Origin: Anseongella ginsenosidimutans
GTDB lineage: Bacteria > Bacteroidota > Bacteroidia > Sphingobacteriales > Sphingobacteriaceae
Assembly (NCBI GenBank): GCA_029268045.1
Contig: JAJUHF010000006.1
Span: 1-57,302 of the forward strand
Direction: 5' to 3'
Length of the DNA stretch: 57,302 nt
The notes under the pieces are model-generated. The model had not been told where the DNA came from and made no database searches. It worked only from the letters and a program-made list of their open reading frames with translations. A program made the position numbers and the translations under genes. Below are positions 1 through 57,302 of this stretch, one piece after another; position 1 is the first letter of the stretch, and each line of letters begins with the position of its first letter.

Positions 1-504
1 ACGCGGGATTCTTCCATCCTGGAACTCAGTCCCACCATCGGCTGTTTGATCCTGACCGGACGCATCGGCTCCCGGATTGCTTCCCAGATCGGAACGATGC
101 GCGTTACCGAACAGATCGATGCACTGGAGATCATGGGTATCAATTCGCCCGCCTACCTGATCCTCCCCAAGCTTTTATCGGGTATCATCATGATTCCTCT
201 GCTGGTGACCATTTCCATGTTTTTGAGTATTATGGGCGGTCTGGTAGCCTGCTCTGCCTCGGGTGTATTGAGCAGTCAGAGCTACCTGCAGACGATCACC
301 GAAGGTTTCATTCCTTTTATGCTGGTCGTCGGTCTGATAAAATCCTTTATTTTTGCCTTTATCATGACAACCGTTGCCGCTTACCAGGGCTTTTACGTCT
401 CCGGAGGCGCCCTGGAAGTAGGCGAAGCCAGCACCCGTGCCATGGTGGTGAGCTGCATCATGATCCTGGTCGCCGATTACCTGGTGGCCCAGCTGTTACT
501 GTAA
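1..504 (+). CDS. mlaE: MlaE-family ABC transporter permease (5' partial)
   Basis: The reading frame is open from base 1, so the N-terminus lies outside the window; the TTG at 46 is internal. The visible 167 codons are the C-terminal two thirds of an MlaE/YrbE permease: a GRIGSRIASQIGTM segment followed by VTEQIDALEIMG, the conserved cytoplasmic loop of the family, and then three to four hydrophobic helices ending in a membrane segment with no tail. MlaE forms the inner-membrane channel of the Mla-type phospholipid/organic-solvent transport system and pairs with the ATPase encoded next (8-base gap). The substrate-binding MlaD subunit is not found downstream here. Family is clear; substrate is inferred from the family. 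Confidence 0.88.
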   Translation, partial: TRDSSILELSPTIGCLILTGRIGSRIASQIGTMRVTEQIDALEIMGINSPAYLILPKLLSGIIMIPLLVTISMFLSIMGGLVACSASGVLSSQSYLQTITEGFIPFMLVVGLIKSFIFAFIMTTVAAYQGFYVSGGALEVGEASTRAMVVSCIMILVADYLVAQLLL

Positions 505-512
505 ACCCAGTT

Positions 513-1268
513 ATGATTACGCTAAAGAACATCACAAAATCGTTTGGAGATAAAACCGTATTGGATAATGTGTCTGCCACGTTCAAACCGGGTATTACCA
601 ACCTGATCATCGGCGGGAGCGGCAGCGGGAAAACCACGCTTTTAAAATGCATGGTAGGCCTGCATGAGGTGGATAGCGGCGAGGTCAGTTACAGCGGGCA
701 GGACTTTACCAAAATGGATTTCAAGGAACGCATCCCAATTCGCAAGGAAATAGGCATGTTATTTCAGGGATCCGCCCTGTTTGACTCCATGACCGTGGAA
801 CAGAACCTGATGTTCCCGATGGATATGTTTACCGACATGACCCTCAAGGAGAAACAGGAGCGGGCCAACTTCTGCCTGAAACGGGTCAGTCTGGACCCGG
901 CGGATGTAAACCGGAAAATGCCATCGGAACTTAGTGGCGGAATGAAAAAACGGGTGGGAATTGCCCGCGCCATTGCCCTGAAGCCCAAGTATCTTTTTTG
1001 CGACGAACCGAACTCGGGTCTGGACCCCTTAACCGGCATCATCATTGACAAGCTGATCTATGAGATTACCGACGAATACAACATCACCACGGTGGTGGTG
1101 ACCCACGACATGAACTCGGTGATGGAAATCGGCGAAAACGTTATTTTCCTCCACCAGGGGAAGAAATGGTGGGAAGGCACCAAAGAGGAAATCAGCCGGA
1201 CGGATAACAAGGAGTTGAATGACTTTGTCTTTGCGACGTCATTTGCCCGGAAAATGAAGGAAGATTGA
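513..1268 (+). CDS. mlaF: MlaF-like ABC transporter ATP-binding protein
   Basis: A 251-residue ABC ATPase. Visible motifs: Walker A GGSGSGKT (34-41), Q-loop FQG near 84-86, signature LSGGM (140-144), Walker B YLFCDEP (160-166) followed by NSGLDP, and a switch histidine in VVVTHDM. It starts 8 bases after the permease and its stop overlaps the ATG of the next gene by one base, so the three are probably one transcript. It would energise the MlaE channel for phospholipid movement between the membranes. MlaF is more specific than generic ABC because of the adjacent permease; some Bacteroidota annotations simply call it an ABC transporter ATPase. Confidence 0.88.
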   Translation: MITLKNITKSFGDKTVLDNVSATFKPGITNLIIGGSGSGKTTLLKCMVGLHEVDSGEVSYSGQDFTKMDFKERIPIRKEIGMLFQGSALFDSMTVEQNLMFPMDMFTDMTLKEKQERANFCLKRVSLDPADVNRKMPSELSGGMKKRVGIARAIALKPKYLFCDEPNSGLDPLTGIIIDKLIYEITDEYNITTVVVTHDMNSVMEIGENVIFLHQGKKWWEGTKEEISRTDNKELNDFVFATSFARKMKED

Positions 1269-2152
1269 TGCTTCAGCTGTTAACCCCGCTGCATTGGAAG
1301 GACTATGAGCTCCTGGACTGCGGCAACTCCGAAAAGCTGGAGCGTTTCGGTGAACGGATTCTGATCCGGCCTGAGCCCCAGGCAATATGGGACAAAGGCC
1401 TGAGCGAACAGGAGTGGGACCGATTGGCCGATACCCGCTTCCGGGCAAGAAGCGCTACCACGGGCAACTGGCTGAAAAAGAAAGCCTCGCTCCCGGACCG
1501 TTGGCATCTGCGTTATAAAACACCCCACCTGGATCTGAAATTCCGCCTGGCGCTCACCTCGTTCAAACACGTCGGGGTTTTCCCCGAGCAGGCGGTTAAC
1601 TGGGACTTCATTGCCTCCTCCCTAAAAAAGCTAAAAACATCCCAAGCGCGGTTTTTGAATTTATTCGCCTATACGGGCGGCGCCTCCCTGGCTGCCCGGC
1701 AGGCAGGCGCCGATACCACGCACGTCGATTCCATTAAACAGGTCATTACCTGGGGAAACGAGAACATGCAACTCAGCGGGCTGGACAACATCCGTTGGAT
1801 CGTGGACGATGCGATCAAGTTTGTCAAAAGGGAAGTGCGGCGCGGAAAAAAATACCACGGAATCATCCTGGATCCGCCAGCCTACGGACACGGCCCCAAG
1901 GGAGAGAAATGGAAACTGGAAGATCACATCAACGACCTGATCAAAGAGGTTATCCGGCTGCTGGACGAAAAAGAACATTTCCTGATACTGAATACGTATT
2001 CCCTCGGCTTTTCGGCGCTGGTGGTCGAAAACCTGATGGAATCGGTTTCGGGGACCCCACCTGAAATAGGTGAATTGTATCTCCAGGCAGGCACGGGAAG
2101 CAGGCTGCCGCTTGGCGTTTGGGGACGACTGAGCCGGTCCGCGGCGGATTAG
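1268..2152 (+). CDS. Class I SAM-dependent methyltransferase (RlmI/RsmD-like)
   Basis: A 294-residue protein. I chose ATG 1268 because it forms a TGATG junction with the mlaF stop; an in-frame TTG lies one codon upstream. The C-terminal half is a Rossmann methyltransferase: SAM-binding LFAYTGG at 132-138, an acidic D-S-I-K segment after the second strand, and catalytic-loop DPPAYG at 202-207, the NPPY/DPPxF-type motif seen in RlmI-like rRNA cytosine methyltransferases. The N-terminal about 100 residues resemble the small beta domain of that group, but no PUA domain is evident, so the RNA target is not assignable. Its stop codon TAG (2150-2152) overlaps the TAA stop of the convergent gene. Confidence 0.8.
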   Translation: MLQLLTPLHWKDYELLDCGNSEKLERFGERILIRPEPQAIWDKGLSEQEWDRLADTRFRARSATTGNWLKKKASLPDRWHLRYKTPHLDLKFRLALTSFKHVGVFPEQAVNWDFIASSLKKLKTSQARFLNLFAYTGGASLAARQAGADTTHVDSIKQVITWGNENMQLSGLDNIRWIVDDAIKFVKREVRRGKKYHGIILDPPAYGHGPKGEKWKLEDHINDLIKEVIRLLDEKEHFLILNTYSLGFSALVVENLMESVSGTPPEIGELYLQAGTGSRLPLGVWGRLSRSAAD

Positions 2153-3108
2153 GACTCCAACGCTTCGCGCAACAGGGCTACGCTCTTTCTCACCCCGCTC
2201 TCCGGCTTTTCCCTGCCTTCAAATTCAATGGAAATATACCCTTCAAAACCGGCCGCTTCCAGAATCTGGACGATGCGTTTGTAATCCAGGTCGAGCGTAT
2301 ACCATTCCCCGCCGCCATAATAGGTTTTGGCCTGAACAAAGTCCGCATACGGCGCGACCCGTTCCAGCTTGTCATAAGGATCCTCCAGAAAGTTTCCGGT
2401 GTCCAGCAGTAAACCCATCCAGGGTGAATCAATCGATTCCCGGATACGCAACAGGCCTTCCGGAGTGGATGTGAGTCCCCAGTGGTTTTCGAGCGCAAGC
2501 AGCACACCGCGCTCCGCTGCTTTGGCAAGACATTGTTCAATGGAATCGATGCACCAGACGAAGGCATCCCCTTCGGTATAACCCGCAAGGGGCTCTTCCA
2601 CACCGCGGGCAGCCATTAACTCATCAAACGACTGGATCGTATTCCACCGCCCGGAATTCAGACGGATGCAGGGAATTCCCAGTTGATAGGCCAGCTCGAT
2701 GCAATGGATGGTATGTTCAATGTGCTTCTGCCGGTCCGCCTCATCGGGCGAGACAAAATCCTGATGAATGGATAGACTGATCAGGTCCACGCCCTTTTTA
2801 AACGCATGCCGTTTCAAGCGTTGCAGATACTCGTTTTCTTCGCTTTCCATTTGGCGGTGAAGCACATCAACCCCGCTGAGGCCAAGTGCAGCCGCCTCAT
2901 CGATCACGTATTCGATGGGTGTTTTGGTTTCCGTAAAATGCCAGTACGAATAACTGGACAAGGCCAGTTTCATCGTCTGGCGGGACGGACCGACACGCCG
3001 TGCCGGAACGGTTCGGGCACCGGATTCCCGAATCAGACCGGGTAGCAGGCCGGCCGCAGCGGCGCCTGCCATTCCCTTTTTTAAAAAAGCCCGACGAGGT
3101 GTTTTCAT
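2149..3108 (-). CDS. Tat-exported sugar phosphate isomerase/epimerase-like TIM-barrel protein
   Basis: A 319-residue protein with an RRAFLKKG twin-arginine motif at 5-12 followed by an Ala/Gly-rich hydrophobic stretch, i.e. a Tat signal like that of many Bacteroidota oxidoreductases and isomerases. The body looks like an AP endonuclease family 2/xylose isomerase-type TIM barrel: repeated beta-strand ends carrying acidic or histidine residues (ALENHWG, LLDTGNF, ISIEFEGRE) are likely divalent-metal ligands. The reaction cannot be specified; hydroxypyruvate isomerase-like or sugar epimerase activity is possible. It stands alone, with its own upstream region of about 100 bases and a convergent neighbour whose stop overlaps its own. 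Confidence 0.75.
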   Translation of the reverse strand: MKTPRRAFLKKGMAGAAAAGLLPGLIRESGARTVPARRVGPSRQTMKLALSSYSYWHFTETKTPIEYVIDEAAALGLSGVDVLHRQMESEENEYLQRLKRHAFKKGVDLISLSIHQDFVSPDEADRQKHIEHTIHCIELAYQLGIPCIRLNSGRWNTIQSFDELMAARGVEEPLAGYTEGDAFVWCIDSIEQCLAKAAERGVLLALENHWGLTSTPEGLLRIRESIDSPWMGLLLDTGNFLEDPYDKLERVAPYADFVQAKTYYGGGEWYTLDLDYKRIVQILEAAGFEGYISIEFEGREKPESGVRKSVALLREALES

Positions 3109-3208
3109 AATTGGTTTCGGTTACTTAATACGTGAATTTAGCGAATTAAAATCAGATCCCGAACCAATGTTTAATTTTATTTGGATTGTATCTAAATAAA
3201 GCCGAAAT

Positions 3209-3577
3209 TTGGCTCTGATAAGAACACAATTCACTTCAAGAAAATTGGAAGAAGTATTCAGCACATCCGCCGGTGCGGTTTATCAGGCAGATTCGGAACG
3301 GTGTTTATATGTTGATTTCGCGGGAAAACGTACCCGGTTGAATTTTTTGTGTTTTCTGCGTCTTAAAACCGCGGTCGAAAAAGTAGACATCGAGCAAATG
3401 CTGCTAGACGCGGAAGCTCCCGATCTGGAGATCATTTCAATCTGCGCATGCGAACATTGCTTTGTGCTGGATGCTACCGAAATTCTGGCATTCCGGGAAC
3501 TGCTGCAGGGAGCATTTGTGATGTTCAAACTCAATCACATCATTAAGGATTGCCTGTACCGCCTGCCTGTAAGCTAA
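3209..3577 (+). CDS. Conserved-looking small protein of unknown function
   Basis: A 122-codon frame beginning with TTG 3209; no ribosome-binding site supports it, so the true start could be a later non-ATG codon. I do not recognise the family. The protein is soluble with mixed alpha/beta character. Features are an ICACEHC cluster (C-x-C-x2-C) near residues 72-78 that could bind metal or form a redox pair, and a C-terminal amphipathic helix. It sits between an unrelated divergent gene and the ferritin, which has its own promoter. Codon use resembles neighbouring genes, which supports coding, but function is open. Confidence 0.5.
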   Translation: MALIRTQFTSRKLEEVFSTSAGAVYQADSERCLYVDFAGKRTRLNFLCFLRLKTAVEKVDIEQMLLDAEAPDLEIISICACEHCFVLDATEILAFRELLQGAFVMFKLNHIIKDCLYRLPVS

Positions 3578-3616
3578 GTCTGCTAATCAAGACTAATTCC
3601 ATATTTTATTCTTTGA

Positions 3617-3647
3617 TTGTTTTCGAAACTTATTCACAATAACTTTG
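3617..3647 (+). promoter_or_regulatory. Bacteroidota-type promoter of the ferritin gene
   Basis: TAACTTTG at 3640-3647 matches the Bacteroidota -7 consensus TAnnTTTG, and TTG at 3617-3619, 20 bases upstream of it, fits the -33 element. Transcription would begin near 3654. The AGGGAG at about 3661-3666 is an unusually Shine-Dalgarno-like sequence for this phylum, 6 bases before ATG 3673. Confidence 0.65.
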
Positions 3648-3672
3648 TAGTATTGTTAAAAGGGAGTAAGTT

Positions 3673-4200
3673 ATGAAAGACCTGATTCGTATAAAAAGCA
3701 TGCTATCCACGGAAACGGAGAAGCATCTTAATCAACAGATAAAAAAGGAAGCCTATGCCTCGGCCATTTATCTATCCATGGCAGGCTGGTGCGACCGGAA
3801 CGGATTTCAGGGAGCCGCAGACCATTTCTACAAACAGTCGGACGAGGAAAGGGATCATCAGCTGAAACTTTTCAAGTTCCTTTCCGACATGGGCGGAACC
3901 GCTATTTCACCGGAAGTAACCAATGTGAAGCAGGAATTCGGCTCGTTCCGGGAAGTTTTCGAAGAGGCACTGGAACATGAGATTGCCGTCACCCAATCCT
4001 TTAAAAACATCATGGCTCACCTTCACAAGGAAGGCGATTATGTGACGGCCGAATACCTGAACTGGTTCCTGAAGGAACAGCGTGAGGAAGAATACGTAGC
4101 ACGCCGCATCCTGGAACTCTTCGATGTGATCGGCGAGGAAGGGACCGGCCGCTGGGATATCGACCGCCACATCCACAAGATCGAATACAACGAGGCATAA
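3673..4200 (+). CDS. ftnA: Non-haem ferritin
   Basis: A 175-residue bacterial ferritin (iron storage, ferroxidase). The four-helix core begins at MLSTETEKHLNQQI (M10), the usual N-terminus of the family, so ATG 3700 is an alternative start; ATG 3673 is kept because a purine-rich AGGGAG lies just upstream. Ferroxidase ligands are visible: Glu in QIKKEAYAS, the E-x2-H pair in DEERDHQ, Glu in LEHEIAVT, and the acidic KEQREEEY segment. It is monocistronic, with a TAACTTTG promoter and a strong terminator directly after the stop. Iron regulation is plausible, but I see no clear operator. Confidence 0.92.
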   Translation: MKDLIRIKSMLSTETEKHLNQQIKKEAYASAIYLSMAGWCDRNGFQGAADHFYKQSDEERDHQLKLFKFLSDMGGTAISPEVTNVKQEFGSFREVFEEALEHEIAVTQSFKNIMAHLHKEGDYVTAEYLNWFLKEQREEEYVARRILELFDVIGEEGTGRWDIDRHIHKIEYNEA

Positions 4201-4229
4201 CCCCTTGTTCATTTAATAAATTGTTTAAG

Positions 4230-4260
4230 AAAAGAGAGGCAGATCGGCTTCTCTTTTTTT
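4230..4260 (+). terminator. Rho-independent terminator of the ferritin gene
   Basis: An 11-bp stem (4230-4240 with 4247-4257, one G-U pair) with a 6-base loop runs into a T tract ending at 4260, 30 bases after the ferritin stop. The remaining bases to the end of nnr (4331) show nothing further. Confidence 0.85.
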
Positions 4261-4330
4261 GTTTACCGGAATCCCGTTCGGCAGACGTTCAGCAGCTGTT
4301 CACGATCGGTCGCCGGCTATTCACCGTTGT

Positions 4331-5857
4331 TCAGCAGCGGGCAATCCGGATTTCCTCCACCAGATCACTCGCAATCACGGATGTCTCCGATCGCTTCCGC
4401 CGTGCCGCATCGCCGGCCTTCCCGTGGTAATACATGCCCAATAAAGCCGCGTCCCGCGGAGAATAGCCCTGTGCCAAAAGCCCGGTGATCATGCCGGTCA
4501 ATACATCCCCGCTGCCACCTTTGGCCAGCGCCGGGTTTCCCGTGGAATTAAAATAGCACCTGCCCTCCGGGGTGGCCAGACAGGAATGGGCCCCTTTCAA
4601 CAGGACGTATACCTGGTGTTTCCGCGCGAATTTGCGCAGCATGCCGAACCGCTCGTACCCGTGGGCGGCACTTCCGGCCAGCCGCTCAAACTCCTTTACA
4701 TGAGGCGTCAGTACCGCCTGTCCGGGAATCCGGAAACCGGGTTCGCTCCGCCATAGTGCGGCAAGCAGGTTGATGCCGTCGGCGTCGATCACCACCGGCT
4801 TGTGGAGTCCTTCCAGAAACCGCTTGTAGCCCTCCAATGTTTTCGCTTCGGTCCCGATGCCGGGACCAAGCCCCACGGCCGTATATTTTTCCGGAACAAA
4901 ACTGAACACCGGATACCGATCGGAATTATCGGGAACAACCATGGCCTCGGGAACGGCAGCCTGTAAAATGGGGTAGGACTCCTGCGGCACGCCCACGCTC
5001 AGCAATCCGGCGCCGGCCCGGAGACAGGCCCGGGCAGCCAGAATAGCCGCCCCGTTCTTCCCCCTTGATCCGGCAATCAGAAGCGCGTGGCCGAACCGGC
5101 CTTTGTGATCAAACTTCCTCCGGGGCACGATCAATGAATTGACAAAGTCTTGATCCAGATATTCCAACTCCGTGTTGCGCTTCTCCAGATATCCGGGATG
5201 CAGTCCAATATCCAGGATTTTCACCAAACCGCAGTGGTTTCCCGTCTCGGGAAACAGAAAACTGATCTTTGGAATCTGGAATGTCAGGGTGGTCTCTGCA
5301 TTCACCGCCAGTTGCGGGCGTCCGGGATCCCACTGCTCCATATCGGCGGGCAGGCCCGTGGGAACATCAATGCTGACGACCGGCCGGCCGCTCCGGTTGA
5401 TCGCTTGCACGGTTTCGGCCAGCAGACCTTCCAGGGGCTTATTCGTACCCGAACCCAGCAGCGCGTCGACGATCACCGCAGGTATATCGGACAGACCAGA
5501 CCATGCCCCCGCGAAATCTGCTCCGGCGGTCAGCTCGTGTATATCCGCCCCGGGAAGTTGACGGAATCGTTCGAGGTTCGTCCTAAAATCGGCCGAGCTC
5601 CGCGTGCTATGTTGCACGAGTACCACCCGGACCCGGTACCCATAGCCCGCCATCAGACGCGCCACCACCAGGCCGTCCCCTCCATTATTCCCCTGTCCAC
5701 AGAATATCACAAATGCGTACTCCCTGCTGAAACGGGTCAGCAGGTGGGCAGCGCAGGCCCGGCCCGCGCGTTCCATCAGATCAACCGATGAAATGGGCTC
5801 CCGTACGATGGTAAAGGCATCCCATTCCCTGATCTCCTGTGTGCTCAGCAATTTCAT
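4331..5857 (-). CDS. nnr: Bifunctional NAD(P)H-hydrate epimerase / ADP-dependent dehydratase
   Basis: A 508-residue two-domain repair enzyme for hydrated nicotinamide cofactors. The N-terminal YjeF epimerase domain (about 1-220) has GQGNNGGDG at 54-62 and a DALLGSGT segment at 131-138. The C-terminal ribokinase-like dehydratase domain (about 235-505) has GPGIG (331-335), NxxE-like HVKEFERL, and the anion-hole/catalytic GGSGDVLTG (447-455). Length is normal for the fused Nnr. The start ATG overlaps the upstream gene's stop by four bases (ATGA), so it is translated from the same message as the kinase-fold gene, and probably osmC. Confidence 0.93.
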   Translation of the reverse strand: MKLLSTQEIREWDAFTIVREPISSVDLMERAGRACAAHLLTRFSREYAFVIFCGQGNNGGDGLVVARLMAGYGYRVRVVLVQHSTRSSADFRTNLERFRQLPGADIHELTAGADFAGAWSGLSDIPAVIVDALLGSGTNKPLEGLLAETVQAINRSGRPVVSIDVPTGLPADMEQWDPGRPQLAVNAETTLTFQIPKISFLFPETGNHCGLVKILDIGLHPGYLEKRNTELEYLDQDFVNSLIVPRRKFDHKGRFGHALLIAGSRGKNGAAILAARACLRAGAGLLSVGVPQESYPILQAAVPEAMVVPDNSDRYPVFSFVPEKYTAVGLGPGIGTEAKTLEGYKRFLEGLHKPVVIDADGINLLAALWRSEPGFRIPGQAVLTPHVKEFERLAGSAAHGYERFGMLRKFARKHQVYVLLKGAHSCLATPEGRCYFNSTGNPALAKGGSGDVLTGMITGLLAQGYSPRDAALLGMYYHGKAGDAARRKRSETSVIASDLVEEIRIARC

Positions 5858-6966
5858 TTCCGATGATAATCAGAGAACGGCCGTTCGTCCTCATGTATTT
5901 TCTTCAGGATCTTCCGCAAGGTCTGCTTTAGATGCAGTTTCACAATCTCTCCCATGGTGGCGCATTGCAAAAAAGCCGCGTTGCCGTAGAAAGCGGCCAA
6001 TTCCCCGGCCAGCTGCCGCCTCTTTTCCGGAGGAGCCAGTTCTTCCCGCACCATTGGATCCAGCAACTCCTTCAAGCGGTACCGCGAGGACCGGAGACGG
6101 TTGACAATCAGCGCCCGTTCTTCCTGCTGGTACTGCTTGATCGACTCGGCTTTCAGGTATCGTTGGGATAGTTCCATAAAAGCTTGGTTTTCATGGAAAC
6201 ACCGCGGCCGGTACATGTCGAGCCGGCCATCAAAGGATTGTTGATCAAAATCAATCGTTCGCAGCCGGAACTGGGATCCTTCAAAATCGGGCGTAATATC
6301 GACCACGTAATTGTAAGACCGCATATCGCCCAGCAGGCGGATAAAGCAACGCTCGTTAAATTTAATAAATTCCTTGGCAATCCGGGTCTGGTTGAACGGC
6401 GTATCTTCCAAATGATTCCGGATGAAGGTATCGCCGGGAATGCCGGCAATGTGCTCTTCAATGAGCGTATTTCCGTCGGTAAAATAGGTAATCCGGTTGG
6501 GCGAGAGAATGTGCTCCAACTCCAGCCCGTAGATCCGGGAGGCATCGGCCACCTTCACGTAAAAATGATCGTAATTGTCGTTGAGATTATTAACGATACG
6601 GATCCGGAACGGTTTCGAATTCCCGAATACGCAATAGTCGATCCGGGCGACGGAGAGGTTTTTCAGGAACGACGTGTCCCCTTCCGTCTTTAGCTGGGCG
6701 TAAACCAAGGCCAGCGCGGGATACAATTCGCGCATATCGGAAGGTTCGTAATAAACCGTTTCCCACAGCAGGTCATTTCCTGAACTGTCGTAAAGCGGAA
6801 TGGAGCCCGCAAAATGCAGCAGGTCATTGTAGGATACCGGCACGCGGGTTTCGCGTCCGTAATGACGCAGGTATTTCCGAAGTCCTCCGCTTACCCGATA
6901 AAACGGTTTCTTCCGCGAAGGTTTCAGATCGCTCCGGGAGCCTTCATATGACAGATCCTGTTCCAT
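5854..6966 (-). CDS. Protein of unknown function with a kinase-like fold signature
   Basis: A 370-residue protein with no signal peptide or membrane segment. I do not recognise a named family, but residues line up in order and spacing with a protein-kinase/phosphotransferase fold: FYVKVAD (K138, beta-3 lysine), LELEH (E149 or E151, helix C), LIEEH (169-172, hinge), GDMRSYN (D214 to N219, the spacing of HRDxxxxN) and TIDFD (D239-F240-D241, DFG position). An N-terminal basic region and a helical C-terminal tail (260-370) flank this core. It is sandwiched between osmC (8-base gap) and nnr (4-base overlap). The kinase assignment is inference from motif spacing; substrate unknown. Confidence 0.7.
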   Translation of the reverse strand: MEQDLSYEGSRSDLKPSRKKPFYRVSGGLRKYLRHYGRETRVPVSYNDLLHFAGSIPLYDSSGNDLLWETVYYEPSDMRELYPALALVYAQLKTEGDTSFLKNLSVARIDYCVFGNSKPFRIRIVNNLNDNYDHFYVKVADASRIYGLELEHILSPNRITYFTDGNTLIEEHIAGIPGDTFIRNHLEDTPFNQTRIAKEFIKFNERCFIRLLGDMRSYNYVVDITPDFEGSQFRLRTIDFDQQSFDGRLDMYRPRCFHENQAFMELSQRYLKAESIKQYQQEERALIVNRLRSSRYRLKELLDPMVREELAPPEKRRQLAGELAAFYGNAAFLQCATMGEIVKLHLKQTLRKILKKIHEDERPFSDYHRK

Positions 6967-6974
6967 TCATGGGA

Positions 6975-7391
6975 TTACTCGCCATTGATGCTGAACGTAT
7001 GGGTGATCTCAACGGTTTCAGCCAGCATGGCATACACCGAACAGTACTTTTCCACGGACAGGTCGATGGCGCGTTTCACTTTCTCACGGTCCAGCGTCCC
7101 CTTGAACTGAAAGTCCATCTGTATTTTTTTGAATACCGCCGGGGTATCCTCCACCCGTTCCCCATCCAGTACAATCCGGATATCATCGATCAATTGCCGT
7201 TGCTTTTTAAGGATCAGAATCACGTCGATGGCGCTGCATCCACCCAATCCCATCAAGATCAGTTCCATGGGCCGGGCTCCCGCACCGGCTGCGCCGATGT
7301 TCCGGGAACCGTCAATGTGGACCTTCACCCCTTCGGTACCTGTACCTTCGAAGTGAAATGCGTCATCTACTCGCTGAAGTTCTACGCGCAT
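6975..7391 (-). CDS. OsmC/Ohr-family protein
   Basis: A 138-residue protein starting at ATG 7391. The frame is open further upstream into cysH, but family members begin close to this Met. Conserved features are the GLGGCSAID segment with C52 and KYCSVYAML with C117, the two thiols that reduce organic hydroperoxides in OsmC-like enzymes. It follows cysH by 104 bases and precedes the kinase-fold gene by 8, so it may be read with either group. A likely role is detoxification of organic peroxides; a broader YhfA-like OsmC subgroup is also possible. Confidence 0.88.
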   Translation of the reverse strand: MRVELQRVDDAFHFEGTGTEGVKVHIDGSRNIGAAGAGARPMELILMGLGGCSAIDVILILKKQRQLIDDIRIVLDGERVEDTPAVFKKIQMDFQFKGTLDREKVKRAIDLSVEKYCSVYAMLAETVEITHTFSINGE

Positions 7392-7413
7392 TCGTGTTGT
7401 CAGTTTTATCGTT

Positions 7414-7427
7414 CGGGTTGAAACCCG
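7414..7427. repeat. Short perfect inverted repeat between cysH and osmC
   Basis: CGGGTT-GA-AACCCG, a 14-base palindrome in the 104-base cysH-osmC gap, 23 bases upstream of the osmC start. It could be an operator or a small RNA hairpin; there is no T tract, so it is not a terminator. Confidence 0.35.
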
Positions 7428-7495
7428 TGCCTTTAATTCAAACCCCGAATATCCTCCAAAGTTTGGGAAAACACAAGCCCATGGCACCCCCGCCC

Positions 7496-8188
7496 TTATA
7501 CATGCAGTCCGCATTCCTTACGGGAGGCGTGTTCCCACCACCAGCGACCGGCACGGAAGTCTTCACCTTCCAAGACAGCGCGGGTACAGGGCTGGCAACC
7601 GATGCTTGGGAACCCTTTATCATGCAGGGGATTATAGGGAATATTGAAACGTCTGACGTATTCCTTGACTTCGTCCAGGGACCAACTGAATAAAGGGTGG
7701 AATTTCACCAGTTGATGGCCCGCATCCCACTCGGGGTTGTCCATGGTGGTCCGGTTGGCGGACTGTTCCGCCCGGATACCGGTGATCCAGCATTCCTGCC
7801 CTTTCAGGGCCCGGTTCAGTGGCTCCACTTTCCGGATCGCGCAGCATTCCTTCCGATTTTCCACCGATTCGTAAAAACTGTACGGCCCTTTTTCAGTCAT
7901 TAATTTCTCCACGGCTTCGGCCTGCGGGGAAAATACCTCAATCGGCTTTTTGTACCGGTCCAGGGTCCTGTTCCAGACGTGGTAGGTTTCGTTGAACATC
8001 CGGCCGGTATCCAGAGTAAACACCCGAATCGGCAGGTCATTCTTAAAGATCATATGCGTGATCACCTGATCTTCCCAGCCGAAACTGGTGGAGAATACGA
8101 TCTTACCTGGAAATTCCCCGGCAACTACCTCCAGCGCCTGTTCGGGAGTAAGACCTTCCACTTTGCTTGTCAGTCCTGATAAATCCAT
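7496..8188 (-). CDS. cysH: Assimilatory adenylyl-sulfate (APS) reductase
   Basis: A 230-residue PAPS/APS reductase family enzyme that reduces activated sulfate to sulfite. A P-loop-like STSFGWED (33-40) binds the nucleotide. Cysteine pairs C115-C116 (KECCAIRK) and C198-x2-C201 (GCQPC) are the [4Fe-4S] ligands that distinguish APS-type from PAPS-type enzymes, and C226 in the terminal KECGLH is the catalytic thiol. ATG 8188 is preceded by a palindromic site (8200-8221) resembling that in front of the sulfite reductase operon, suggesting co-regulation although cysH lies 81 bases downstream of the previous gene. Confidence 0.94.
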   Translation of the reverse strand: MDLSGLTSKVEGLTPEQALEVVAGEFPGKIVFSTSFGWEDQVITHMIFKNDLPIRVFTLDTGRMFNETYHVWNRTLDRYKKPIEVFSPQAEAVEKLMTEKGPYSFYESVENRKECCAIRKVEPLNRALKGQECWITGIRAEQSANRTTMDNPEWDAGHQLVKFHPLFSWSLDEVKEYVRRFNIPYNPLHDKGFPSIGCQPCTRAVLEGEDFRAGRWWWEHASRKECGLHV

Positions 8189-8199
8189 TATATAAGAAT

Positions 8200-8221
8200 G
8201 ATATTTTCTATAGAAATACTA
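8200..8221. promoter_or_regulatory. Palindromic operator candidate upstream of cysH
   Basis: The core TTTCTATAGAAA (8205-8216) is a perfect 12-base palindrome centred at 8210/8211. Extended to 22 bases, it matches the site at 13223-13244 at 16 of 22 positions when centres are aligned. It ends 12 bases upstream of the cysH ATG (8188). Binding by the Rrf2-type regulator encoded at 13290-13739 is inferred. Confidence 0.6.
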
Positions 8222-8269
8222 GATTACTTATCCGTCGCTACCGGTTCTACAATCGTTGTTTAAACTTTT

Positions 8270-10123
8270 TCAATTAGGAACTTCCCGGGCCGAAACCGTG
8301 GACCGTTCCAACGCGCGGGTTATATCCGTGATAATATCTTCAACATCTTCCAGGCCTACCGAGATCCGGATACTTCCGTCCTCAATGGCAATGGCCCGGC
8401 GTTCTTCCGCCGTTAGTTTGGAATGCGTTGTGGAGGCGGGATGGGTCGCAATGGTCCGCGTATCACCCAGATTGGAAGTGAGCAGAATCATATCCAATGC
8501 ATCCAGGAACCTGCGCGCGCGGTCGTATCCTCCTTTTACCACGAAGGTGACGATTCCGCCTCCGGCCTTCATCTGTTTTTTGGCCAGTTCATATTGCGGA
8601 TGCGACGGCAGGAAGGGATACCGGACGTTTTCCACCTCGGGATGCGCTTCCAGCAGCCGGGCGATTTCCAGCGCGCTGCTGCAATGGCGGTCCATGCGGA
8701 CTCCCAGCGTTTCCAGGCTCTTGGAAACGGTCCAGGCGTTAAACGGAGACATGGCGGGACCCGTATTCCGGATAAAAAACATTAGCTGGTCCATCAGATC
8801 CCGCTGTCCGACCAGGATCCCTCCCAGGACACGGCCCTGGCCGTCCATATACTTCGTGGCCGAATGGCTCACGATGTGGGCACCGTATTGAATGGGCTTC
8901 TGCAGATACGGCGTGGCAAAACAATTGTCTACGTTCAATATCAGCTTATGTTTCGCGGCAAGCTGCCCTGCCCATTCGAGGTCTATCAACTCCAGACCCG
9001 GATTGGAGGGCGTTTCCAGAAAAATCATTTTGGTGTTTTCCCGGATGGCGCCTTCCCAGTCTTCGGGGCGGGATGCATCCACGTAGGTATGGGTAATGCC
9101 CCAGCGGGGAAACAGACGGGTAAACAATTGATGGGTGGATCCAAAAATTGACCGGCAGGAAACGATGTGATCCCCCGCGCTGAGCAAGCCAGCAATGGAG
9201 GCAAATACAGCCGCCATGCCGGATGAAAATGCCAGTCCGGCTTCAGCGCCTTCCAGTGCGCGCACTTTTTCAATGAATTCGGTGGTGTTCGGATTGGAAT
9301 AGCGGGAATAGATATTTCCACTCTCCTCTTCAGCAAAAAGCGCCCTGCCCTGTTCGGCGTTTTCAAAAATAAAGCTGGAAGTCAGATACAAAGGAACGGA
9401 ATGTTCCCGGTTAGCGGATCGATCGGCCTGAATGCGTACAAGTTTTGATTGGTCTTTCATTGTTTCGCGCGATTGGTTCAGGCTGCGAATATAATCTTCC
9501 TCTTTTTTAATTTCCACAGCGGGTTCGCCCCCGCTGGCAAGCACGGAAGTGATCTCATTGAGTTTCTGCACTTTGTAGGCGAAATCCCCATTCAATCTTT
9601 TTCGGATAACCTCCAGGTTGTCCAGCGACTGATTAATATTCTCGGGAATTGCCTCATGAAGCATTTCCTTTACTCTTTTGGCAATGGTGGGAGATTTTCC
9701 ATTGGTGGAAACAGCCAACTTCAGATGTCCTTTCTGGACAATGGATGAAAGATAGAAATCACAGAGATCCGGCGTATCGGCTACATTGGATAAAATGTTC
9801 CGGGCCGCCGCCATTTCCCGGATGCGCAGATTCAAATCCCGGCTGGCGGTGGCGATAATTACCAGGTCGTGCCCGTCCAGGTCGGATTCCTCAAAATCCT
9901 TTTCAAGCAACAGCACTTGCGGATGGGAAGCTGCCAGTTCCCGGATGTCGGCACTGATTTCACGCCCCACCAGGGTTACGGCTGCTTTCGGGCTGTTCGC
10001 CATCAGAGCGGTCAGTTTTTCCAGGCCTACTTTTCCGCCGCCCACCACCAGGGTGTTAAGACGTTCCAGTTTTAAAAAAACAGGAAACAACGCGTTTCTT
10101 CCGGTATCCACTGATTCGGACAT
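8270..10123 (-). CDS. Fusion: precorrin-2 dehydrogenase/sirohydrochlorin ferrochelatase + O-succinyl(acetyl)homoserine sulfhydrylase (MetZ)
   Basis: One uninterrupted 617-codon frame with two enzymes. Residues about 1-195 are a Met8/CysG-N siroheme synthase: NAD-binding VVGGGKVGLEK (26-36), NVADTPDLCDF (113-123) and AVSTNGKSPTIAKR (137-150). Residues about 222-617 are a Cys/Met-metabolism PLP enzyme beginning at MKDQSKLVR, where stand-alone MetZ proteins start: YSRYSNPNT (272-280), SSGMA (300-304), and the PLP lysine K424 in SATKYMDGQGR. The linker (196-221) is short and charged. It would make siroheme for the neighbouring sulfite reductase and then use the sulfide to form homocysteine. It starts 3 bases after cobA. 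Internal initiation at ATG 9460 could also yield free MetZ. Confidence 0.9.
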   Translation of the reverse strand: MSESVDTGRNALFPVFLKLERLNTLVVGGGKVGLEKLTALMANSPKAAVTLVGREISADIRELAASHPQVLLLEKDFEESDLDGHDLVIIATASRDLNLRIREMAAARNILSNVADTPDLCDFYLSSIVQKGHLKLAVSTNGKSPTIAKRVKEMLHEAIPENINQSLDNLEVIRKRLNGDFAYKVQKLNEITSVLASGGEPAVEIKKEEDYIRSLNQSRETMKDQSKLVRIQADRSANREHSVPLYLTSSFIFENAEQGRALFAEEESGNIYSRYSNPNTTEFIEKVRALEGAEAGLAFSSGMAAVFASIAGLLSAGDHIVSCRSIFGSTHQLFTRLFPRWGITHTYVDASRPEDWEGAIRENTKMIFLETPSNPGLELIDLEWAGQLAAKHKLILNVDNCFATPYLQKPIQYGAHIVSHSATKYMDGQGRVLGGILVGQRDLMDQLMFFIRNTGPAMSPFNAWTVSKSLETLGVRMDRHCSSALEIARLLEAHPEVENVRYPFLPSHPQYELAKKQMKAGGGIVTFVVKGGYDRARRFLDALDMILLTSNLGDTRTIATHPASTTHSKLTAEERRAIAIEDGSIRISVGLEDVEDIITDITRALERSTVSAREVPN

Positions 10124-10126
10124 TCC

Positions 10127-10903
10127 TTATAAGTTATTAATGTAATTGTACAATTCCCGAATCTTATGGAATTCGGGATGTTCCGCCACCACTTCCCCAA
10201 TGACGATCACCGCCGGATTGCCGATCTGCTTTTCAATCACCACTTCCTGGATCGTTTCGATGATTCCCACGGCAATCTTCTGGTCCGGCAGGCTGCCGTT
10301 CTGGATGATTGCTACGGGCCAGTCGCGTTTGCCGGCGTCTTTATACACCTTGACGATCTCATCCAGCTTCCGGGTCCCCATTAGGATGATCACCGTGGCG
10401 TTGGACTGGGCGGCAGTGAAGATATCGGCCGATAATTCCCCTTTCTTATTCGTACCGGTAATTACCCAGAAACTTTCACTAACTCCCCGGCTGGTGAGTG
10501 GGATCTTTTCCAGTTCGGGCACCGAAATGCTGCTGGAGATTCCCGGCACCACAGCCGTTTCGATGTTGTAGGATTCGGCGTGGTATATTTCTTCGTATCC
10601 CCTGCCGAAAACAAAGGGGTCTCCCCCTTTGAGCCGTACCACGTGACCATAGTGAAATGCAAAGTCTACAATCAGATCGTTGATCTGCCGTTGGGAATAG
10701 GCATGGTCTCCGGCCCGTTTCCCAACGAAAACCTTTTTTGCACCAGCCGGAGCAAAACGAAGAAGATCTTCACTGATCAACGCGTCGTAGAGCACCACGT
10801 CTGCCGTTGCCAGCGTTTTGATCCCTTTCAATGTGATAAGCTCCGGATCGCCGGGACCCGCCCCGATCAGGGTCAGTTTCGGCTGTTTCAATGTGCTGTT
10901 CAT
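10127..10903 (-). CDS. cobA: Uroporphyrinogen-III C-methyltransferase
   Basis: A 258-residue SUMT. ATG 10903 is chosen because it lies one base after the stop of the sulfite reductase gene; a longer frame would run into that gene. Family motifs are LIGAGPGDPELITLKG near the N-terminus, VRLKGGDPFVFGRG and VVPGISSSI. It methylates uroporphyrinogen III to precorrin-2, the substrate of the next gene's N-terminal domain, so together they supply siroheme. There is no cobalamin gene around, supporting the siroheme role. It carries no fused siroheme domain itself; that function sits on the downstream fusion. Confidence 0.93.
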   Translation of the reverse strand: MNSTLKQPKLTLIGAGPGDPELITLKGIKTLATADVVLYDALISEDLLRFAPAGAKKVFVGKRAGDHAYSQRQINDLIVDFAFHYGHVVRLKGGDPFVFGRGYEEIYHAESYNIETAVVPGISSSISVPELEKIPLTSRGVSESFWVITGTNKKGELSADIFTAAQSNATVIILMGTRKLDEIVKVYKDAGKRDWPVAIIQNGSLPDQKIAVGIIETIQEVVIEKQIGNPAVIVIGEVVAEHPEFHKIRELYNYINNL

Positions 10904-10904
10904 C

Positions 10905-13022
10905 TTACGGATTGGTTTCGGCCAACTCCTGGTCTTTTTCCCGGAAAGCAATTGCTTCCCGCAGAAAAGCAGCGGCTCCGGCGATGTATTCTACCGCGAA
11001 ACCTTCGTTCGGCTCGTTTTTATTGATGCGTGTTACGTGTTCCCGGAATCCGCCGGGGAACGTGAACCTACCGTCTGCTACGTATCGGGCATCGAATTCA
11101 TTCATTATCTTGATCTGGGTGCTCGGATTCACACCTTCATCGAGCAAAAGCGCTTTCGCTGTATTGATAAACAGGCCGTAGGCATGGTAAATGGCATCGG
11201 CGTAATTGCCTGCATCGAAATTCTCCTTTGCCATTTCCAGCTTTTCTTCCGAATCAACCAGCAGGGTGGCCACCAGATCAATTACTACGCTCGCGCATTC
11301 CCCCACACCGATGGCAACACCGTATTGTTCGTCCTGTCCCCAGTCAACAAAGTCCTCGGGCTTTAAGGTACTGGTATCGGCCAGGGGCTTAAGCAGTTCG
11401 TAAAAATATTCCTTACCCTGCCGGTCGTAGTAATCGTTGAAATACTCCCCGTCATGCGAATTGGCTTCGTAGTCCCGGAGTACAAAACGCAATACATCGG
11501 GCCCACGTTTGCTGGGCACCTTGATCACCCGCTCGGCCGTGCGGCCTACCCCGTCTCCCACAATGCCGCCGCCCAACAGCACCTGAAGCGCCGGATATAC
11601 CTTGCCGCCCGCTTTCGCTGAGCTTCCGTGGAATCCGATACTGGCAATGCCGTGCTGACCGCAGGAGTTCATGCACCCGCTTATCTTGATCTTGATATCG
11701 TTGTTGAAAATAAGTTCCGGGAATTCTTCGGTGATTACCCGTTCGAATACCCGGGTTACATTCATGCTGTCGGAGATACCCAGGTTACAGGTGTCGGTAC
11801 CCGGGCAGGTGGTCACATCCGCTACGCTGTCGAATCCGGGCTGAGCCAGTCCCAATTTGTCGAGTTCGGTGAACAGGTAGGGAAGCGCCTCGGGGCGGAC
11901 GAACTTTAGGATCAGTCCCTGGGTGGGGGCTACCCGGATGTCATCGGCCACATAATCCCGCACTGCGCTGACCATTTTCCGGGCGATGTCCGTGCTGATA
12001 TCCCCTGTCTGCACCTTGATGGTTACCTTATAGAATCCCTTCTGCTTCTGCTCGCTTACATTGGTCTTCAGCCAGTCCTCGTATTTCTTTGTATCGGCAA
12101 TGGTAACTTCCGGGATGGGCCGCGCTGCAGGCGGTTGGGTTTCAGGCAATATGTGCCGGTTAATGGGATAGCTTTTGGATTTGTTGGCCACACGCTCCTC
12201 TTCGATCAGCCGGACCACTTCTTCTATACCCAGGTTCGCGATCAGGTATTTCATCCGGGCCTTGTTCCGGTTATTCCGCTCTCCGTACCGATCAAACACA
12301 CGGATCACCGATTCGATGTACGGAATCACCTGATCTTCCGGCAGGAACTCATGCACCAGCTTGGAGGTCATGGGCTGCGCGCCCAGGCCACCGCCGATTA
12401 CGACTTTGAAACCGCGGACTTCCTGACCATTCTCCTGGCGGACCTTGGGAATCAGACCCACGTCGTGGATAAAACTCCAGGCCGTATCTGCTTCGCTCGA
12501 GGAAAAAGCGATCTTGAACTTCCGACCCATATCCTGGCATATCGGATTCCGAAGGAAATAACGGAAAGTTTCGTAAGCATAGGGTGAAACGTCAAACGGC
12601 TCGTCGGGGTCAATACCCGCAATAGGCGAAGCGGTGACGTTTCTCACCGTGTTTCCGCAGGCTTCCCGGATGGTGACCTCGTCTTTATCGAGCTTGGCCC
12701 ACAGCTCCGGGGTTCTGTCCAGGCTTACAAAATGGATCTGAATATCCTGACGTGTGGTCAGATGAAGGTTGCCGGTTGCATACTCATCCGACACATCGGC
12801 AATGGCGAGCAGCTTCTGAAAGGTAAGAAAGCCGAAAGGGATCTTGATTCGAACCATTTGAACACCTTTCTGACGCTGGCCGTAGATGCCCCTGGCAAGC
12901 CGTAGGCTACGAAATTTTGTTTCCGGAATACTGCCTTCGTGGAACCTCCTGATCTTTTCCGCCAGCTCAATAACCTCTCGTTCAACCACCGGATTCTCCA
13001 ATTCAGACCTGAAGCTTTGCAT
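10905..13022 (-). CDS. Assimilatory siroheme sulfite reductase with C-terminal HEPN-like domain
   Basis: A 705-residue haemoprotein. Two ferredoxin-like plus siroheme-binding half-repeats span about 1-560; the [4Fe-4S]/siroheme cysteines are C406 and C412 (TCPGTDTC) and C450 and C454 (GCMNSC). The substrate-site segments TTRQDIQIHF (89-98) and NTVRNVT (124-130) are typical of the nitrite/sulfite reductase superfamily. From about 590 to 695 there is an extra helical domain (KLEMAKENFDAGNYADAIYH and following) that looks HEPN-like and is absent from classical CysI. Siroheme and MetZ genes downstream point to sulfite rather than nitrite as substrate. A leader ORF and a terminator-like hairpin lie immediately upstream. 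Confidence 0.9.
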   Translation of the reverse strand: MQSFRSELENPVVEREVIELAEKIRRFHEGSIPETKFRSLRLARGIYGQRQKGVQMVRIKIPFGFLTFQKLLAIADVSDEYATGNLHLTTRQDIQIHFVSLDRTPELWAKLDKDEVTIREACGNTVRNVTASPIAGIDPDEPFDVSPYAYETFRYFLRNPICQDMGRKFKIAFSSSEADTAWSFIHDVGLIPKVRQENGQEVRGFKVVIGGGLGAQPMTSKLVHEFLPEDQVIPYIESVIRVFDRYGERNNRNKARMKYLIANLGIEEVVRLIEEERVANKSKSYPINRHILPETQPPAARPIPEVTIADTKKYEDWLKTNVSEQKQKGFYKVTIKVQTGDISTDIARKMVSAVRDYVADDIRVAPTQGLILKFVRPEALPYLFTELDKLGLAQPGFDSVADVTTCPGTDTCNLGISDSMNVTRVFERVITEEFPELIFNNDIKIKISGCMNSCGQHGIASIGFHGSSAKAGGKVYPALQVLLGGGIVGDGVGRTAERVIKVPSKRGPDVLRFVLRDYEANSHDGEYFNDYYDRQGKEYFYELLKPLADTSTLKPEDFVDWGQDEQYGVAIGVGECASVVIDLVATLLVDSEEKLEMAKENFDAGNYADAIYHAYGLFINTAKALLLDEGVNPSTQIKIMNEFDARYVADGRFTFPGGFREHVTRINKNEPNEGFAVEYIAGAAAFLREAIAFREKDQELAETNP

Positions 13023-13042
13023 AATACCTTGCTGTTTTGATT

Positions 13043-13080
13043 AAAAAAAAAGCCCTTTCAACTTTTTCGGTGGAAAGGGC
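13043..13080 (-). terminator. Intrinsic terminator (attenuator candidate) before sulfite reductase
   Basis: On the minus strand a perfect 8-bp stem, GCCCTTTC (13080-13073) with GAAAGGGC (13059-13052), closes a 13-base loop and is followed by nine Ts (13051-13043). It sits inside the 5' leader only 20 bases before the sulfite reductase ATG (13022) and downstream of the 28-codon leader ORF. The upstream segment GGAAAAGAAGG (13124-13114) can pair with CCCTTTCC (13079-13072) and would destroy the stem. It could instead be the terminator of the Rrf2 gene, but that gene ends 210 bases earlier and a promoter-like element lies between. Confidence 0.8.
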
Positions 13081-13101
13081 CTGGATATTTCTTTATCTGA
13101 T

Positions 13102-13188
13102 TTATGACACAGTCCTTCTTTTCCGCCGTCTTGCGAAGCCCATCATACAACAATCACACATCCGGAAAGCGCTAAAAGAATGATTCAT
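13102..13188 (-). CDS. Cys/Met-rich leader peptide of the sulfite reductase operon
   Basis: A 28-codon frame, ATG 13188 to TAA 13102, lying about 20 bases after the predicted transcription start and directly before the terminator hairpin. Residues 10-16 read M-C-D-C-C-M-M: three Cys and three Met in seven codons, the end products of the pathway encoded downstream. The tail is strongly basic (ARRRKRR). Segment CTTTCCG (13169-13163), just before the Cys codons, can pair with CGGAAAAG (13125-13118), which can alternatively pair with the terminator's 5' arm. This is the 1:2 / 2:3 / 3:4 layout of a ribosome-mediated attenuator. Translation is inferred, not shown. Confidence 0.7.
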   Translation of the reverse strand: MNHSFSAFRMCDCCMMGFARRRKRRTVS

Positions 13189-13212
13189 TATTTCTTTCTT
13201 TCTTATAAGATG

Positions 13213-13220
13213 CAAATATA
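13213..13220 (-). promoter_or_regulatory. -7 promoter element of the sulfite reductase operon
   Basis: TATATTTG on the minus strand (13220 to 13213) matches TAnnTTTG. Transcription would start near 13206, giving a leader of about 185 bases. The palindromic site at 13223-13244 sits where the -33 to -7 spacer should be, so a bound regulator would block polymerase. No clear TTG -33 box is visible. Confidence 0.55.
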
Positions 13221-13222
13221 TA

Positions 13223-13244
13223 TATAATCTCTATGGAAATTATA
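13223..13244. promoter_or_regulatory. Palindromic operator candidate of the sulfite reductase operon
   Basis: A 22-base near-perfect inverted repeat centred at 13233/13234. Its halves TATAATCTCTA and TGGAAATTATA are complementary at nine of eleven positions; the two exceptions are C/A-type mismatches. The same site type recurs before cysH (8200-8221). It touches the -7 element and lies 46 bases from the end of the adjacent Rrf2 regulator gene, the likely binder by inference. Confidence 0.65.
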
Positions 13245-13289
13245 GTCTTTGCCCGGGTTTTTTTTCAACGAGCTAGTTCAATCTGAAAA

Positions 13290-13739
13290 TCAGGTGGTTA
13301 TTTTTAAACTATCAATTAGCTCATTTTCCCGGTCCACGATATCGGCAATGCTTGTTTCGCTCAGGATCTTCAATGCCGCATCCCGCACATCGATGAATAC
13401 GTTCCGTATCCCGCAGGTCACTTCGTCCCGGCATTCCTCACACCGTTCGTAGAAGTTCAGACTCACACAGGGAAGCAAGGCAATGGGGCCGTCGGTCACC
13501 CGCAGGATCTGCACCAGTTTCACCTCCGCGGGATCCTTCGCCATGTAGTATCCTCCCCCCGCTCCTTTTTTACTGTGCAATACCCCCGCATTCCGAAGCT
13601 CCAACAGGATCAGTTCAAGAAACTTTTTGGGTATCCGCTCGTCCTCTGCCAGCTTTGAGATCAATACCGGCACGCCCTTCTCACTCTTAGCCAAAGCCAC
13701 CAATGCCTTGATCGCGTATTTCGTCTTTTTAGATAACAT
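13290..13739 (-). CDS. Rrf2-family transcriptional regulator
   Basis: A 149-residue winged-helix regulator that opens with the Rrf2 signature (MLSKKTKYAIKALVALA) and carries the KKGAGGGYYMAK wing. Four cysteines, in LPCVSL, ERCEEC and VTCGIR, occupy the region where IscR/NsrR-type members bind an Fe-S cluster. Rrf2 relatives such as CymR control sulfur assimilation in other phyla. Position directly upstream of the sulfite reductase operon and the shared palindromes suggest it is the local sulfur regulator, sensing Fe-S or thiol status. Not tested; a general redox role is possible. Confidence 0.88.
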   Translation of the reverse strand: MLSKKTKYAIKALVALAKSEKGVPVLISKLAEDERIPKKFLELILLELRNAGVLHSKKGAGGGYYMAKDPAEVKLVQILRVTDGPIALLPCVSLNFYERCEECRDEVTCGIRNVFIDVRDAALKILSETSIADIVDRENELIDSLKITT

Positions 13740-13798
13740 ATTCTCCCCACTAAAATAGCAATTTCTTTTTTAACCCTCGCTATTTTTAAAACGATTAC

Positions 13799-13806
13799 TA
13801 TTTTTG
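13799..13806 (+). promoter_or_regulatory. Possible -7 element for tRNA-Gln
   Basis: TATTTTTG matches TAnnTTTG about 63 bases before the tRNA. No good -33 element is seen. Between the two lies CCGGAA / TTCCGG (about 13829-13850), a small inverted repeat that may belong to the tRNA precursor. Confidence 0.35.
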
Positions 13807-13868
13807 CACGTTAACAGAACAGTTCCTGCCGGAACTTGTTTTATTCCGGGGACCGTTCGGTTTTTTCC

Positions 13869-13939
13869 TGCCCGATAGTATAATGGTAGTACGTCAGATT
13901 CTGGTTCTGATTGTCTAGGTTCGAATCCTGGTCGGGCAA
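13869..13939 (+). tRNA. tRNA-Gln (anticodon CUG)
   Basis: The acceptor stem TGCCCGA pairs with TCGGGCA (7 bp). The anticodon arm is TCAGA-TTCTGGT-TCTGA with CTG at the anticodon position, and the T arm contains GGTTCGAATCC. The discriminator is A at 13939; CCA is not encoded. Glutamine follows from reading CAG codons. Confidence 0.95.
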
Positions 13940-13955
13940 CAACCATCCAACAAAG

Positions 13956-13986
13956 AAGGTCCTGCGCTTTGGGCACAGGACCTTTC
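13956..13986. terminator. Hairpin after tRNA-Gln, possibly bidirectional
   Basis: A perfect 9-bp inverted repeat, AAGGTCCTG (13956-13964) and CAGGACCTT (13976-13984), with an 11-base loop, lies 17 bases past the tRNA and 36 bases past the stop of the minus-strand lipoprotein gene. T tracts are short on both sides, so termination strength is uncertain. Confidence 0.55.
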
Positions 13987-14019
13987 CGATGAATCCTATT
14001 TGCTTCTTAACTCTGTCTT

Positions 14020-16110
14020 TTAATAGCCCGGATTCTGATTCACAAGCGGATAGCTGTCAATCACGTATTGCGGAATGGGAAGCAAACCGTGGAATGGCAG
14101 GTATCCTTTGGGAGCCAGCACATCCATGGCCTGATCCCACCGCACCAGGTTCAAAAACCGGGACCCTTCCCGGGGCATTTCACTTTTCCACAAGCTCCAC
14201 AGCCGGGCACGCAGTTCCTCCAGTGAGCCGTTTTGTGGAGGCGGGGCAGTTCCCTTGCGGTTGTTCAGCAAGGCCAGGATTTCCCATGCGTCGGTGTAGG
14301 CCCCCTCATTGATCAGGGCTTCTGCACGCATCAGGTAAATTTCGGTTATCCGCAGGTATGGGAAACGCGCGCGGCCAAAGAAAAACTCCTGGAATCCACC
14401 GGTGATCTCCTGCCGGGGATGCCAGATGAATTCTTTGCTGTCCGCTTCAAAAATTGCGGTACCTGTCTCCAGCTGATATTGCGCGCCTTGAATGATGTCA
14501 CCTGTAATCTGCGCCACCAGGGCGTGATTTTTCTTCGCTAGGGCTACTTTCGCTTGCAGGGCTTTCACCGCGCCGGCGGTTAAGCGGGCAGGATCCCCCT
14601 GGGCGGGTACGCGCGATAAGGCTGCATCCAAATCAGCGGAAATGAAGTTCAGCAGACTCTCCCGATCGGCGCCGAAATCGTAATTTCCTTCTTCCGACAC
14701 GATTCCATCGGCGTAAGGGACTTCTCCGAAATAATTCACCAGAACAAGGTAAACGAAAGCTCGAAGACCTTTTGCCTGGCCTAGAAGCGCCTGGTCATTC
14801 AGACTTCCGTTCTCAATTTCCCAAATGATCCGGTTCAGCCGGTAAATGGGCTCGAATCCATTGCGCCAGACATTGGCAAAGGCCGGATGGGTGGTTGAAA
14901 AGGAAAAATCATCGACTCCCTGAAACTGGGAACCGAACATAGCCGGAAGCTGCTCGGCGTCGTCACTCAGGAGGGCATCCAGCATCACCACATTCAATTG
15001 GTACCAGTTGCCGATCATGCCGGATACCTGATCAAGCAGGTCCTGCGCAACGGCCTGATCCAGCGGACCGTAAGCGGCGTTATTGATGTAGCCAATGTAA
15101 ACGTTCAGCTCCAAAGCCGATCCGTCGCTGACCTCTGCCGACTCATACGGTACAGGTAAACGGTCCATCCCATTGATCTGGCCGTCGGCATTTACGTCCA
15201 CAAAGCGAAAATTGCCAGGCAGCTGTCCCGCCGGAGTTTCGTTTTCCGACGCGTAAATGCCTTCGATGGCCAGCCCGGTGTAAACCCCGTCCTCGGTTAC
15301 TTTCGACTTCAGAATGATGTTGCTTTTGTGATCCAGCTGCGCGTGCACATAATAGGTACCCGGCTCGATCTCATCAAAGACCGCGTTGCCGTCTTCCCCT
15401 GCCTGGGCCACATAGGCTGGGTTGGCCGCCGCAAAATCCTCCCGGGATTTGTAAAGCGCCACTTCAGCGCCTTCCGCCGGTACGCCGTCGGGCTGCGAGG
15501 GAGTCCATCCGCCCGCGTCCCAAACCACAACCGTCAGGCTGGTAATTTCCGGCCCGGGTTCGGGTTCGTCATTGGGCTCGGTACCGGTCAGACTCCGCTT
15601 GACCACAAAAACAGTATGCCCGCCTTCGGTCACGATCCCCTCTCCGCTCAGCTCCACGCCGTTCAGCCAGACCCGATTTTCTGTCCGCTTTACTTTCAGT
15701 TGTTTTCCGCTAAGGGTCGTGAGGATTTTTCCATCGGTCAGATCGGCCACCGTATAAACGCCTTTGACCACGTGGTCCTTCAGCACGGGGGATTCGCCGG
15801 CTTTCAAGGGAACGCCTGCGGATTTTGTCACCGGTCGCCCCGTTTGCGGAGCCGAAGCCTGCGCCTCCGTTTCGTTCAGCGGTGCGAATACGGTGATCCC
15901 TTCGGAAACTTCAGCCGCGGAAAGCTGAAGATTTTCCAGCGCCGCGACAAAGTTGCTGATGCTATCGGCCGACGCCAGCTTTCCGGTCAATTCGGAAATA
16001 ACTTGCTCCGGAACCGGCTTTTCCTCTTCGTTTTCAAGTCCCGGGGTATCCTTTTTACAGGAAGTCGCCACACAGGATGCCATAAGAATTAACGTAAAAA
16101 ATAATCTCAT
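14020..16110 (-). CDS. Multidomain lipoprotein: fasciclin-like + EF-hand/dockerin-like + SusD/RagB-like
   Basis: A 696-residue protein with a lipoprotein signal; the lipid Cys is probably C18 in VATSCKKD (C13 in LMASC is an alternative). Residues about 32-175 resemble a fasciclin domain: VFAPLNET, DHVVKGVY, a TLSGKQLKV strand and GGHTVFVVKRSL. About 190-290 looks like a carboxypeptidase-regulatory/CNA-type beta domain (GTYYVHAQL). FVDVNADGQINGMD (303-316) is a calcium-loop or dockerin-like motif. From about 340 to the end it resembles SusD/RagB with helical repeats, YFGEVPYAD, LRITEIYLMRAEALI and the terminal LLPIPQ. No SusC partner lies nearby. It is probably surface-exposed; the ligand is unknown. 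Confidence 0.78.
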   Translation of the reverse strand: MRLFFTLILMASCVATSCKKDTPGLENEEEKPVPEQVISELTGKLASADSISNFVAALENLQLSAAEVSEGITVFAPLNETEAQASAPQTGRPVTKSAGVPLKAGESPVLKDHVVKGVYTVADLTDGKILTTLSGKQLKVKRTENRVWLNGVELSGEGIVTEGGHTVFVVKRSLTGTEPNDEPEPGPEITSLTVVVWDAGGWTPSQPDGVPAEGAEVALYKSREDFAAANPAYVAQAGEDGNAVFDEIEPGTYYVHAQLDHKSNIILKSKVTEDGVYTGLAIEGIYASENETPAGQLPGNFRFVDVNADGQINGMDRLPVPYESAEVSDGSALELNVYIGYINNAAYGPLDQAVAQDLLDQVSGMIGNWYQLNVVMLDALLSDDAEQLPAMFGSQFQGVDDFSFSTTHPAFANVWRNGFEPIYRLNRIIWEIENGSLNDQALLGQAKGLRAFVYLVLVNYFGEVPYADGIVSEEGNYDFGADRESLLNFISADLDAALSRVPAQGDPARLTAGAVKALQAKVALAKKNHALVAQITGDIIQGAQYQLETGTAIFEADSKEFIWHPRQEITGGFQEFFFGRARFPYLRITEIYLMRAEALINEGAYTDAWEILALLNNRKGTAPPPQNGSLEELRARLWSLWKSEMPREGSRFLNLVRWDQAMDVLAPKGYLPFHGLLPIPQYVIDSYPLVNQNPGY

Positions 16111-16223
16111 ACAAATAGTTTAGTAAGAATTCCCGCAATGATAAAACAAAGCCCAGGCAATGCAAATACCCCCGGGAGGGTATATTGAGGACTCCGCCCC
16201 GCAGGTCTTTTCCGTCATTTTCA

Positions 16224-16231
16224 TACTTTTG
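16224..16231 (+). promoter_or_regulatory. -7 promoter element of the antiporter gene
   Basis: TACTTTTG matches TAnnTTTG and would start transcription about 33 bases before ATG 16271. No obvious -33 TTG is seen. Confidence 0.45.
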
Positions 16232-16270
16232 GCTTAAATTGCAGGTGGAAGTTTTAAAGAAAAACGATCT

Positions 16271-18541
16271 ATGGGTCACTTACCCGACTTGATACGTGAT
16301 TTGGCGCTTATTCTGATAGCAGGCGCGGCGATCACCCTTGTTTTCAGGAAAATAAAACAACCGCTTGTTCTGGGGTATATTCTTGCAGGCTTTTTGGTAG
16401 GACCCCATTTCAACCTGATACCCACCGTGGTAGATAATGCGAACGTAAAAACGCTCGCAGACATCGGCGTGATTTTTCTGTTATTCGGCCTTGGACTTGA
16501 GTTCAGTTTTAAAAAGTTGCTCCGCGTGGGCGGCGCGGCTTCGATTACGGCTTTTGTGGAAATCCTGTTCATCACCGTTTCCGGCTACCTGGCCGGCCGT
16601 TGGATGGGATGGACCACCATGGACAGCCTGTTTTTGGGGGGGATGCTGGCCAGTTCCTCCACAACCATCATTATCCGTGCCTTTGATGAGCTGGGCATGA
16701 AGACCAAACAATTCGCGCGGATCGTATTCGGGGTATTGGTGGTAGAGGATATTGTAGTCATCCTGCTGATGGTGCTGCTCTCGACGATGGCCGTCAGCCA
16801 GCAATTCGAAGGATCGGAAATGCTGTTCACCATTTTGAAACTGGTGTTCTTTCTTGCGGTCTGGTTTATATCGGGGATCTTTTTGCTTCCCACCCTGCTG
16901 AAAAAAGCGCGGAAACTATTGGATGAGGAAACCTTGCTGATCATGGCCATTGGGCTGTGCCTGGGCATGGTGGTGCTTGCCACCCAGGTGGGCTTTTCGG
17001 CGGAACTGGGTGCATTTATCATGGGGTCCATCATTGCCGAGACCACTTCGGCCGAAAAGGTGGAGCATCTTATCAAACCGGTGAAGGACCTTTTCGCTGC
17101 CGTGTTTTTCGTTTCGGTCGGGATGATGATCGATCCGCGGGCCATTGCAGAATACGGAGTGCCGGTGATGGTGGTTACCCTGCTCACGCTGGTGGGGAAA
17201 CTATTCAGCACCACCCTGGGAGCCATGTTGTCGGGTCAGCCCTTGAAACAGTCGGTGCAGGTGGGAATGAGCATGGCCCAGATCGGGGAATTCGCGTTCA
17301 TCGTGGCCACCTTGGGCTTGTCTTTGGGTGTGATTTCCGATTTTCTTTTTCCGGTCGCAGTAGGCGCTTCGGCAATCACTACGTTCACCACACCCTACCT
17401 GATCAAATTATCCGGGCCGGCATTCGATTACGTGGTGAAGCTGCTTCCGGAGAAATGGGTCACCGCGCTGAATGCCTATTCAACCAATACCCAAAAGATA
17501 CAGGCTGAAAGTGAATGGAAAATTGTGCTGAAGGCCTATGCCCGCATTGTGGTGACCAACAGCATCATTGTGCTTGCCCTGATGCTGCTTTCTTTTAATT
17601 TTCTGATGCCTTTCCTTGCCCGGAATTTCGAAGACGACCTGATCCGGAGCGTCGTGGCACTGGTGATTTCACTGAGTGTCGCCGCGCCCTTCCTCTGGGC
17701 CCTGATGGCCCGGCGTCCGGATAACATCGCCTACAAGGAGCTGTGGATACACCGGAAATACAATCGCGGGCCGCTGCTGATCATCGAGATCCTGCGGAAT
17801 GCCCTGGGTATTCTTTTGATCGGCTTCTGGGTAAACCGGCTATTTTCCACCCTGGTGGCGCTGCTGGTGGCCGTACCGGTCTTTATTCTGGTTTTGATTA
17901 TTTTTTCGCAACGGATCCAGGCTTTTTACCGACGGCTGGAAGGGAGTTTTTTAAGCAATCTGAATGCCCGGGAGCGGGCTGCCCGCGAAAATCAGTCGCT
18001 TGCTACGGAAGTATTGCAACGGAACTCATCGCTGCAGCCGGCCCTGGACCCCTGGGATGCGCACATTGTGGATCTGGAAGTGGCGCAGCATGCGGCCTAT
18101 GCGGGGGAAACCCTGAAAAATCTTCGGTGGCGGGAAAAGTACGGGATCAATGTGATTTATCTGAAACGGGGCGAAAAACTGATCCATGCCCCGGGCAGTG
18201 ATCAGAAAGTATTGCCTTTTGATCATGTCGGGATTATTGCAACAGATGACCAGTTGCAGACCTTTATGCCCGTATTCAATGCAAGCGAAACCTCCGTCGG
18301 AGCCGATATTTCGACAGAAGACATTGCGCTTCAGAAGATCGTGATTGACGAGCACACCTCCCTGCGCGGGAAAACGCTGCGTGAATCAGGTATCCGGGAA
18401 AAGTTGAAAGGCCTGGTGGTAGGCGTGGAACGGGACGGCGAACGTATCCTGAATCCCGACGCGGGGATGGAATTCAAATGGGATGATGTGGTTTGGGTGG
18501 TAGGTGACCGGAAACTGATACAGCATTTGCGGGATAAATAG
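16271..18541 (+). CDS. CPA2-family monovalent cation:proton antiporter (Kef/RosB-like)
   Basis: A 756-residue inner-membrane protein. The first about 390 residues form the Na+/H+-exchanger-type helical bundle, with LGYILAGFLVGP, LFGLGLEFSFKKL and SSSTTIIIRAFDELG, as in KefB/RosB. A second hydrophobic block (about 420-570) adds further membrane helices. The C-terminus carries two RCK_C (TrkA-C) type domains: about 590-665 (ETLKNLRWREKYGINVIYL) and about 680-756 (GKTLRESGIREKLKGLVVGVER). I do not see an NAD-binding RCK_N domain between them. Likely potassium or sodium efflux coupled to protons. It is a single gene facing a shared terminator. Confidence 0.88.
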   Translation: MGHLPDLIRDLALILIAGAAITLVFRKIKQPLVLGYILAGFLVGPHFNLIPTVVDNANVKTLADIGVIFLLFGLGLEFSFKKLLRVGGAASITAFVEILFITVSGYLAGRWMGWTTMDSLFLGGMLASSSTTIIIRAFDELGMKTKQFARIVFGVLVVEDIVVILLMVLLSTMAVSQQFEGSEMLFTILKLVFFLAVWFISGIFLLPTLLKKARKLLDEETLLIMAIGLCLGMVVLATQVGFSAELGAFIMGSIIAETTSAEKVEHLIKPVKDLFAAVFFVSVGMMIDPRAIAEYGVPVMVVTLLTLVGKLFSTTLGAMLSGQPLKQSVQVGMSMAQIGEFAFIVATLGLSLGVISDFLFPVAVGASAITTFTTPYLIKLSGPAFDYVVKLLPEKWVTALNAYSTNTQKIQAESEWKIVLKAYARIVVTNSIIVLALMLLSFNFLMPFLARNFEDDLIRSVVALVISLSVAAPFLWALMARRPDNIAYKELWIHRKYNRGPLLIIEILRNALGILLIGFWVNRLFSTLVALLVAVPVFILVLIIFSQRIQAFYRRLEGSFLSNLNARERAARENQSLATEVLQRNSSLQPALDPWDAHIVDLEVAQHAAYAGETLKNLRWREKYGINVIYLKRGEKLIHAPGSDQKVLPFDHVGIIATDDQLQTFMPVFNASETSVGADISTEDIALQKIVIDEHTSLRGKTLRESGIREKLKGLVVGVERDGERILNPDAGMEFKWDDVVWVVGDRKLIQHLRDK

Positions 18542-18585
18542 CATCCCGCTTCCGGCCCCCGGGTCCGGCCCCGGGCTAAAAAAGA

Positions 18586-18613
18586 CGGGAGAACGTTTCT
18601 GCACGTTCTCCCG
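18586..18613. terminator. Bidirectional terminator between antiporter and yceI
   Basis: A perfect 11-bp stem, CGGGAGAACGT (18586-18596) with ACGTTCTCCCG (18603-18613), with a 6-base loop sits between the two convergent stops. A run of six Ts follows on the minus strand; the plus side has only a weak T tract. Confidence 0.85.
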
Positions 18614-18619
18614 GTTTAT

Positions 18620-19195
18620 CTATTGTCTTTGAAATTCACCGTCGGCTTTGATGGTCACTTCATCGCTGATCATCGGTGGGCCGAATTTGGGACCCACGCC
18701 AAAATCGGAACGCTTGATCGTTCCTGTCAGCTGAAAGCCGGCAGTGGCTGAATTATCCTTATCGTTTACATTGGTTCCCCGGTACCACAGGTCCATCGTA
18801 ACCGGCTTGGTAACACCATGCAGGGTCAGATTACCCGTAAGTTTGTATCGGTTTTTTCCCGCCTTTTTGATCCCGGTACTTTTGTAGGTGATCTTCGGGA
18901 ATTTTTCGACGTCGAAGAAATCGGCGCTCCGAAGGTGATCGTCCCGTTTCTGGATTTCCGTGTCAATGGACGAAACATCAATGCTAAGGTCAAAGACTGC
19001 GTCACTGAAATCTTCCTTGTCCGATACAATGCTGCACTCGAAGCTATTGAACAAGCCCGATACATCGGCAATGCCCATGTGTACCACGGAGAAAGCGATT
19101 TTTGAATGCGCGGGATCCGCCTTCCAGGTGGACTGCGCAAAAAGCACCGAGGTACCGAAGGTAACCAGGGCCAATAAGGATAATACTTTTTTCAT
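18620..19195 (-). CDS. YceI-family periplasmic lipid-binding protein
   Basis: A 191-residue protein starting at ATG 19195 with a classical signal peptide (MKKVLSLLALV, cleavage after FAQ). The mature part is a YceI lipocalin-like barrel: WKADPAHSKIAFSVVHMGI, the LRSADFFDVEKFP strand pair, LTLHGVTKPV and a conserved GFGVGP-like RSDFGVGPKFGPPMISDEV end. Members bind polyisoprenoids or similar lipids in the periplasm; the ligand here is unknown. It follows the FMN reductase gene by 43 bases and may share its transcript. Confidence 0.92.
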   Translation of the reverse strand: MKKVLSLLALVTFGTSVLFAQSTWKADPAHSKIAFSVVHMGIADVSGLFNSFECSIVSDKEDFSDAVFDLSIDVSSIDTEIQKRDDHLRSADFFDVEKFPKITYKSTGIKKAGKNRYKLTGNLTLHGVTKPVTMDLWYRGTNVNDKDNSATAGFQLTGTIKRSDFGVGPKFGPPMISDEVTIKADGEFQRQ

Positions 19196-19238
19196 ATGTG
19201 TTCTTTTGTTTAAAGATATACAATAAAGGCTAAACAGC

Positions 19239-19799
19239 TTAGGCATTCAGTTGTTTTGCAAGCGAAACCAGCTTTTGCAGCAATTGGCCGATGAGCTCCC
19301 GGGCAGTCTCATCCTTCAGCTTTCCCTGCTCATCAAACTTCTCATGGGCGTCGGCAACCATTACCTCGGGCTGATTCACCACGTGCACATCCAAAAAGAC
19401 AAACATCTGCCGAAGGTGATATTGCGCTCTGGCAGTTCCAATCGCTCCGATGGAAGCGCCCATCACGGCGGCGGCCTTTCCACTGAACGCATTGTCTCCG
19501 TAGGGCCTGGAGACCCAGTCAATCACGTTTTTCAAAACCCCGGGAACCGAGTAATTGTATTCCGGGGTAACAAATAACAGCGCGTCTGCCTGGCGGACCT
19601 GCTGTTTCAGTTCCACGATTTTTGGAGGCGGGTTCGTTTCTTCGTCCTGGTTGAACCCCGGGATACCGCCGTCCAGTTCAACTATTTCCAATACAACTCC
19701 TTTGGGTACCAACCGGGTGGCTTCCTGCAGCAGGGCGCGGTTAAAGGACTGTGCCCTTAAGCTTCCTGCCATGCCCAAGATACGAAATGTACGTTCCAT
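19239..19799 (-). CDS. NAD(P)H-dependent FMN reductase (chromate/quinone reductase-like)
   Basis: A 186-residue flavodoxin-fold reductase; ATG 19799 gives the family's usual N-terminus MERTFRILGMAGSLRAQSFN. The phosphate-binding GSLRAQSFNRAL loop and PEYNYSVPGVLKNVIDW are the FMN-contact motifs of the NADPH_FMN_red family (ChrR, YieF, ArsH relatives). A cytosolic two-electron reduction of quinones or flavins is probable. It is divergent from the MATE exporter with about 53 bases between starts. Confidence 0.9.
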   Translation of the reverse strand: MERTFRILGMAGSLRAQSFNRALLQEATRLVPKGVVLEIVELDGGIPGFNQDEETNPPPKIVELKQQVRQADALLFVTPEYNYSVPGVLKNVIDWVSRPYGDNAFSGKAAAVMGASIGAIGTARAQYHLRQMFVFLDVHVVNQPEVMVADAHEKFDEQGKLKDETARELIGQLLQKLVSLAKQLNA

Positions 19800-19839
19800 G
19801 TTTTTTTTGTTTAGCCGGCGCAAAACCTATACCATTGTC

Positions 19840-19847
19840 TATTTTTG
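19840..19847 (+). promoter_or_regulatory. Possible -7 element of the MATE gene
   Basis: TATTTTTG fits TAnnTTTG only 5 bases before ATG 19853, so the mRNA would be nearly leaderless; no -33 box is evident. Chance occurrence is possible. Confidence 0.3.
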
Positions 19848-19852
19848 CGGGC

Positions 19853-21199
19853 ATGTCTGCGATCGCACTATATGGGGAAGCAAATAAAACGATAAAACTG
19901 GCCAGTCCCATCATCCTGGGTGAACTTGCCCAAATGGCGTTGGGCCTGATTGACGCGGCCATGGTGGGAGCCATCAGCTACAAACAACTGGCCGCGGTTT
20001 CACTGGTGATGAGCGTGGTCAACATTCCCCTGATCTTTGGTATTGGCATGACCCTGTCCATATCACAGATGGTTTCCATGGCGCACGGCAGATACGACAG
20101 TCAACAGGTATCCCATTATTTTTTCAATGGGTTCTGGCTGAGCGTGATTACCGCCCTGTTGATCTTTCTGGGTCTGGAATGGGGTAAGAATATCCTGTTT
20201 CATCTGGATCAGGATCCGGACGTGGCACAGCTTGCCGTGCCGTTCCTGCGCATCACCAGCATTTCGATGGTCCCGATGCTTCTTTTCATGGCCCTGAAAC
20301 AGTTCACCGACGGCCTGGAACAAACACGCACCGCCATGGTCCTTTCCCTTGTGGCGCTACCCCTGAATGCTTTTCTCAACTGGCTCCTGATCTTCGGCAA
20401 TTGGGGATTTCCTCGCCTGGAGCTGGTGGGAGCCGCCTGGGGAACCTTGGTAACCCGTTCGCTTATTTTCCTGGTCCTGTTAGCGATCATCATCCGGGAC
20501 CGGCGTTTCCGACGGTACGTTGCCGTGAGGAAAAACCAGTGGAAATTGAAATGGAAAACCATGAAGGACCTGTTGCGGATCGGCGTGCCCAGCAGTCTGC
20601 AGGCCGGAATGGAGGTCAGCGTTTTCGCCGTTTCCGGCATCCTGGTGGGCACCATTGGCGCAGTGGAACAGGCCGCCCATCAGATTGCCATGAATTGCGC
20701 GGCATTCACCTTCATGGTTTCCATGGGTCTGGCCCAAGGCAGCTCGATCCGAGTCAGCAACACCTTCGGCCGGCGCGACTGGACGAGGATCCGGCTGATC
20801 GGCAAAAGCAGCCTGCTTACCGCGCTGGTCTACGGGATGTTTTGCTGCCTGATTTTTATTACCTTCCGGGAACGTCTGCCGCTGTTGTTCAACGACAATG
20901 CCGAGGTGGTGGGTCTTGCCGCCACCCTGCTTTTGATTGCCTCCGTGTTCCAGATCTCGGACGCCACGCAAGCCATTAACGTCGGTCTCCTCCGGGGAAT
21001 CAAGGACGTGAAGGTCCCTACGCTGTTGGTCGGCATCGCGTATTGGGTCGTGGGTGTGCCTTCCGGCTATCTTCTTGCCTTCCATTTCGGAATGGGCGCC
21101 ACCGGCATCTGGACCGGATTGATCATCGGCCTGAGCCTGGTTTCCATTTCACTCACCTTCCGCTTCCTGAAACGGACGCGTTTCCCGGAAAGCCTATGA
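19853..21199 (+). CDS. MATE-family multidrug/cation efflux transporter
   Basis: A 448-residue protein with about twelve membrane helices, starting at ATG 19853 (MSAIALYGEANKTIKLASP); the frame is open upstream, but that extension overlaps the divergent gene and is not hydrophobic. NorM-type features include ASPIILGELAQMALGLIDAAMVG in helix 1, a second-half repeat RIGVPSSLQAGMEVSVFAVSG, and AAHQIAMNC. It exports organic cations or drugs driven by Na+ or H+; the substrate cannot be read from sequence. The last six coding bases overlap the end of convergent htpG. Confidence 0.92.
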   Translation: MSAIALYGEANKTIKLASPIILGELAQMALGLIDAAMVGAISYKQLAAVSLVMSVVNIPLIFGIGMTLSISQMVSMAHGRYDSQQVSHYFFNGFWLSVITALLIFLGLEWGKNILFHLDQDPDVAQLAVPFLRITSISMVPMLLFMALKQFTDGLEQTRTAMVLSLVALPLNAFLNWLLIFGNWGFPRLELVGAAWGTLVTRSLIFLVLLAIIIRDRRFRRYVAVRKNQWKLKWKTMKDLLRIGVPSSLQAGMEVSVFAVSGILVGTIGAVEQAAHQIAMNCAAFTFMVSMGLAQGSSIRVSNTFGRRDWTRIRLIGKSSLLTALVYGMFCCLIFITFRERLPLLFNDNAEVVGLAATLLLIASVFQISDATQAINVGLLRGIKDVKVPTLLVGIAYWVVGVPSGYLLAFHFGMGATGIWTGLIIGLSLVSISLTFRFLKRTRFPESL

Positions 21200-23098
21200 C
21201 GGGTTGCCGCCGGGTTCCCCGCCGATGAAATACACGCTCCGGTTGACGAACGCGGTCAGTTCGGCCCCGGTCAGCATTCCGCGCGAAAGCAGGGCCAGAT
21301 CAAGCGCCTGGCGGGCAAGCAGCGTTTGCTGCTCTTCGCTTTCATTCAAAATGCGTAAGGTCAGCGGATGGTTCCCGTTCACAACGACCTTGTATCGGTC
21401 GGGCAGGTTTCCGTAGAAGCTCATTCCTCCCGTTTTGGCCATTTCCTTCATGCGCTGGGTAAACTCATCGATTGTAACTGTTACGGGCGGCTCTTCCGGA
21501 CTAAGCGAGGCAAGCTCGACACTCATTTCGGGCTTTTGCACCGCCTTACCGAACACCTCTCTCACCCGGTTCATCTGTTCTTCGCTCAATACGGTTTCGG
21601 TCTTGTCCCCTTTCGGAATGAGCTGATCGGCCACATCCGAATCCACCCGTTTCAGGGCGGTTTTCTCCAGTTTTTGTTCCAGGTGACTTACGAAATGGTT
21701 GTCCACCGGAGAATCCAGCAACAACACATCGTAGCCCTTTTTAGCCGCCGATTGAATGTAGGCGTCCTGAATTGCGGGATCGGTAGCATACAGATACACC
21801 AGCGTCCCGTCCTTATCGGTCTGCAACGGATTGATCCGGTCTTTGTATTCCTCCAGTGTATGGTATTCGTTTTTCACGTTTTTAAGGAGCGCGAAATCTT
21901 TCGCCCGGTCGTAAAATTTTTCGTCGGTAACCATGCCATACTTTACGAACAGGCTGATGTCGTCCCACTTTTCCTCGTAGCTTTTCCGGTCGCTTTTAAA
22001 CAGTTCTCCAAGTTTGTCCGCTACTTTTTTACTGATGTAACTGTTTATTCTCCGCACACTGCTGTCGGCCTGAAGGAAACTTCTGGATACGTTGAGCGGA
22101 ATATCGGGCGAATCGATGACCCCGTGGAGCAGCATCAGAAAATCGGGAACAATATCCTTAACCTCATCGGTAATAAACACTTGCCGCGAAAAAAGCTTGA
22201 TCTTGTTCCGCTGAAACTCCAGCTCGTTCTTTACCTGGGGAAAATACAGGATACCGGTAAGATTGAAAGGATAATCCACGTTCAGATGGATCCAGAAAAG
22301 GGGATCGGGCGACATGGGATACAGCTCGCGGTAAAACGCCAGGTAATCCTCGTCCTTCAGGTCGGCGGGTTTGCGGGTCCAGGCCGGGGCGGTATTATTG
22401 ATGATATGGTCCTTTTCTACCTCCTTGAATTTCGGTTTGCCTTCCTGATCCTCCCCATCGGGGACCTGTTCCTTGCGGGTTCCGAATTTAATGGGGACGG
22501 GCAGGAACTTACAGTATTTGTCCAGAATTTCCTGCAAACGGTACCGGTCCAGGAACTCCTTCGAGTCCTCGTTGACATGCAAGATGACATCCGTTCCGCG
22601 CGTTTTTCTTTTCCCCTTTTTTATTTCGAAGCTGGTGCTTCCGTCGCACTCCCAATGGACCGGTTCGGCGTTTTCCTGATAAGACAGGGTTTCAATCTCT
22701 ACACGACTGGCCACCATGAAGGCGGAATAGAATCCCAGCCCGAATTTCCCGATGATCTCACCGGCATCTTTTGCTTTTTCGTATTTTTCAAGGAACTCCG
22801 TGGCACCGGAAAAAGCAATCTGGTTAATGTATTTTTTGACCTCCTCCGCGGTCATCCCGATCCCTTGGTCGGATATGGTAATGGTTTTTTTCTTTTCGTC
22901 AAATGCCACTTCCACCTGGGTTTCCCCAAGTGTCCCGGCGAACTGGCCCAGTGCGGAAAGCCGCCTGATTTTCTGCGTGGCATCCACCGCGTTGGAGACC
23001 AGCTCCCGGAGAAATATTTCGTTATCGGAGTATAAAAACTTCTTGATAATTGGAAAGATGTTCTCGGTGTGAATTGATATTGTTCCTTTTTCCTGCAT
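21194..23098 (-). CDS. htpG: Molecular chaperone HtpG (Hsp90)
   Basis: A 634-residue Hsp90. The GHKL ATPase domain has FLRELVSNAVDA (catalytic Glu/Asn region), DQGIGMT and GKFGLGFYSAFMVA. The middle domain contains the catalytic-loop arginine segment VSRSFLQAD. The C-terminal dimerisation domain is present; length is normal. No heat-shock operator is visible in the 105 bases separating it from the divergent EEP gene. Confidence 0.97.
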   Translation of the reverse strand: MQEKGTISIHTENIFPIIKKFLYSDNEIFLRELVSNAVDATQKIRRLSALGQFAGTLGETQVEVAFDEKKKTITISDQGIGMTAEEVKKYINQIAFSGATEFLEKYEKAKDAGEIIGKFGLGFYSAFMVASRVEIETLSYQENAEPVHWECDGSTSFEIKKGKRKTRGTDVILHVNEDSKEFLDRYRLQEILDKYCKFLPVPIKFGTRKEQVPDGEDQEGKPKFKEVEKDHIINNTAPAWTRKPADLKDEDYLAFYRELYPMSPDPLFWIHLNVDYPFNLTGILYFPQVKNELEFQRNKIKLFSRQVFITDEVKDIVPDFLMLLHGVIDSPDIPLNVSRSFLQADSSVRRINSYISKKVADKLGELFKSDRKSYEEKWDDISLFVKYGMVTDEKFYDRAKDFALLKNVKNEYHTLEEYKDRINPLQTDKDGTLVYLYATDPAIQDAYIQSAAKKGYDVLLLDSPVDNHFVSHLEQKLEKTALKRVDSDVADQLIPKGDKTETVLSEEQMNRVREVFGKAVQKPEMSVELASLSPEEPPVTVTIDEFTQRMKEMAKTGGMSFYGNLPDRYKVVVNGNHPLTLRILNESEEQQTLLARQALDLALLSRGMLTGAELTAFVNRSVYFIGGEPGGNPS

Positions 23099-23203
23099 AG
23101 CTCTGTGTTGTTAAACCATCAGCTTCTTATCAAGCGGTATTCCAAATCACCCAAAACCGTCAAATTGGCAGAAATTGGTATCTTCACACGCAAACAAAAC
23201 GGA

Positions 23204-24007
23204 ATGAACCTTGTTTTCAGCCATTTTTTTCATAAACCGGGCGTCCCTTCCCTGGCCGGGGCGCTGCTTTTTGCGGCAACTTTCCTGTGTTTCCCTTCCC
23301 TAGCGGGCGCGCAGGAGCTACACCTCATGAGTTATAACATGCATCACGGCGCCGATCGGGAGGAGAACCCCACCTTGGAGGAAATGGGCCGGTTTATCAA
23401 CGCTTCGGGTGCCGATTTGGTTGGGTTACAGGAAGTGGACAGCCTATGCAATCGTTCCGGCCGGGTCGATCAGATGAAAACCCTGGCGGCCATTACCGGA
23501 ATGCATTATGCGTTTGCGCGCCATTTTGCCTACGATGGCGGCGCGTACGGACTGGGCATCCTTTCCCGTTATCCGATCAGCGATATCCAAAACCACCGGA
23601 TTACCTCCAAATCCGGCAACGGTTCCCTTGCCCTGCTCGCGGTGAAAGTGACCCTACCCGGCGGAAAACAGATCCGCTTTATGACGGTCCACTACGCGCT
23701 GGATAAACCCACCCGTTTGATCCAGTCGTCGGAAACGCTGGCCTTATCGGCCGGTTCGCTGCCGGTTATCCTCACCGGCGATCTCAATGCCGAGCCACAG
23801 CAGGAAGAAATTACGCAGTTGGGGAAGTTTTTTGCTTTCTGCGACCCTGCCGGAAAATTTACCTTCCCCGATCGCGATCCGGTTAAAAAGATCGATTACA
23901 TTTTGGTAAGCAACCACCATTTGGACCAGACAGTGAAGACAACGGTTTGGGATGAGGTTCATTATTCGGATCACCTGCCCCTCTCGGCCACGGTAAAACT
24001 GAAGTAG
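23204..24007 (+). CDS. Secreted endonuclease/exonuclease/phosphatase family protein
   Basis: A 267-residue protein; ATG 23204 gives an N-terminus with a hydrophobic signal region ending at AGAQ. EEP-fold catalytic motifs are present: SYNMHHG, LVGLQEVD (metal Glu), TVHYALD, LTGDLNAEP (Asp/Asn pair), DYILVS and YSDHLPL (final Asp-His). Exported EEP proteins act on phosphodiesters or sphingomyelin-like lipids; the substrate here is unknown. It is divergent from htpG and may be read with the baeRF-like gene 28 bases downstream. Confidence 0.87.
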   Translation: MNLVFSHFFHKPGVPSLAGALLFAATFLCFPSLAGAQELHLMSYNMHHGADREENPTLEEMGRFINASGADLVGLQEVDSLCNRSGRVDQMKTLAAITGMHYAFARHFAYDGGAYGLGILSRYPISDIQNHRITSKSGNGSLALLAVKVTLPGGKQIRFMTVHYALDKPTRLIQSSETLALSAGSLPVILTGDLNAEPQQEEITQLGKFFAFCDPAGKFTFPDRDPVKKIDYILVSNHHLDQTVKTTVWDEVHYSDHLPLSATVKLK

Positions 24008-24035
24008 TTGGCATCATTATGGGACGGGTTTGGTT

Positions 24036-25181
24036 ATGCAATTCCTATCAGAAACCGATTTTACCCGATTGGCGTCCTATCGCGCGTCGCCGGCTGTTTC
24101 CATCTTCATCCCCACCCATCGTGCCGGGGTGGAAGTCAATGAACTCCAGGACGCCCAGTTGTTTAAAAGCCTGCTGCAGGAAACCCGCGCAGCGCTGGAA
24201 AAAAACGGAATGAGTCCCACGGAAGCCACTCTCCTAAGCAGACGCGGAACCGAGCTACTGGATTCCAGCGACTTTTGGAGAGACCAACTGGATGGATTGG
24301 GCGTATTTATGGGTGAAAACTTTTTTTTCACCCTGAAAATTCCCGAGAAGGTCCGGGAGAAGGTCTTTATTGGCCCGCATTTTTATATTGTCCCGCTATT
24401 TCCTCTTCTGCGATCCAAACCCTTTTTTCTGCTTGTTTTAAGTAAAGGGAATGCACGTTTTTTCAAAGGCGATCGATTCGGGCTGGAGGAGGTGGAAGTG
24501 CAGGGACTTCCCAATGGAATGGACGATGTGATCCGATACGAAGAAAAGGGAGGTCAGGAAACTTTCCGGCGGGCCGGTAATAAAGAAAAAGCGACTTTTC
24601 ATGGTCACGGACCGGGCCTGGCCGATGAAGAGGAATATGTAGGGATGTACTTGAAGGAAATCGACCGGACCTTGTTGGGCGAAGTGCTTGCCCGTGAAAA
24701 CGCGCCCCTGTTGCTGGCGGGCCCCGAACGCCTGATCAGTCAATACCGGGATGGATCACGGTACCCGCATCTTGCTAAACAGCATATTTCGGGTAATTAC
24801 GAACATGAGCCAGCCCATGTGTTTTTCGAAAAGGCCTGCGCGGCGTTGGAGCCGTATTTTAGCCTGGATGCCGAACATGCGCTGGAATCCTTTTATAATC
24901 AATCGGCTACCCCGCGTTCTACAACCGACCCGTTTAAGGTACTCCCCGGTTGTTTCCAGGGAAAAATAGCCGACCTGTTCATTCGGGACGATTTGCACAT
25001 CCGCGGGGAATTCAATCCCGAAACCGGACAGGTCCATTTCAAAGAGAATGCCTCGATGGAGACGGACTGCCTGGTCAATCAGGGCGCTGTACAGGCCTAC
25101 CTGACCAATGGGAATGTCCATGTGCTCCGCGCAGAAAAAATGCCCGAAGGAAGTAAAGTAGCTGCTTTAATGCGTTGGTAA
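24036..25181 (+). CDS. Bacterial eRF1-like (baeRF) family protein
   Basis: A 381-residue soluble protein starting at ATG 24036. It resembles the bacterial counterparts of archaeal/eukaryotic release factor 1: an N-terminal SVSIFIPTHRAG-type segment (here PAVSIFIPTHRAG), a central domain with LLVLSKGNARFF, and a C-terminal L7Ae-like part with ACAALEPYFS and a VHVLRAEKMPEGSKVAALMRW tail. These proteins have been proposed to act at the ribosome under stress; no GGQ peptide-release loop is visible. It is followed 9 bases later by an SDR gene and the rest of a stress-type run. Confidence 0.75.
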   Translation: MQFLSETDFTRLASYRASPAVSIFIPTHRAGVEVNELQDAQLFKSLLQETRAALEKNGMSPTEATLLSRRGTELLDSSDFWRDQLDGLGVFMGENFFFTLKIPEKVREKVFIGPHFYIVPLFPLLRSKPFFLLVLSKGNARFFKGDRFGLEEVEVQGLPNGMDDVIRYEEKGGQETFRRAGNKEKATFHGHGPGLADEEEYVGMYLKEIDRTLLGEVLARENAPLLLAGPERLISQYRDGSRYPHLAKQHISGNYEHEPAHVFFEKACAALEPYFSLDAEHALESFYNQSATPRSTTDPFKVLPGCFQGKIADLFIRDDLHIRGEFNPETGQVHFKENASMETDCLVNQGAVQAYLTNGNVHVLRAEKMPEGSKVAALMRW

Positions 25182-25190
25182 ATCAGTAAT

Positions 25191-26060
25191 ATGCAAAAAT
25201 CGGAGGATAAGAAACCGGTCCGGCCCGCACAGAAGCAGGGCAGGCAACCAGGGATTGAATCGGAAATGGTTCCCCGCCCGTCCTACGAAGGCGATCCAGC
25301 ACGACATGCGGGGAAACTGGAAGGGAAAAAGGCGCTTATCACCGGCGGCGATAGCGGGATTGGGCGGGCAGTGGCCGTCGCATTTGCCCGCGAGGGCGCC
25401 GACGTGGCCATTGCTTACCTGGACGAACAGTCCGATGCGGTAGAAACAAAGGCTGCGGTGGAACGTCTGAACAAAACCTGTCTGTTGCTTCCCGGCGATC
25501 TCAGCCAGGAAGCGCATTGCCGGCATCTGGTCGAACGCACCTGGAAAGAACTGGGAGGCCTTGATATCGTGGTAAACAATGCGGCCGTCCAGTTTCCGAA
25601 GGAAAGCCTGGAGGAAATCTCCCCCGACCAACTGGAGCGCACCTTTCGCATCAATATCTTCGCGTATTTTTACATCACCCAAGCAGCGTTGCGTTACTTA
25701 AAGGAAGGCAGCAGCATCATCAACACCACCTCGGTGACGGCGTACCGGGGCAGCTCCCATTTGATTGATTACGCGGCAACCAAGGGCGCGATCGTTTCGT
25801 TTACCCGGTCCCTTGCTTCGGCACTGGCAGAAAAGAAAATCCGGGTGAATGGAGTCGCCCCAGGCCCGATCTGGACGCCGCTTATTCCAGCCAGCTTCCC
25901 CCCGGACCAGGTGGCGGAATTCGGATCCGATGTCCCGCTGAAACGCGCCGGGCAACCCGAAGAAGTGGCGCCCTGCTATGTGTTCCTGGCTTCGGAGGAC
26001 GCCTCGTATATGACCGGCCAGGTACTCCACCCCAATGGGGGCGAAATAGTGAACGGATAA
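25191..26060 (+). CDS. SDR-family oxidoreductase (YghA/GspA39-like)
   Basis: A 289-residue short-chain dehydrogenase with an extended N-terminus (about 40 residues) typical of the YghA/general stress protein 39 subgroup. NAD(P) binding: TGGDSGIGRAVA (about 51-62); NNAA; catalytic Ser in NTTSVTAY and the YAATK Tyr-Lys pair; then PGPIWTPL. The substrate is undefined. It sits in a collinear run with a baeRF-like gene, a DUF421 gene and an SRPBCC gene, a set often seen in stress or desiccation clusters. Confidence 0.9.
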   Translation: MQKSEDKKPVRPAQKQGRQPGIESEMVPRPSYEGDPARHAGKLEGKKALITGGDSGIGRAVAVAFAREGADVAIAYLDEQSDAVETKAAVERLNKTCLLLPGDLSQEAHCRHLVERTWKELGGLDIVVNNAAVQFPKESLEEISPDQLERTFRINIFAYFYITQAALRYLKEGSSIINTTSVTAYRGSSHLIDYAATKGAIVSFTRSLASALAEKKIRVNGVAPGPIWTPLIPASFPPDQVAEFGSDVPLKRAGQPEEVAPCYVFLASEDASYMTGQVLHPNGGEIVNG

Positions 26061-26072
26061 GGAATTCAGACA

Positions 26073-26594
26073 ATGGCGGAAGAAGAAAACATTGAACCGG
26101 TCCGATCAACGCCTTCCCTTCATGAAGCCCTGCCATTGCAGCGCATGGCATGGAAGATCCAAAAGGTGTGCTGGGTGGTCATTGGTACGCTGATGGTGCT
26201 TATCGCGTTGGGTTTGTTCGGCAACGGACCCATCAGCAAGGTCCGGGAAACCAAACAGCACGTCACGATGGAGTATGAACGGTTCGCCCGGAGCAGATCG
26301 GCAGTAGTCACTTCGGTTTACATTTCCGGTTCCCCGGCGGAAGGCGGTTCCCCGGCCCAAGCGACGATCGGGATACCGCTTCCCTACCTCTCCGAATTTG
26401 AACTGGAAACGGTGGTTCCGGAAAGTTATGAGACCGAGATCGGGAACAATGCAATTTACTACCGGTTTGACGTGCCGGATAGCGCAGTCTTGACCGTCCG
26501 GTTTTTTTCCCATCCGCAAAACCAAGGTTCCGTGAAAGGAAATTGGACCGTTAACGGGATACCCTTCCCGGTCCATCATTTTATTTATCCCTAA
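26073..26594 (+). CDS. Single-span membrane protein of unknown function
   Basis: A 173-residue protein with one membrane helix (about residues 30-52, VCWVVIGTLMVLIALGLFG) after a cytosolic N-terminus, then an extracytoplasmic domain of about 120 residues rich in beta-strand character. I do not recognise a named family. It lies 12 bases after the SDR gene and 20 before the DUF421 gene, so it is almost certainly co-transcribed. A bitopic anchor for a small periplasmic domain working with DUF421 is a guess from context only. Confidence 0.7.
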   Translation: MAEEENIEPVRSTPSLHEALPLQRMAWKIQKVCWVVIGTLMVLIALGLFGNGPISKVRETKQHVTMEYERFARSRSAVVTSVYISGSPAEGGSPAQATIGIPLPYLSEFELETVVPESYETEIGNNAIYYRFDVPDSAVLTVRFFSHPQNQGSVKGNWTVNGIPFPVHHFIYP

Positions 26595-26614
26595 GGCCGC
26601 ATATTCTTAAGAAA

Positions 26615-27055
26615 ATGAATCCACTGATCCGAGGTATTGTTGTTTATCTCTTCCTGCTTGTATTATTCCGCATACTTGGGAAAAGAAGCCTGGCCCAGAT
26701 AACGACCTTTGACTTTGTGCTGCTACTTATTATTGGAGAGGTGACCCAACAAGCCCTGCTCGGAGAGGACTACTCCATCACCAATGCGTTGATCCTGATA
26801 GTTGTGCTGATCGGCACCGATGTTGTTCTTTCGAAATTGAAAAGCCGCTTCAAACTGCTGGACCGGATCATTGAAGGAGTTCCTCTGATTGTAGTGGAAA
26901 ACGGAAAGCCGCTCAGACGCCGCATGAAAAAATCGGGTGTGGATGAAAGCGACATCCTGGAAGCAGCCCGCTTACGCTTCGGGTTAAGCAAAATGGAACA
27001 GATTAAATACGCGATCCTGGAACGCGACGGTGAGATTTCAATCATCCCTTCATAA
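26615..27055 (+). CDS. DUF421 (YetF-like) membrane protein
   Basis: A 146-residue protein. Three N-terminal membrane helices carry the family motif FRILGKRSLAQITTFDFVLLLIIGE, followed by the conserved cytosolic DUF421 domain with IEGVPLIVVENGKPL and MKKSGVDESDILEAAR. Shorter than the long YetF form (about 230) but typical of the compact version. Function is unknown; in Bacillus, relatives are linked to spore or stress properties. Confidence 0.9.
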   Translation: MNPLIRGIVVYLFLLVLFRILGKRSLAQITTFDFVLLLIIGEVTQQALLGEDYSITNALILIVVLIGTDVVLSKLKSRFKLLDRIIEGVPLIVVENGKPLRRRMKKSGVDESDILEAARLRFGLSKMEQIKYAILERDGEISIIPS

Positions 27056-27194
27056 GGCGCGGGCTGCGGCTTTTTCTACCCAATCGTCCCGGATTTATCG
27101 CAGGCACCTTTCCGCCGAACGTCCAATCCGGCCGTCTGTGCCGTCTTCCCAAAAACCAGCAAGGTTTTGGCTATATCAAAGAAAAACTTGGATC

Positions 27195-27929
27195 ATGGAC
27201 AGTACTCATCAACAAGCCGGCGGGCGTACCAACGCCATTCCCCCCATTGGCGGGACCAATGTCATCAACGTAGGAAAACTGGAACGATTGGCCTCCCTGG
27301 GGATGGGAACCGGACTCCTCTGCGTTGCCTTGCGCAGCAGAAGTTTTCTAAAGTATGCCGCCATCCTGGGAGCAGGCGGCTATCTGCTGTATCGCGGGGT
27401 GTCGGGAAATTGCCCGCTCTCTTCATCGTTGGGAGTCGGCAGCAGGCAGGGAAGCCGCCCGCATGGGAAAACCGCCTCCCTGATCGAGATCAAAAACACG
27501 CTCCAGGTAAAACGCCCCAAAGCCGAAGTGTATGAATTCTGGAGGAAACTGGAAAACCTCCCCCGGTTTATGTCGCATCTGGAAAACGTGGAAACGATCA
27601 GCGATACCCGCTCCCGCTGGACTGCGAAATTCCCCGGCGCCCCAAAACCCATTATCTGGGAGGCCGAGATCGTCCGCGACGACCAGGGCGCGTTGATTTC
27701 CTGGCGATCCCTCCCCGGATCCACCATTGAAAACGCGGGGGAAGTGGTATTCCGGAATGTGCCCGGCGGCGAGGACACCGAATTGGAAGTACATATCAGT
27801 TACCGCCCCCCGGCCGGGAACATTGGCGCCGGCGTAGCCAGGTTGCTGAATCCGGTGCTGGAAGAGCTGATCCGGGAAGATATCCGGAATTTCAAACGGT
27901 ACGTTGAATCGGGAGAAATGCCTGCCTGA
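27195..27929 (+). CDS. Membrane-anchored SRPBCC (polyketide cyclase-like) protein
   Basis: A 244-residue protein. I chose ATG 27195 because the upstream open frame overlaps the DUF421 gene and looks non-coding. Residues about 28-78 form a hydrophobic hairpin resembling DUF2892 (LERLASLGMGTGLLC ... AAILGAGGYLLYRG). About 100-240 is a START/SRPBCC domain (VYEFWRKLENLPRFMSHLENVE, typical of membrane-linked cyclase/dehydrase-like stress proteins). It is the end of the plus-strand run; the convergent GH13 gene ends 11 bases later with no obvious terminator between. Confidence 0.8.
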   Translation: MDSTHQQAGGRTNAIPPIGGTNVINVGKLERLASLGMGTGLLCVALRSRSFLKYAAILGAGGYLLYRGVSGNCPLSSSLGVGSRQGSRPHGKTASLIEIKNTLQVKRPKAEVYEFWRKLENLPRFMSHLENVETISDTRSRWTAKFPGAPKPIIWEAEIVRDDQGALISWRSLPGSTIENAGEVVFRNVPGGEDTELEVHISYRPPAGNIGAGVARLLNPVLEELIREDIRNFKRYVESGEMPA

Positions 27930-27940
27930 CTAGCGCATGC

Positions 27941-29533
27941 TTAATGTAATCGGGCCACCATGCCTTCACTTCCACGGAGCCTGAAGCGGTGAGTGAGCTG
28001 CTTCCCTTCGGCATCGGAATGGGTCCCCAGGACGACGGTTGCCCGAAGGGCCGGGTCCGCTAAGCGGACTGTTGTACGCCGGGTCCCCAGATTCAATGCA
28101 ATAAGCCAGCGCGCGTTTCCCTGCCGGCGAACATACACCAAGGCCGTCCCTTCGGTATCCAGGCGCCGGAAACTTCCCGAATGCAGGGCCGGCTGGGCAT
28201 TGCGCAGGCGAATCAGTCTTTTATAGAAGCACAACATGGAGGTGTCGTCTGTCGCCTGCACCCCGGCATTGATCCGGCGATAAGTTCGCCCCACCGGAAG
28301 CCAGGGTGTTCCGGTAGTAAAGCCGGCATTCTTTTCTGCATTCCATAACATGGGGGTTCGCTCGGGATCCCTGCCCAGACCCAAACCTGGAATATTCTTT
28401 TCATGTGGATCCTGGACTTTTGAGGGCGGAATGACCACGTCTGTCATCCCCAGTTCGTCGCCGTAATATAGGGTGGGGGTGCCGCGCAGGGTGAGCAGTA
28501 ACAAGGCGGCGATCTTCGCCTGTCGTATCCCCACGCGGCTGGCGATGCGGGACCGGTCGTGATTGCCCAGCACCCAGTTCGGCCAGGCGCCCTCCGGCAA
28601 TGCGCCTTCGTATTGGTCTACGGCCGCTCCGATGGACGCGGCATCCCAGGGCAGGGTGATGAGCTGGAAATTGAACGGCAGATGCGCCTCGTCATTATTG
28701 CGTCCGTAATAGCTAACTAGGGATTTCACCGGCAGGTAGATTTCCCCGATCAGCACTCGCTCCGGGTAGCCGTCAAGTATTTTCCGCATCGCAGCTACAA
28801 TGCCGTGCACTTCGGGCTGGTCCACCGAATAGTTAGGCCGGTAACGGAAGTAGGGCGACATGCCCGGTTTATAGTCGGGGTTGGGCGGATTATCCCTCAA
28901 GCGCTCGTCCTTGATCAGGTGCCACATCACATCCACCCGGAACCCGTCCACCCCCCGGTCCAACCAGAACCGCATGATGTCATGCATTTCCTCCTGCACG
29001 GCGGGATTCCGCCAATTGAGGTCGGGCTGTTCTTTAAGGTAGGAGTGGAAATAATATTGACCGGTGGCTTCATCCCACTCCCATCCCGAGCCGCCGAATG
29101 CGCTCAGCCAGTTATTTGGAGGACCGCCGCCCGGCGCTGGATCGTACCACAGGTACCAATCCCGTTTGGGATTGGCGCGCGAGGAACGCGACTCGAGGAA
29201 CCAGGGATGCGCTTCCGAGGTATGATTGGGAACCAGATCGGTGATCAACTTCATTCCGCGCCGGTGAACCTCCTTTAGCAGCCGGTCGAAATCCTTCATC
29301 GTACCGAAGAGGGGATGAATTGCGCGGTAGTCCGAAATATCGTAGCCAAAATCCACCATGGGCGAAGGATTGACCGGCGAAAGCCAGATCCCGGTAACGC
29401 CCAGATCCTGCAGATAATCCAACCTTTGCCGCACGCCGTTCAGATCGCCCACGCCATCCCCATCAGAATCCATGAATGACCGCGGATACACCTGGTAAAT
29501 TACGCCCGTATGCCACCATAACAAATTACCCAT
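27941..29533 (-). CDS. GH13 alpha-glucosidase (oligo-1,6-glucosidase-like)
   Basis: A 530-residue intracellular glycoside hydrolase; ATG 29533 (MGNLLWWHTGVIYQVYPRSF) is 12 bases after the preceding stop and matches family N-termini. GH13 regions: DLVPNHTS (99-106), GFRVDVMW with nucleophile D201, LIGEIYLP with acid/base E264, and LGNHDRS with D326. The MDSDGDGVGDL calcium-loop-like segment near 21-31 is typical of the GH13 oligoglucosidase/trehalose-synthase branch. It hydrolyses short alpha-glucans or isomerises them; no signal peptide. Co-transcribed with the next GH13 and the LLM flavoenzyme. Confidence 0.9.
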   Translation of the reverse strand: MGNLLWWHTGVIYQVYPRSFMDSDGDGVGDLNGVRQRLDYLQDLGVTGIWLSPVNPSPMVDFGYDISDYRAIHPLFGTMKDFDRLLKEVHRRGMKLITDLVPNHTSEAHPWFLESRSSRANPKRDWYLWYDPAPGGGPPNNWLSAFGGSGWEWDEATGQYYFHSYLKEQPDLNWRNPAVQEEMHDIMRFWLDRGVDGFRVDVMWHLIKDERLRDNPPNPDYKPGMSPYFRYRPNYSVDQPEVHGIVAAMRKILDGYPERVLIGEIYLPVKSLVSYYGRNNDEAHLPFNFQLITLPWDAASIGAAVDQYEGALPEGAWPNWVLGNHDRSRIASRVGIRQAKIAALLLLTLRGTPTLYYGDELGMTDVVIPPSKVQDPHEKNIPGLGLGRDPERTPMLWNAEKNAGFTTGTPWLPVGRTYRRINAGVQATDDTSMLCFYKRLIRLRNAQPALHSGSFRRLDTEGTALVYVRRQGNARWLIALNLGTRRTTVRLADPALRATVVLGTHSDAEGKQLTHRFRLRGSEGMVARLH

Positions 29534-29544
29534 TGCCAAATCCT

Positions 29545-31185
29545 TTATGACAAAAACGAACTGTACCGGAACCACCGGTACCCGAACGGGTTTAGATGGA
29601 TCTTCGTATCTCCATGAAAGGGCTCGTAAACCGCATCGCCGAACACGTCGATCAGGTGTTCGATCTCGGTATCCGAAAGGGTCTTGGTATCCAGTTCCAC
29701 ATCGCATTTGCGGGCCGAAAAATTATGGATAGCCAGGGAAAAACCCTCTTTCCATCGACTGCAAAGGATCAGCACCGCCGGATTGTCTGACGGAATGAGT
29801 TCCCAGGTTCCCCTTCCGAATTCGACGCATTCCTTGCGAACGCTGATCACCCGTTCGACCCATTCCAGAAAGGAGTCCTTTTCACGCATCTGCCGGTGGA
29901 CATTCAAGGTGGGATACCCGTATTCGCCCTCCCGGATGGCTGGAAGGACCAGCTTATCGGGCGGAGCGCTGGAAAAACCTCCGTTTTCCTCATCGGACCA
30001 TTGCATCACGGTCCGGACACTGTTCCGCTCTTTCAGCCGGAGGTCGTCTCCCATGCCGATTTCATCGCCGTAACGGAAAACAGGCGCCCCCGGAAGGGAA
30101 AAGAGCAGACTGTAGGCTAACTCGAGCCGATGCCGGTCGTTTCCCAGCATCGGCGGAAGGCGACGGCGGATACCCCGGCCATAAATGCGCATGTTCTCTT
30201 CCGGAGCAAAGGCATCGAAAACCTCCTGCCGTTCTTTGTTTTTCAGCCGTTCAAGATCCAGTTCATCGTGGTTGCGCAGGAAGGTGGCGTATTGTTCCCG
30301 TTCCGGAGGGCGGGGAAGTTTCTTCAGGGCGTTTATAACCGGGGTGGCTTCCTGCCGGGCGAATGCCAGAAAGAGGTAATTATTCAAATAAAAGTTGAAC
30401 AGCATGTGCATCTGGTCCGAATCGCCGAAAAAATCCGCGTAGCGCTTCGGATCCGTATCTACTTCAGCCAGCAAAACCGCGTCTTTGCGTTGCTCCTCCA
30501 CAAATTCCCTCCATTCCCGCAGCAGATTATGCGGGTCTTCCCCGAATTTTTCGTTTCCCTTTTCACGAAGCATGTGCGGAACCGCGTCCACCCGGAAACC
30601 CGCCACGCCCAGTTTCAACCAGAAACGCATGATCCACCGGATTTCTTCCCGGACATCGGGGTTGGTCAGGTTCAGGTCGGGCTGGTGCGGATAAAAGGTA
30701 TGATAGTACCATGCCCCGGCTTGCGCGTCGTATTCCCAGTTACCCCCCTGCGCCTCCCCGAATACGGTATCGGGGCTGGATTGGCGCGGCTTTTTTTCAC
30801 TCCATATATAATAAGAACGGTACTTAGAGCCAGCCTTTCTGCGGGACCGGAGGAACCAGGGATGCTGGTTGGAGGTGTGGTTTACCACCAGATCCACCAG
30901 GACGCGCATCCCCCGCTCCTTTGCCTTGTCCACAAATTCCACGAAGCTTCCCAGATTGCCCAAATCCGGGTCCACCCGGTAATAATCGGCAATGTCGTAG
31001 CCGTTATCCTTTTGCGGCGAAGGGAAGAAAGGATGCAGCCAGAGGCAGGTTACCCCCAAGCCTGCCAGGTAGTCAAGCCGGTGCTCCATTCCCCGGAAAT
31101 CCCCCTGGCCATCGCCGTTGGAATCCATAAACGTTTTTACATCCAGTGAGTAGATAATGGCGTTTTTATACCAGTTACTGGCCAT
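29545..31185 (-). CDS. GH13 trehalose synthase-like / alpha-amylase family enzyme
   Basis: A 546-residue GH13 protein; ATG 31185 follows the LLM gene stop by 4 bases. Catalytic residues are D200 (GFRVDAVPH), E241 (LLAEVDTD) and D307 (LRNHDELD). The motif LRNHDEL and overall layout match trehalose synthase-type proteins (maltose to trehalose interconversion) more than amylases, though length is at the short end and no maltokinase domain is present. The gap to the next GH13 gene is only 11 bases. It would link maltose/trehalose metabolism to the stress-type run on the opposite strand. Confidence 0.85.
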   Translation of the reverse strand: MASNWYKNAIIYSLDVKTFMDSNGDGQGDFRGMEHRLDYLAGLGVTCLWLHPFFPSPQKDNGYDIADYYRVDPDLGNLGSFVEFVDKAKERGMRVLVDLVVNHTSNQHPWFLRSRRKAGSKYRSYYIWSEKKPRQSSPDTVFGEAQGGNWEYDAQAGAWYYHTFYPHQPDLNLTNPDVREEIRWIMRFWLKLGVAGFRVDAVPHMLREKGNEKFGEDPHNLLREWREFVEEQRKDAVLLAEVDTDPKRYADFFGDSDQMHMLFNFYLNNYLFLAFARQEATPVINALKKLPRPPEREQYATFLRNHDELDLERLKNKERQEVFDAFAPEENMRIYGRGIRRRLPPMLGNDRHRLELAYSLLFSLPGAPVFRYGDEIGMGDDLRLKERNSVRTVMQWSDEENGGFSSAPPDKLVLPAIREGEYGYPTLNVHRQMREKDSFLEWVERVISVRKECVEFGRGTWELIPSDNPAVLILCSRWKEGFSLAIHNFSARKCDVELDTKTLSDTEIEHLIDVFGDAVYEPFHGDTKIHLNPFGYRWFRYSSFLS

Positions 31186-31189
31186 CTGA

Positions 31190-32161
31190 TCAGGGTTTAA
31201 AAATCGGTAACACCTTTTCTCCGAATACTTCAATGAAACGCTCTTGCTCCCGGTTCACGTTATGCAGGATGATCAACTCGAATCCCAGCTTCGCATAGCG
31301 CTCAATCCACTCGGCATGAACGCCCGGTTCGGCGGAAATGTGCACGTAAGGATCCAGATCGTCCGGGCTTACAAAGGCCGCCGCCTGTTCAAACTGGGCC
31401 GGATGGCGCAGTTCGGTTAGCAGACTGCTGTTGAATATATTGGACTTCCATTGCGAAAACGCCCCATGCCGCGCCTTCTCTTCGTTCCGGTCAAAGGAAA
31501 GCTGGACCTTCAGGTAAAGGGGTTTGCCTGCGCCGCCTCCCTCCTGAAACGCCCGAACGACCTTTTCCAGCTCGGTCAACGGTTGCGAAACGGTGATCAA
31601 GCCATCGACCCATTCCCCCATCCAACGGGCGGTTTCGGCCGTAATCGCAGCACCGATAACCGGCGGCGGCTGAGCAGGCCGGGTATACAATCGCGCTTCC
31701 TCCACCCGGACCAGTCCGTTCCAGGTAACGGTTTCGCCCGCCCAAAGGGCGCGCATGATGTCCACGCATTCTTTCAGCCGGGCGTTCCGCGTGGCTTTGC
31801 CCGGCCATTTCCCACCGGTGATGGATTCGTTCAGCGCCTGCCCGCTCCCCTGCCCCAGCCAAAACCGGTTGGGATACATGTCACAAAGAGTTGCGGCCGC
31901 CTGGGCAATGATGGCCGGATGGTACCGCTGCCCCGGCGCGTTGACCACCCCGAAATCCAGCGAAGTAGCCTCGAGCGCGGATCCAAGCCAGGCCCAGGCA
32001 AATCCCGATTGCCCCTGCTCCTGATTCCACGGACAGAAATGATCGGAAGAAAGCGCGGCGTGAAAACCCGCCCGGCCTGCGAATGCGGCGTAATCCAGCA
32101 ACTCCCCCGGGCGGAATTGCTCGTGGGAAACATGATATCCTATCTTTGGGTTGGCCGGCAT
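31190..32161 (-). CDS. LLM-class flavin-dependent oxidoreductase (non-F420 subgroup)
   Basis: A 323-residue luciferase-like TIM-barrel protein. Visible: IGYHVSHEQF at the N-terminus, LSSDHFCPW, FGVVNAPGQRYHPAIIAQAAATL and LGQGSGQALNE. It belongs to the subgroup annotated as probable non-F420 flavinoid oxidoreductases (TIGR03885-like) that often neighbours trehalose-synthase-type GH13 genes. It is the first gene of a three-gene operon with two GH13 enzymes. Substrate unknown. Divergent from the sugar porter with about 128 bases between starts. Confidence 0.82.
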   Translation of the reverse strand: MPANPKIGYHVSHEQFRPGELLDYAAFAGRAGFHAALSSDHFCPWNQEQGQSGFAWAWLGSALEATSLDFGVVNAPGQRYHPAIIAQAAATLCDMYPNRFWLGQGSGQALNESITGGKWPGKATRNARLKECVDIMRALWAGETVTWNGLVRVEEARLYTRPAQPPPVIGAAITAETARWMGEWVDGLITVSQPLTELEKVVRAFQEGGGAGKPLYLKVQLSFDRNEEKARHGAFSQWKSNIFNSSLLTELRHPAQFEQAAAFVSPDDLDPYVHISAEPGVHAEWIERYAKLGFELIILHNVNREQERFIEVFGEKVLPIFKP

Positions 32162-32289
32162 AGCGAAAGATTGGAAAGAATCATGCCAAGGGCTGTTTCC
32201 ATACCGGCATATTATCCATCTTTAAGGAAGAATACTCCATTTTGAAAAAAGGGGTTAACCGTAATTTAGACCGAAGAACCAATAATACG

Positions 32290-33654
32290 ATGAACAAAAC
32301 ATATATCTGGCTTATTAGCATGGTGGCGGCGCTGGGAGGCTTGCTGTTTGGATTCGACATTGCCATATTTTCGGGGACCATCCCGTTTATACAACCGCTG
32401 TTCAATCTCGATGCCGCCGGGCTGGGATGGGTGGGCAGCAGCCTGTATGTGGGCTGCATGGCCGGCGCGTTGGTAACGGGCTGGCTGACCGATCGTTTTG
32501 GGCGGAAAAAGCCGCTGATCCTGGCCGCCCTTATCTTTGCGTTTTCCTCCGTCCTGATGGCGCTCGCGGGCAGCGCGGCTGAATTGGCCCTGTGGCGCAT
32601 CGTAGCAGGTTTTGGGGTCGGAGCAGCATCCATGCTTTCCCCGCTGTATATTGCCGAGGTGAGCCCTCCTGCGGTCCGGGGGAAGATGGTATCGATAAAC
32701 CAGTTGGCCATTGTGGTCGGCATTCTGCTGGCCTACCTGTCGAATTATTTTCTGGCCGGCTGGGAAAACAACTGGCGCTGGATGTTCGCTTCGGGCGCCC
32801 TACCATCCGCATTGTTCTTCTTCTTTGTTTTTCTGGTGCCGGAAAGTCCGCGCTGGCTGCTTGCCCGGAACCGGGAAGAACAGGCACGGAAGGTACTGGG
32901 CAGGCTTGTGGAACCCACGGAAATCGAACTGGAAATCCGCGCGGTCCGCAGCAGTCTTTCCGCCAAAACCCTCAAGGTGGGGTTCTCCGGGTTGTTCAAA
33001 GCGGGTATCCGCTTTATTGTGCTGCTGGGAATCGGCATCGCTGTTTTTCAGCAGATATCGGGTGCGAACGCGGTTTTCTTCTATGCTCCGGTGATCTTTG
33101 AGCAGGCCGGCATGCAGGTGAACGACCAGTTGTTCCAACAGATCCTGATCGGCATCATCAACCTGGCATATACCCTCCTTGCCATGCAACTGGTTGATAA
33201 GGTAGGCAGAAAGAAAATGATGCTGGCGGGTTCTTCTTTGATGGCCCTTTTCCTTGTACTCGTCGCGGCCTGTTTTTATTTCAACCTGCTGGAGGGTTAC
33301 TGGCTCACGGTGGTAGTGCTTGCATTCATTGCCACCTACGCCACCACCCTTGCCCCGGTCACCTGGGTCCTGATTTCGGAGATATTCCCAAACCGGGTAC
33401 GCGGCATGGCAGTTTCGGTGGCTACATTTGCTTTGTGGGCTGCCTGCTTTGCACTGGCCTACGCGTTTCCGGTGCTGATCCAGGCACTTGCACCGGTTCA
33501 GACCTTCCTCCTTTTCGCGGCAATCTGTTTCACCTATTTCCTGATCCTCTGGCGTTACGTACCCGAGACCAAAGGGAAGACCCTGGAAGAAATCGAGGCC
33601 ACTTTCAGGAAACCGTACCGGCCGGCAGGTGAATTACTTCAGCCAGGGGATTGA
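32290..33654 (+). CDS. MFS sugar porter
   Basis: A 454-residue twelve-helix sugar:H+ symporter of the XylE/GLUT type. I chose ATG 32290 (MNKTYIWLISMVAALGGLLFGFD). Signatures: DRFGRKKPL after helix 2, PESPRWLL before the central loop, LVDKVGRKKMM, and terminal PETKGKTLEEIE. Probably imports a monosaccharide; the exact sugar is not readable. It diverges from the LLM/GH13 operon, which suggests shared carbon metabolism. Its 3' end overlaps the convergent SprT-like gene by 50 bases. Confidence 0.92.
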   Translation: MNKTYIWLISMVAALGGLLFGFDIAIFSGTIPFIQPLFNLDAAGLGWVGSSLYVGCMAGALVTGWLTDRFGRKKPLILAALIFAFSSVLMALAGSAAELALWRIVAGFGVGAASMLSPLYIAEVSPPAVRGKMVSINQLAIVVGILLAYLSNYFLAGWENNWRWMFASGALPSALFFFFVFLVPESPRWLLARNREEQARKVLGRLVEPTEIELEIRAVRSSLSAKTLKVGFSGLFKAGIRFIVLLGIGIAVFQQISGANAVFFYAPVIFEQAGMQVNDQLFQQILIGIINLAYTLLAMQLVDKVGRKKMMLAGSSLMALFLVLVAACFYFNLLEGYWLTVVVLAFIATYATTLAPVTWVLISEIFPNRVRGMAVSVATFALWAACFALAYAFPVLIQALAPVQTFLLFAAICFTYFLILWRYVPETKGKTLEEIEATFRKPYRPAGELLQPGD

Positions 33655-34270
33655 ACAGATAGGCCCGGCCTGAAGCAAGCTCGGTACAGCGGAAACGTTT
33701 CCGTAAGCGGGGACCTTTGCGGAACACCCTTGCGCCGGCGGTTGCGGGCTGAGAGGACGACGCCCTTCCCCTGCCTGCGGGGAGCGCGAAAACAGCGCCT
33801 TCGGGAAGCTGTTCCACAGCCACCTTGTCGGGCCTGCCCGGATCGTATTTCCGGAGCGTGCGCAGCAAGTTCAGGTCGGTGCAGCTGGCCGCCGCAGGAT
33901 TCCGCAGGTAGCGTTCCAGCGCAATCCGGATGTCCGCCGGGAAAACATCCAGCTCGAAAAAAGGCTGCATCATCTTCCGGAAGTATCCCTTCCATTCCTT
34001 TCCATGTGACAAGGCCTTGCTTCCGTGGTGATTCCAGGTAACCAGGTGCGCAAATTCATGCACCAGCGTTACCAGGAAGGCATACGGATTCAGATCGTGA
34101 TTGATCGATATCCGATGAGGGTATCCCTGCTGCGGCGGGCGGTAGTCGCCCAGTTTGGTCTGGCGGCTCCGGGTGATTCTCAGTTGAACCTGATACAGGT
34201 CAATCCAACGGGCAATTACCGGCGCGGCCGGTTCAGGTAAATAGTGGGCTAGTTGTCGCACTTTGTTCAA
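33605..34270 (-). CDS. SprT-like zinc metallopeptidase domain protein
   Basis: About 221 residues. The frame is open into feoB, so the start is uncertain: TTG 34270 forms a TTGA junction with the feoB stop, and GTG 34261 is an alternative; both give the conserved N-terminus around VRQLAHYLPEP. The zinc-site motif HEFAH (71-75) followed by HHGSKALSHGKEW, and ITRSRQTKLGDYR upstream, match SprT-like proteins of Bacteroidota. The C-terminal basic part (RKGPRLRKRFRCTELASGRAYLF) replaces a zinc ribbon. The natural target is unknown. Translationally coupled to feoB. Confidence 0.8.
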   Translation of the reverse strand: MNKVRQLAHYLPEPAAPVIARWIDLYQVQLRITRSRQTKLGDYRPPQQGYPHRISINHDLNPYAFLVTLVHEFAHLVTWNHHGSKALSHGKEWKGYFRKMMQPFFELDVFPADIRIALERYLRNPAAASCTDLNLLRTLRKYDPGRPDKVAVEQLPEGAVFALPAGRGRASSSQPATAGARVFRKGPRLRKRFRCTELASGRAYLFNPLAEVIHLPAGTVS

Positions 34271-36381
34271 CGCAGCAATTGATAGGTGATCAGGCTGGCC
34301 ACATAGGCCATTCCGGTCATGTAGGCTAGCTGTACCAGGGGCCATTTCCAGCTCTTGGTCTCCCGCTGCACAATGGCCAGGGTACTCATGCACTGCATGG
34401 CAAAAGCGTAAAACACCATCAGGGAGAACGCGGTGGCAATGGTAAATACCGGAAGCCCGGTATGGGGATTGGTTGCCTGAAGCATTTTTTCCCGGACGGA
34501 ATCCATGTGACTGTCATCCGCTTCCACGCTGTAGATGGTTGCCATGGTCCCCACGAACACCTCGCGGGCGGCAAAGGAAGTGATCAGAGCAATACCGATC
34601 TTCCAATCGAAACCAAGGGGCTTGATCACCGGTTCAATGGACTTCCCAAGGATGCCCACATAGGAATTCTCCAGTTTCTCAGACCCAAGATGATGCTCCA
34701 GTTCCTCGGGCGTATACCGCTGCTGCATTTCCGCCGTAGCGTATTTGGCATCCACCGCCTGCATCCGCTCCCTGGGTCCGTAGGTGGCCATTACCCAGAG
34801 AATGATGGAGACTGCAATAATTACCCGTCCGGCCTGCACGACAAACGCCAGCGCGCGGTCGTACATGGTCATCGCCACGTTGGACCAGCGGGGCATCCGG
34901 TAAATGGGCATTTCCATAAGCAGAAATGAGCGTTCCTTGGAGCCGATGATGAATTTCATCAGATAAGCCACTCCAATTGCGGCAAACAAACCAAGCAGGT
35001 ACATGAACAGCAAGGCAAGACCCTGTAAATTGAAAATTCCGGCTACCCGCTCGTCGGGGACCACCAATGAGATCAGCAACACGTATACCGGCAGGCGGGC
35101 GGCGCAACTCATCAGGGGGGTAACCAAAATGGTAATCAGGCGGTCTTTCCAGTTTTCGATGGTCCGCGTGGCCATAATCGCCGGGACCGCGCAGGCGATC
35201 CCACTGATCAGCGGCACCACCGAACGGCCATTTAGGCCCACCTTCCGCATGATCCGGTCCATCAGAAAGATGACACGGGCCATGTATCCGGTATCTTCCA
35301 GCACGGCAATGAACGCAAAGAGAATGGCTATCTGCGGAACGAAGATTACCACGCCCCCCAGACCCGCCACAATACCGTTGACCAGCAGGTCGGTGAGCAC
35401 ACCCGGCGGCATGACCGAGATAAGCCATCCGCTGAAAGAGGCAAAACCCTCTTCGATAAGCGACATCGGATATTCCGCAAGCGAGAAAATGGATTGGAAA
35501 ATGATGAAAAGTATCAACACGAAGATCAGCAGGCCGAATACCTTATGTGTTAATACCTTGTCGATCTTACTTGTAAATGTCTCGGCTGCCGGCGGGACTT
35601 CCTGGTGGACGCAGTCGCTCAGCAGTTCTTCGATGTAATTGTACCGCGCAGCCGTTTCAGCGAGCTGGATCTTGGCCGGCTGAAAATTATGCTTTCGGAT
35701 CAGTTCTTCAATGACCGGCACGCTTCCCTCCTCCAGGTACAGCAGATTCTTATACTGATTGGCTACGTGCAGCGCCTCATAGGGCTCCTCAATGGACAGA
35801 CGTTGTTGAACCTCACTCAGAAAGGCAGGTTCCAGGCTTGCCACGTCAATGGTTTTCTTCTGGGTGGGTACCGGGGATACCCGGGCGATGGCTGCTTTCA
35901 ATTCCGCGATGCCCTGTTTGTTCCGGGCATTTAAGGGAATTACCGGCACGCCGAGTTTCCGGGAAAGTTTATCGATGTCGATTTTCAGTCCCGCTTTCTC
36001 CGCGACATCGATCATGTTCAATGCGAGGATCACCGGGATCTTCAGATCAGCCACCTGGGTGAACAGCAGCAAGTTCCGCTTTAGGTTGGACGCGTCGGCC
36101 ACCACCACGGCGGCATCCGGATGGAGTTTGTTCTTCTTGTCGGCCAGCACCTCAAATGCGATCCGCTCGTCTTTCGCTTTGGGATAAAGGCTGTAAATTC
36201 CCGGAAGATCGATTATTTCCGCGACGTGGGTATCCGACAGGGTACAATGGCCGGTCTTCTTATCCACCGTCACCCCGGGGAAATTCCCTACCTTTTGGTG
36301 AAGACCGGTAAGACTATTGAATACAGTGGATTTGCCGGTATTGGGGTTGCCCAGGAGCGCAACCCGTATCAAGTTCTTCAA
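34267..36381 (-). CDS. feoB: Ferrous iron transporter FeoB
   Basis: A 704-residue Fe2+ transporter. N-terminal GTPase: GNPNTGKST (11-19), the VTVDKKTGH switch, DLPGIYSL (G3) and NMID (G4). After a helical spacer the membrane part has the duplicated nucleoside-recognition-like gates, including PLISGIACAVPAIMATRTI with its cysteine, and a C-terminal core (TSFAAREVFVGTMATIY). ATGA overlap with feoA indicates tight coupling. Iron-dependent repression is expected for feo operons, but I found no convincing Fur or DtxR box. Confidence 0.97.
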   Translation of the reverse strand: MKNLIRVALLGNPNTGKSTVFNSLTGLHQKVGNFPGVTVDKKTGHCTLSDTHVAEIIDLPGIYSLYPKAKDERIAFEVLADKKNKLHPDAAVVVADASNLKRNLLLFTQVADLKIPVILALNMIDVAEKAGLKIDIDKLSRKLGVPVIPLNARNKQGIAELKAAIARVSPVPTQKKTIDVASLEPAFLSEVQQRLSIEEPYEALHVANQYKNLLYLEEGSVPVIEELIRKHNFQPAKIQLAETAARYNYIEELLSDCVHQEVPPAAETFTSKIDKVLTHKVFGLLIFVLILFIIFQSIFSLAEYPMSLIEEGFASFSGWLISVMPPGVLTDLLVNGIVAGLGGVVIFVPQIAILFAFIAVLEDTGYMARVIFLMDRIMRKVGLNGRSVVPLISGIACAVPAIMATRTIENWKDRLITILVTPLMSCAARLPVYVLLISLVVPDERVAGIFNLQGLALLFMYLLGLFAAIGVAYLMKFIIGSKERSFLLMEMPIYRMPRWSNVAMTMYDRALAFVVQAGRVIIAVSIILWVMATYGPRERMQAVDAKYATAEMQQRYTPEELEHHLGSEKLENSYVGILGKSIEPVIKPLGFDWKIGIALITSFAAREVFVGTMATIYSVEADDSHMDSVREKMLQATNPHTGLPVFTIATAFSLMVFYAFAMQCMSTLAIVQRETKSWKWPLVQLAYMTGMAYVASLITYQLLR

Positions 36382-36602
36382 TCTGTCGGAGTTAGGATAA
36401 TGGTTGCCGCCTCACTTTTACGCATACTTAACTGATAACCCGCAACGGTTACCGCCATGGGATCCCCAAACGCAGCGATGTAATCCACGCGTACCGACTC
36501 TCCCGGCAAGCAACCCATTTCCATCAGTTTGACCGACATTTCTTCATCCGAAAAGGAGGAGATGGTGCCGCTCTGACCCTTCTGCAATTCCGATAAGTTC
36601 AT
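36378..36602 (-). CDS. feoA: FeoA family protein
   Basis: A 74-residue SH3-like protein starting at ATG 36602 (MNLSELQKGQSGTI); a longer frame exists but the extra residues do not fit the family. Motifs: LMEMGCLPGESVRVDYIAAFGDPMAV and YQLSMRKSEAATI. It assists FeoB in Fe2+ uptake. First gene of feoA-feoB-sprT-like, with four-base overlaps throughout. Confidence 0.92.
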   Translation of the reverse strand: MNLSELQKGQSGTISSFSDEEMSVKLMEMGCLPGESVRVDYIAAFGDPMAVTVAGYQLSMRKSEAATIILTPTD

Positions 36603-36695
36603 AAAGCGTACTCTGAATTTAGCTCCGAATTGCAATAATACTCCTTATTTATAACTATTCCAAATTAGGTTGAACAGAGGTGGATACGCACTAAA

Positions 36696-36724
36696 CAAAA
36701 AGCCCCGCCACAGGGGCAGGGCTT
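36696..36724 (-). terminator. Terminator of the small OM barrel gene
   Basis: On the minus strand a 9-bp stem (36723-36715 with 36709-36701, one G-U pair) is followed by five Ts, 32 bases after the stop at 36756. It separates the OM protein from feoA. Confidence 0.8.
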
Positions 36725-36755
36725 CTTTAAAACCGTTGTAGTAGTCCGGCCTAAA

Positions 36756-37358
36756 TTAAAAAGTATAGGTAAGGCCTACTGCAATGTTGTTGTTCTTAAC
36801 CTTCACGCCGGCTTCGTTTTCCTTCGTGATGTCGGAAAGACCGGTGTAGTACCGTGCAAAGACGCCAAGACCAATGGGAAGCTGGTAGCTCGCGCCCCCG
36901 GTGAGTCCGAAGTCAATGCTTTCGGTATCGTCTTTTACGTCTTCCTCGTAATCTTCGTCCGTTCCTTTCAATTCATTCTTGGAAGAAAGCAGCAATCCGA
37001 CCTGAGGTCCCAATTCCAAACGGAATCCGTCGAAGAACTGGTACTGCGCCAAAACCGGCAGGCTGAGGTAGCTCGTCTTCAATTTAAAGGACGCGTCTCC
37101 CTCTTCGTACAGTTTGGAACCTACCGCCGAATAGAAAAGCTCCGGCTGAACGGAAAAGTTTTCCGCTAATTCGGTATTGATAAAAACACCGGCATGAAAT
37201 CCGGTCAGGATGCTGGGATCGCTGTCTTCCACATCTTCGGAAAGATGTACGTTCGCGAAATTAACACCGGCTTTTACCCCGTAGTTCACCTGTGCGAAGG
37301 CCCCGCCCATTCCAACCAGGAATAAGCCGGCTATCAACATTGTTTTTTTCATATTCAT
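36756..37358 (-). CDS. Small outer-membrane beta-barrel (porin family) protein
   Basis: A 200-residue protein with signal peptide (MKKTMLIAGLFLVGMGGAFAQ from the second Met) followed by alternating hydrophobic/hydrophilic strands: VNYGVKAGVNFANVHL, FHAGVFINTELAENFSVQPELFYSA, FRLELGPQVGLLLSS, and a terminal IAVGLTYTF ending in Phe, the outer-membrane assembly signal. It matches the PorT/OprF-like eight-stranded barrels common in Bacteroidota. No specific cargo is suggested. It is monocistronic between two hairpins. Confidence 0.88.
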   Translation of the reverse strand: MNMKKTMLIAGLFLVGMGGAFAQVNYGVKAGVNFANVHLSEDVEDSDPSILTGFHAGVFINTELAENFSVQPELFYSAVGSKLYEEGDASFKLKTSYLSLPVLAQYQFFDGFRLELGPQVGLLLSSKNELKGTDEDYEEDVKDDTESIDFGLTGGASYQLPIGLGVFARYYTGLSDITKENEAGVKVKNNNIAVGLTYTF

Positions 37359-37390
37359 TTTAATTTAATTGCCCATCTAGGACGAAAAGT

Positions 37391-37448
37391 ATGCCAGATG
37401 GCATGCATTAAATGCAAAAAACCCGTTACTAAATGATAAATAACAGTT
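37391..37448. repeat. Stacked palindromes between GH43 and OM-barrel genes
   Basis: ATGCCA-GA-TGGCAT (37391-37404) and TGCATT-A-AATGCA (37404-37416) lie about 35 bases upstream of the OM-barrel start and could be operators. On the minus strand AACTGTTA (37448-37441) can pair imperfectly with TAACGGGTT (37428-37420), and seven Ts follow (37421-37415), so a weak terminator for the GH43 operon is likely here too. Confidence 0.45.
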
Positions 37449-37530
37449 TATCAATTAATTGCTTTATTCCAGCGGGCCTGGCAGATGGGCTGCCAAATAA
37501 GGAAGAAAAAGCTGACAGAATGGTCGGGTT

Positions 37531-39273
37531 TTATTCTACTTCAACGATTTCCGAGCGGTTTCCGACCCCGTTTTCATTGAATGCCTCCACAGCGAAATAG
37601 TATTTTCGATCTACCGATAAACTCTTTAATTCCAATGAGTTTTCCCCGTAAACCAACCAGGAACTATAGAGTTTATCCGGCGCGATGCCCCAGCGGACCT
37701 GGTATCCCTGACAGTTGTCCTGCGCCTGCCACCGGATTATGGCATCGCGTCTGTCAGATTGGCGGGTCACCTGTACGCCGCGGGTTTTTCCCGGAATTTT
37801 TCCGTGTCCTCGTCCAAAAACCCGCAGATCGGAAATGGACAGATTCGGCGTGGGCACGTGTATGTTTTGATATCGGATATACCGGACCGTCTGGGGCCGG
37901 GCAAGTTCCACATAGTCGTTCGGGACATCTTCAAAACTCCCGCTTCGGTCCACCAGGACCTCCCATTGTTTCCTGTCGAGCGAACCTTCAATCACATACC
38001 GGTGATACAATCCTTCGATCCTCCCGTACATTCCCGATTCATGATCGTGGTAATTTACCTGGATTGCATGGACGGTACCGGGCTGGAGCAAATCAATCTC
38101 TACCCATTGCTTGTCGTTGTTCTCCGCAGCCACCCAGAAGCTTTTAATGTTTTCATCCACCAGGTTCGCGACCGGATAGCCTTCCAGGGAAGAGGAAGCG
38201 GATACCGGTTTATTATAGGAAAGCAGCATCCAGCCGGTAAACTGGCCCGCCTTGCCGGGAACGGCCGGGGCGTAATGCGGGTAATCCCCGAATGACGTAT
38301 TTACATACATCAGCCCGTCCGGGTCAAACCCCGTGGGGAACATGCTGATGCGCCGTTCCCATCCGATATTTACGGCAACCGCGGCGGTCGCGAAATGCCA
38401 GTATTTATCCTGGGGACCCAGCACCGTACTTCCGTGCCCGGCTCCGTTTGCAAACCCGCCGGGTTTATAGGAAACCGGATTATTCGGTGCGTAAGAATAC
38501 GGACCCAAGGGCGAGTCGCTTGTATAGACACCGTCCCCATAGACATCCCACTCGGTTCCGGGAGCAGCATATTGCATGTAATAGGTACCCTCGTGCTTGG
38601 TAAGCCAGGGTCCTTCGATGTATCCGCCCAATACGGTGTCGGAATGATTGTTCCCAAAGCGCTCCCAACCGTGCTTTTCCGGATCCAGGTTGAAGAGTTG
38701 TACTTCCTCTCCCGGACGGAAGCTCCGGTTTTTGTCCAGGGTTTTACCCCGGATGGGGAATTTGTTGGAAGAGCCCCAGAAAAGATAGGTCTGCCCGTCG
38801 TCATCAATGAACAGGGCAGGATCCTGCAGATTATTCAGAATGGACGGAACGGCTTTCCAATCGCCGGCAAGCGGATCGTCGGTGTACAGGATGCTCATGG
38901 AACCGGACGGATCGCCGGTCATGTACAACACCGAATCCCTGTAATTGAACGCGGCAGGCGCGTTGGAGCCCTGCAGATACCATTTTCCAGGCCGGATAAA
39001 CCGCCAGTTCAGCAGATCCCTGGAATGCCAGTATCCCATGGAGCGGGTCACAAACAAGTAGTATTCGTTCCGGAATTCAACCACGGCCGGATCCGCGCCG
39101 GAACGGTAGGAAAGATCGTCGTTGGCATTGTAAATCATGTAGGTATAATCCAGGTTCAGCGGATTGCAATACGTGCTCATCCGGGTCGATTGTGCAAAGC
39201 CGTCCATCCGGCAAATGCTGAATCCTATACTGAACGCGGCAAGTAAGGCGATTGAAAAACGGTTCCGGCCCAT
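37531..39273 (-). CDS. Secreted GH43-type glycosidase with F5/8C and FN3 domains
   Basis: A 580-residue exported enzyme (signal to about residue 28). A five-bladed propeller hydrolase domain spans about 35-340 with the expected acidic triad: D61 (GADPAVVEF), D151 (LQDPALFIDDDG) and E220 (GYIEGPWL). About 350-490 is an F5/8C (discoidin) carbohydrate-binding domain (WVEIDLLQPGTVHAIQVNYHDHES ... VRYIRYQNI), and about 500-580 a fibronectin III domain. The clade is beta-xylosidase/arabinofuranosidase-like, but specificity cannot be fixed. Last gene of the susC operon, 17 bases after GH144. Confidence 0.88.
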   Translation of the reverse strand: MGRNRFSIALLAAFSIGFSICRMDGFAQSTRMSTYCNPLNLDYTYMIYNANDDLSYRSGADPAVVEFRNEYYLFVTRSMGYWHSRDLLNWRFIRPGKWYLQGSNAPAAFNYRDSVLYMTGDPSGSMSILYTDDPLAGDWKAVPSILNNLQDPALFIDDDGQTYLFWGSSNKFPIRGKTLDKNRSFRPGEEVQLFNLDPEKHGWERFGNNHSDTVLGGYIEGPWLTKHEGTYYMQYAAPGTEWDVYGDGVYTSDSPLGPYSYAPNNPVSYKPGGFANGAGHGSTVLGPQDKYWHFATAAVAVNIGWERRISMFPTGFDPDGLMYVNTSFGDYPHYAPAVPGKAGQFTGWMLLSYNKPVSASSSLEGYPVANLVDENIKSFWVAAENNDKQWVEIDLLQPGTVHAIQVNYHDHESGMYGRIEGLYHRYVIEGSLDRKQWEVLVDRSGSFEDVPNDYVELARPQTVRYIRYQNIHVPTPNLSISDLRVFGRGHGKIPGKTRGVQVTRQSDRRDAIIRWQAQDNCQGYQVRWGIAPDKLYSSWLVYGENSLELKSLSVDRKYYFAVEAFNENGVGNRSEIVEVE

Positions 39274-39290
39274 TGCTTGAATTTAAACTA

Positions 39291-40646
39291 TTACCAACTG
39301 GAAAAGCCCAGCTTTTCCAGCCCTTGCGTTACTTCGGGACAGGACATGAACAATTCCCACAGCAAACCCGAGCGATAATTCTCGATCATCACCACGATCG
39401 GCCCCTGGTCAATCGCCAGGTAGCGTTGCGGATACCAGTCTTCGGTTTGGCTGAATGCATCGTAAAAGCCGTATTTGCCCCAGATCCGGCCACCCAGTTG
39501 ATAATAAAAATGATTCAGCGCCGCGCTGGATTGTTCCGGCGTGTAAGGAAATGACGACAGCGCCGCTGTGGGCGTGATCACGCCCAGGTCATTGGTAGGA
39601 CTGTGGCCGGAGTACCCTTTTACCGAGTAACTGGCCGTGAGTCCCCAGCAGTCCGCTCCATATCCTTTAAAACCCTTGGGGTTCTCCACGCAGTACTGGT
39701 AATTGATCAATGTATGATTCCGGTTTTCCTCCCAATAATTGGCATACCGGTCCACCAGCTTTCTTGGATCAAGGCCCAGATAGGAGTAGTGGGACCAGAA
39801 CAAAGGGCCTCCGTAGGTTTCGGCGCCGTTATGCTTCAGGGATAAGCGGTGACCGTAGGTGTTCACCTCGGTGTTGATGCCTCCCCCCCGGGCCCAGCCT
39901 TTGTGATAAGCATCGGCCGGAATACCGTGCGTGGGGGACGCGGCCGCCAGAATGTAGGTCACCAGGCATTCGTTGTATCCTTCCAATGGAAAATCCATTT
40001 CCCAACCATAATTGGGTGACCAGTGCCAGTAAAGCACATCCTGTCCGCCCTGGGTGTACCAGTCCCACTCCACGTCCTTCCAGATCCGGTCCAGCCGGGC
40101 AGCCAGTGCCTGCTCTTGCTCATTGCCGTCGGCAAAATATTGACGCACGCACAGCAAACCCTGTATCAGAAAAGCGGTTTCCACCAGATCGCCTCCGTCA
40201 TCCTTCGTACTGAAGGCTTTTACCTTGCCCGTTTCCCCATTCCACCAGTGCGGGTAGGCCCCGTGAAAACGGTCCGCCTTTTCCAGAAAATCCGCTATTT
40301 TCAGAAACCGTTGAAACCCTTCCTGGCGCGTGATGAATCCCCGTTCAATTCCAACCAGGATCGCCATCATTCCAAAACCAGAGCCACCCGAGGTAACCAC
40401 ATGCTTGTCATTCTGGGGATACACCCCGTCCACATGGTAGCGTTCACGCGCCAGCCCGGAGTTTGGCTCTGCGCCCTCCCAGAAGTATTGAAAGGTCCGG
40501 TATTGCACGCTATCCAACAGTTGTTCCTCGCTTAAACTATCGGGCTGTCCGTTACGGCCGGAAGGATTCTCGTTCGCAGGTGAATTGCAGGCCGCCATTC
40601 CCGCCAGCCACAGTATTAACAGGCAATTTCTCATAGACTCAATCAT
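39291..40646 (-). CDS. Glucoamylase-family lipoprotein (GH144-like beta-1,2-glucanase)
   Basis: About 451 residues; ATG 40646 overlaps the LamG gene stop (TGATG), and ATG 40634 gives a tidier lipoprotein signal (MRNCLLILWLAGMAAC). An (alpha/alpha)6-type fold with the PF10091 motifs QYRTFQYFWEGAEPNSGLARER, SGGSGFGMMAI, PHWWNGETG, WDWYTQGGQDVLYWHWSPNYGW and SHYSYLGLDPR. Characterised members of this family are GH144 endo- or exo-beta-1,2-glucanases, so beta-1,2-glucan is a possible substrate, by inference only. Confidence 0.85.
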   Translation of the reverse strand: MIESMRNCLLILWLAGMAACNSPANENPSGRNGQPDSLSEEQLLDSVQYRTFQYFWEGAEPNSGLARERYHVDGVYPQNDKHVVTSGGSGFGMMAILVGIERGFITRQEGFQRFLKIADFLEKADRFHGAYPHWWNGETGKVKAFSTKDDGGDLVETAFLIQGLLCVRQYFADGNEQEQALAARLDRIWKDVEWDWYTQGGQDVLYWHWSPNYGWEMDFPLEGYNECLVTYILAAASPTHGIPADAYHKGWARGGGINTEVNTYGHRLSLKHNGAETYGGPLFWSHYSYLGLDPRKLVDRYANYWEENRNHTLINYQYCVENPKGFKGYGADCWGLTASYSVKGYSGHSPTNDLGVITPTAALSSFPYTPEQSSAALNHFYYQLGGRIWGKYGFYDAFSQTEDWYPQRYLAIDQGPIVVMIENYRSGLLWELFMSCPEVTQGLEKLGFSSW

Positions 40647-41464
40647 CACATTTTATTATCAAACAGTGCCTTGACTTCAGCCGCGGCAAGCGGACGGGTA
40701 TATACCCGGAATTCGTCCAGCATTCCGGTATAACGGAGCATCCAGGCGTCCGGCGCGTTTTGGATACCAATGTGCTGCTGAAAAGCCCCAATCACGAATT
40801 TGGAGGCGTTCTGGAACGACAGCGGGCCGAGGGGCTCCCCGTTTACTTCCGGATGGGCTACCGCCTCGGGTAGGGAAAGCGGCGCTCCATCCAGGTAAAT
40901 TGCCAGTTCGGATGCTTCCTCATCGTAGGTAAAGGCCAGGTGCCGCCACTTACCGTACATGTCGGGAAGCCGGTCCAACCCGTTGTTTCCATTGAAATCC
41001 ACCCAATTGGGACCGTATTTCAGTTTCAATTGCATGGAATTATCGTCCGGATTACCGTTCCCTTCAATGATCACGAACAGATTCCCCCAGAAATCTTCGG
41101 TATTGGGTAGCATAAACACGCTCTGGGCGCCGCCTTCGTGTTTTTCCGTATTCATCCAGAAAGCCACCGTAAAGCTGCTTATCTCCGCCAGCTTTCCGGC
41201 CGAGGCAAACTGAATCTGCCCGTTTTCGGACCCCTGATAAGCTTTGCCCCGCACCCCGTCTACGTAGCTGATGTTTTGGGCAATGCCCTCCTCGAAGTGG
41301 ATGCTGTCCAAGGGCGAATCCTCAAATCCCAGGTAAAGCTGGAGCGGTCCGTTCAGCCGGGCGGTATCGTCGGGGATGATCACCATCTCCGGCCGGTACA
41401 TATCCTGACAAGAGCTGAAGCTCAAAACGGCAAAGGCCGCCGCCAATATTAAATATCTTTTCAT
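40646..41464 (-). CDS. LamG-domain surface lipoprotein (candidate glycan-binding protein)
   Basis: A 272-residue lipoprotein; the lipid Cys is C19 in SFSSC. The mature protein is a concanavalin-A/LamG jelly roll (FTVAFWMNTEKHEGG, WRHLAFTYDEEASELAIYLDGAPL, MLDEFRVYTRPLAAAEVKAL). No catalytic residues were recognised. Placed right after susD in the same operon, it fits the role of a surface glycan-binding protein feeding SusCD. Confidence 0.82.
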   Translation of the reverse strand: MKRYLILAAAFAVLSFSSCQDMYRPEMVIIPDDTARLNGPLQLYLGFEDSPLDSIHFEEGIAQNISYVDGVRGKAYQGSENGQIQFASAGKLAEISSFTVAFWMNTEKHEGGAQSVFMLPNTEDFWGNLFVIIEGNGNPDDNSMQLKLKYGPNWVDFNGNNGLDRLPDMYGKWRHLAFTYDEEASELAIYLDGAPLSLPEAVAHPEVNGEPLGPLSFQNASKFVIGAFQQHIGIQNAPDAWMLRYTGMLDEFRVYTRPLAAAEVKALFDNKM

Positions 41465-41473
41465 GGCTGTAAA

Positions 41474-42967
41474 TTAATAGTCCTCATTCTGTTCAATTAT
41501 TCCGCCGGACCGGTCAATCTCCTGCTGCGGAATGGGAAGATAACGATGCCGCGGCTGATAGCCGGTTTTGCCGGCTGCGTGCATCACTTCCTGCACGATG
41601 CCCCAACGTACCAGATCAAAAAAGCGCTCGTTTTCCATTCCCAGCTCTACCCGCCGCTCATGACGGATTGCCTCCCGGAGGGCGACCTGATCGGTCGTTG
41701 TTACCGGCGGCAGCACCGAATTATCGCTTCCCCGGGCGCGGGCGCGGACCATTTCCAGGTAATCCAGCGCCTTCTGCGTACTTCCCAGCTCGTTGGCAGC
41801 TTCGGCAGCCATCAATACCACATCGGCATAGCGGATCACGCGCATATTGAACCATTGTCCGGCCTGACTTCCCGTGGATCTGCGGATGGAGGGGTTGGTG
41901 TACACCTTCTTATTCCAGTAAGGCCTTGGAACATTCGCCGTGGCCGGAGGCACTTCTTCTCCGTAGGGGGTATTGACCTGGCCAGAATAAAGCAAGGTAG
42001 CGTCTTTCCGCGGATCGCCCGGCTCAAATGCCTGGGCAAGCAATTCAGTGGGCGTATTCCAGCCCCAACCCAGGTTCCACTCCCCGGCGCCCCGGACGCC
42101 CTGATGCGTTGCATAATTGATCCCGTATCCGGTTTGCCCCTGGGTGTAGAGTGCCTGGATTTCAAACACCGATTCCCGGCTGTTTTCATTTTCCTCCCGG
42201 AATATCGCCTCGTAGGGAAGGCTCAGATCATACATTCCGGTGTTCATCACGCCTTCGGCGGCGGCCAGGGCAGCAGCCCATTGATCCCGGTACAAAAAGG
42301 TTTTGGCCTGCAAAGCAAGTGCAGCCCCCCGGGTAATCCGGCCGGGGAAACCGGGCCAGTTCAGCGGAAGGACCGAAACGGCTTCTTCCAGATCGGCATC
42401 GATCAGTTCATAAATTTCGTTCACGCTTGACTTCGGCACATAGGCGTCTTCGGGTTCCACGATCCGGAAATCAATCAACGGCACTTCGCCGAAAGCGCGT
42501 ACCAGATCAAAATAGGCGTATGCCCGGAGGAACTTGGCTTCCCCCACGTTAATTGCGGTAGCCGAGTCGGTTTCGAGGCTGTCGGCCGCGGTGATTACCG
42601 CATTGGCCAGGGCGATCAGATCGAAATGATGGGTCCAGTAATCGTTCAACAGCCAGAAATTGGTCACGTACTGAAAATTGTCAAAGAAGTTCTCCGCGTC
42701 GACCCCGTCCCCTACCGCGCTGCCTTTATCCGCATCGTCCGACCGGATACTATGCACCGCCAGGTAAGCCACCCCGGAAAAGCCATTTTGACGCAAACCG
42801 GCATAAGCCGCAAATACCTGACCTTCCAGGGAACCGGCGGGTATGTCGTCTTCGGTATACCGTCCCTGGGGCAAGCGTTCCAGCCAATCTTTCTTGCAGC
42901 CCGATCCTGTCCACACAATCAGCAGGAGCGACAACACCCATAAAATCCGTTTATATAATGCTTTCAT
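41474..42967 (-). CDS. susD: SusD/RagB-family glycan-binding lipoprotein
   Basis: A 497-residue lipoprotein with lipid Cys at C24 (GSGCKKDWLERLP). The TPR-like helical SusD scaffold is evident: LRAYAYFDLVRAFGEVPLID, ALALQAKTFLYRDQW, VIRYADVVLMAAEAANELG, RHERRVELGMENERFFDLVRWG and the terminal LPIPQQEIDRS. It binds glycan at the cell surface as the lid of the SusC transporter encoded 18 bases upstream. Confidence 0.95.
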   Translation of the reverse strand: MKALYKRILWVLSLLLIVWTGSGCKKDWLERLPQGRYTEDDIPAGSLEGQVFAAYAGLRQNGFSGVAYLAVHSIRSDDADKGSAVGDGVDAENFFDNFQYVTNFWLLNDYWTHHFDLIALANAVITAADSLETDSATAINVGEAKFLRAYAYFDLVRAFGEVPLIDFRIVEPEDAYVPKSSVNEIYELIDADLEEAVSVLPLNWPGFPGRITRGAALALQAKTFLYRDQWAAALAAAEGVMNTGMYDLSLPYEAIFREENENSRESVFEIQALYTQGQTGYGINYATHQGVRGAGEWNLGWGWNTPTELLAQAFEPGDPRKDATLLYSGQVNTPYGEEVPPATANVPRPYWNKKVYTNPSIRRSTGSQAGQWFNMRVIRYADVVLMAAEAANELGSTQKALDYLEMVRARARGSDNSVLPPVTTTDQVALREAIRHERRVELGMENERFFDLVRWGIVQEVMHAAGKTGYQPRHRYLPIPQQEIDRSGGIIEQNEDY

Positions 42968-42985
42968 GATCGTATTCAGTTTATA

Positions 42986-45985
42986 TTAGAAATTCAGGTT
43001 TACGCCCAGAGTATAAATAGCCGGTACCGGATAGGTGCCGCCGTCCACTCCGAAGGAGGTGGCGCTTCCGCCGATCTCGGGAGTAAAGCCGGTGGCATTG
43101 GTAAACGTCCAGGGGTTCTGCGCGTTCAAGAAGATTCGCAGGGACTTCAAGCCCAGGCGTTCCAGCGTTTGCTGATTAAACCGGTAACCCAGCTGAATAT
43201 TCCGCACCCGGAAAAAACTGCCGTCCTCAATATAGTACGAGGAAACCAGTCGGTTATTCGCGCGGGAGCTGATGATGGGCTCCCAGTTGGACGTACCCAC
43301 CCCATGCCAGCGGTCCAACTGATGCTTCTGAAAGTTGAACTGGGAGAACGAGCCCCTGTTCCAGTCGCGGAAAATCTCGTTTCCGTACACCCCGGTGAGG
43401 TCAACCCCCAGGTCAAACCCGCGGTAGTTCAGGTTCAGGGAAATTCCATAGATGAAATCCGGGGTCGGGTTTCCGATCATGGTACGGTCATCCTGGGTAA
43501 TCCGGCCGTCTCCGTTGATATCCCGGTACTTGATGTCGCCCGGTTTTACCTCGTTGATTTCGTTTACGGGCGATTGCCTGATTTCCGTATCGGTCTGGTA
43601 GATCCCGTCGGAAACAAAACCGTAAAAGTAACCGATCGGATATCCTTTGGTGGTCCGGGATATTCCATTGAAGATGTCGTGTCCTTCCCGGACCAAATGC
43701 AATACCTCGTTGTGGATGGTGGTGATGTTTCCGCCCACGGAAAAGGTCAGATCGTCATTCAGACGCTGCGACCAGGTAGCGGCAAATTCCAATCCCTTAT
43801 TGGCAATGGTGCCTTCATTCGACAATCCGGGACGGGCGCCCAGGGAGCCCGGCACAATGGCCATGATGTCCTCGGTCTTCTTGTTATACCAGGCTGCCTC
43901 CACCGAAAGGCGATTCTGGAAAGCCTGCAATTCAAATCCGGCTTCCCAGGCATACACACGTTCCCAATGCAGATTTGGATCGGCAATGTACTCGGGTTCA
44001 TAGGCGGGGATCAACTGATCGCCGAATACCGCCGAATTCCCGGTAACCAGTACCGGATAGGCGGGGTAACGGTATTGATCTCCCGTGTTCTGGTTGCCCA
44101 GTACGCCCCAGGAACCTTTTATCTTAAGGTAATCAATGGCGCTTTGCGAGCGCATGAAATCCTCTTCGCTAACGACCCAGGCTCCCCCCACGGAAGCGAA
44201 GTTCTGCCAGCGGTCCGGATTGTCGGGCAAAAAGCCCGAACTGCCGTCGCGTCGGTACGATACGTTCAGCAGGTATTTGTACTTATAATTATACAGCACC
44301 CGCGAAAGGAAGGAAAGCGTGGCTCTTTCCCAGCCCGATCCGCCTCCGGTCTGTGTATCGCTGGCCCCGATATCCACATACCAGAACCGGGGATCGTTGG
44401 GAATGGGGTCGCCGCCTCCCTGGGTCCGCCGGCCGTTGGTCCCTTCAAAGGAATTGTAATAGGATGTCCAACCGGCGGTGGCCGTCAGGTTATGATCGTT
44501 GAAACTATTTTTATAGGTCAGCAGCCAGTCGGTCTGCACTTTGGTAAAAATGTCCTGGTTTTGGGAAACCGAGGTAACCTCTACCAGGCGGTCAATGCCG
44601 TCCCCTCCAATGTCGGGATTATACACATTGATCAGCGGGCTGTAGCTCCGGCTTTGGTTAAAGCCATAGTCCGCAAGCAGCGTGGTCCGGAATGTAAAAT
44701 GATCCAGGAAGTTGATTTCCCCGAATACACTTCCCACCGCCCGGTACTGCCGGCCGATGTAGGTGTTTTTACGCAGTTCCACATCCACCATCGGAGACCA
44801 GATCTGCGCCCGTTGGAAATCCGGCAGCGTATAATACATGCCTGCCTCTTCATTGAAGACCGGTGCGATCGGCGCTGCGCGGATGGCGGCCGCCACATTC
44901 CGTTCCTGCGGCATTTCCGCCCGATACCCATTGAAATTTATTCCGACTTTCAGGTTGTCGTTCAATTGGAGCTCATCGTTCAGGGAAAGGGTGATCCGAT
45001 TGTGCTTTTCGTGTTTGATCATCCCCTGTTCGGTCGTGTAACCCAACCCCATGTAGAATTTATTCTTTTCCGAGGCGCCGCTGACACTGAGGTTATTGTA
45101 GTTCAGCATTCCCCGTTGAAAGATCTGATCCTGCCAGTTGGTATTGCCCGTCCAATTGGAATAGTCATAGGGCTGCGCGCCGTCGTTTACCAATTGTTCA
45201 TCATACAACATTTTAAAACCGTCCGCGTCCACCATATCCATCGGATCGGCAACTTCCTTGAACCCGACCGTACTATTGAAATTAAAGTTCAGCTCCCCGG
45301 CCCTGGCTTGTTTGGTGGTGATGATGATGACCCCGTTTGCGCCCCGCACACCAAAAATTGCCAGGGAAGAGGGATCTTTCAACACCTCAATGGATTCAAT
45401 ATCCGAGGGATTCAGGAAGTTGATGTTGTCATTCAGGATTCCGTCCACCACATACAATGGGCCGGTTCCATAGATATTATTGGTACCCCGGATGCGGATG
45501 TCGGGAGTGGCTCCCGGGCGTCCGGAGTTGGTGATCTGCACCCCGGCCACTTTTCCCTGAAGGGATGACACGGGATTGGTGGACGGCTTGTCGGCCACCT
45601 CGGAACCGTCAATGGATACAATGGACCCGGTGAGATCCCTTTTCTGGGCCGTACCGTATCCGATTACCACCACTTCCTCCAGTTCGGCAGCATCGGGCTG
45701 CATCTCCACGTTAATGACCTGGCGATCGCCAACCGCCTCCTGTACGGAGCTCATTCCTAAAAAGCTGAAAATAAGGACCGCGTCGTTCCCCGGAACCTTA
45801 ATGGTATAATTTCCATCCAGGTCGCTGGCTGTTCCAATGCTGGTGCCTTCCACGGTGACCGAAACCCCGGGGATGGGCAGGCCGTCTTCGGCCCCAACCA
45901 CCTTCCCGCTTACGGTCCGTTCCTGCGCATAGGCCTGCAGGGACACCAAGCATGAAAACATGAGTGCTGTAAGTAGTTTTCTCAT
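42986..45985 (-). CDS. susC: SusC/RagA-family TonB-linked outer membrane transporter
   Basis: A 999-residue TonB-dependent transporter. Signal peptide to about 21 (AYAQ); carboxypeptidase-regulatory-like domain (about 22-110, TVSGKVVGAEDGLPIPGVSV); plug domain with SLQGKVAGVQITNSGRPG, PLYVVDGIL and IESIEVLKDPSSLAIFGVRGANGVIIITTK, the SusC signature; then a 22-stranded barrel ending LGVNLNF with terminal Phe. No STN domain, so no sigma/anti-sigma signalling. It imports oligosaccharides with SusD. First gene of the five-gene PUL operon; the 260-base upstream region holds two inverted repeats. Confidence 0.97.
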   Translation of the reverse strand: MRKLLTALMFSCLVSLQAYAQERTVSGKVVGAEDGLPIPGVSVTVEGTSIGTASDLDGNYTIKVPGNDAVLIFSFLGMSSVQEAVGDRQVINVEMQPDAAELEEVVVIGYGTAQKRDLTGSIVSIDGSEVADKPSTNPVSSLQGKVAGVQITNSGRPGATPDIRIRGTNNIYGTGPLYVVDGILNDNINFLNPSDIESIEVLKDPSSLAIFGVRGANGVIIITTKQARAGELNFNFNSTVGFKEVADPMDMVDADGFKMLYDEQLVNDGAQPYDYSNWTGNTNWQDQIFQRGMLNYNNLSVSGASEKNKFYMGLGYTTEQGMIKHEKHNRITLSLNDELQLNDNLKVGINFNGYRAEMPQERNVAAAIRAAPIAPVFNEEAGMYYTLPDFQRAQIWSPMVDVELRKNTYIGRQYRAVGSVFGEINFLDHFTFRTTLLADYGFNQSRSYSPLINVYNPDIGGDGIDRLVEVTSVSQNQDIFTKVQTDWLLTYKNSFNDHNLTATAGWTSYYNSFEGTNGRRTQGGGDPIPNDPRFWYVDIGASDTQTGGGSGWERATLSFLSRVLYNYKYKYLLNVSYRRDGSSGFLPDNPDRWQNFASVGGAWVVSEEDFMRSQSAIDYLKIKGSWGVLGNQNTGDQYRYPAYPVLVTGNSAVFGDQLIPAYEPEYIADPNLHWERVYAWEAGFELQAFQNRLSVEAAWYNKKTEDIMAIVPGSLGARPGLSNEGTIANKGLEFAATWSQRLNDDLTFSVGGNITTIHNEVLHLVREGHDIFNGISRTTKGYPIGYFYGFVSDGIYQTDTEIRQSPVNEINEVKPGDIKYRDINGDGRITQDDRTMIGNPTPDFIYGISLNLNYRGFDLGVDLTGVYGNEIFRDWNRGSFSQFNFQKHQLDRWHGVGTSNWEPIISSRANNRLVSSYYIEDGSFFRVRNIQLGYRFNQQTLERLGLKSLRIFLNAQNPWTFTNATGFTPEIGGSATSFGVDGGTYPVPAIYTLGVNLNF

Positions 45986-46020
45986 AGTACAATCGGTTTG
46001 TGAATGTCTGCAACGAAGTT

Positions 46021-46041
46021 AGCCGTTCGAATCTCACGGCT
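46021..46041. repeat. Inverted repeat upstream of susC
   Basis: AGCCGT-N9-ACGGCT (46021-46026 and 46036-46041), 36 bases before the susC ATG. It could be a regulator half-site pair or a leader hairpin. Confidence 0.4.
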
Positions 46042-46141
46042 CGAATTTCCACCCTCAACTTTACCACAACAAGCGGACCACAATAGCACATAAACACCTC
46101 AACATTACTACATCAACTAATACCTTTTGCGCAGATTATCA

Positions 46142-46168
46142 GAAATTTAGCATGTTGTACAAAATTTC
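46142..46168. repeat. AT-rich inverted repeat downstream of the Y_Y_Y regulator
   Basis: GAAATTT (46142-46148) and AAATTTC (46162-46168) with a 13-base spacer. It contains TACAAAATTT (46158-46167) and AAATTTAGC (46143-46151), both also present in the repeat at 49133-49166. It lies in the susC upstream region, about 157 bases from its start. Confidence 0.45.
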
Positions 46169-46245
46169 CCATCTGGCAACGCGTGGGGGTCGCCCTGGGG
46201 TGGGGCTGCCAAGGGATTGCAATAAATTACGCTCCTTTTCCAGGG

Positions 46246-49125
46246 CTATAAGGCCATCATGTATTCCACCAGATTGTCGTCGTGTTCCAGATTCAATTTC
46301 TTCCGTAAGCGATACCGGCGGATTTCCACCCCACGAACCGAAATATTCAGCAGGGGCGCAATTTCTTTGGAGGAAATATTCATTTTCAGGTAGGCGCATA
46401 AACGCAGGTCATTCGGGGTCAGTTCCGGGTGGCGGTGTTTCAGTTCCCGGAAGAAATCCTCGTGTGCCCGGTTGAAACTCTGCTCAAAAATGCGCCAGTC
46501 ATCGTCGTTGCTGATGTTGGCATCTATTATCCTTCGAAGTTTATGAAAGTCGGTGGTGGACAAACCATTACCCTGTTGTTTTTCCAGATGCGATAATTTT
46601 TCCTTGATCGCGATGAGCACTTCATTTTTCTTGATGATGGCCATGGTCGAATTCGCCAGTTCGTTGCTTTTGGCGGCAATCTCCGCCTGGAGTTTTTCGT
46701 TCTCCAATTCCACCACCCGCTGTTGATTCAAATACCGCTCTTCCTTTAGCTGTTCTTCTTTTTCGTGCCGGAGCCGTTGCATGGCTTCTTCGTGCTTCCG
46801 TTGGATCTTCTGTCGATAGCGTCTTCGGAAAAATGCCACCAGAAAAACAAGGGCAATCAAATAAACCAGGCCGGCCGGCCAGGACGCGTACCAGGGGGGC
46901 AGGACCTGGAAGACAAACGCATCCTGTTCCCCCGCCCGGTCCCGCTGACCGGCCACACGGACGCGGAAGGTATATGTGCCCGAGGGCAGATTCGTATACT
47001 CTTTGTAATTCAGGGAAGATGGCTCGGACCATTGCTGATCAAAACCTTCTAGTTTCACCTGAAATTTCCGATCAGGGTATCCGTAGGAAGGGGAAGCGAA
47101 CCGAATTATAAGGTTGCTCTTGTTGTACCTGACCTTTGGCGCATCCGCGGTACGAAAAGGCAGCAGTCTGATGCTATCGGAAAGCTGGGTGACCGACCGG
47201 ATAAAAACACCCGGGGGTGGTTTGCTGCCGTCCCCATGAAGGGACGTATCCCGAAGGATGGCAAAACCATCGTCCAGGCAGAACAGATAGGAGGTATCAT
47301 TCAGCAGCACAATGTTCTGGTATTCAAAGACCATTTGGGATAGAAAGCGGGAAAAAGGAACGTGCAGCAGTTTTTGCACCCGATAATCCTCCAAGGTGAT
47401 CAATCCGATGACCCGTGAGCTGATAAACCAGTACTTGTTCCGTCCGGCGGGAAGGATGCGGTGGGCCTCCTGCAGAATTCCCAGGTCCTCGTTCAGGCGC
47501 GTAAAGGGAACGATTCGCCCTTTCAGTTCGTCGTATGTATAAAGGCGCGTCCCGGTGGCAAAGACCAGCTGACTGCCTATTCTGAATACGTTGATGTTGA
47601 AATCGGACGGAAAACCGGACGCGCTGTCGAAGTAGTCGATCTTCCGGGCTTCGCGCAGGTCGTCGGTAAGCCGGATCCGGTACACGCCCTCGTATGCCCT
47701 GCTGACCCAGATGGCCCCTTCGTGGTCAAACTCGATATACCGCGCGGGCTGGCTAAATCCGGCGATCCGGTGGCTATACTCCCAGCGGCCCTGCACCTTT
47801 CGGAAGACGACCAGTCCGGTGTAGGTGCCCTGTACAAACAAATCGGGCTTTCCCGGTACCCTTCTTTGCACCCAGCCGCCGGTCACCTTCGAAATTTTCC
47901 GGAGATTCCCATCCCCTTCATCGACGCGGAACGTGCCTTCGTTATGGCCGCAGATAAGCTGCCCGTCCAGCACATCCAGCGTCCAGACCTGTCCATGGGA
48001 TCCGGCCACAAACGTAAAAGGAGTCTGGCTTTCCGAATCCTTACGGCGCCGGAATAAGCCGTGATTGGTGCCCAGGTACAGCCAGTCGCCGAAGTACTCC
48101 GCGTCATACAGCGAGCCAAGCAATCCCGGGCCGTCCCGGTAATAATCGAACTGCTCACTCATTTCCACATAGTCAATTCCGTTATCCAGGCCGAGCCATA
48201 GATTACGTTGCCGATCCTCGAAAAGGCTTAACACGGTATTGTTCTGCAATCCGTTTTCCCGGTTGAGATGACGCACGATGTGTCCCTGATCATCCATCAG
48301 GATTACGCCGTTCTGGATGGTGCCGAAGAGATAACCCGAATGGGCTCGGATGCCGTTGTTGAGCTGGTAATTTCTGAGAAATCCGCTAGCCGGCGTATCC
48401 CAGGGGGTAAAGGAGGTTCCGTCGTACAGATACAGGCCTCGGGTTGCCGTACCGATCAGCAGCCGGTCGCCGGGGAAGGGAAGAATGGTCAGGACCGGAA
48501 CCCCGGCAAACAGCTCGCTTCCCCGCCAGAAGCTGAACTCACCGTCTTTCAGGATGTAAAGACCTTTATTTAGCCCCTGCACGATAATCTGGTCATTCAC
48601 CCGGAACGAGTACAGGGTAACGTCGGGGGTCTTAAGATCCCGTACTTTTCCCTTCTGGTACAGAAATAGTTTATTGGAGAACGCCTGGAAATAAACCCGG
48701 TCCCCATCCACGATGATCTTCCAGATTTCCTCGTTGCTGAAGGGGTAGTCTCCCAGCAGATCGCTAAGTGAGGTATAGGTGAACACGCCCTGGGCATCCT
48801 CTTCCCAATAACCGAACTCCTGGTAGGAACCGGTATAGATCCGACCGCGCTCATCAATGGCAACCGAGCGGACAATCGTGCCCTTGGGAAGCTCCCTCAG
48901 CGTCCATTCCGAGCCGTCAAACTCAAGCAAGCCTTCGGAATTGGCGAAATACAGGATGCCGTTGGGGGCCTGGGCGACGCTCCAATTCTGATTCGCCGCA
49001 TGGTATTCCCGTTTGGAATAATTGGTAATAAACGGGGTAGCCGGATTGGCCAGCACGCGGGTTGCCCAACCCGCAAGCAGCATCCAGGCAAGTGATACGT
49101 AAAGACAGCTTCTTCTTAGGCGCAT
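46246..49125 (-). CDS. Membrane-spanning Y_Y_Y/LuxR-type one-component regulator
   Basis: A 959-residue protein: signal peptide (1-26), a large periplasmic region with Reg_prop-type propeller repeats (NGILYFANSEGLLEFDGS, RNLWLGLDNGIDY), a Y_Y_Y domain (about 660-740), one membrane helix (about 748-766), a cytosolic coiled coil (about 767-850), and a C-terminal LuxR-like HTH (about 896-955, LTPNDLRLCAYLKMNISSKEIAPLLNISVRGVEIRRYRLRKKL). There is no histidine kinase or receiver domain, unlike hybrid two-component sensors. It probably senses a periplasmic glycan and acts directly on DNA. It lies between the sialic-acid operon and susC. Confidence 0.9.
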   Translation of the reverse strand: MRLRRSCLYVSLAWMLLAGWATRVLANPATPFITNYSKREYHAANQNWSVAQAPNGILYFANSEGLLEFDGSEWTLRELPKGTIVRSVAIDERGRIYTGSYQEFGYWEEDAQGVFTYTSLSDLLGDYPFSNEEIWKIIVDGDRVYFQAFSNKLFLYQKGKVRDLKTPDVTLYSFRVNDQIIVQGLNKGLYILKDGEFSFWRGSELFAGVPVLTILPFPGDRLLIGTATRGLYLYDGTSFTPWDTPASGFLRNYQLNNGIRAHSGYLFGTIQNGVILMDDQGHIVRHLNRENGLQNNTVLSLFEDRQRNLWLGLDNGIDYVEMSEQFDYYRDGPGLLGSLYDAEYFGDWLYLGTNHGLFRRRKDSESQTPFTFVAGSHGQVWTLDVLDGQLICGHNEGTFRVDEGDGNLRKISKVTGGWVQRRVPGKPDLFVQGTYTGLVVFRKVQGRWEYSHRIAGFSQPARYIEFDHEGAIWVSRAYEGVYRIRLTDDLREARKIDYFDSASGFPSDFNINVFRIGSQLVFATGTRLYTYDELKGRIVPFTRLNEDLGILQEAHRILPAGRNKYWFISSRVIGLITLEDYRVQKLLHVPFSRFLSQMVFEYQNIVLLNDTSYLFCLDDGFAILRDTSLHGDGSKPPPGVFIRSVTQLSDSIRLLPFRTADAPKVRYNKSNLIIRFASPSYGYPDRKFQVKLEGFDQQWSEPSSLNYKEYTNLPSGTYTFRVRVAGQRDRAGEQDAFVFQVLPPWYASWPAGLVYLIALVFLVAFFRRRYRQKIQRKHEEAMQRLRHEKEEQLKEERYLNQQRVVELENEKLQAEIAAKSNELANSTMAIIKKNEVLIAIKEKLSHLEKQQGNGLSTTDFHKLRRIIDANISNDDDWRIFEQSFNRAHEDFFRELKHRHPELTPNDLRLCAYLKMNISSKEIAPLLNISVRGVEIRRYRLRKKLNLEHDDNLVEYMMAL

Positions 49126-49132
49126 CGTTTAA

Positions 49133-49166
49133 TTTCAAGCTAAAATATACAAAATTTAGCTTGAAA
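49133..49166. repeat. Perfect 12-bp inverted repeat upstream of the Y_Y_Y regulator
   Basis: TTTCAAGCTAAA (49133-49144) and TTTAGCTTGAAA (49155-49166) around a 10-base AT spacer, 8 bases upstream of the regulator ATG and 29 bases after the symporter stop. No T tract follows on the minus strand, so an operator is more likely than a terminator. Shares TACAAAATTT and AAATTTAGC with the repeat at 46142-46168. Confidence 0.6.
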
Positions 49167-49194
49167 AGACCCCCTCAAGCCGCCGCTGCCGTTT

Positions 49195-51777
49195 CTACTT
49201 CAGCCGACGGTAGGTGAATTCGTCATCGGCCGTTTTTCCCGGGATGACCAGACTTACCAGCCAACCCACAGCAAAGCAGGTGAGCATGCCCGTGGCGGCA
49301 TAAAGGAAAAAGTGTACCTGGGTGTAGGTCTGAATGACGAACAACACTACGCCGCTGGTAAAGAACCCGACGATGATCGCCGCTGCATGAATCCTGCGGG
49401 TAAACACGCCGGCCAGAAACATTCCCGCCAATCCGCCGCCGAACAAGCCGACCACTTTCAGGTACTGGTCCCACATGGATGCGTTTTCCAGCATGGCCAT
49501 GTATACGGCCGTGGAAATACCGATCAGGCCCAGCACCAGGGTAGTGTACCGCGCCACTTTCAGGTGCTGCTTGTCGGTGGCATCCGGTTTCAATCGTTTA
49601 TAGAAGTCGGTGGTGATCACAGCCGACATGGAATTCATGCTGGAATCCAGCGTGGACATGGCTGCCGCGAACACGCCGGCAATCACCAGTCCGGATACCC
49701 CCGGTGGAAGCTGCTGGGCAATAAACCAGGGGAAGATATCGTCCGACTGGCTCATCGGGTCGAGCAGCTCCGGCCGCGTCTTGTAGAATACCCAGAGCGC
49801 CGTCCCCACGCTGAAGAAAATAAGGGTGGCGGGGACGGTTAGAATGGCGTTCGTCCAGATGGATTTCCTGGCCTTCCGGGTTGTCTCGGTGGTCAGATAG
49901 CGCTGCACCACGGCCTGGTCGGAGGTATAGGAAACCAGATTCCCAAAGAAACTTCCAATGACCACGACCCAGAGTGCATCGGTGGTGATATCCCAGGTGA
50001 GATTCGCCAGTTTGAATTTGCCTGCTTCCATCCCGGTGGAGACGATGGTGCCCAGCCCTCCGTCTACCTGGTTGGCAATCAGGATCAGGCTCAGCAGGGC
50101 ACCGCCCAAAAGCAGCACGACCTGGAACACGTCGTTCCAGATATCGGCTTCAATCCCGCCCATGAACGTATAGGTCATGGACAGGCCGCCGATCAACACG
50201 ATGCACAGGAAAATATTGATATCCAGCACGGCATTCAGGGCCAGGGAAGGCAGAAAGATGACAATCCCCATCCGGCCGAACTGGAACAGCAAAAAGGCCA
50301 GTCCCCCCAGCAGACGGACCGTAAGACTGAAGCGCTTCTCCAGGTATTCGTATGCGCTGGTGATATTCAGTTTACGGAAAAACGGTAAATACCGGTAAAT
50401 GATAATGGGCGCTACCGCCACGATGGTCATATTCACCAGAAAGAACACCCAATTGCTTTGGTAAGTCTTAGCCGGAATGGATAAGAACGTGATGGCGCTG
50501 AGCTGAGTACCGAAAATACTCAGGCCGGCCGCCCACCAGGGAATGCGGTTGCCCCCGAGGAAATAATCGTTGGTACTCCGTTCGCGCCGGGCGTAGTAAA
50601 CCCCGATCCCGATTAAAACCAAGAAGTAAACCACCAGAATGGCGATGTCAATGATGGCGAATCCGGCTTTTTTTTCCAAGGGCGTGGCCGACAGCACGTT
50701 CGCAGTCCGGACACCCGGACGTATTTCGCCGCTGGGGATGATAAGCCGTCCATTCCAGCGGGCCGTTACCGTGGTTACCGCCGCATCGCCGCCTTCCATC
50801 TTGTCCATGACAACCCAGGTATCGGTTACCGTATGATAAGCCAGGATATCGCGCCTGAATCCGGGATGATCCCCTTTCAGCTCCTGTTGCCGGAAAAAAT
50901 TACTTCCGTCGTCCCCCCCGAATACCAGCAGGTGAGCCTGACCGGAGTTAACCGCCGGGCTGGGCGCGGCAACCACCGCGTGTGGAAGTTCCGCAAGGGT
51001 TGTCCAGGTTTCCCCCTCGGGATCGAAGCGGTAGGCGTCGGTCAGAAATTCGCGCTGTGGGCGGCCGTTCTCATCCGGTACCAGATTCGCTCCGCTGATC
51101 AGAAAAAAGTCGTCTTCCTGTGTTCCAGCGACCGAAAGCATGCGCGGCGCTCCGGGCCAGGCAGGCAGCTCCCGCCACGCCATCTGTTCAGCCGGCGCCC
51201 CCAGGTCCAATACCCAGAACGTCTTCAGCGGTTCGGCCGCGTCCGGCGATTCGAGTCCGCCGGCTACGTAGACTTTCGTGCCGATCTGCACGCCGCTTCC
51301 ATAGGCCATCGGCCGGGGAAGGGACGGCATTTCTTCGGTCTTCAGACTGCCGTTTTCCCATTTCAGCAGAAATACGTCGCGATAATGGCTTTCGGCATCC
51401 CCGCCGCCGATGCAAAGCAAACCCCGGTTGGTACTTACCGAAACCCCGTAAGCGAGCGAACGGGACAAGGTGCCGGCCCGCTGCCACTCCTGGTCCGGAG
51501 AAGGCAGCACATACACCGCATCGTGCCAGGTTTTGATCCCGCCGTCCCACGGCATCCCGGCGGGAAAATTCGCGCCACCGGCCAGGACGAGCGCGCCGCC
51601 GGATACGCCCCCATAAGGACCAGCCAGTCCCACCGAATCGGGAATGGATGGCAGCTGCTCCCATTTGAACAGTTGCTGCCGGGAACCTTTTCCACTTTCC
51701 AATTGGGAAAAGGCCGGCAGGTGGTGGCTTATCAGCAGGAATAACAGGGGAATTATCCGGATTATCGTACGTCGCAT
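49195..51777 (-). CDS. Fusion: NanM-like kelch mutarotase + sodium:solute symporter
   Basis: An 860-residue protein. Signal peptide (1-25); a kelch propeller (about 35-365) with repeats such as GGALVLAGGANFP, GLLCIGGGDAES, KVYVAGGLES and HLLVFGGDDG, like N-acetylneuraminate epimerase NanM; then, from about 372, an SSS-family Na+ symporter (IDIAILVVYFLVLIGIGVYYARR, NDYFLGGNRIPWW, AITFLSIPAKTY) with about 13-14 helices. The periplasmic propeller would convert alpha- to beta-sialic acid and hand it to the membrane carrier. Located directly after nanA-like and sialidase genes, which supports sialic acid as substrate. Confidence 0.9.
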   Translation of the reverse strand: MRRTIIRIIPLLFLLISHHLPAFSQLESGKGSRQQLFKWEQLPSIPDSVGLAGPYGGVSGGALVLAGGANFPAGMPWDGGIKTWHDAVYVLPSPDQEWQRAGTLSRSLAYGVSVSTNRGLLCIGGGDAESHYRDVFLLKWENGSLKTEEMPSLPRPMAYGSGVQIGTKVYVAGGLESPDAAEPLKTFWVLDLGAPAEQMAWRELPAWPGAPRMLSVAGTQEDDFFLISGANLVPDENGRPQREFLTDAYRFDPEGETWTTLAELPHAVVAAPSPAVNSGQAHLLVFGGDDGSNFFRQQELKGDHPGFRRDILAYHTVTDTWVVMDKMEGGDAAVTTVTARWNGRLIIPSGEIRPGVRTANVLSATPLEKKAGFAIIDIAILVVYFLVLIGIGVYYARRERSTNDYFLGGNRIPWWAAGLSIFGTQLSAITFLSIPAKTYQSNWVFFLVNMTIVAVAPIIIYRYLPFFRKLNITSAYEYLEKRFSLTVRLLGGLAFLLFQFGRMGIVIFLPSLALNAVLDINIFLCIVLIGGLSMTYTFMGGIEADIWNDVFQVVLLLGGALLSLILIANQVDGGLGTIVSTGMEAGKFKLANLTWDITTDALWVVVIGSFFGNLVSYTSDQAVVQRYLTTETTRKARKSIWTNAILTVPATLIFFSVGTALWVFYKTRPELLDPMSQSDDIFPWFIAQQLPPGVSGLVIAGVFAAAMSTLDSSMNSMSAVITTDFYKRLKPDATDKQHLKVARYTTLVLGLIGISTAVYMAMLENASMWDQYLKVVGLFGGGLAGMFLAGVFTRRIHAAAIIVGFFTSGVVLFVIQTYTQVHFFLYAATGMLTCFAVGWLVSLVIPGKTADDEFTYRRLK

Positions 51778-51788
51778 GTTGTTTTTCC

Positions 51789-52718
51789 TTAATGTGGCTG
51801 TACGTCCAGCTTACTGGCCCATTCAAAAAAGCCGGTGCGCTGCAAGTCGCTTTCCATGTCCTTCAATTCTTGTCCTTTGATTAACTGCAAAGGCAATCGT
51901 ACCGGGCCGCAGTCCATGCCGATCAGATTCATCATCGCCTTTTGCGCACGCAACCCGCCGTATTTGTTGATCACCCGGACGATTTCCACCGAACGCATCT
52001 GCAGATCCTGTGCTATTTCCAGGTCTCCTGCCTGAAATGAGCTGATCAGGTCGTGATACAGGGGGGCGATGAAATTATAGGTGCTTCCGATAAAGCCTTT
52101 CGCGCCGGTAGCCAGCGCCGAGAGCAGCATTTCATCGCTTCCGTAGAGCACATCGTATTTTTTACCGTCGTAGTTAAGACAGGCCTGGTATTCGTACACA
52201 AAGGGCGCCGTGTATTTGATCCCCGAGAGCGTGGGCATTTTCTCACCGGCCTTTTCCAGAAAGTCCACCATGTCCAGCCCCACCCCGGTGAGGGAAGGAA
52301 TATGGTAATAATACAAAGGCAGTCCCGGTGCGGCAGATGCAATGGAAACCAGGCTCTGCACCAGCATTTCCGTGGTGGAGATCTTAAAATAGGCCGGCGG
52401 AGTGGCTGAAATAAAATCTGCCCCCGTCTGTTCGGCATGCCGCGCCAGCTCCATCGCATCCTCCAGACTATTATGCCCCACGTGGACAAAAACCTTCAGT
52501 CGCTTGGCAGCGGCCGCTACAAATGCTTCAGCCAATTCCTTTCGCTCGGAAACAGTCAGCGAGGGGCCCTCCCCCGTGCTGCCGCAGATAAATATTCCTT
52601 TGATTCCATTATTCACCAGTAAATCCACCATCGCGGGAATTCTACCAGTATCAATCGCACCGCCGGGGTGCATTGGGGTGAACGGCGCTGCAAGCAATCC
52701 GCTTATCTTCTCTGTCAT
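51789..52718 (-). CDS. nanA: N-acetylneuraminate lyase (DHDPS/NAL family)
   Basis: A 309-residue class I aldolase. GSTGEGPSLT (46-55) binds the carboxylate, Tyr at 136-138 in LYYYHIPS is the proton relay, and K168 in SGIKYT forms the Schiff base; GSTYN later in the chain is typical of N-acetylneuraminate lyases. It would split sialic acid into ManNAc and pyruvate. It sits 11 bases before the symporter fusion and 15 after the sialidase. No nanE or nanK homologue is in the window. Confidence 0.88.
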   Translation of the reverse strand: MTEKISGLLAAPFTPMHPGGAIDTGRIPAMVDLLVNNGIKGIFICGSTGEGPSLTVSERKELAEAFVAAAAKRLKVFVHVGHNSLEDAMELARHAEQTGADFISATPPAYFKISTTEMLVQSLVSIASAAPGLPLYYYHIPSLTGVGLDMVDFLEKAGEKMPTLSGIKYTAPFVYEYQACLNYDGKKYDVLYGSDEMLLSALATGAKGFIGSTYNFIAPLYHDLISSFQAGDLEIAQDLQMRSVEIVRVINKYGGLRAQKAMMNLIGMDCGPVRLPLQLIKGQELKDMESDLQRTGFFEWASKLDVQPH

Positions 52719-52733
52719 CTTATATGTTGATTA

Positions 52734-53999
52734 TTACTTTAGCAAGTCGTTGGGATCCAGTTTCTGAAAAATGATGCGTTCATACGGCCTTTTTTCACCG
52801 GCTTCGTACAGACACACAATGGTGCCGTCGGGAAGCTTTCCAAGGCTTGAATAGGCCGACGGCCCGGTATACAGCGTTTGAATGACCGGCCATGTTTTTC
52901 CTTCATCGAAACTTGCCCGAATGGCCATGTTATGACGTTTGGATGTACTGGCGGGGTTAAGGAAGAGTAGCACGCTCTTCTGCCCGCGCCGGTCTGCTTT
53001 CCGGGACCATCTCCGATTCGGGTCCGGCCCGGCCGAAGGCCAGGAGTAACGCAGTATGGCGGCCTGGCAAACCGGTTCAACCAATGGGGGTGCGTCTTCG
53101 GGCGCCGTCCAGGTAATGCCGCCATCGAAACTGGTCGCATGGGTCCGGAAACCCCGGTTGAAGTAAGATCGCATGTTCATAAGCAGGGTTCCGTTCCCGT
53201 CGGCCAGCTCAACCACCTGGCATTCATTTACTTTTGGCCGGATCGGTTCGCCTAGCTTCCAGGTCTCCCCGTGATCATCGCTGTAAATCGCGTGGGCGCC
53301 GTATTCGTAGGGGCCGCCGCGCACATTCCCCTTTGGATCATCGTAACTATGGTCACAGGGAATTACCAGCCGGCCTTTGTACGGTCCGTGCTTGATCTGC
53401 ACTCCTACTCCCGGCCCGGTCGCGTACCAGCCCCATTCTTTTTTCTTGGTCGTGGAAGTGATATTCCGGGGCTTGGTCCAGCTGCGTCCGTCGTCGCTGC
53501 TTTTGGCCACCCATACCGTGCGGGTAGACTCGGCCGTCCCTTTGATGATATCCGACTCGTGATCCTTTCCCAGGTTGTGAGTCATCAGAAGAAAGATATC
53601 GCCTGTTTCCTCATCCACTACCGGACAGGGGTTTCCGCAGGTGTTCGGTCCGTCGTCCCAGATAAGCTGTTGGGCACTCCAGGTTTCCCCACCGTCTTCG
53701 GAACGTTTCACCAAAATGTCAATGTCTCCGGCATCTCCTCCATGATCTTTCCGCCCTTCGCAAAAAGCAAGCAGCGTACCGTCTTTGGTTGTCACAATAG
53801 CGGGGATGCGGTAGGTATTGTATCCATCCTCGCCCGAGCGGAACAGTTCGGTCTGCCGGAAACCGGATCCCTCCCGGGTATCGGTCTGTGCGGCCGTGTC
53901 GGCAACCGGGATCAAAAACGCCATTACGCCCAACAGGCAAACTGCAACCGCCGGTTTCATCCGACGATTTAGCCCAGTTTGTTTTATTTTAGTCCTCAT
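52734..53999 (-). CDS. Exo-alpha-sialidase (BNR-repeat)
   Basis: A 421-residue secreted sialidase starting at ATG 53999 (ATG 54008 and 53960 are alternatives; the last begins the hydrophobic signal MKPAVAVCLLGVMAFL). The YRIP motif carries the first catalytic arginine. Asp-box repeats (SxDxGxxW): SEDGGETW, SSDDGRSW, YSDDHGETW, SFDGGITW and SFDEGKTW mark the six-bladed propeller of GH33. It releases terminal sialic acid from host or dietary glycans outside the cytoplasm, supplying the following lyase and symporter genes. Confidence 0.93.
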   Translation of the reverse strand: MRTKIKQTGLNRRMKPAVAVCLLGVMAFLIPVADTAAQTDTREGSGFRQTELFRSGEDGYNTYRIPAIVTTKDGTLLAFCEGRKDHGGDAGDIDILVKRSEDGGETWSAQQLIWDDGPNTCGNPCPVVDEETGDIFLLMTHNLGKDHESDIIKGTAESTRTVWVAKSSDDGRSWTKPRNITSTTKKKEWGWYATGPGVGVQIKHGPYKGRLVIPCDHSYDDPKGNVRGGPYEYGAHAIYSDDHGETWKLGEPIRPKVNECQVVELADGNGTLLMNMRSYFNRGFRTHATSFDGGITWTAPEDAPPLVEPVCQAAILRYSWPSAGPDPNRRWSRKADRRGQKSVLLFLNPASTSKRHNMAIRASFDEGKTWPVIQTLYTGPSAYSSLGKLPDGTIVCLYEAGEKRPYERIIFQKLDPNDLLK

Positions 54000-54045
54000 G
54001 TAGTACATAACTGCAAATATGTTAAATATTCGTGAAACCCCGAAA

Positions 54046-54984
54046 TCAAACCGGGCTTTCGAAAAATTCCGGGAGGATTTTCCTTGCCCGTGCCCGCACG
54101 CGGTCTAAGTGGGATTCGGGAACCCACTTATAGGGCCACCGCAGGCGGGGAGTAAGGGGCGCCCAGGCGCCTAGCGCCGCCATGAATTTATCCACTGCCT
54201 GGTTGGAATATCCGTCCTGCCGGATATAGGGTGCGATGCATTCCTCCATAAATTGCTGAATGCGCTTTTCCATCTCCAGCGCGTTGGCTATATCGGTTCT
54301 TATTAATTCATACCATCGTTGCGCGGCGCCCGGATGCAGGCAGGCCACGTTGGAATAAGCTCCTGCCGCTCCCTGCGTGTAGCCGGTGGCGAGGGTGTGG
54401 CCGGGAACGAACAGGGACATTTCCCCAGCTTGTTCCTTCATTGAACGATACCAGCGCTCATCGCCCCCGGCTACTTTACAGCCAGCCAGGGCCACCCCGC
54501 CCCTCCGGATCGTGCCGAAGTTTTCGGGTGAAAGTTGCTTCTTCGCATGGGGCGGATTATACAACACCAGTCCGCAGGGAAACGCCGCTTCAGCCATCAC
54601 TTTAAGGTAGTCAATAATCTCGGACATTTCAGGCGGGAACCAATCCGGAAGGATCACTTGAACGGCTGAAGGAGCCAATGGGACTACCCGTTGCAGGCGC
54701 TCCAGCGAGAGTTGCGGACTCATATGGGAGACACCCAGCTGGAAAGGCATGCCGGCGGCATTGCATTTTTCAGCTAAGAGGGAACTCACCCGGTCGAATT
54801 CGCGTTCAGTCTGATTATAAAACTCCCCGGCCGTCCCGTTGGAATAGATCCCGTTCACTTTCATGGAAATAAGCACATCGATCTCCTCGGCGAGCGCGCC
54901 ATAATCAATGCTGTTATTGGCGTTGACAGGTAGCAGCAACGTGGCCCAATTCCCATAAATCTCTTCGCTGCGCAGTGGTCTCAT
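54046..54984 (-). CDS. Second DHDPS/NAL-family aldolase-like protein
   Basis: A 312-residue TIM-barrel. SNGTAGEFYNQT replaces the usual GSTGE loop, Tyr in LVLYNPPH and the Schiff-base Lys in LAGCKVAGGD are conserved, so it is probably a catalytically active class I aldolase, but it is clearly divergent from the nanA-like gene 1.3 kb away. The substrate may be a modified sialic acid or another 2-keto acid. It lies 4 bases after the sulfatase and 46 bases before the sialidase start used here. Confidence 0.82.
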   Translation of the reverse strand: MRPLRSEEIYGNWATLLLPVNANNSIDYGALAEEIDVLISMKVNGIYSNGTAGEFYNQTEREFDRVSSLLAEKCNAAGMPFQLGVSHMSPQLSLERLQRVVPLAPSAVQVILPDWFPPEMSEIIDYLKVMAEAAFPCGLVLYNPPHAKKQLSPENFGTIRRGGVALAGCKVAGGDERWYRSMKEQAGEMSLFVPGHTLATGYTQGAAGAYSNVACLHPGAAQRWYELIRTDIANALEMEKRIQQFMEECIAPYIRQDGYSNQAVDKFMAALGAWAPLTPRLRWPYKWVPESHLDRVRARARKILPEFFESPV

Positions 54985-54988
54985 CGGC

Positions 54989-56383
54989 TCATTGGTTTTT
55001 CACCGGAAACCGGGCATTTACACGGCGGAGTTCCTCCAACAGGTTCTTTTCCATACGACGTACTTTCCCGGCCATCCGCAGGGCAAGATCCTGGGTTTCA
55101 CCGGGATCGGTAGCCAGATCGTATAACTCGGAACGCTCCTCTTCGTAGAAATAAATCAGCTTATGGTTCCCCAGCCGGATGGCCGACTGCGGTTTTGTGT
55201 TTACAAAATCCGGATGATAATAAGGGAAATGCCAGTACAATGTGTTCCGTTCCCAGCCGGTTCCGGCCGGATTTCGGAACAAAGGGTTCAGGTCCACGCC
55301 GTCCTGCTTCAGCGGCCGCGCCGGGACGGCACCGCTGAGTTTCACAAGGGTTGGAAAAAGATCCATGCCAATCACCGGAATGGAGCAAACCGAGCCGGGT
55401 TGAATCACCTTGGGCCAACGGACAATCATGGGCACCCGTACCCCGCCTTCATAAAGGGTCCATTTGCTTCCCCTTAGCGGCCCATTGTCGGCGTAGCCGG
55501 GGTGCCCGCCATTATCGGAAAGAAAAATGACCACCGTATTTTCCCGCTGTCCGGTTTCCTCCAAGACCTGGAGGATCTGTCCGACGTACACATCCATGGT
55601 TTCGATAAATGCTGCATAATGGATCTGCTTCCCGCTTGCGTCCGGGCCAAACAGCCTGCGGTATTTCTCGTACAGCCACTTGCATCGGGTGCGGACCGGC
55701 GTATGGACATAGTACATGGAATAATAAAGTAAAAAAGGGCGGTTTCCGGTGGATTTCAGAAAGGCGATCGCCTCCTCGGTCAGCCGATCTGCGGGGTATT
55801 CACCTTCGGAATAGGTTCCGAAGGTATTCTGTTCCGCCTTGCCGAAGCCATAGGGATGACTTCCCCTAGATTCCGAACCCTGATCGAAACCCTGCTGCAG
55901 CGGCCCGAAACGATCCCCCCACCCTAAATAGCGGTCGTTCTCCTGGGTGAGATGCCATTTACCGAAAAAGCCGCTGGTGTAAACGGGAGGCAACATTTCA
56001 GCCAGGCTGACCTCCTTCAGGGGAAGATCGCGCGGAAAGGGCGGTTGCACTAGAACGGTTCCATTAGGCGCTTTGCTGCCGGAGGGTTTGCTCACAAATT
56101 CGAATTGAAGCCGGGCCGGTGATTTTCCCGTTAAAAAAGCCGCCCTGGAAGGCGAACAGATCGGCGCCGGGGCGTACGCGTCCGTAAACAGCATGCCCTC
56201 GCCAGCCAGCCGGTCCAGGTGAGGGGTCGATACGGTCCGGTTGCCGTAACATCCAAGATCGGCCCAGCCCAGATCATCGGCAAGGATGACCAGGATGTTC
56301 GGATGCTGCGCCTTCAGAACCGAGGGCAGTGCAAAAAGACAGATGAGCGCAAGATAATACCTATTTCTTCCCGGCGTGGCCAT
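54989..56383 (-). CDS. Secreted sulfatase (formylglycine-dependent)
   Basis: A 464-residue arylsulfatase-family protein with signal peptide (LICLFALPSVLKAQ). Metal ligands D36-D37 (ILADDLGW); C76-S-P-S-R80, followed by AAFLTG, is the formylglycine motif; FFGKWHLT and FLSDNGGHPGYADNG supply further active-site residues. It removes sulfate esters from glycans. Length is normal. In a sialic-acid operon it suggests sulfated, sialylated host glycans (mucin-like), by inference. Confidence 0.92.
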   Translation of the reverse strand: MATPGRNRYYLALICLFALPSVLKAQHPNILVILADDLGWADLGCYGNRTVSTPHLDRLAGEGMLFTDAYAPAPICSPSRAAFLTGKSPARLQFEFVSKPSGSKAPNGTVLVQPPFPRDLPLKEVSLAEMLPPVYTSGFFGKWHLTQENDRYLGWGDRFGPLQQGFDQGSESRGSHPYGFGKAEQNTFGTYSEGEYPADRLTEEAIAFLKSTGNRPFLLYYSMYYVHTPVRTRCKWLYEKYRRLFGPDASGKQIHYAAFIETMDVYVGQILQVLEETGQRENTVVIFLSDNGGHPGYADNGPLRGSKWTLYEGGVRVPMIVRWPKVIQPGSVCSIPVIGMDLFPTLVKLSGAVPARPLKQDGVDLNPLFRNPAGTGWERNTLYWHFPYYHPDFVNTKPQSAIRLGNHKLIYFYEEERSELYDLATDPGETQDLALRMAGKVRRMEKNLLEELRRVNARFPVKNQ

Positions 56384-56387
56384 AAAA

Positions 56388-57302
56388 TCACTTCAGTTCC
56401 CAATCATCGGTACGGAACGGCGATGCAGGCAAGCCGGCCGTATTGTAGAGATTCCCGTTTGCATCGTCCTTGAAGGCATACCGGGCAGCCACCGGATGTG
56501 CTACCTGATCGCTGTGCAGCAAGACCCCATCGCTGGAAAGGGTGGCCACCGCGGGATGGAAGACCCGATCGGCTCCAGCCACTTCAAAGGACGTCAGTTG
56601 CTTTCCGAAGGAACTGAGGCCGCGCGGGGCATGCTTAAACCGGATCAACAGCTTGTTCCCTTTAACTTCCAGCGATTCGAATTCCGGACTCCGGAACGCA
56701 ATTCCTTCCATGTGGTACTCGTTCGCCAGCGCCCAGTACAGCAGGCGACGGGCGATGGTCGATTTATCCGGCGGGTGAATGGTCTCGCTGCTCCCTACAT
56801 CCACACTCACCACCATGCCCGAACAAGGGATCCGTTCCATGGCCTTGAGCTGTGCCTCCCGGAGATAAGGAACCGTTGCGGCATGGGAGGGATAATCATA
56901 GGGTGCTATCTGGACATAATAAAAAGGCAGCTGGTCATTACCCCATTTTTTCCGCCAGCCACGCACCATGGCTTCCATCAAATCGGTGTATTGTTCCGGT
57001 CGGGCCCGGTTTGCTTCGCCCTGGTACCACAGAAAACCCTTAATACCGTAGCCGGCCAGGGGCGCGATCATTCCGTTATATAGGCAGGTGGCTACCAGCC
57101 GGCCGGCCTCCACGCTGTCGGAGGGAAAGGGATAGGCTAACTCCGGAAAGCCCGCAAGGCTTTCCCGGTTGGTCCAGGCCTCAATGGGCGTTCCGCCCCA
57201 GGTACTTTGAATAATGCCTACCGGAACCTGCAGGATTTCCTGAAGCCTCCGGGCAAACTGATAGCCCACGGCGCTGAAGCCGGCGACCGATCCGGGAGAG
57301 GA
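56388..57302 (-). CDS. Sialate O-acetylesterase-like protein (5' partial)
   Basis: The frame is open to the end of the window, so the N-terminus is missing; 304 codons are visible. SIAE/SGNH-type features: PVGIIQSTWGGTPIEAWTN, GFLWYQGEANRARPEQYTDLMEAMVRGWR, and LPFYYVQIAPYDY. The protein would remove O-acetyl groups from sialic acids before cleavage. The catalytic Ser region is probably upstream of the window edge. It overlaps none of its neighbours; 4 bases separate it from the sulfatase. Confidence 0.86.
   Translation of the reverse strand, partial: SSPGSVAGFSAVGYQFARRLQEILQVPVGIIQSTWGGTPIEAWTNRESLAGFPELAYPFPSDSVEAGRLVATCLYNGMIAPLAGYGIKGFLWYQGEANRARPEQYTDLMEAMVRGWRKKWGNDQLPFYYVQIAPYDYPSHAATVPYLREAQLKAMERIPCSGMVVSVDVGSSETIHPPDKSTIARRLLYWALANEYHMEGIAFRSPEFESLEVKGNKLLIRFKHAPRGLSSFGKQLTSFEVAGADRVFHPAVATLSSDGVLLHSDQVAHPVAARYAFKDDANGNLYNTAGLPASPFRTDDWELK

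Follow-up and report, generated by a model that had tools for sequence, protein, structure and literature searches.

To our knowledge, little is known of how Bacteroidota regulate sulfate assimilation and the supply of cysteine and methionine. The DNA analysed here (the window, 57,302 nt of Anseongella ginsenosidimutans) carries a short ORF with clustered Cys and Met codons just upstream of a sulfite reductase (SiR) gene, which raises the question of whether this ORF controls the gene as a leader peptide. A first-pass annotation had proposed a Cys/Met leader-peptide attenuator at this position; the proposal was supported by recurrence of the arrangement, by a promoter box upstream of it and by base pairing at the level of the class, the response to cysteine supply being inferred. 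We regard it as highly likely that the leader RNA, approximately 170 nt from the predicted transcription start at 13208 to the terminator end, acts as a ribosome-mediated transcription attenuator in which the charging of tRNA-Cys and tRNA-Met is read.

Leader, promoter and operon of the SiR locus

The leader ORF (13188-13102, minus strand) consists of 28 codons followed by TAA and encodes MNHSFSAFRMCDCCMMGFARRRKRRTVS. Its codons 10-16 (13141-13161, minus strand) read ATG TGT GAT TGT TGT ATG ATG, giving M-C-D-C-C-M-M, and are the putative regulatory codons. Direct reading of the sequence found both the ORF and this cluster exactly as first described. The last Cys of C-D-C-C stands 14 codons before the stop, compared with 0-8 codons in most relatives. 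A terminator had also been claimed ahead of the SiR start codon, and one was found there: a hairpin, GGCCCTTTCCACCGAAAAAGTTGAAAGGGC, comprising segments 3 and 4 (13052-13081, minus strand; folding energy -14.0 kcal/mol), with a T-run directly 3′ of it that was read from the sequence (13042-13051, minus strand), the SiR ATG lying at 13022. The hairpin did not appear in a simple terminator scan, an interrupted stem being the probable reason. Searching the leader against Rfam gave no riboswitch, T-box or SAM-I match at gathering score; the best score (E = 0.63, to c-di-GMP-I) was below threshold and fell mostly inside the SiR gene. A riboswitch was therefore set aside as the identity of the window leader.

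The SiR gene (10905-13022, minus strand; Pfam PF01077/PF03460) is the first of its operon. It is followed on the minus strand by a uroporphyrinogen-III C-methyltransferase-type gene for siroheme (10127-10951; PF00590), by a single ORF (8270-10123) in which a siroheme dehydrogenase-type domain (PF13241; PF13241/PF14824) is fused to a Cys/Met-metabolism PLP enzyme of the sulfhydrylase type (PF01053), and, further downstream in the same run, by a PAPS/APS reductase (CysH-type) gene (7496-8188; PF01507, E = 7.8e-47). The domain fusion in ORF 8270-10123 ties siroheme to sulfur amino-acid synthesis. No leader of the SiR type was found at PAPS-reductase loci (cysH/cysD) outside the SiR operon.

Only one TAnnTTTG motif, the Bacteroidota sigma-A -7 box TATATTTG (13213-13220, minus strand), was found in the 300 nt upstream of SiR, and there was no second one between the start of the leader ORF and SiR. 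In Flavobacterium this box lies at -12 to -5 relative to start sites (PMC9723704). Applying that spacing to the box at 13220-13213 predicts a transcription start at 13208, a 5′ UTR of 20 nt and a distance of 32 nt from box to AUG. A start downstream of 13188 is not indicated, the only promoter box being upstream of the ORF.

Recurrence of the leader in Bacteroidia

Two collections of loci were compared: set 1, with 107 SiR upstream regions, and set 2, with 30 from other families, drawn separately from the class. The unit counted was a Cys-cluster ORF with a terminator no more than 60 nt past its stop. This arrangement was observed in 40/107 regions of set 1 and 17/30 of set 2 (57/137 in total), compared with 3/107 and 0/30 on the antisense strand and 0 and about 0.1 in dinucleotide shuffles. 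Cys clusters alone were present in 55/107 regions of set 1, versus 21 in antisense and 16.8 ± 3.4 in shuffled sequence. Among the 47 curated leaders, 124 Cys codons were observed against 30 expected from shuffled codons (4.1-fold), and 94 internal Met codons against 21 (4.5-fold), initiator codons being excluded; the enrichment was replicated in the 16 leaders of set 2 (Cys 68 against 15, Met 53 against 9.7). A Met codon stood within 3 codons of a Cys in 43/47 leaders. Since the leaders were picked mainly by their Cys codons, the Cys enrichment is partly built in; this selection builds in neither the Met enrichment, which is the cleaner signal, nor the association with terminators. The loci are related and so not independent, which was addressed in part by set 2 and by a thinned subset of 25. 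To the Cys codons, originally named as the putative sites of stalling, one correction applies: Met codons are enriched as strongly.

At least one leader was found in each of families f1, f10, f13, f16, f19, f24, f27, f54, f61, f66, f69, f72, f73 and f74, with the caveats of partial N-masking in f24 and an uncertain SiR start in f27. The leader of the sister species, the sole other genome of the genus compared, is MIHSFNTFGMCNCCMKEFVKRRKRMTIS. It differs from that of the window at 11 of 28 residues; M10, C11, C13, C14 and M15 are unchanged and M16 is changed, and alignment showed that the terminator stem is retained with three loop bases deleted. Leaders were also present in Mucilaginibacter (e.g. 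L087 MKTNFTHKTTLMYCCMRSDRPWL, L137 MIITYIYMQTMCCCWQNTYYGL and L109 MKATNIFTTCCICICCCNTAT), Pedobacter (L085 MNFNFIPKQLTAKQIMCCCCKTQ and L086 MNQTVYNGNLMLTHCMCG), Parapedobacter (L068, L092), Chitinophaga (L076, L078, L080, L094, L106, L128), Rhodocytophaga (L114) and Cyclobacteriaceae/Fulvivirgaceae genomes (L083, L139), and in other families of the separate draw, such as L289 MKTNWTFNGIKATCCTMCCTCCAL, L305 MKFTNNQNLNSYMMCMMMCCCMRSDAGGYLAE and L309 MKNTSKQNFSFHMCMCMCMCCCMRGDSGDLYSS. The expectation that the ORF and its Cys codons would be conserved upstream of SiR in relatives was therefore borne out across many families. Recurrence of ORF plus terminator in about a dozen families suggests that the arrangement is very probably a switch that turns on sulfur assimilation when cysteine or methionine is short.

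The leader was absent from Sphingobacterium, Flavobacteriaceae and several other families examined; in Flavobacteriaceae no Cys leader was found in the SiR operons or about 7 kb upstream. In two Mucilaginibacter MAGs (L067, L062) the terminator is retained but the ORF either no longer has Cys codons (MKKEDITYYKIYIYGLMQSDRS) or is missing altogether, and these may be decaying attenuators or assembly errors. Three Pontibacter loci (L061, L063, L089) have poly-Cys ORFs upstream of SiR, ending in GRACCYPC, YTCCC and MRCCSAYACC, without a clear intrinsic terminator, possibly reflecting another mode of control. A loose pattern of promoter plus CC, run over 301 genomes, was too unspecific and was excluded from the counts. 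With the stricter CCM and M-C-x-C-C patterns, only metY leaders matched beyond the SiR leaders. In the host genome, where further leaders were sought by pattern only, none was seen besides that of SiR.

The codon clusters could also be read as a peptide signal, in which the ribosome is arrested by the Cys/Met peptide itself on binding a metal, heme or a reactive sulfur species, and tRNA charging plays no part. Adjoining Cys and Met residues are classical soft-metal ligands, and clusters such as CCMM, CMCMCMCCC and CCYMCM do recur. Against this, how many Cys and Met there are, and in what order and spacing, varies freely (CC, CxC, CCM, HCMC, CCCCC, MMYCHM), no fixed peptide motif is retained across families, and the downstream gene is always SiR (by choice of loci), or metY in a second class. 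Variable order without a fixed motif indicates that codon content, not a motif, is conserved, and we consider a nascent-peptide or metal/thiol sensor improbable. A copper- or thiol-binding small protein was set aside on the same lack of a fixed motif.

Antiterminator pairing and mode of control

Under the attenuator, a ribosome would translate the 28-codon ORF behind RNA polymerase. When cysteine and methionine are plentiful it would reach the stop codon and cover or disrupt segment 2 near the stop; with segment 2 masked, the hairpin at 13081-13052 would form and transcription would end before SiR. When either amino acid is short, the ribosome would stall at codons 10-16 and leave segment 2 free to capture the terminator 5′ arm ahead of synthesis of the 3′ arm; the resulting read-through would allow transcription of the SiR - siroheme - sulfhydrylase - CysH operon. 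The ORF, terminator and promoter box of this scheme are observed in the window; translation of the ORF, stalling, the direction of the response and the working of the window's own weak antiterminator are inferred, there being no expression data.

Support for the pairing came from the class as a whole. Across loci, complementarity to the terminator 5′ arm peaked in the interval from -2 to +16 relative to the end of the leader stop codon and dropped across the preceding 70 nt. Cognate segments paired with their arms better than swapped (non-cognate) ones (Wilcoxon p = 8e-6). Sequestration of the 5′ arm was modelled with a ribosome halted at the first Cys of the cluster, by folding the RNA on its 3′ side up to, but not including, the terminator 3′ arm. 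The mean probability of sequestration was 0.72, compared with 0.49 when the upstream sequence was shuffled and 0.65 when it was non-cognate; in set 2 it was 0.81 versus 0.51 for shuffled, with 16/16 loci above their own shuffles. With the ribosome at the stop it fell to about 0.2, a drop partly due to fewer free bases. Segment 1 was marked only by a weak excess of pairing (-0.87 ± 0.30 kcal/mol) in the region 12-28 nt ahead of the first Cys codon, and a protective segment 1 is weakly supported. As modelled by these folds, the class has the geometry of ribosome-mediated attenuation in which the mask is a ribosome at the stop codon.

Structurally, the window itself illustrates the class poorly. 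All four elements of the three-way pairing first proposed were correctly placed (CTTTCCG at 13169-13163, CGGAAAAG at 13125-13118, GGAAAAGAAGG at 13124-13114 and CCCTTTCC at 13079-13072). Stems between CTTTCCG and CGGAAAAG do exist, but are no better than shuffles (p = 0.20), and the lowest-energy helix is instead formed by CATTCTTTT (13182-13174) and AAAAGAAGG (13122-13114). The former (13174-13182, minus strand) is our candidate segment 1, which pairs with 13122-13114 in the minimum-energy fold of ribosome-free RNA. The candidate segment 2, the 5′ strand of the putative antiterminator, is the purine-rich CGGCGGAAAAGAAGG (13114-13128, minus strand), in which CGG (13128-13126) could pair with 13070-13068 and GGAAA (13124-13120) with 13076-13072. 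The claimed pairing of segments 2 and 3 is thus possible in the window and has support from the class, but its own signal is weak: the duplex of segment 2 with the terminator arm has an energy of -13.6 kcal/mol, with p = 0.05 that becomes p = 0.20 by mononucleotide shuffle. In both the window and the sister species the antiterminator was no better than shuffled sequence and, whatever the ribosome state, thermodynamics favoured the finished terminator. The total folding energy of the leader in the window was not unusual (z = -0.72). It had further been supposed that a ribosome at the stop covers segment 2; as that segment lies mostly 5′ of the stop, only part of it would be covered. In the fold of RNA truncated by a ribosome at codon 14, CGG/GGAA(A) (13128-13120) pairs with UUUCC/CCG (13076-13068), and the fold of naked RNA contains the helix 13182-13174:13122-13114 plus the terminator. 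Taken together, these folds leave the three-segment scheme possible but unproven in the window.

The same results bear on the mode of control put forward for Actinobacteria, translational coupling or Rho-type attenuation, under which SiR would depend on translation of the leader and the hairpin would be incidental. The Pontibacter and metY leaders, poly-Cys ORFs without a clear terminator, would suit such control; at SiR, a strong hairpin and T-run stand directly 3′ of the ORF in the window and in 57/137 upstream regions, and the complementary segment tracks the leader stop codon, so that this explanation has little to recommend it over the attenuator.

Immediately upstream of the leader and co-directional with it is a gene for an Rrf2-family transcription regulator (13290-13739, minus strand; PF02082, E = 4.9e-35). 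Its product is a candidate regulator of the SiR operon at the promoter level, probably acting in addition to the attenuator. A 28-nt block over the promoter, TTCCATAGAGATTATATATATATTTGCA (13211-13238, minus strand), is identical in the aligned sister species and is possibly, by inference from its sequence, an Rrf2 operator. TACTAATTCTATA elements similar to this block were seen at other SiR promoters. A TACTAATTCTATAG-like element adjoining the Rrf2 gene, a candidate Rrf2 operator, occurs at SiR promoters with and without leader (window 13211-13238; L014-L030). A similar gene (MLSKKTKYG...) is also found upstream of flavobacterial SiR operons. Control solely by Rrf2 at the promoter, with an incidental ORF and an ordinary terminator or spacer, draws on the adjacent Rrf2 gene and on operator-like TACTAATTCTATAG elements upstream of SiR even without a leader, but is hardly credible given that the Cys/Met ORF and terminator are associated far above antisense and shuffle controls and that a constitutive terminator between promoter and gene makes little sense without a switch. 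The constitutive terminator was considered and set aside. A tRNA gene (13869-13939, plus strand; Rfam RF00005) lies in the gap that separates the Rrf2 gene from its neighbour at 14020-16110.

Known systems and variant leaders

The attenuator shares with the classical trp, his and ilv-type attenuators its regulatory codons, leader ORF, biosynthetic operon and mutually exclusive antiterminator and terminator, the exclusivity being supported at class level and not above shuffles in the window. It differs from them in its combined Cys and Met codons, its occurrence in Bacteroidota, its weak protector segment 1 and the ribosome at the stop codon as apparently the main mask. In Actinobacteria, Cys leaders without conserved terminators and with Cys near the stop have been predicted (PMC1262725); unlike these, the Bacteroidota leaders have an intrinsic terminator and a stop-proximal antiterminator, are equally enriched in Met and may occur in tandem. 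Polycysteine leaderless short ORFs attenuate operons in mycobacteria (Canestrari et al. 2020, as reported in PMC9031893 and PMC9094748). To the extent that those sources describe them, the mycobacterial and actinobacterial ORFs resemble the present leaders in being short and upstream, with clustered Cys codons and an expected response to cysteine supply, and 20/47 Bacteroidota relatives are likewise predicted to be leaderless. The window leader is unlike the mycobacterial ones in that it is not leaderless (predicted 5′ UTR of 20 nt), its Cys run is not near the stop and a terminator is present. Like the SAM-I riboswitch (S-box, RF00162), which precedes metY in the same family, it is a 5′ leader that would control sulfur genes; unlike SAM-I, it has no SAM-I or other Rfam match.

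Within the phylum, leader-peptide attenuation has been suggested for amino-acid operons of Flavobacterium psychrophilum from structured 5′ regions (PMC9723704), a case similar in phylum and in the placing of leader peptides before amino-acid operons. It differs in that the main text of that paper names no Cys/Met or sulfur case and the flavobacterial SiR loci examined are without leader. The main text of a survey of premature terminators (PMC2965389) holds no Bacteroidota case, and no description of Cys/Met sulfur leader attenuation in Bacteroidota was found in open-access text, subscription journals and bioRxiv being outside the scope. The original claim of novelty for the phylum must therefore be narrowed: leader-peptide attenuation as such had already been suggested in a flavobacterium, and only the Cys/Met sulfur case looks new. 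With it, Bacteroidota join the phyla in which there is evidence of leader-peptide attenuation responding to amino acids; it suggests convergence with the mycobacterial poly-Cys ORFs and offers a candidate RNA switch in many soil and plant-associated species that can be cultured.

On balance we lean towards a broader reading, that Bacteroidia have an unreported, class-wide set of terminator-coupled leader peptides integrating Cys and Met tRNA charging for SiR, leaderless in many Sphingobacteriaceae, tandem in several families and, at metY, combined as SAM-I plus poly-Cys into a composite sensing SAM and cysteine. The Cys and Met codons, tandem copies and metY composite raise the question of whether one leader alone works out the cell's sulfur amino-acid status.

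The -7 box starts exactly 12 nt before the AUG in 20/47 leaders, and from this spacing these are predicted to be leaderless. Leaderless messages make up 5.5% in F. psychrophilum (PMC9723704), and about 3.7% of 5′ UTRs in B. thetaiotaomicron are shorter than 10 nt. Two complete units of ORF and terminator stand in tandem before SiR in families f10, f16, f19 and f72, and probably in f54; tandem Cys/Met leaders upstream of a single SiR gene were seen at L199, L200, L299, L300, L317, L291 and L303.

The metY genes of the genus itself (L284, L285) have neither SAM riboswitch nor leader. In other Sphingobacteriaceae, three elements come in the order SAM-I riboswitch, an ORF of about 30-43 codons with a terminal poly-Cys run at or beside its stop, and the gene for O-acetylhomoserine sulfhydrylase (L261, L262, L263, L264, L265, L266, L270, L272, L273, L274, L277 and L282; RF00162 matches in six). 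This leader is possibly a composite regulator responding to SAM plus cysteine. No clear T-run terminator accompanies these ORFs, whose endings include GCICMCCCC, VVCCMCCCCC and SLCCCCC.
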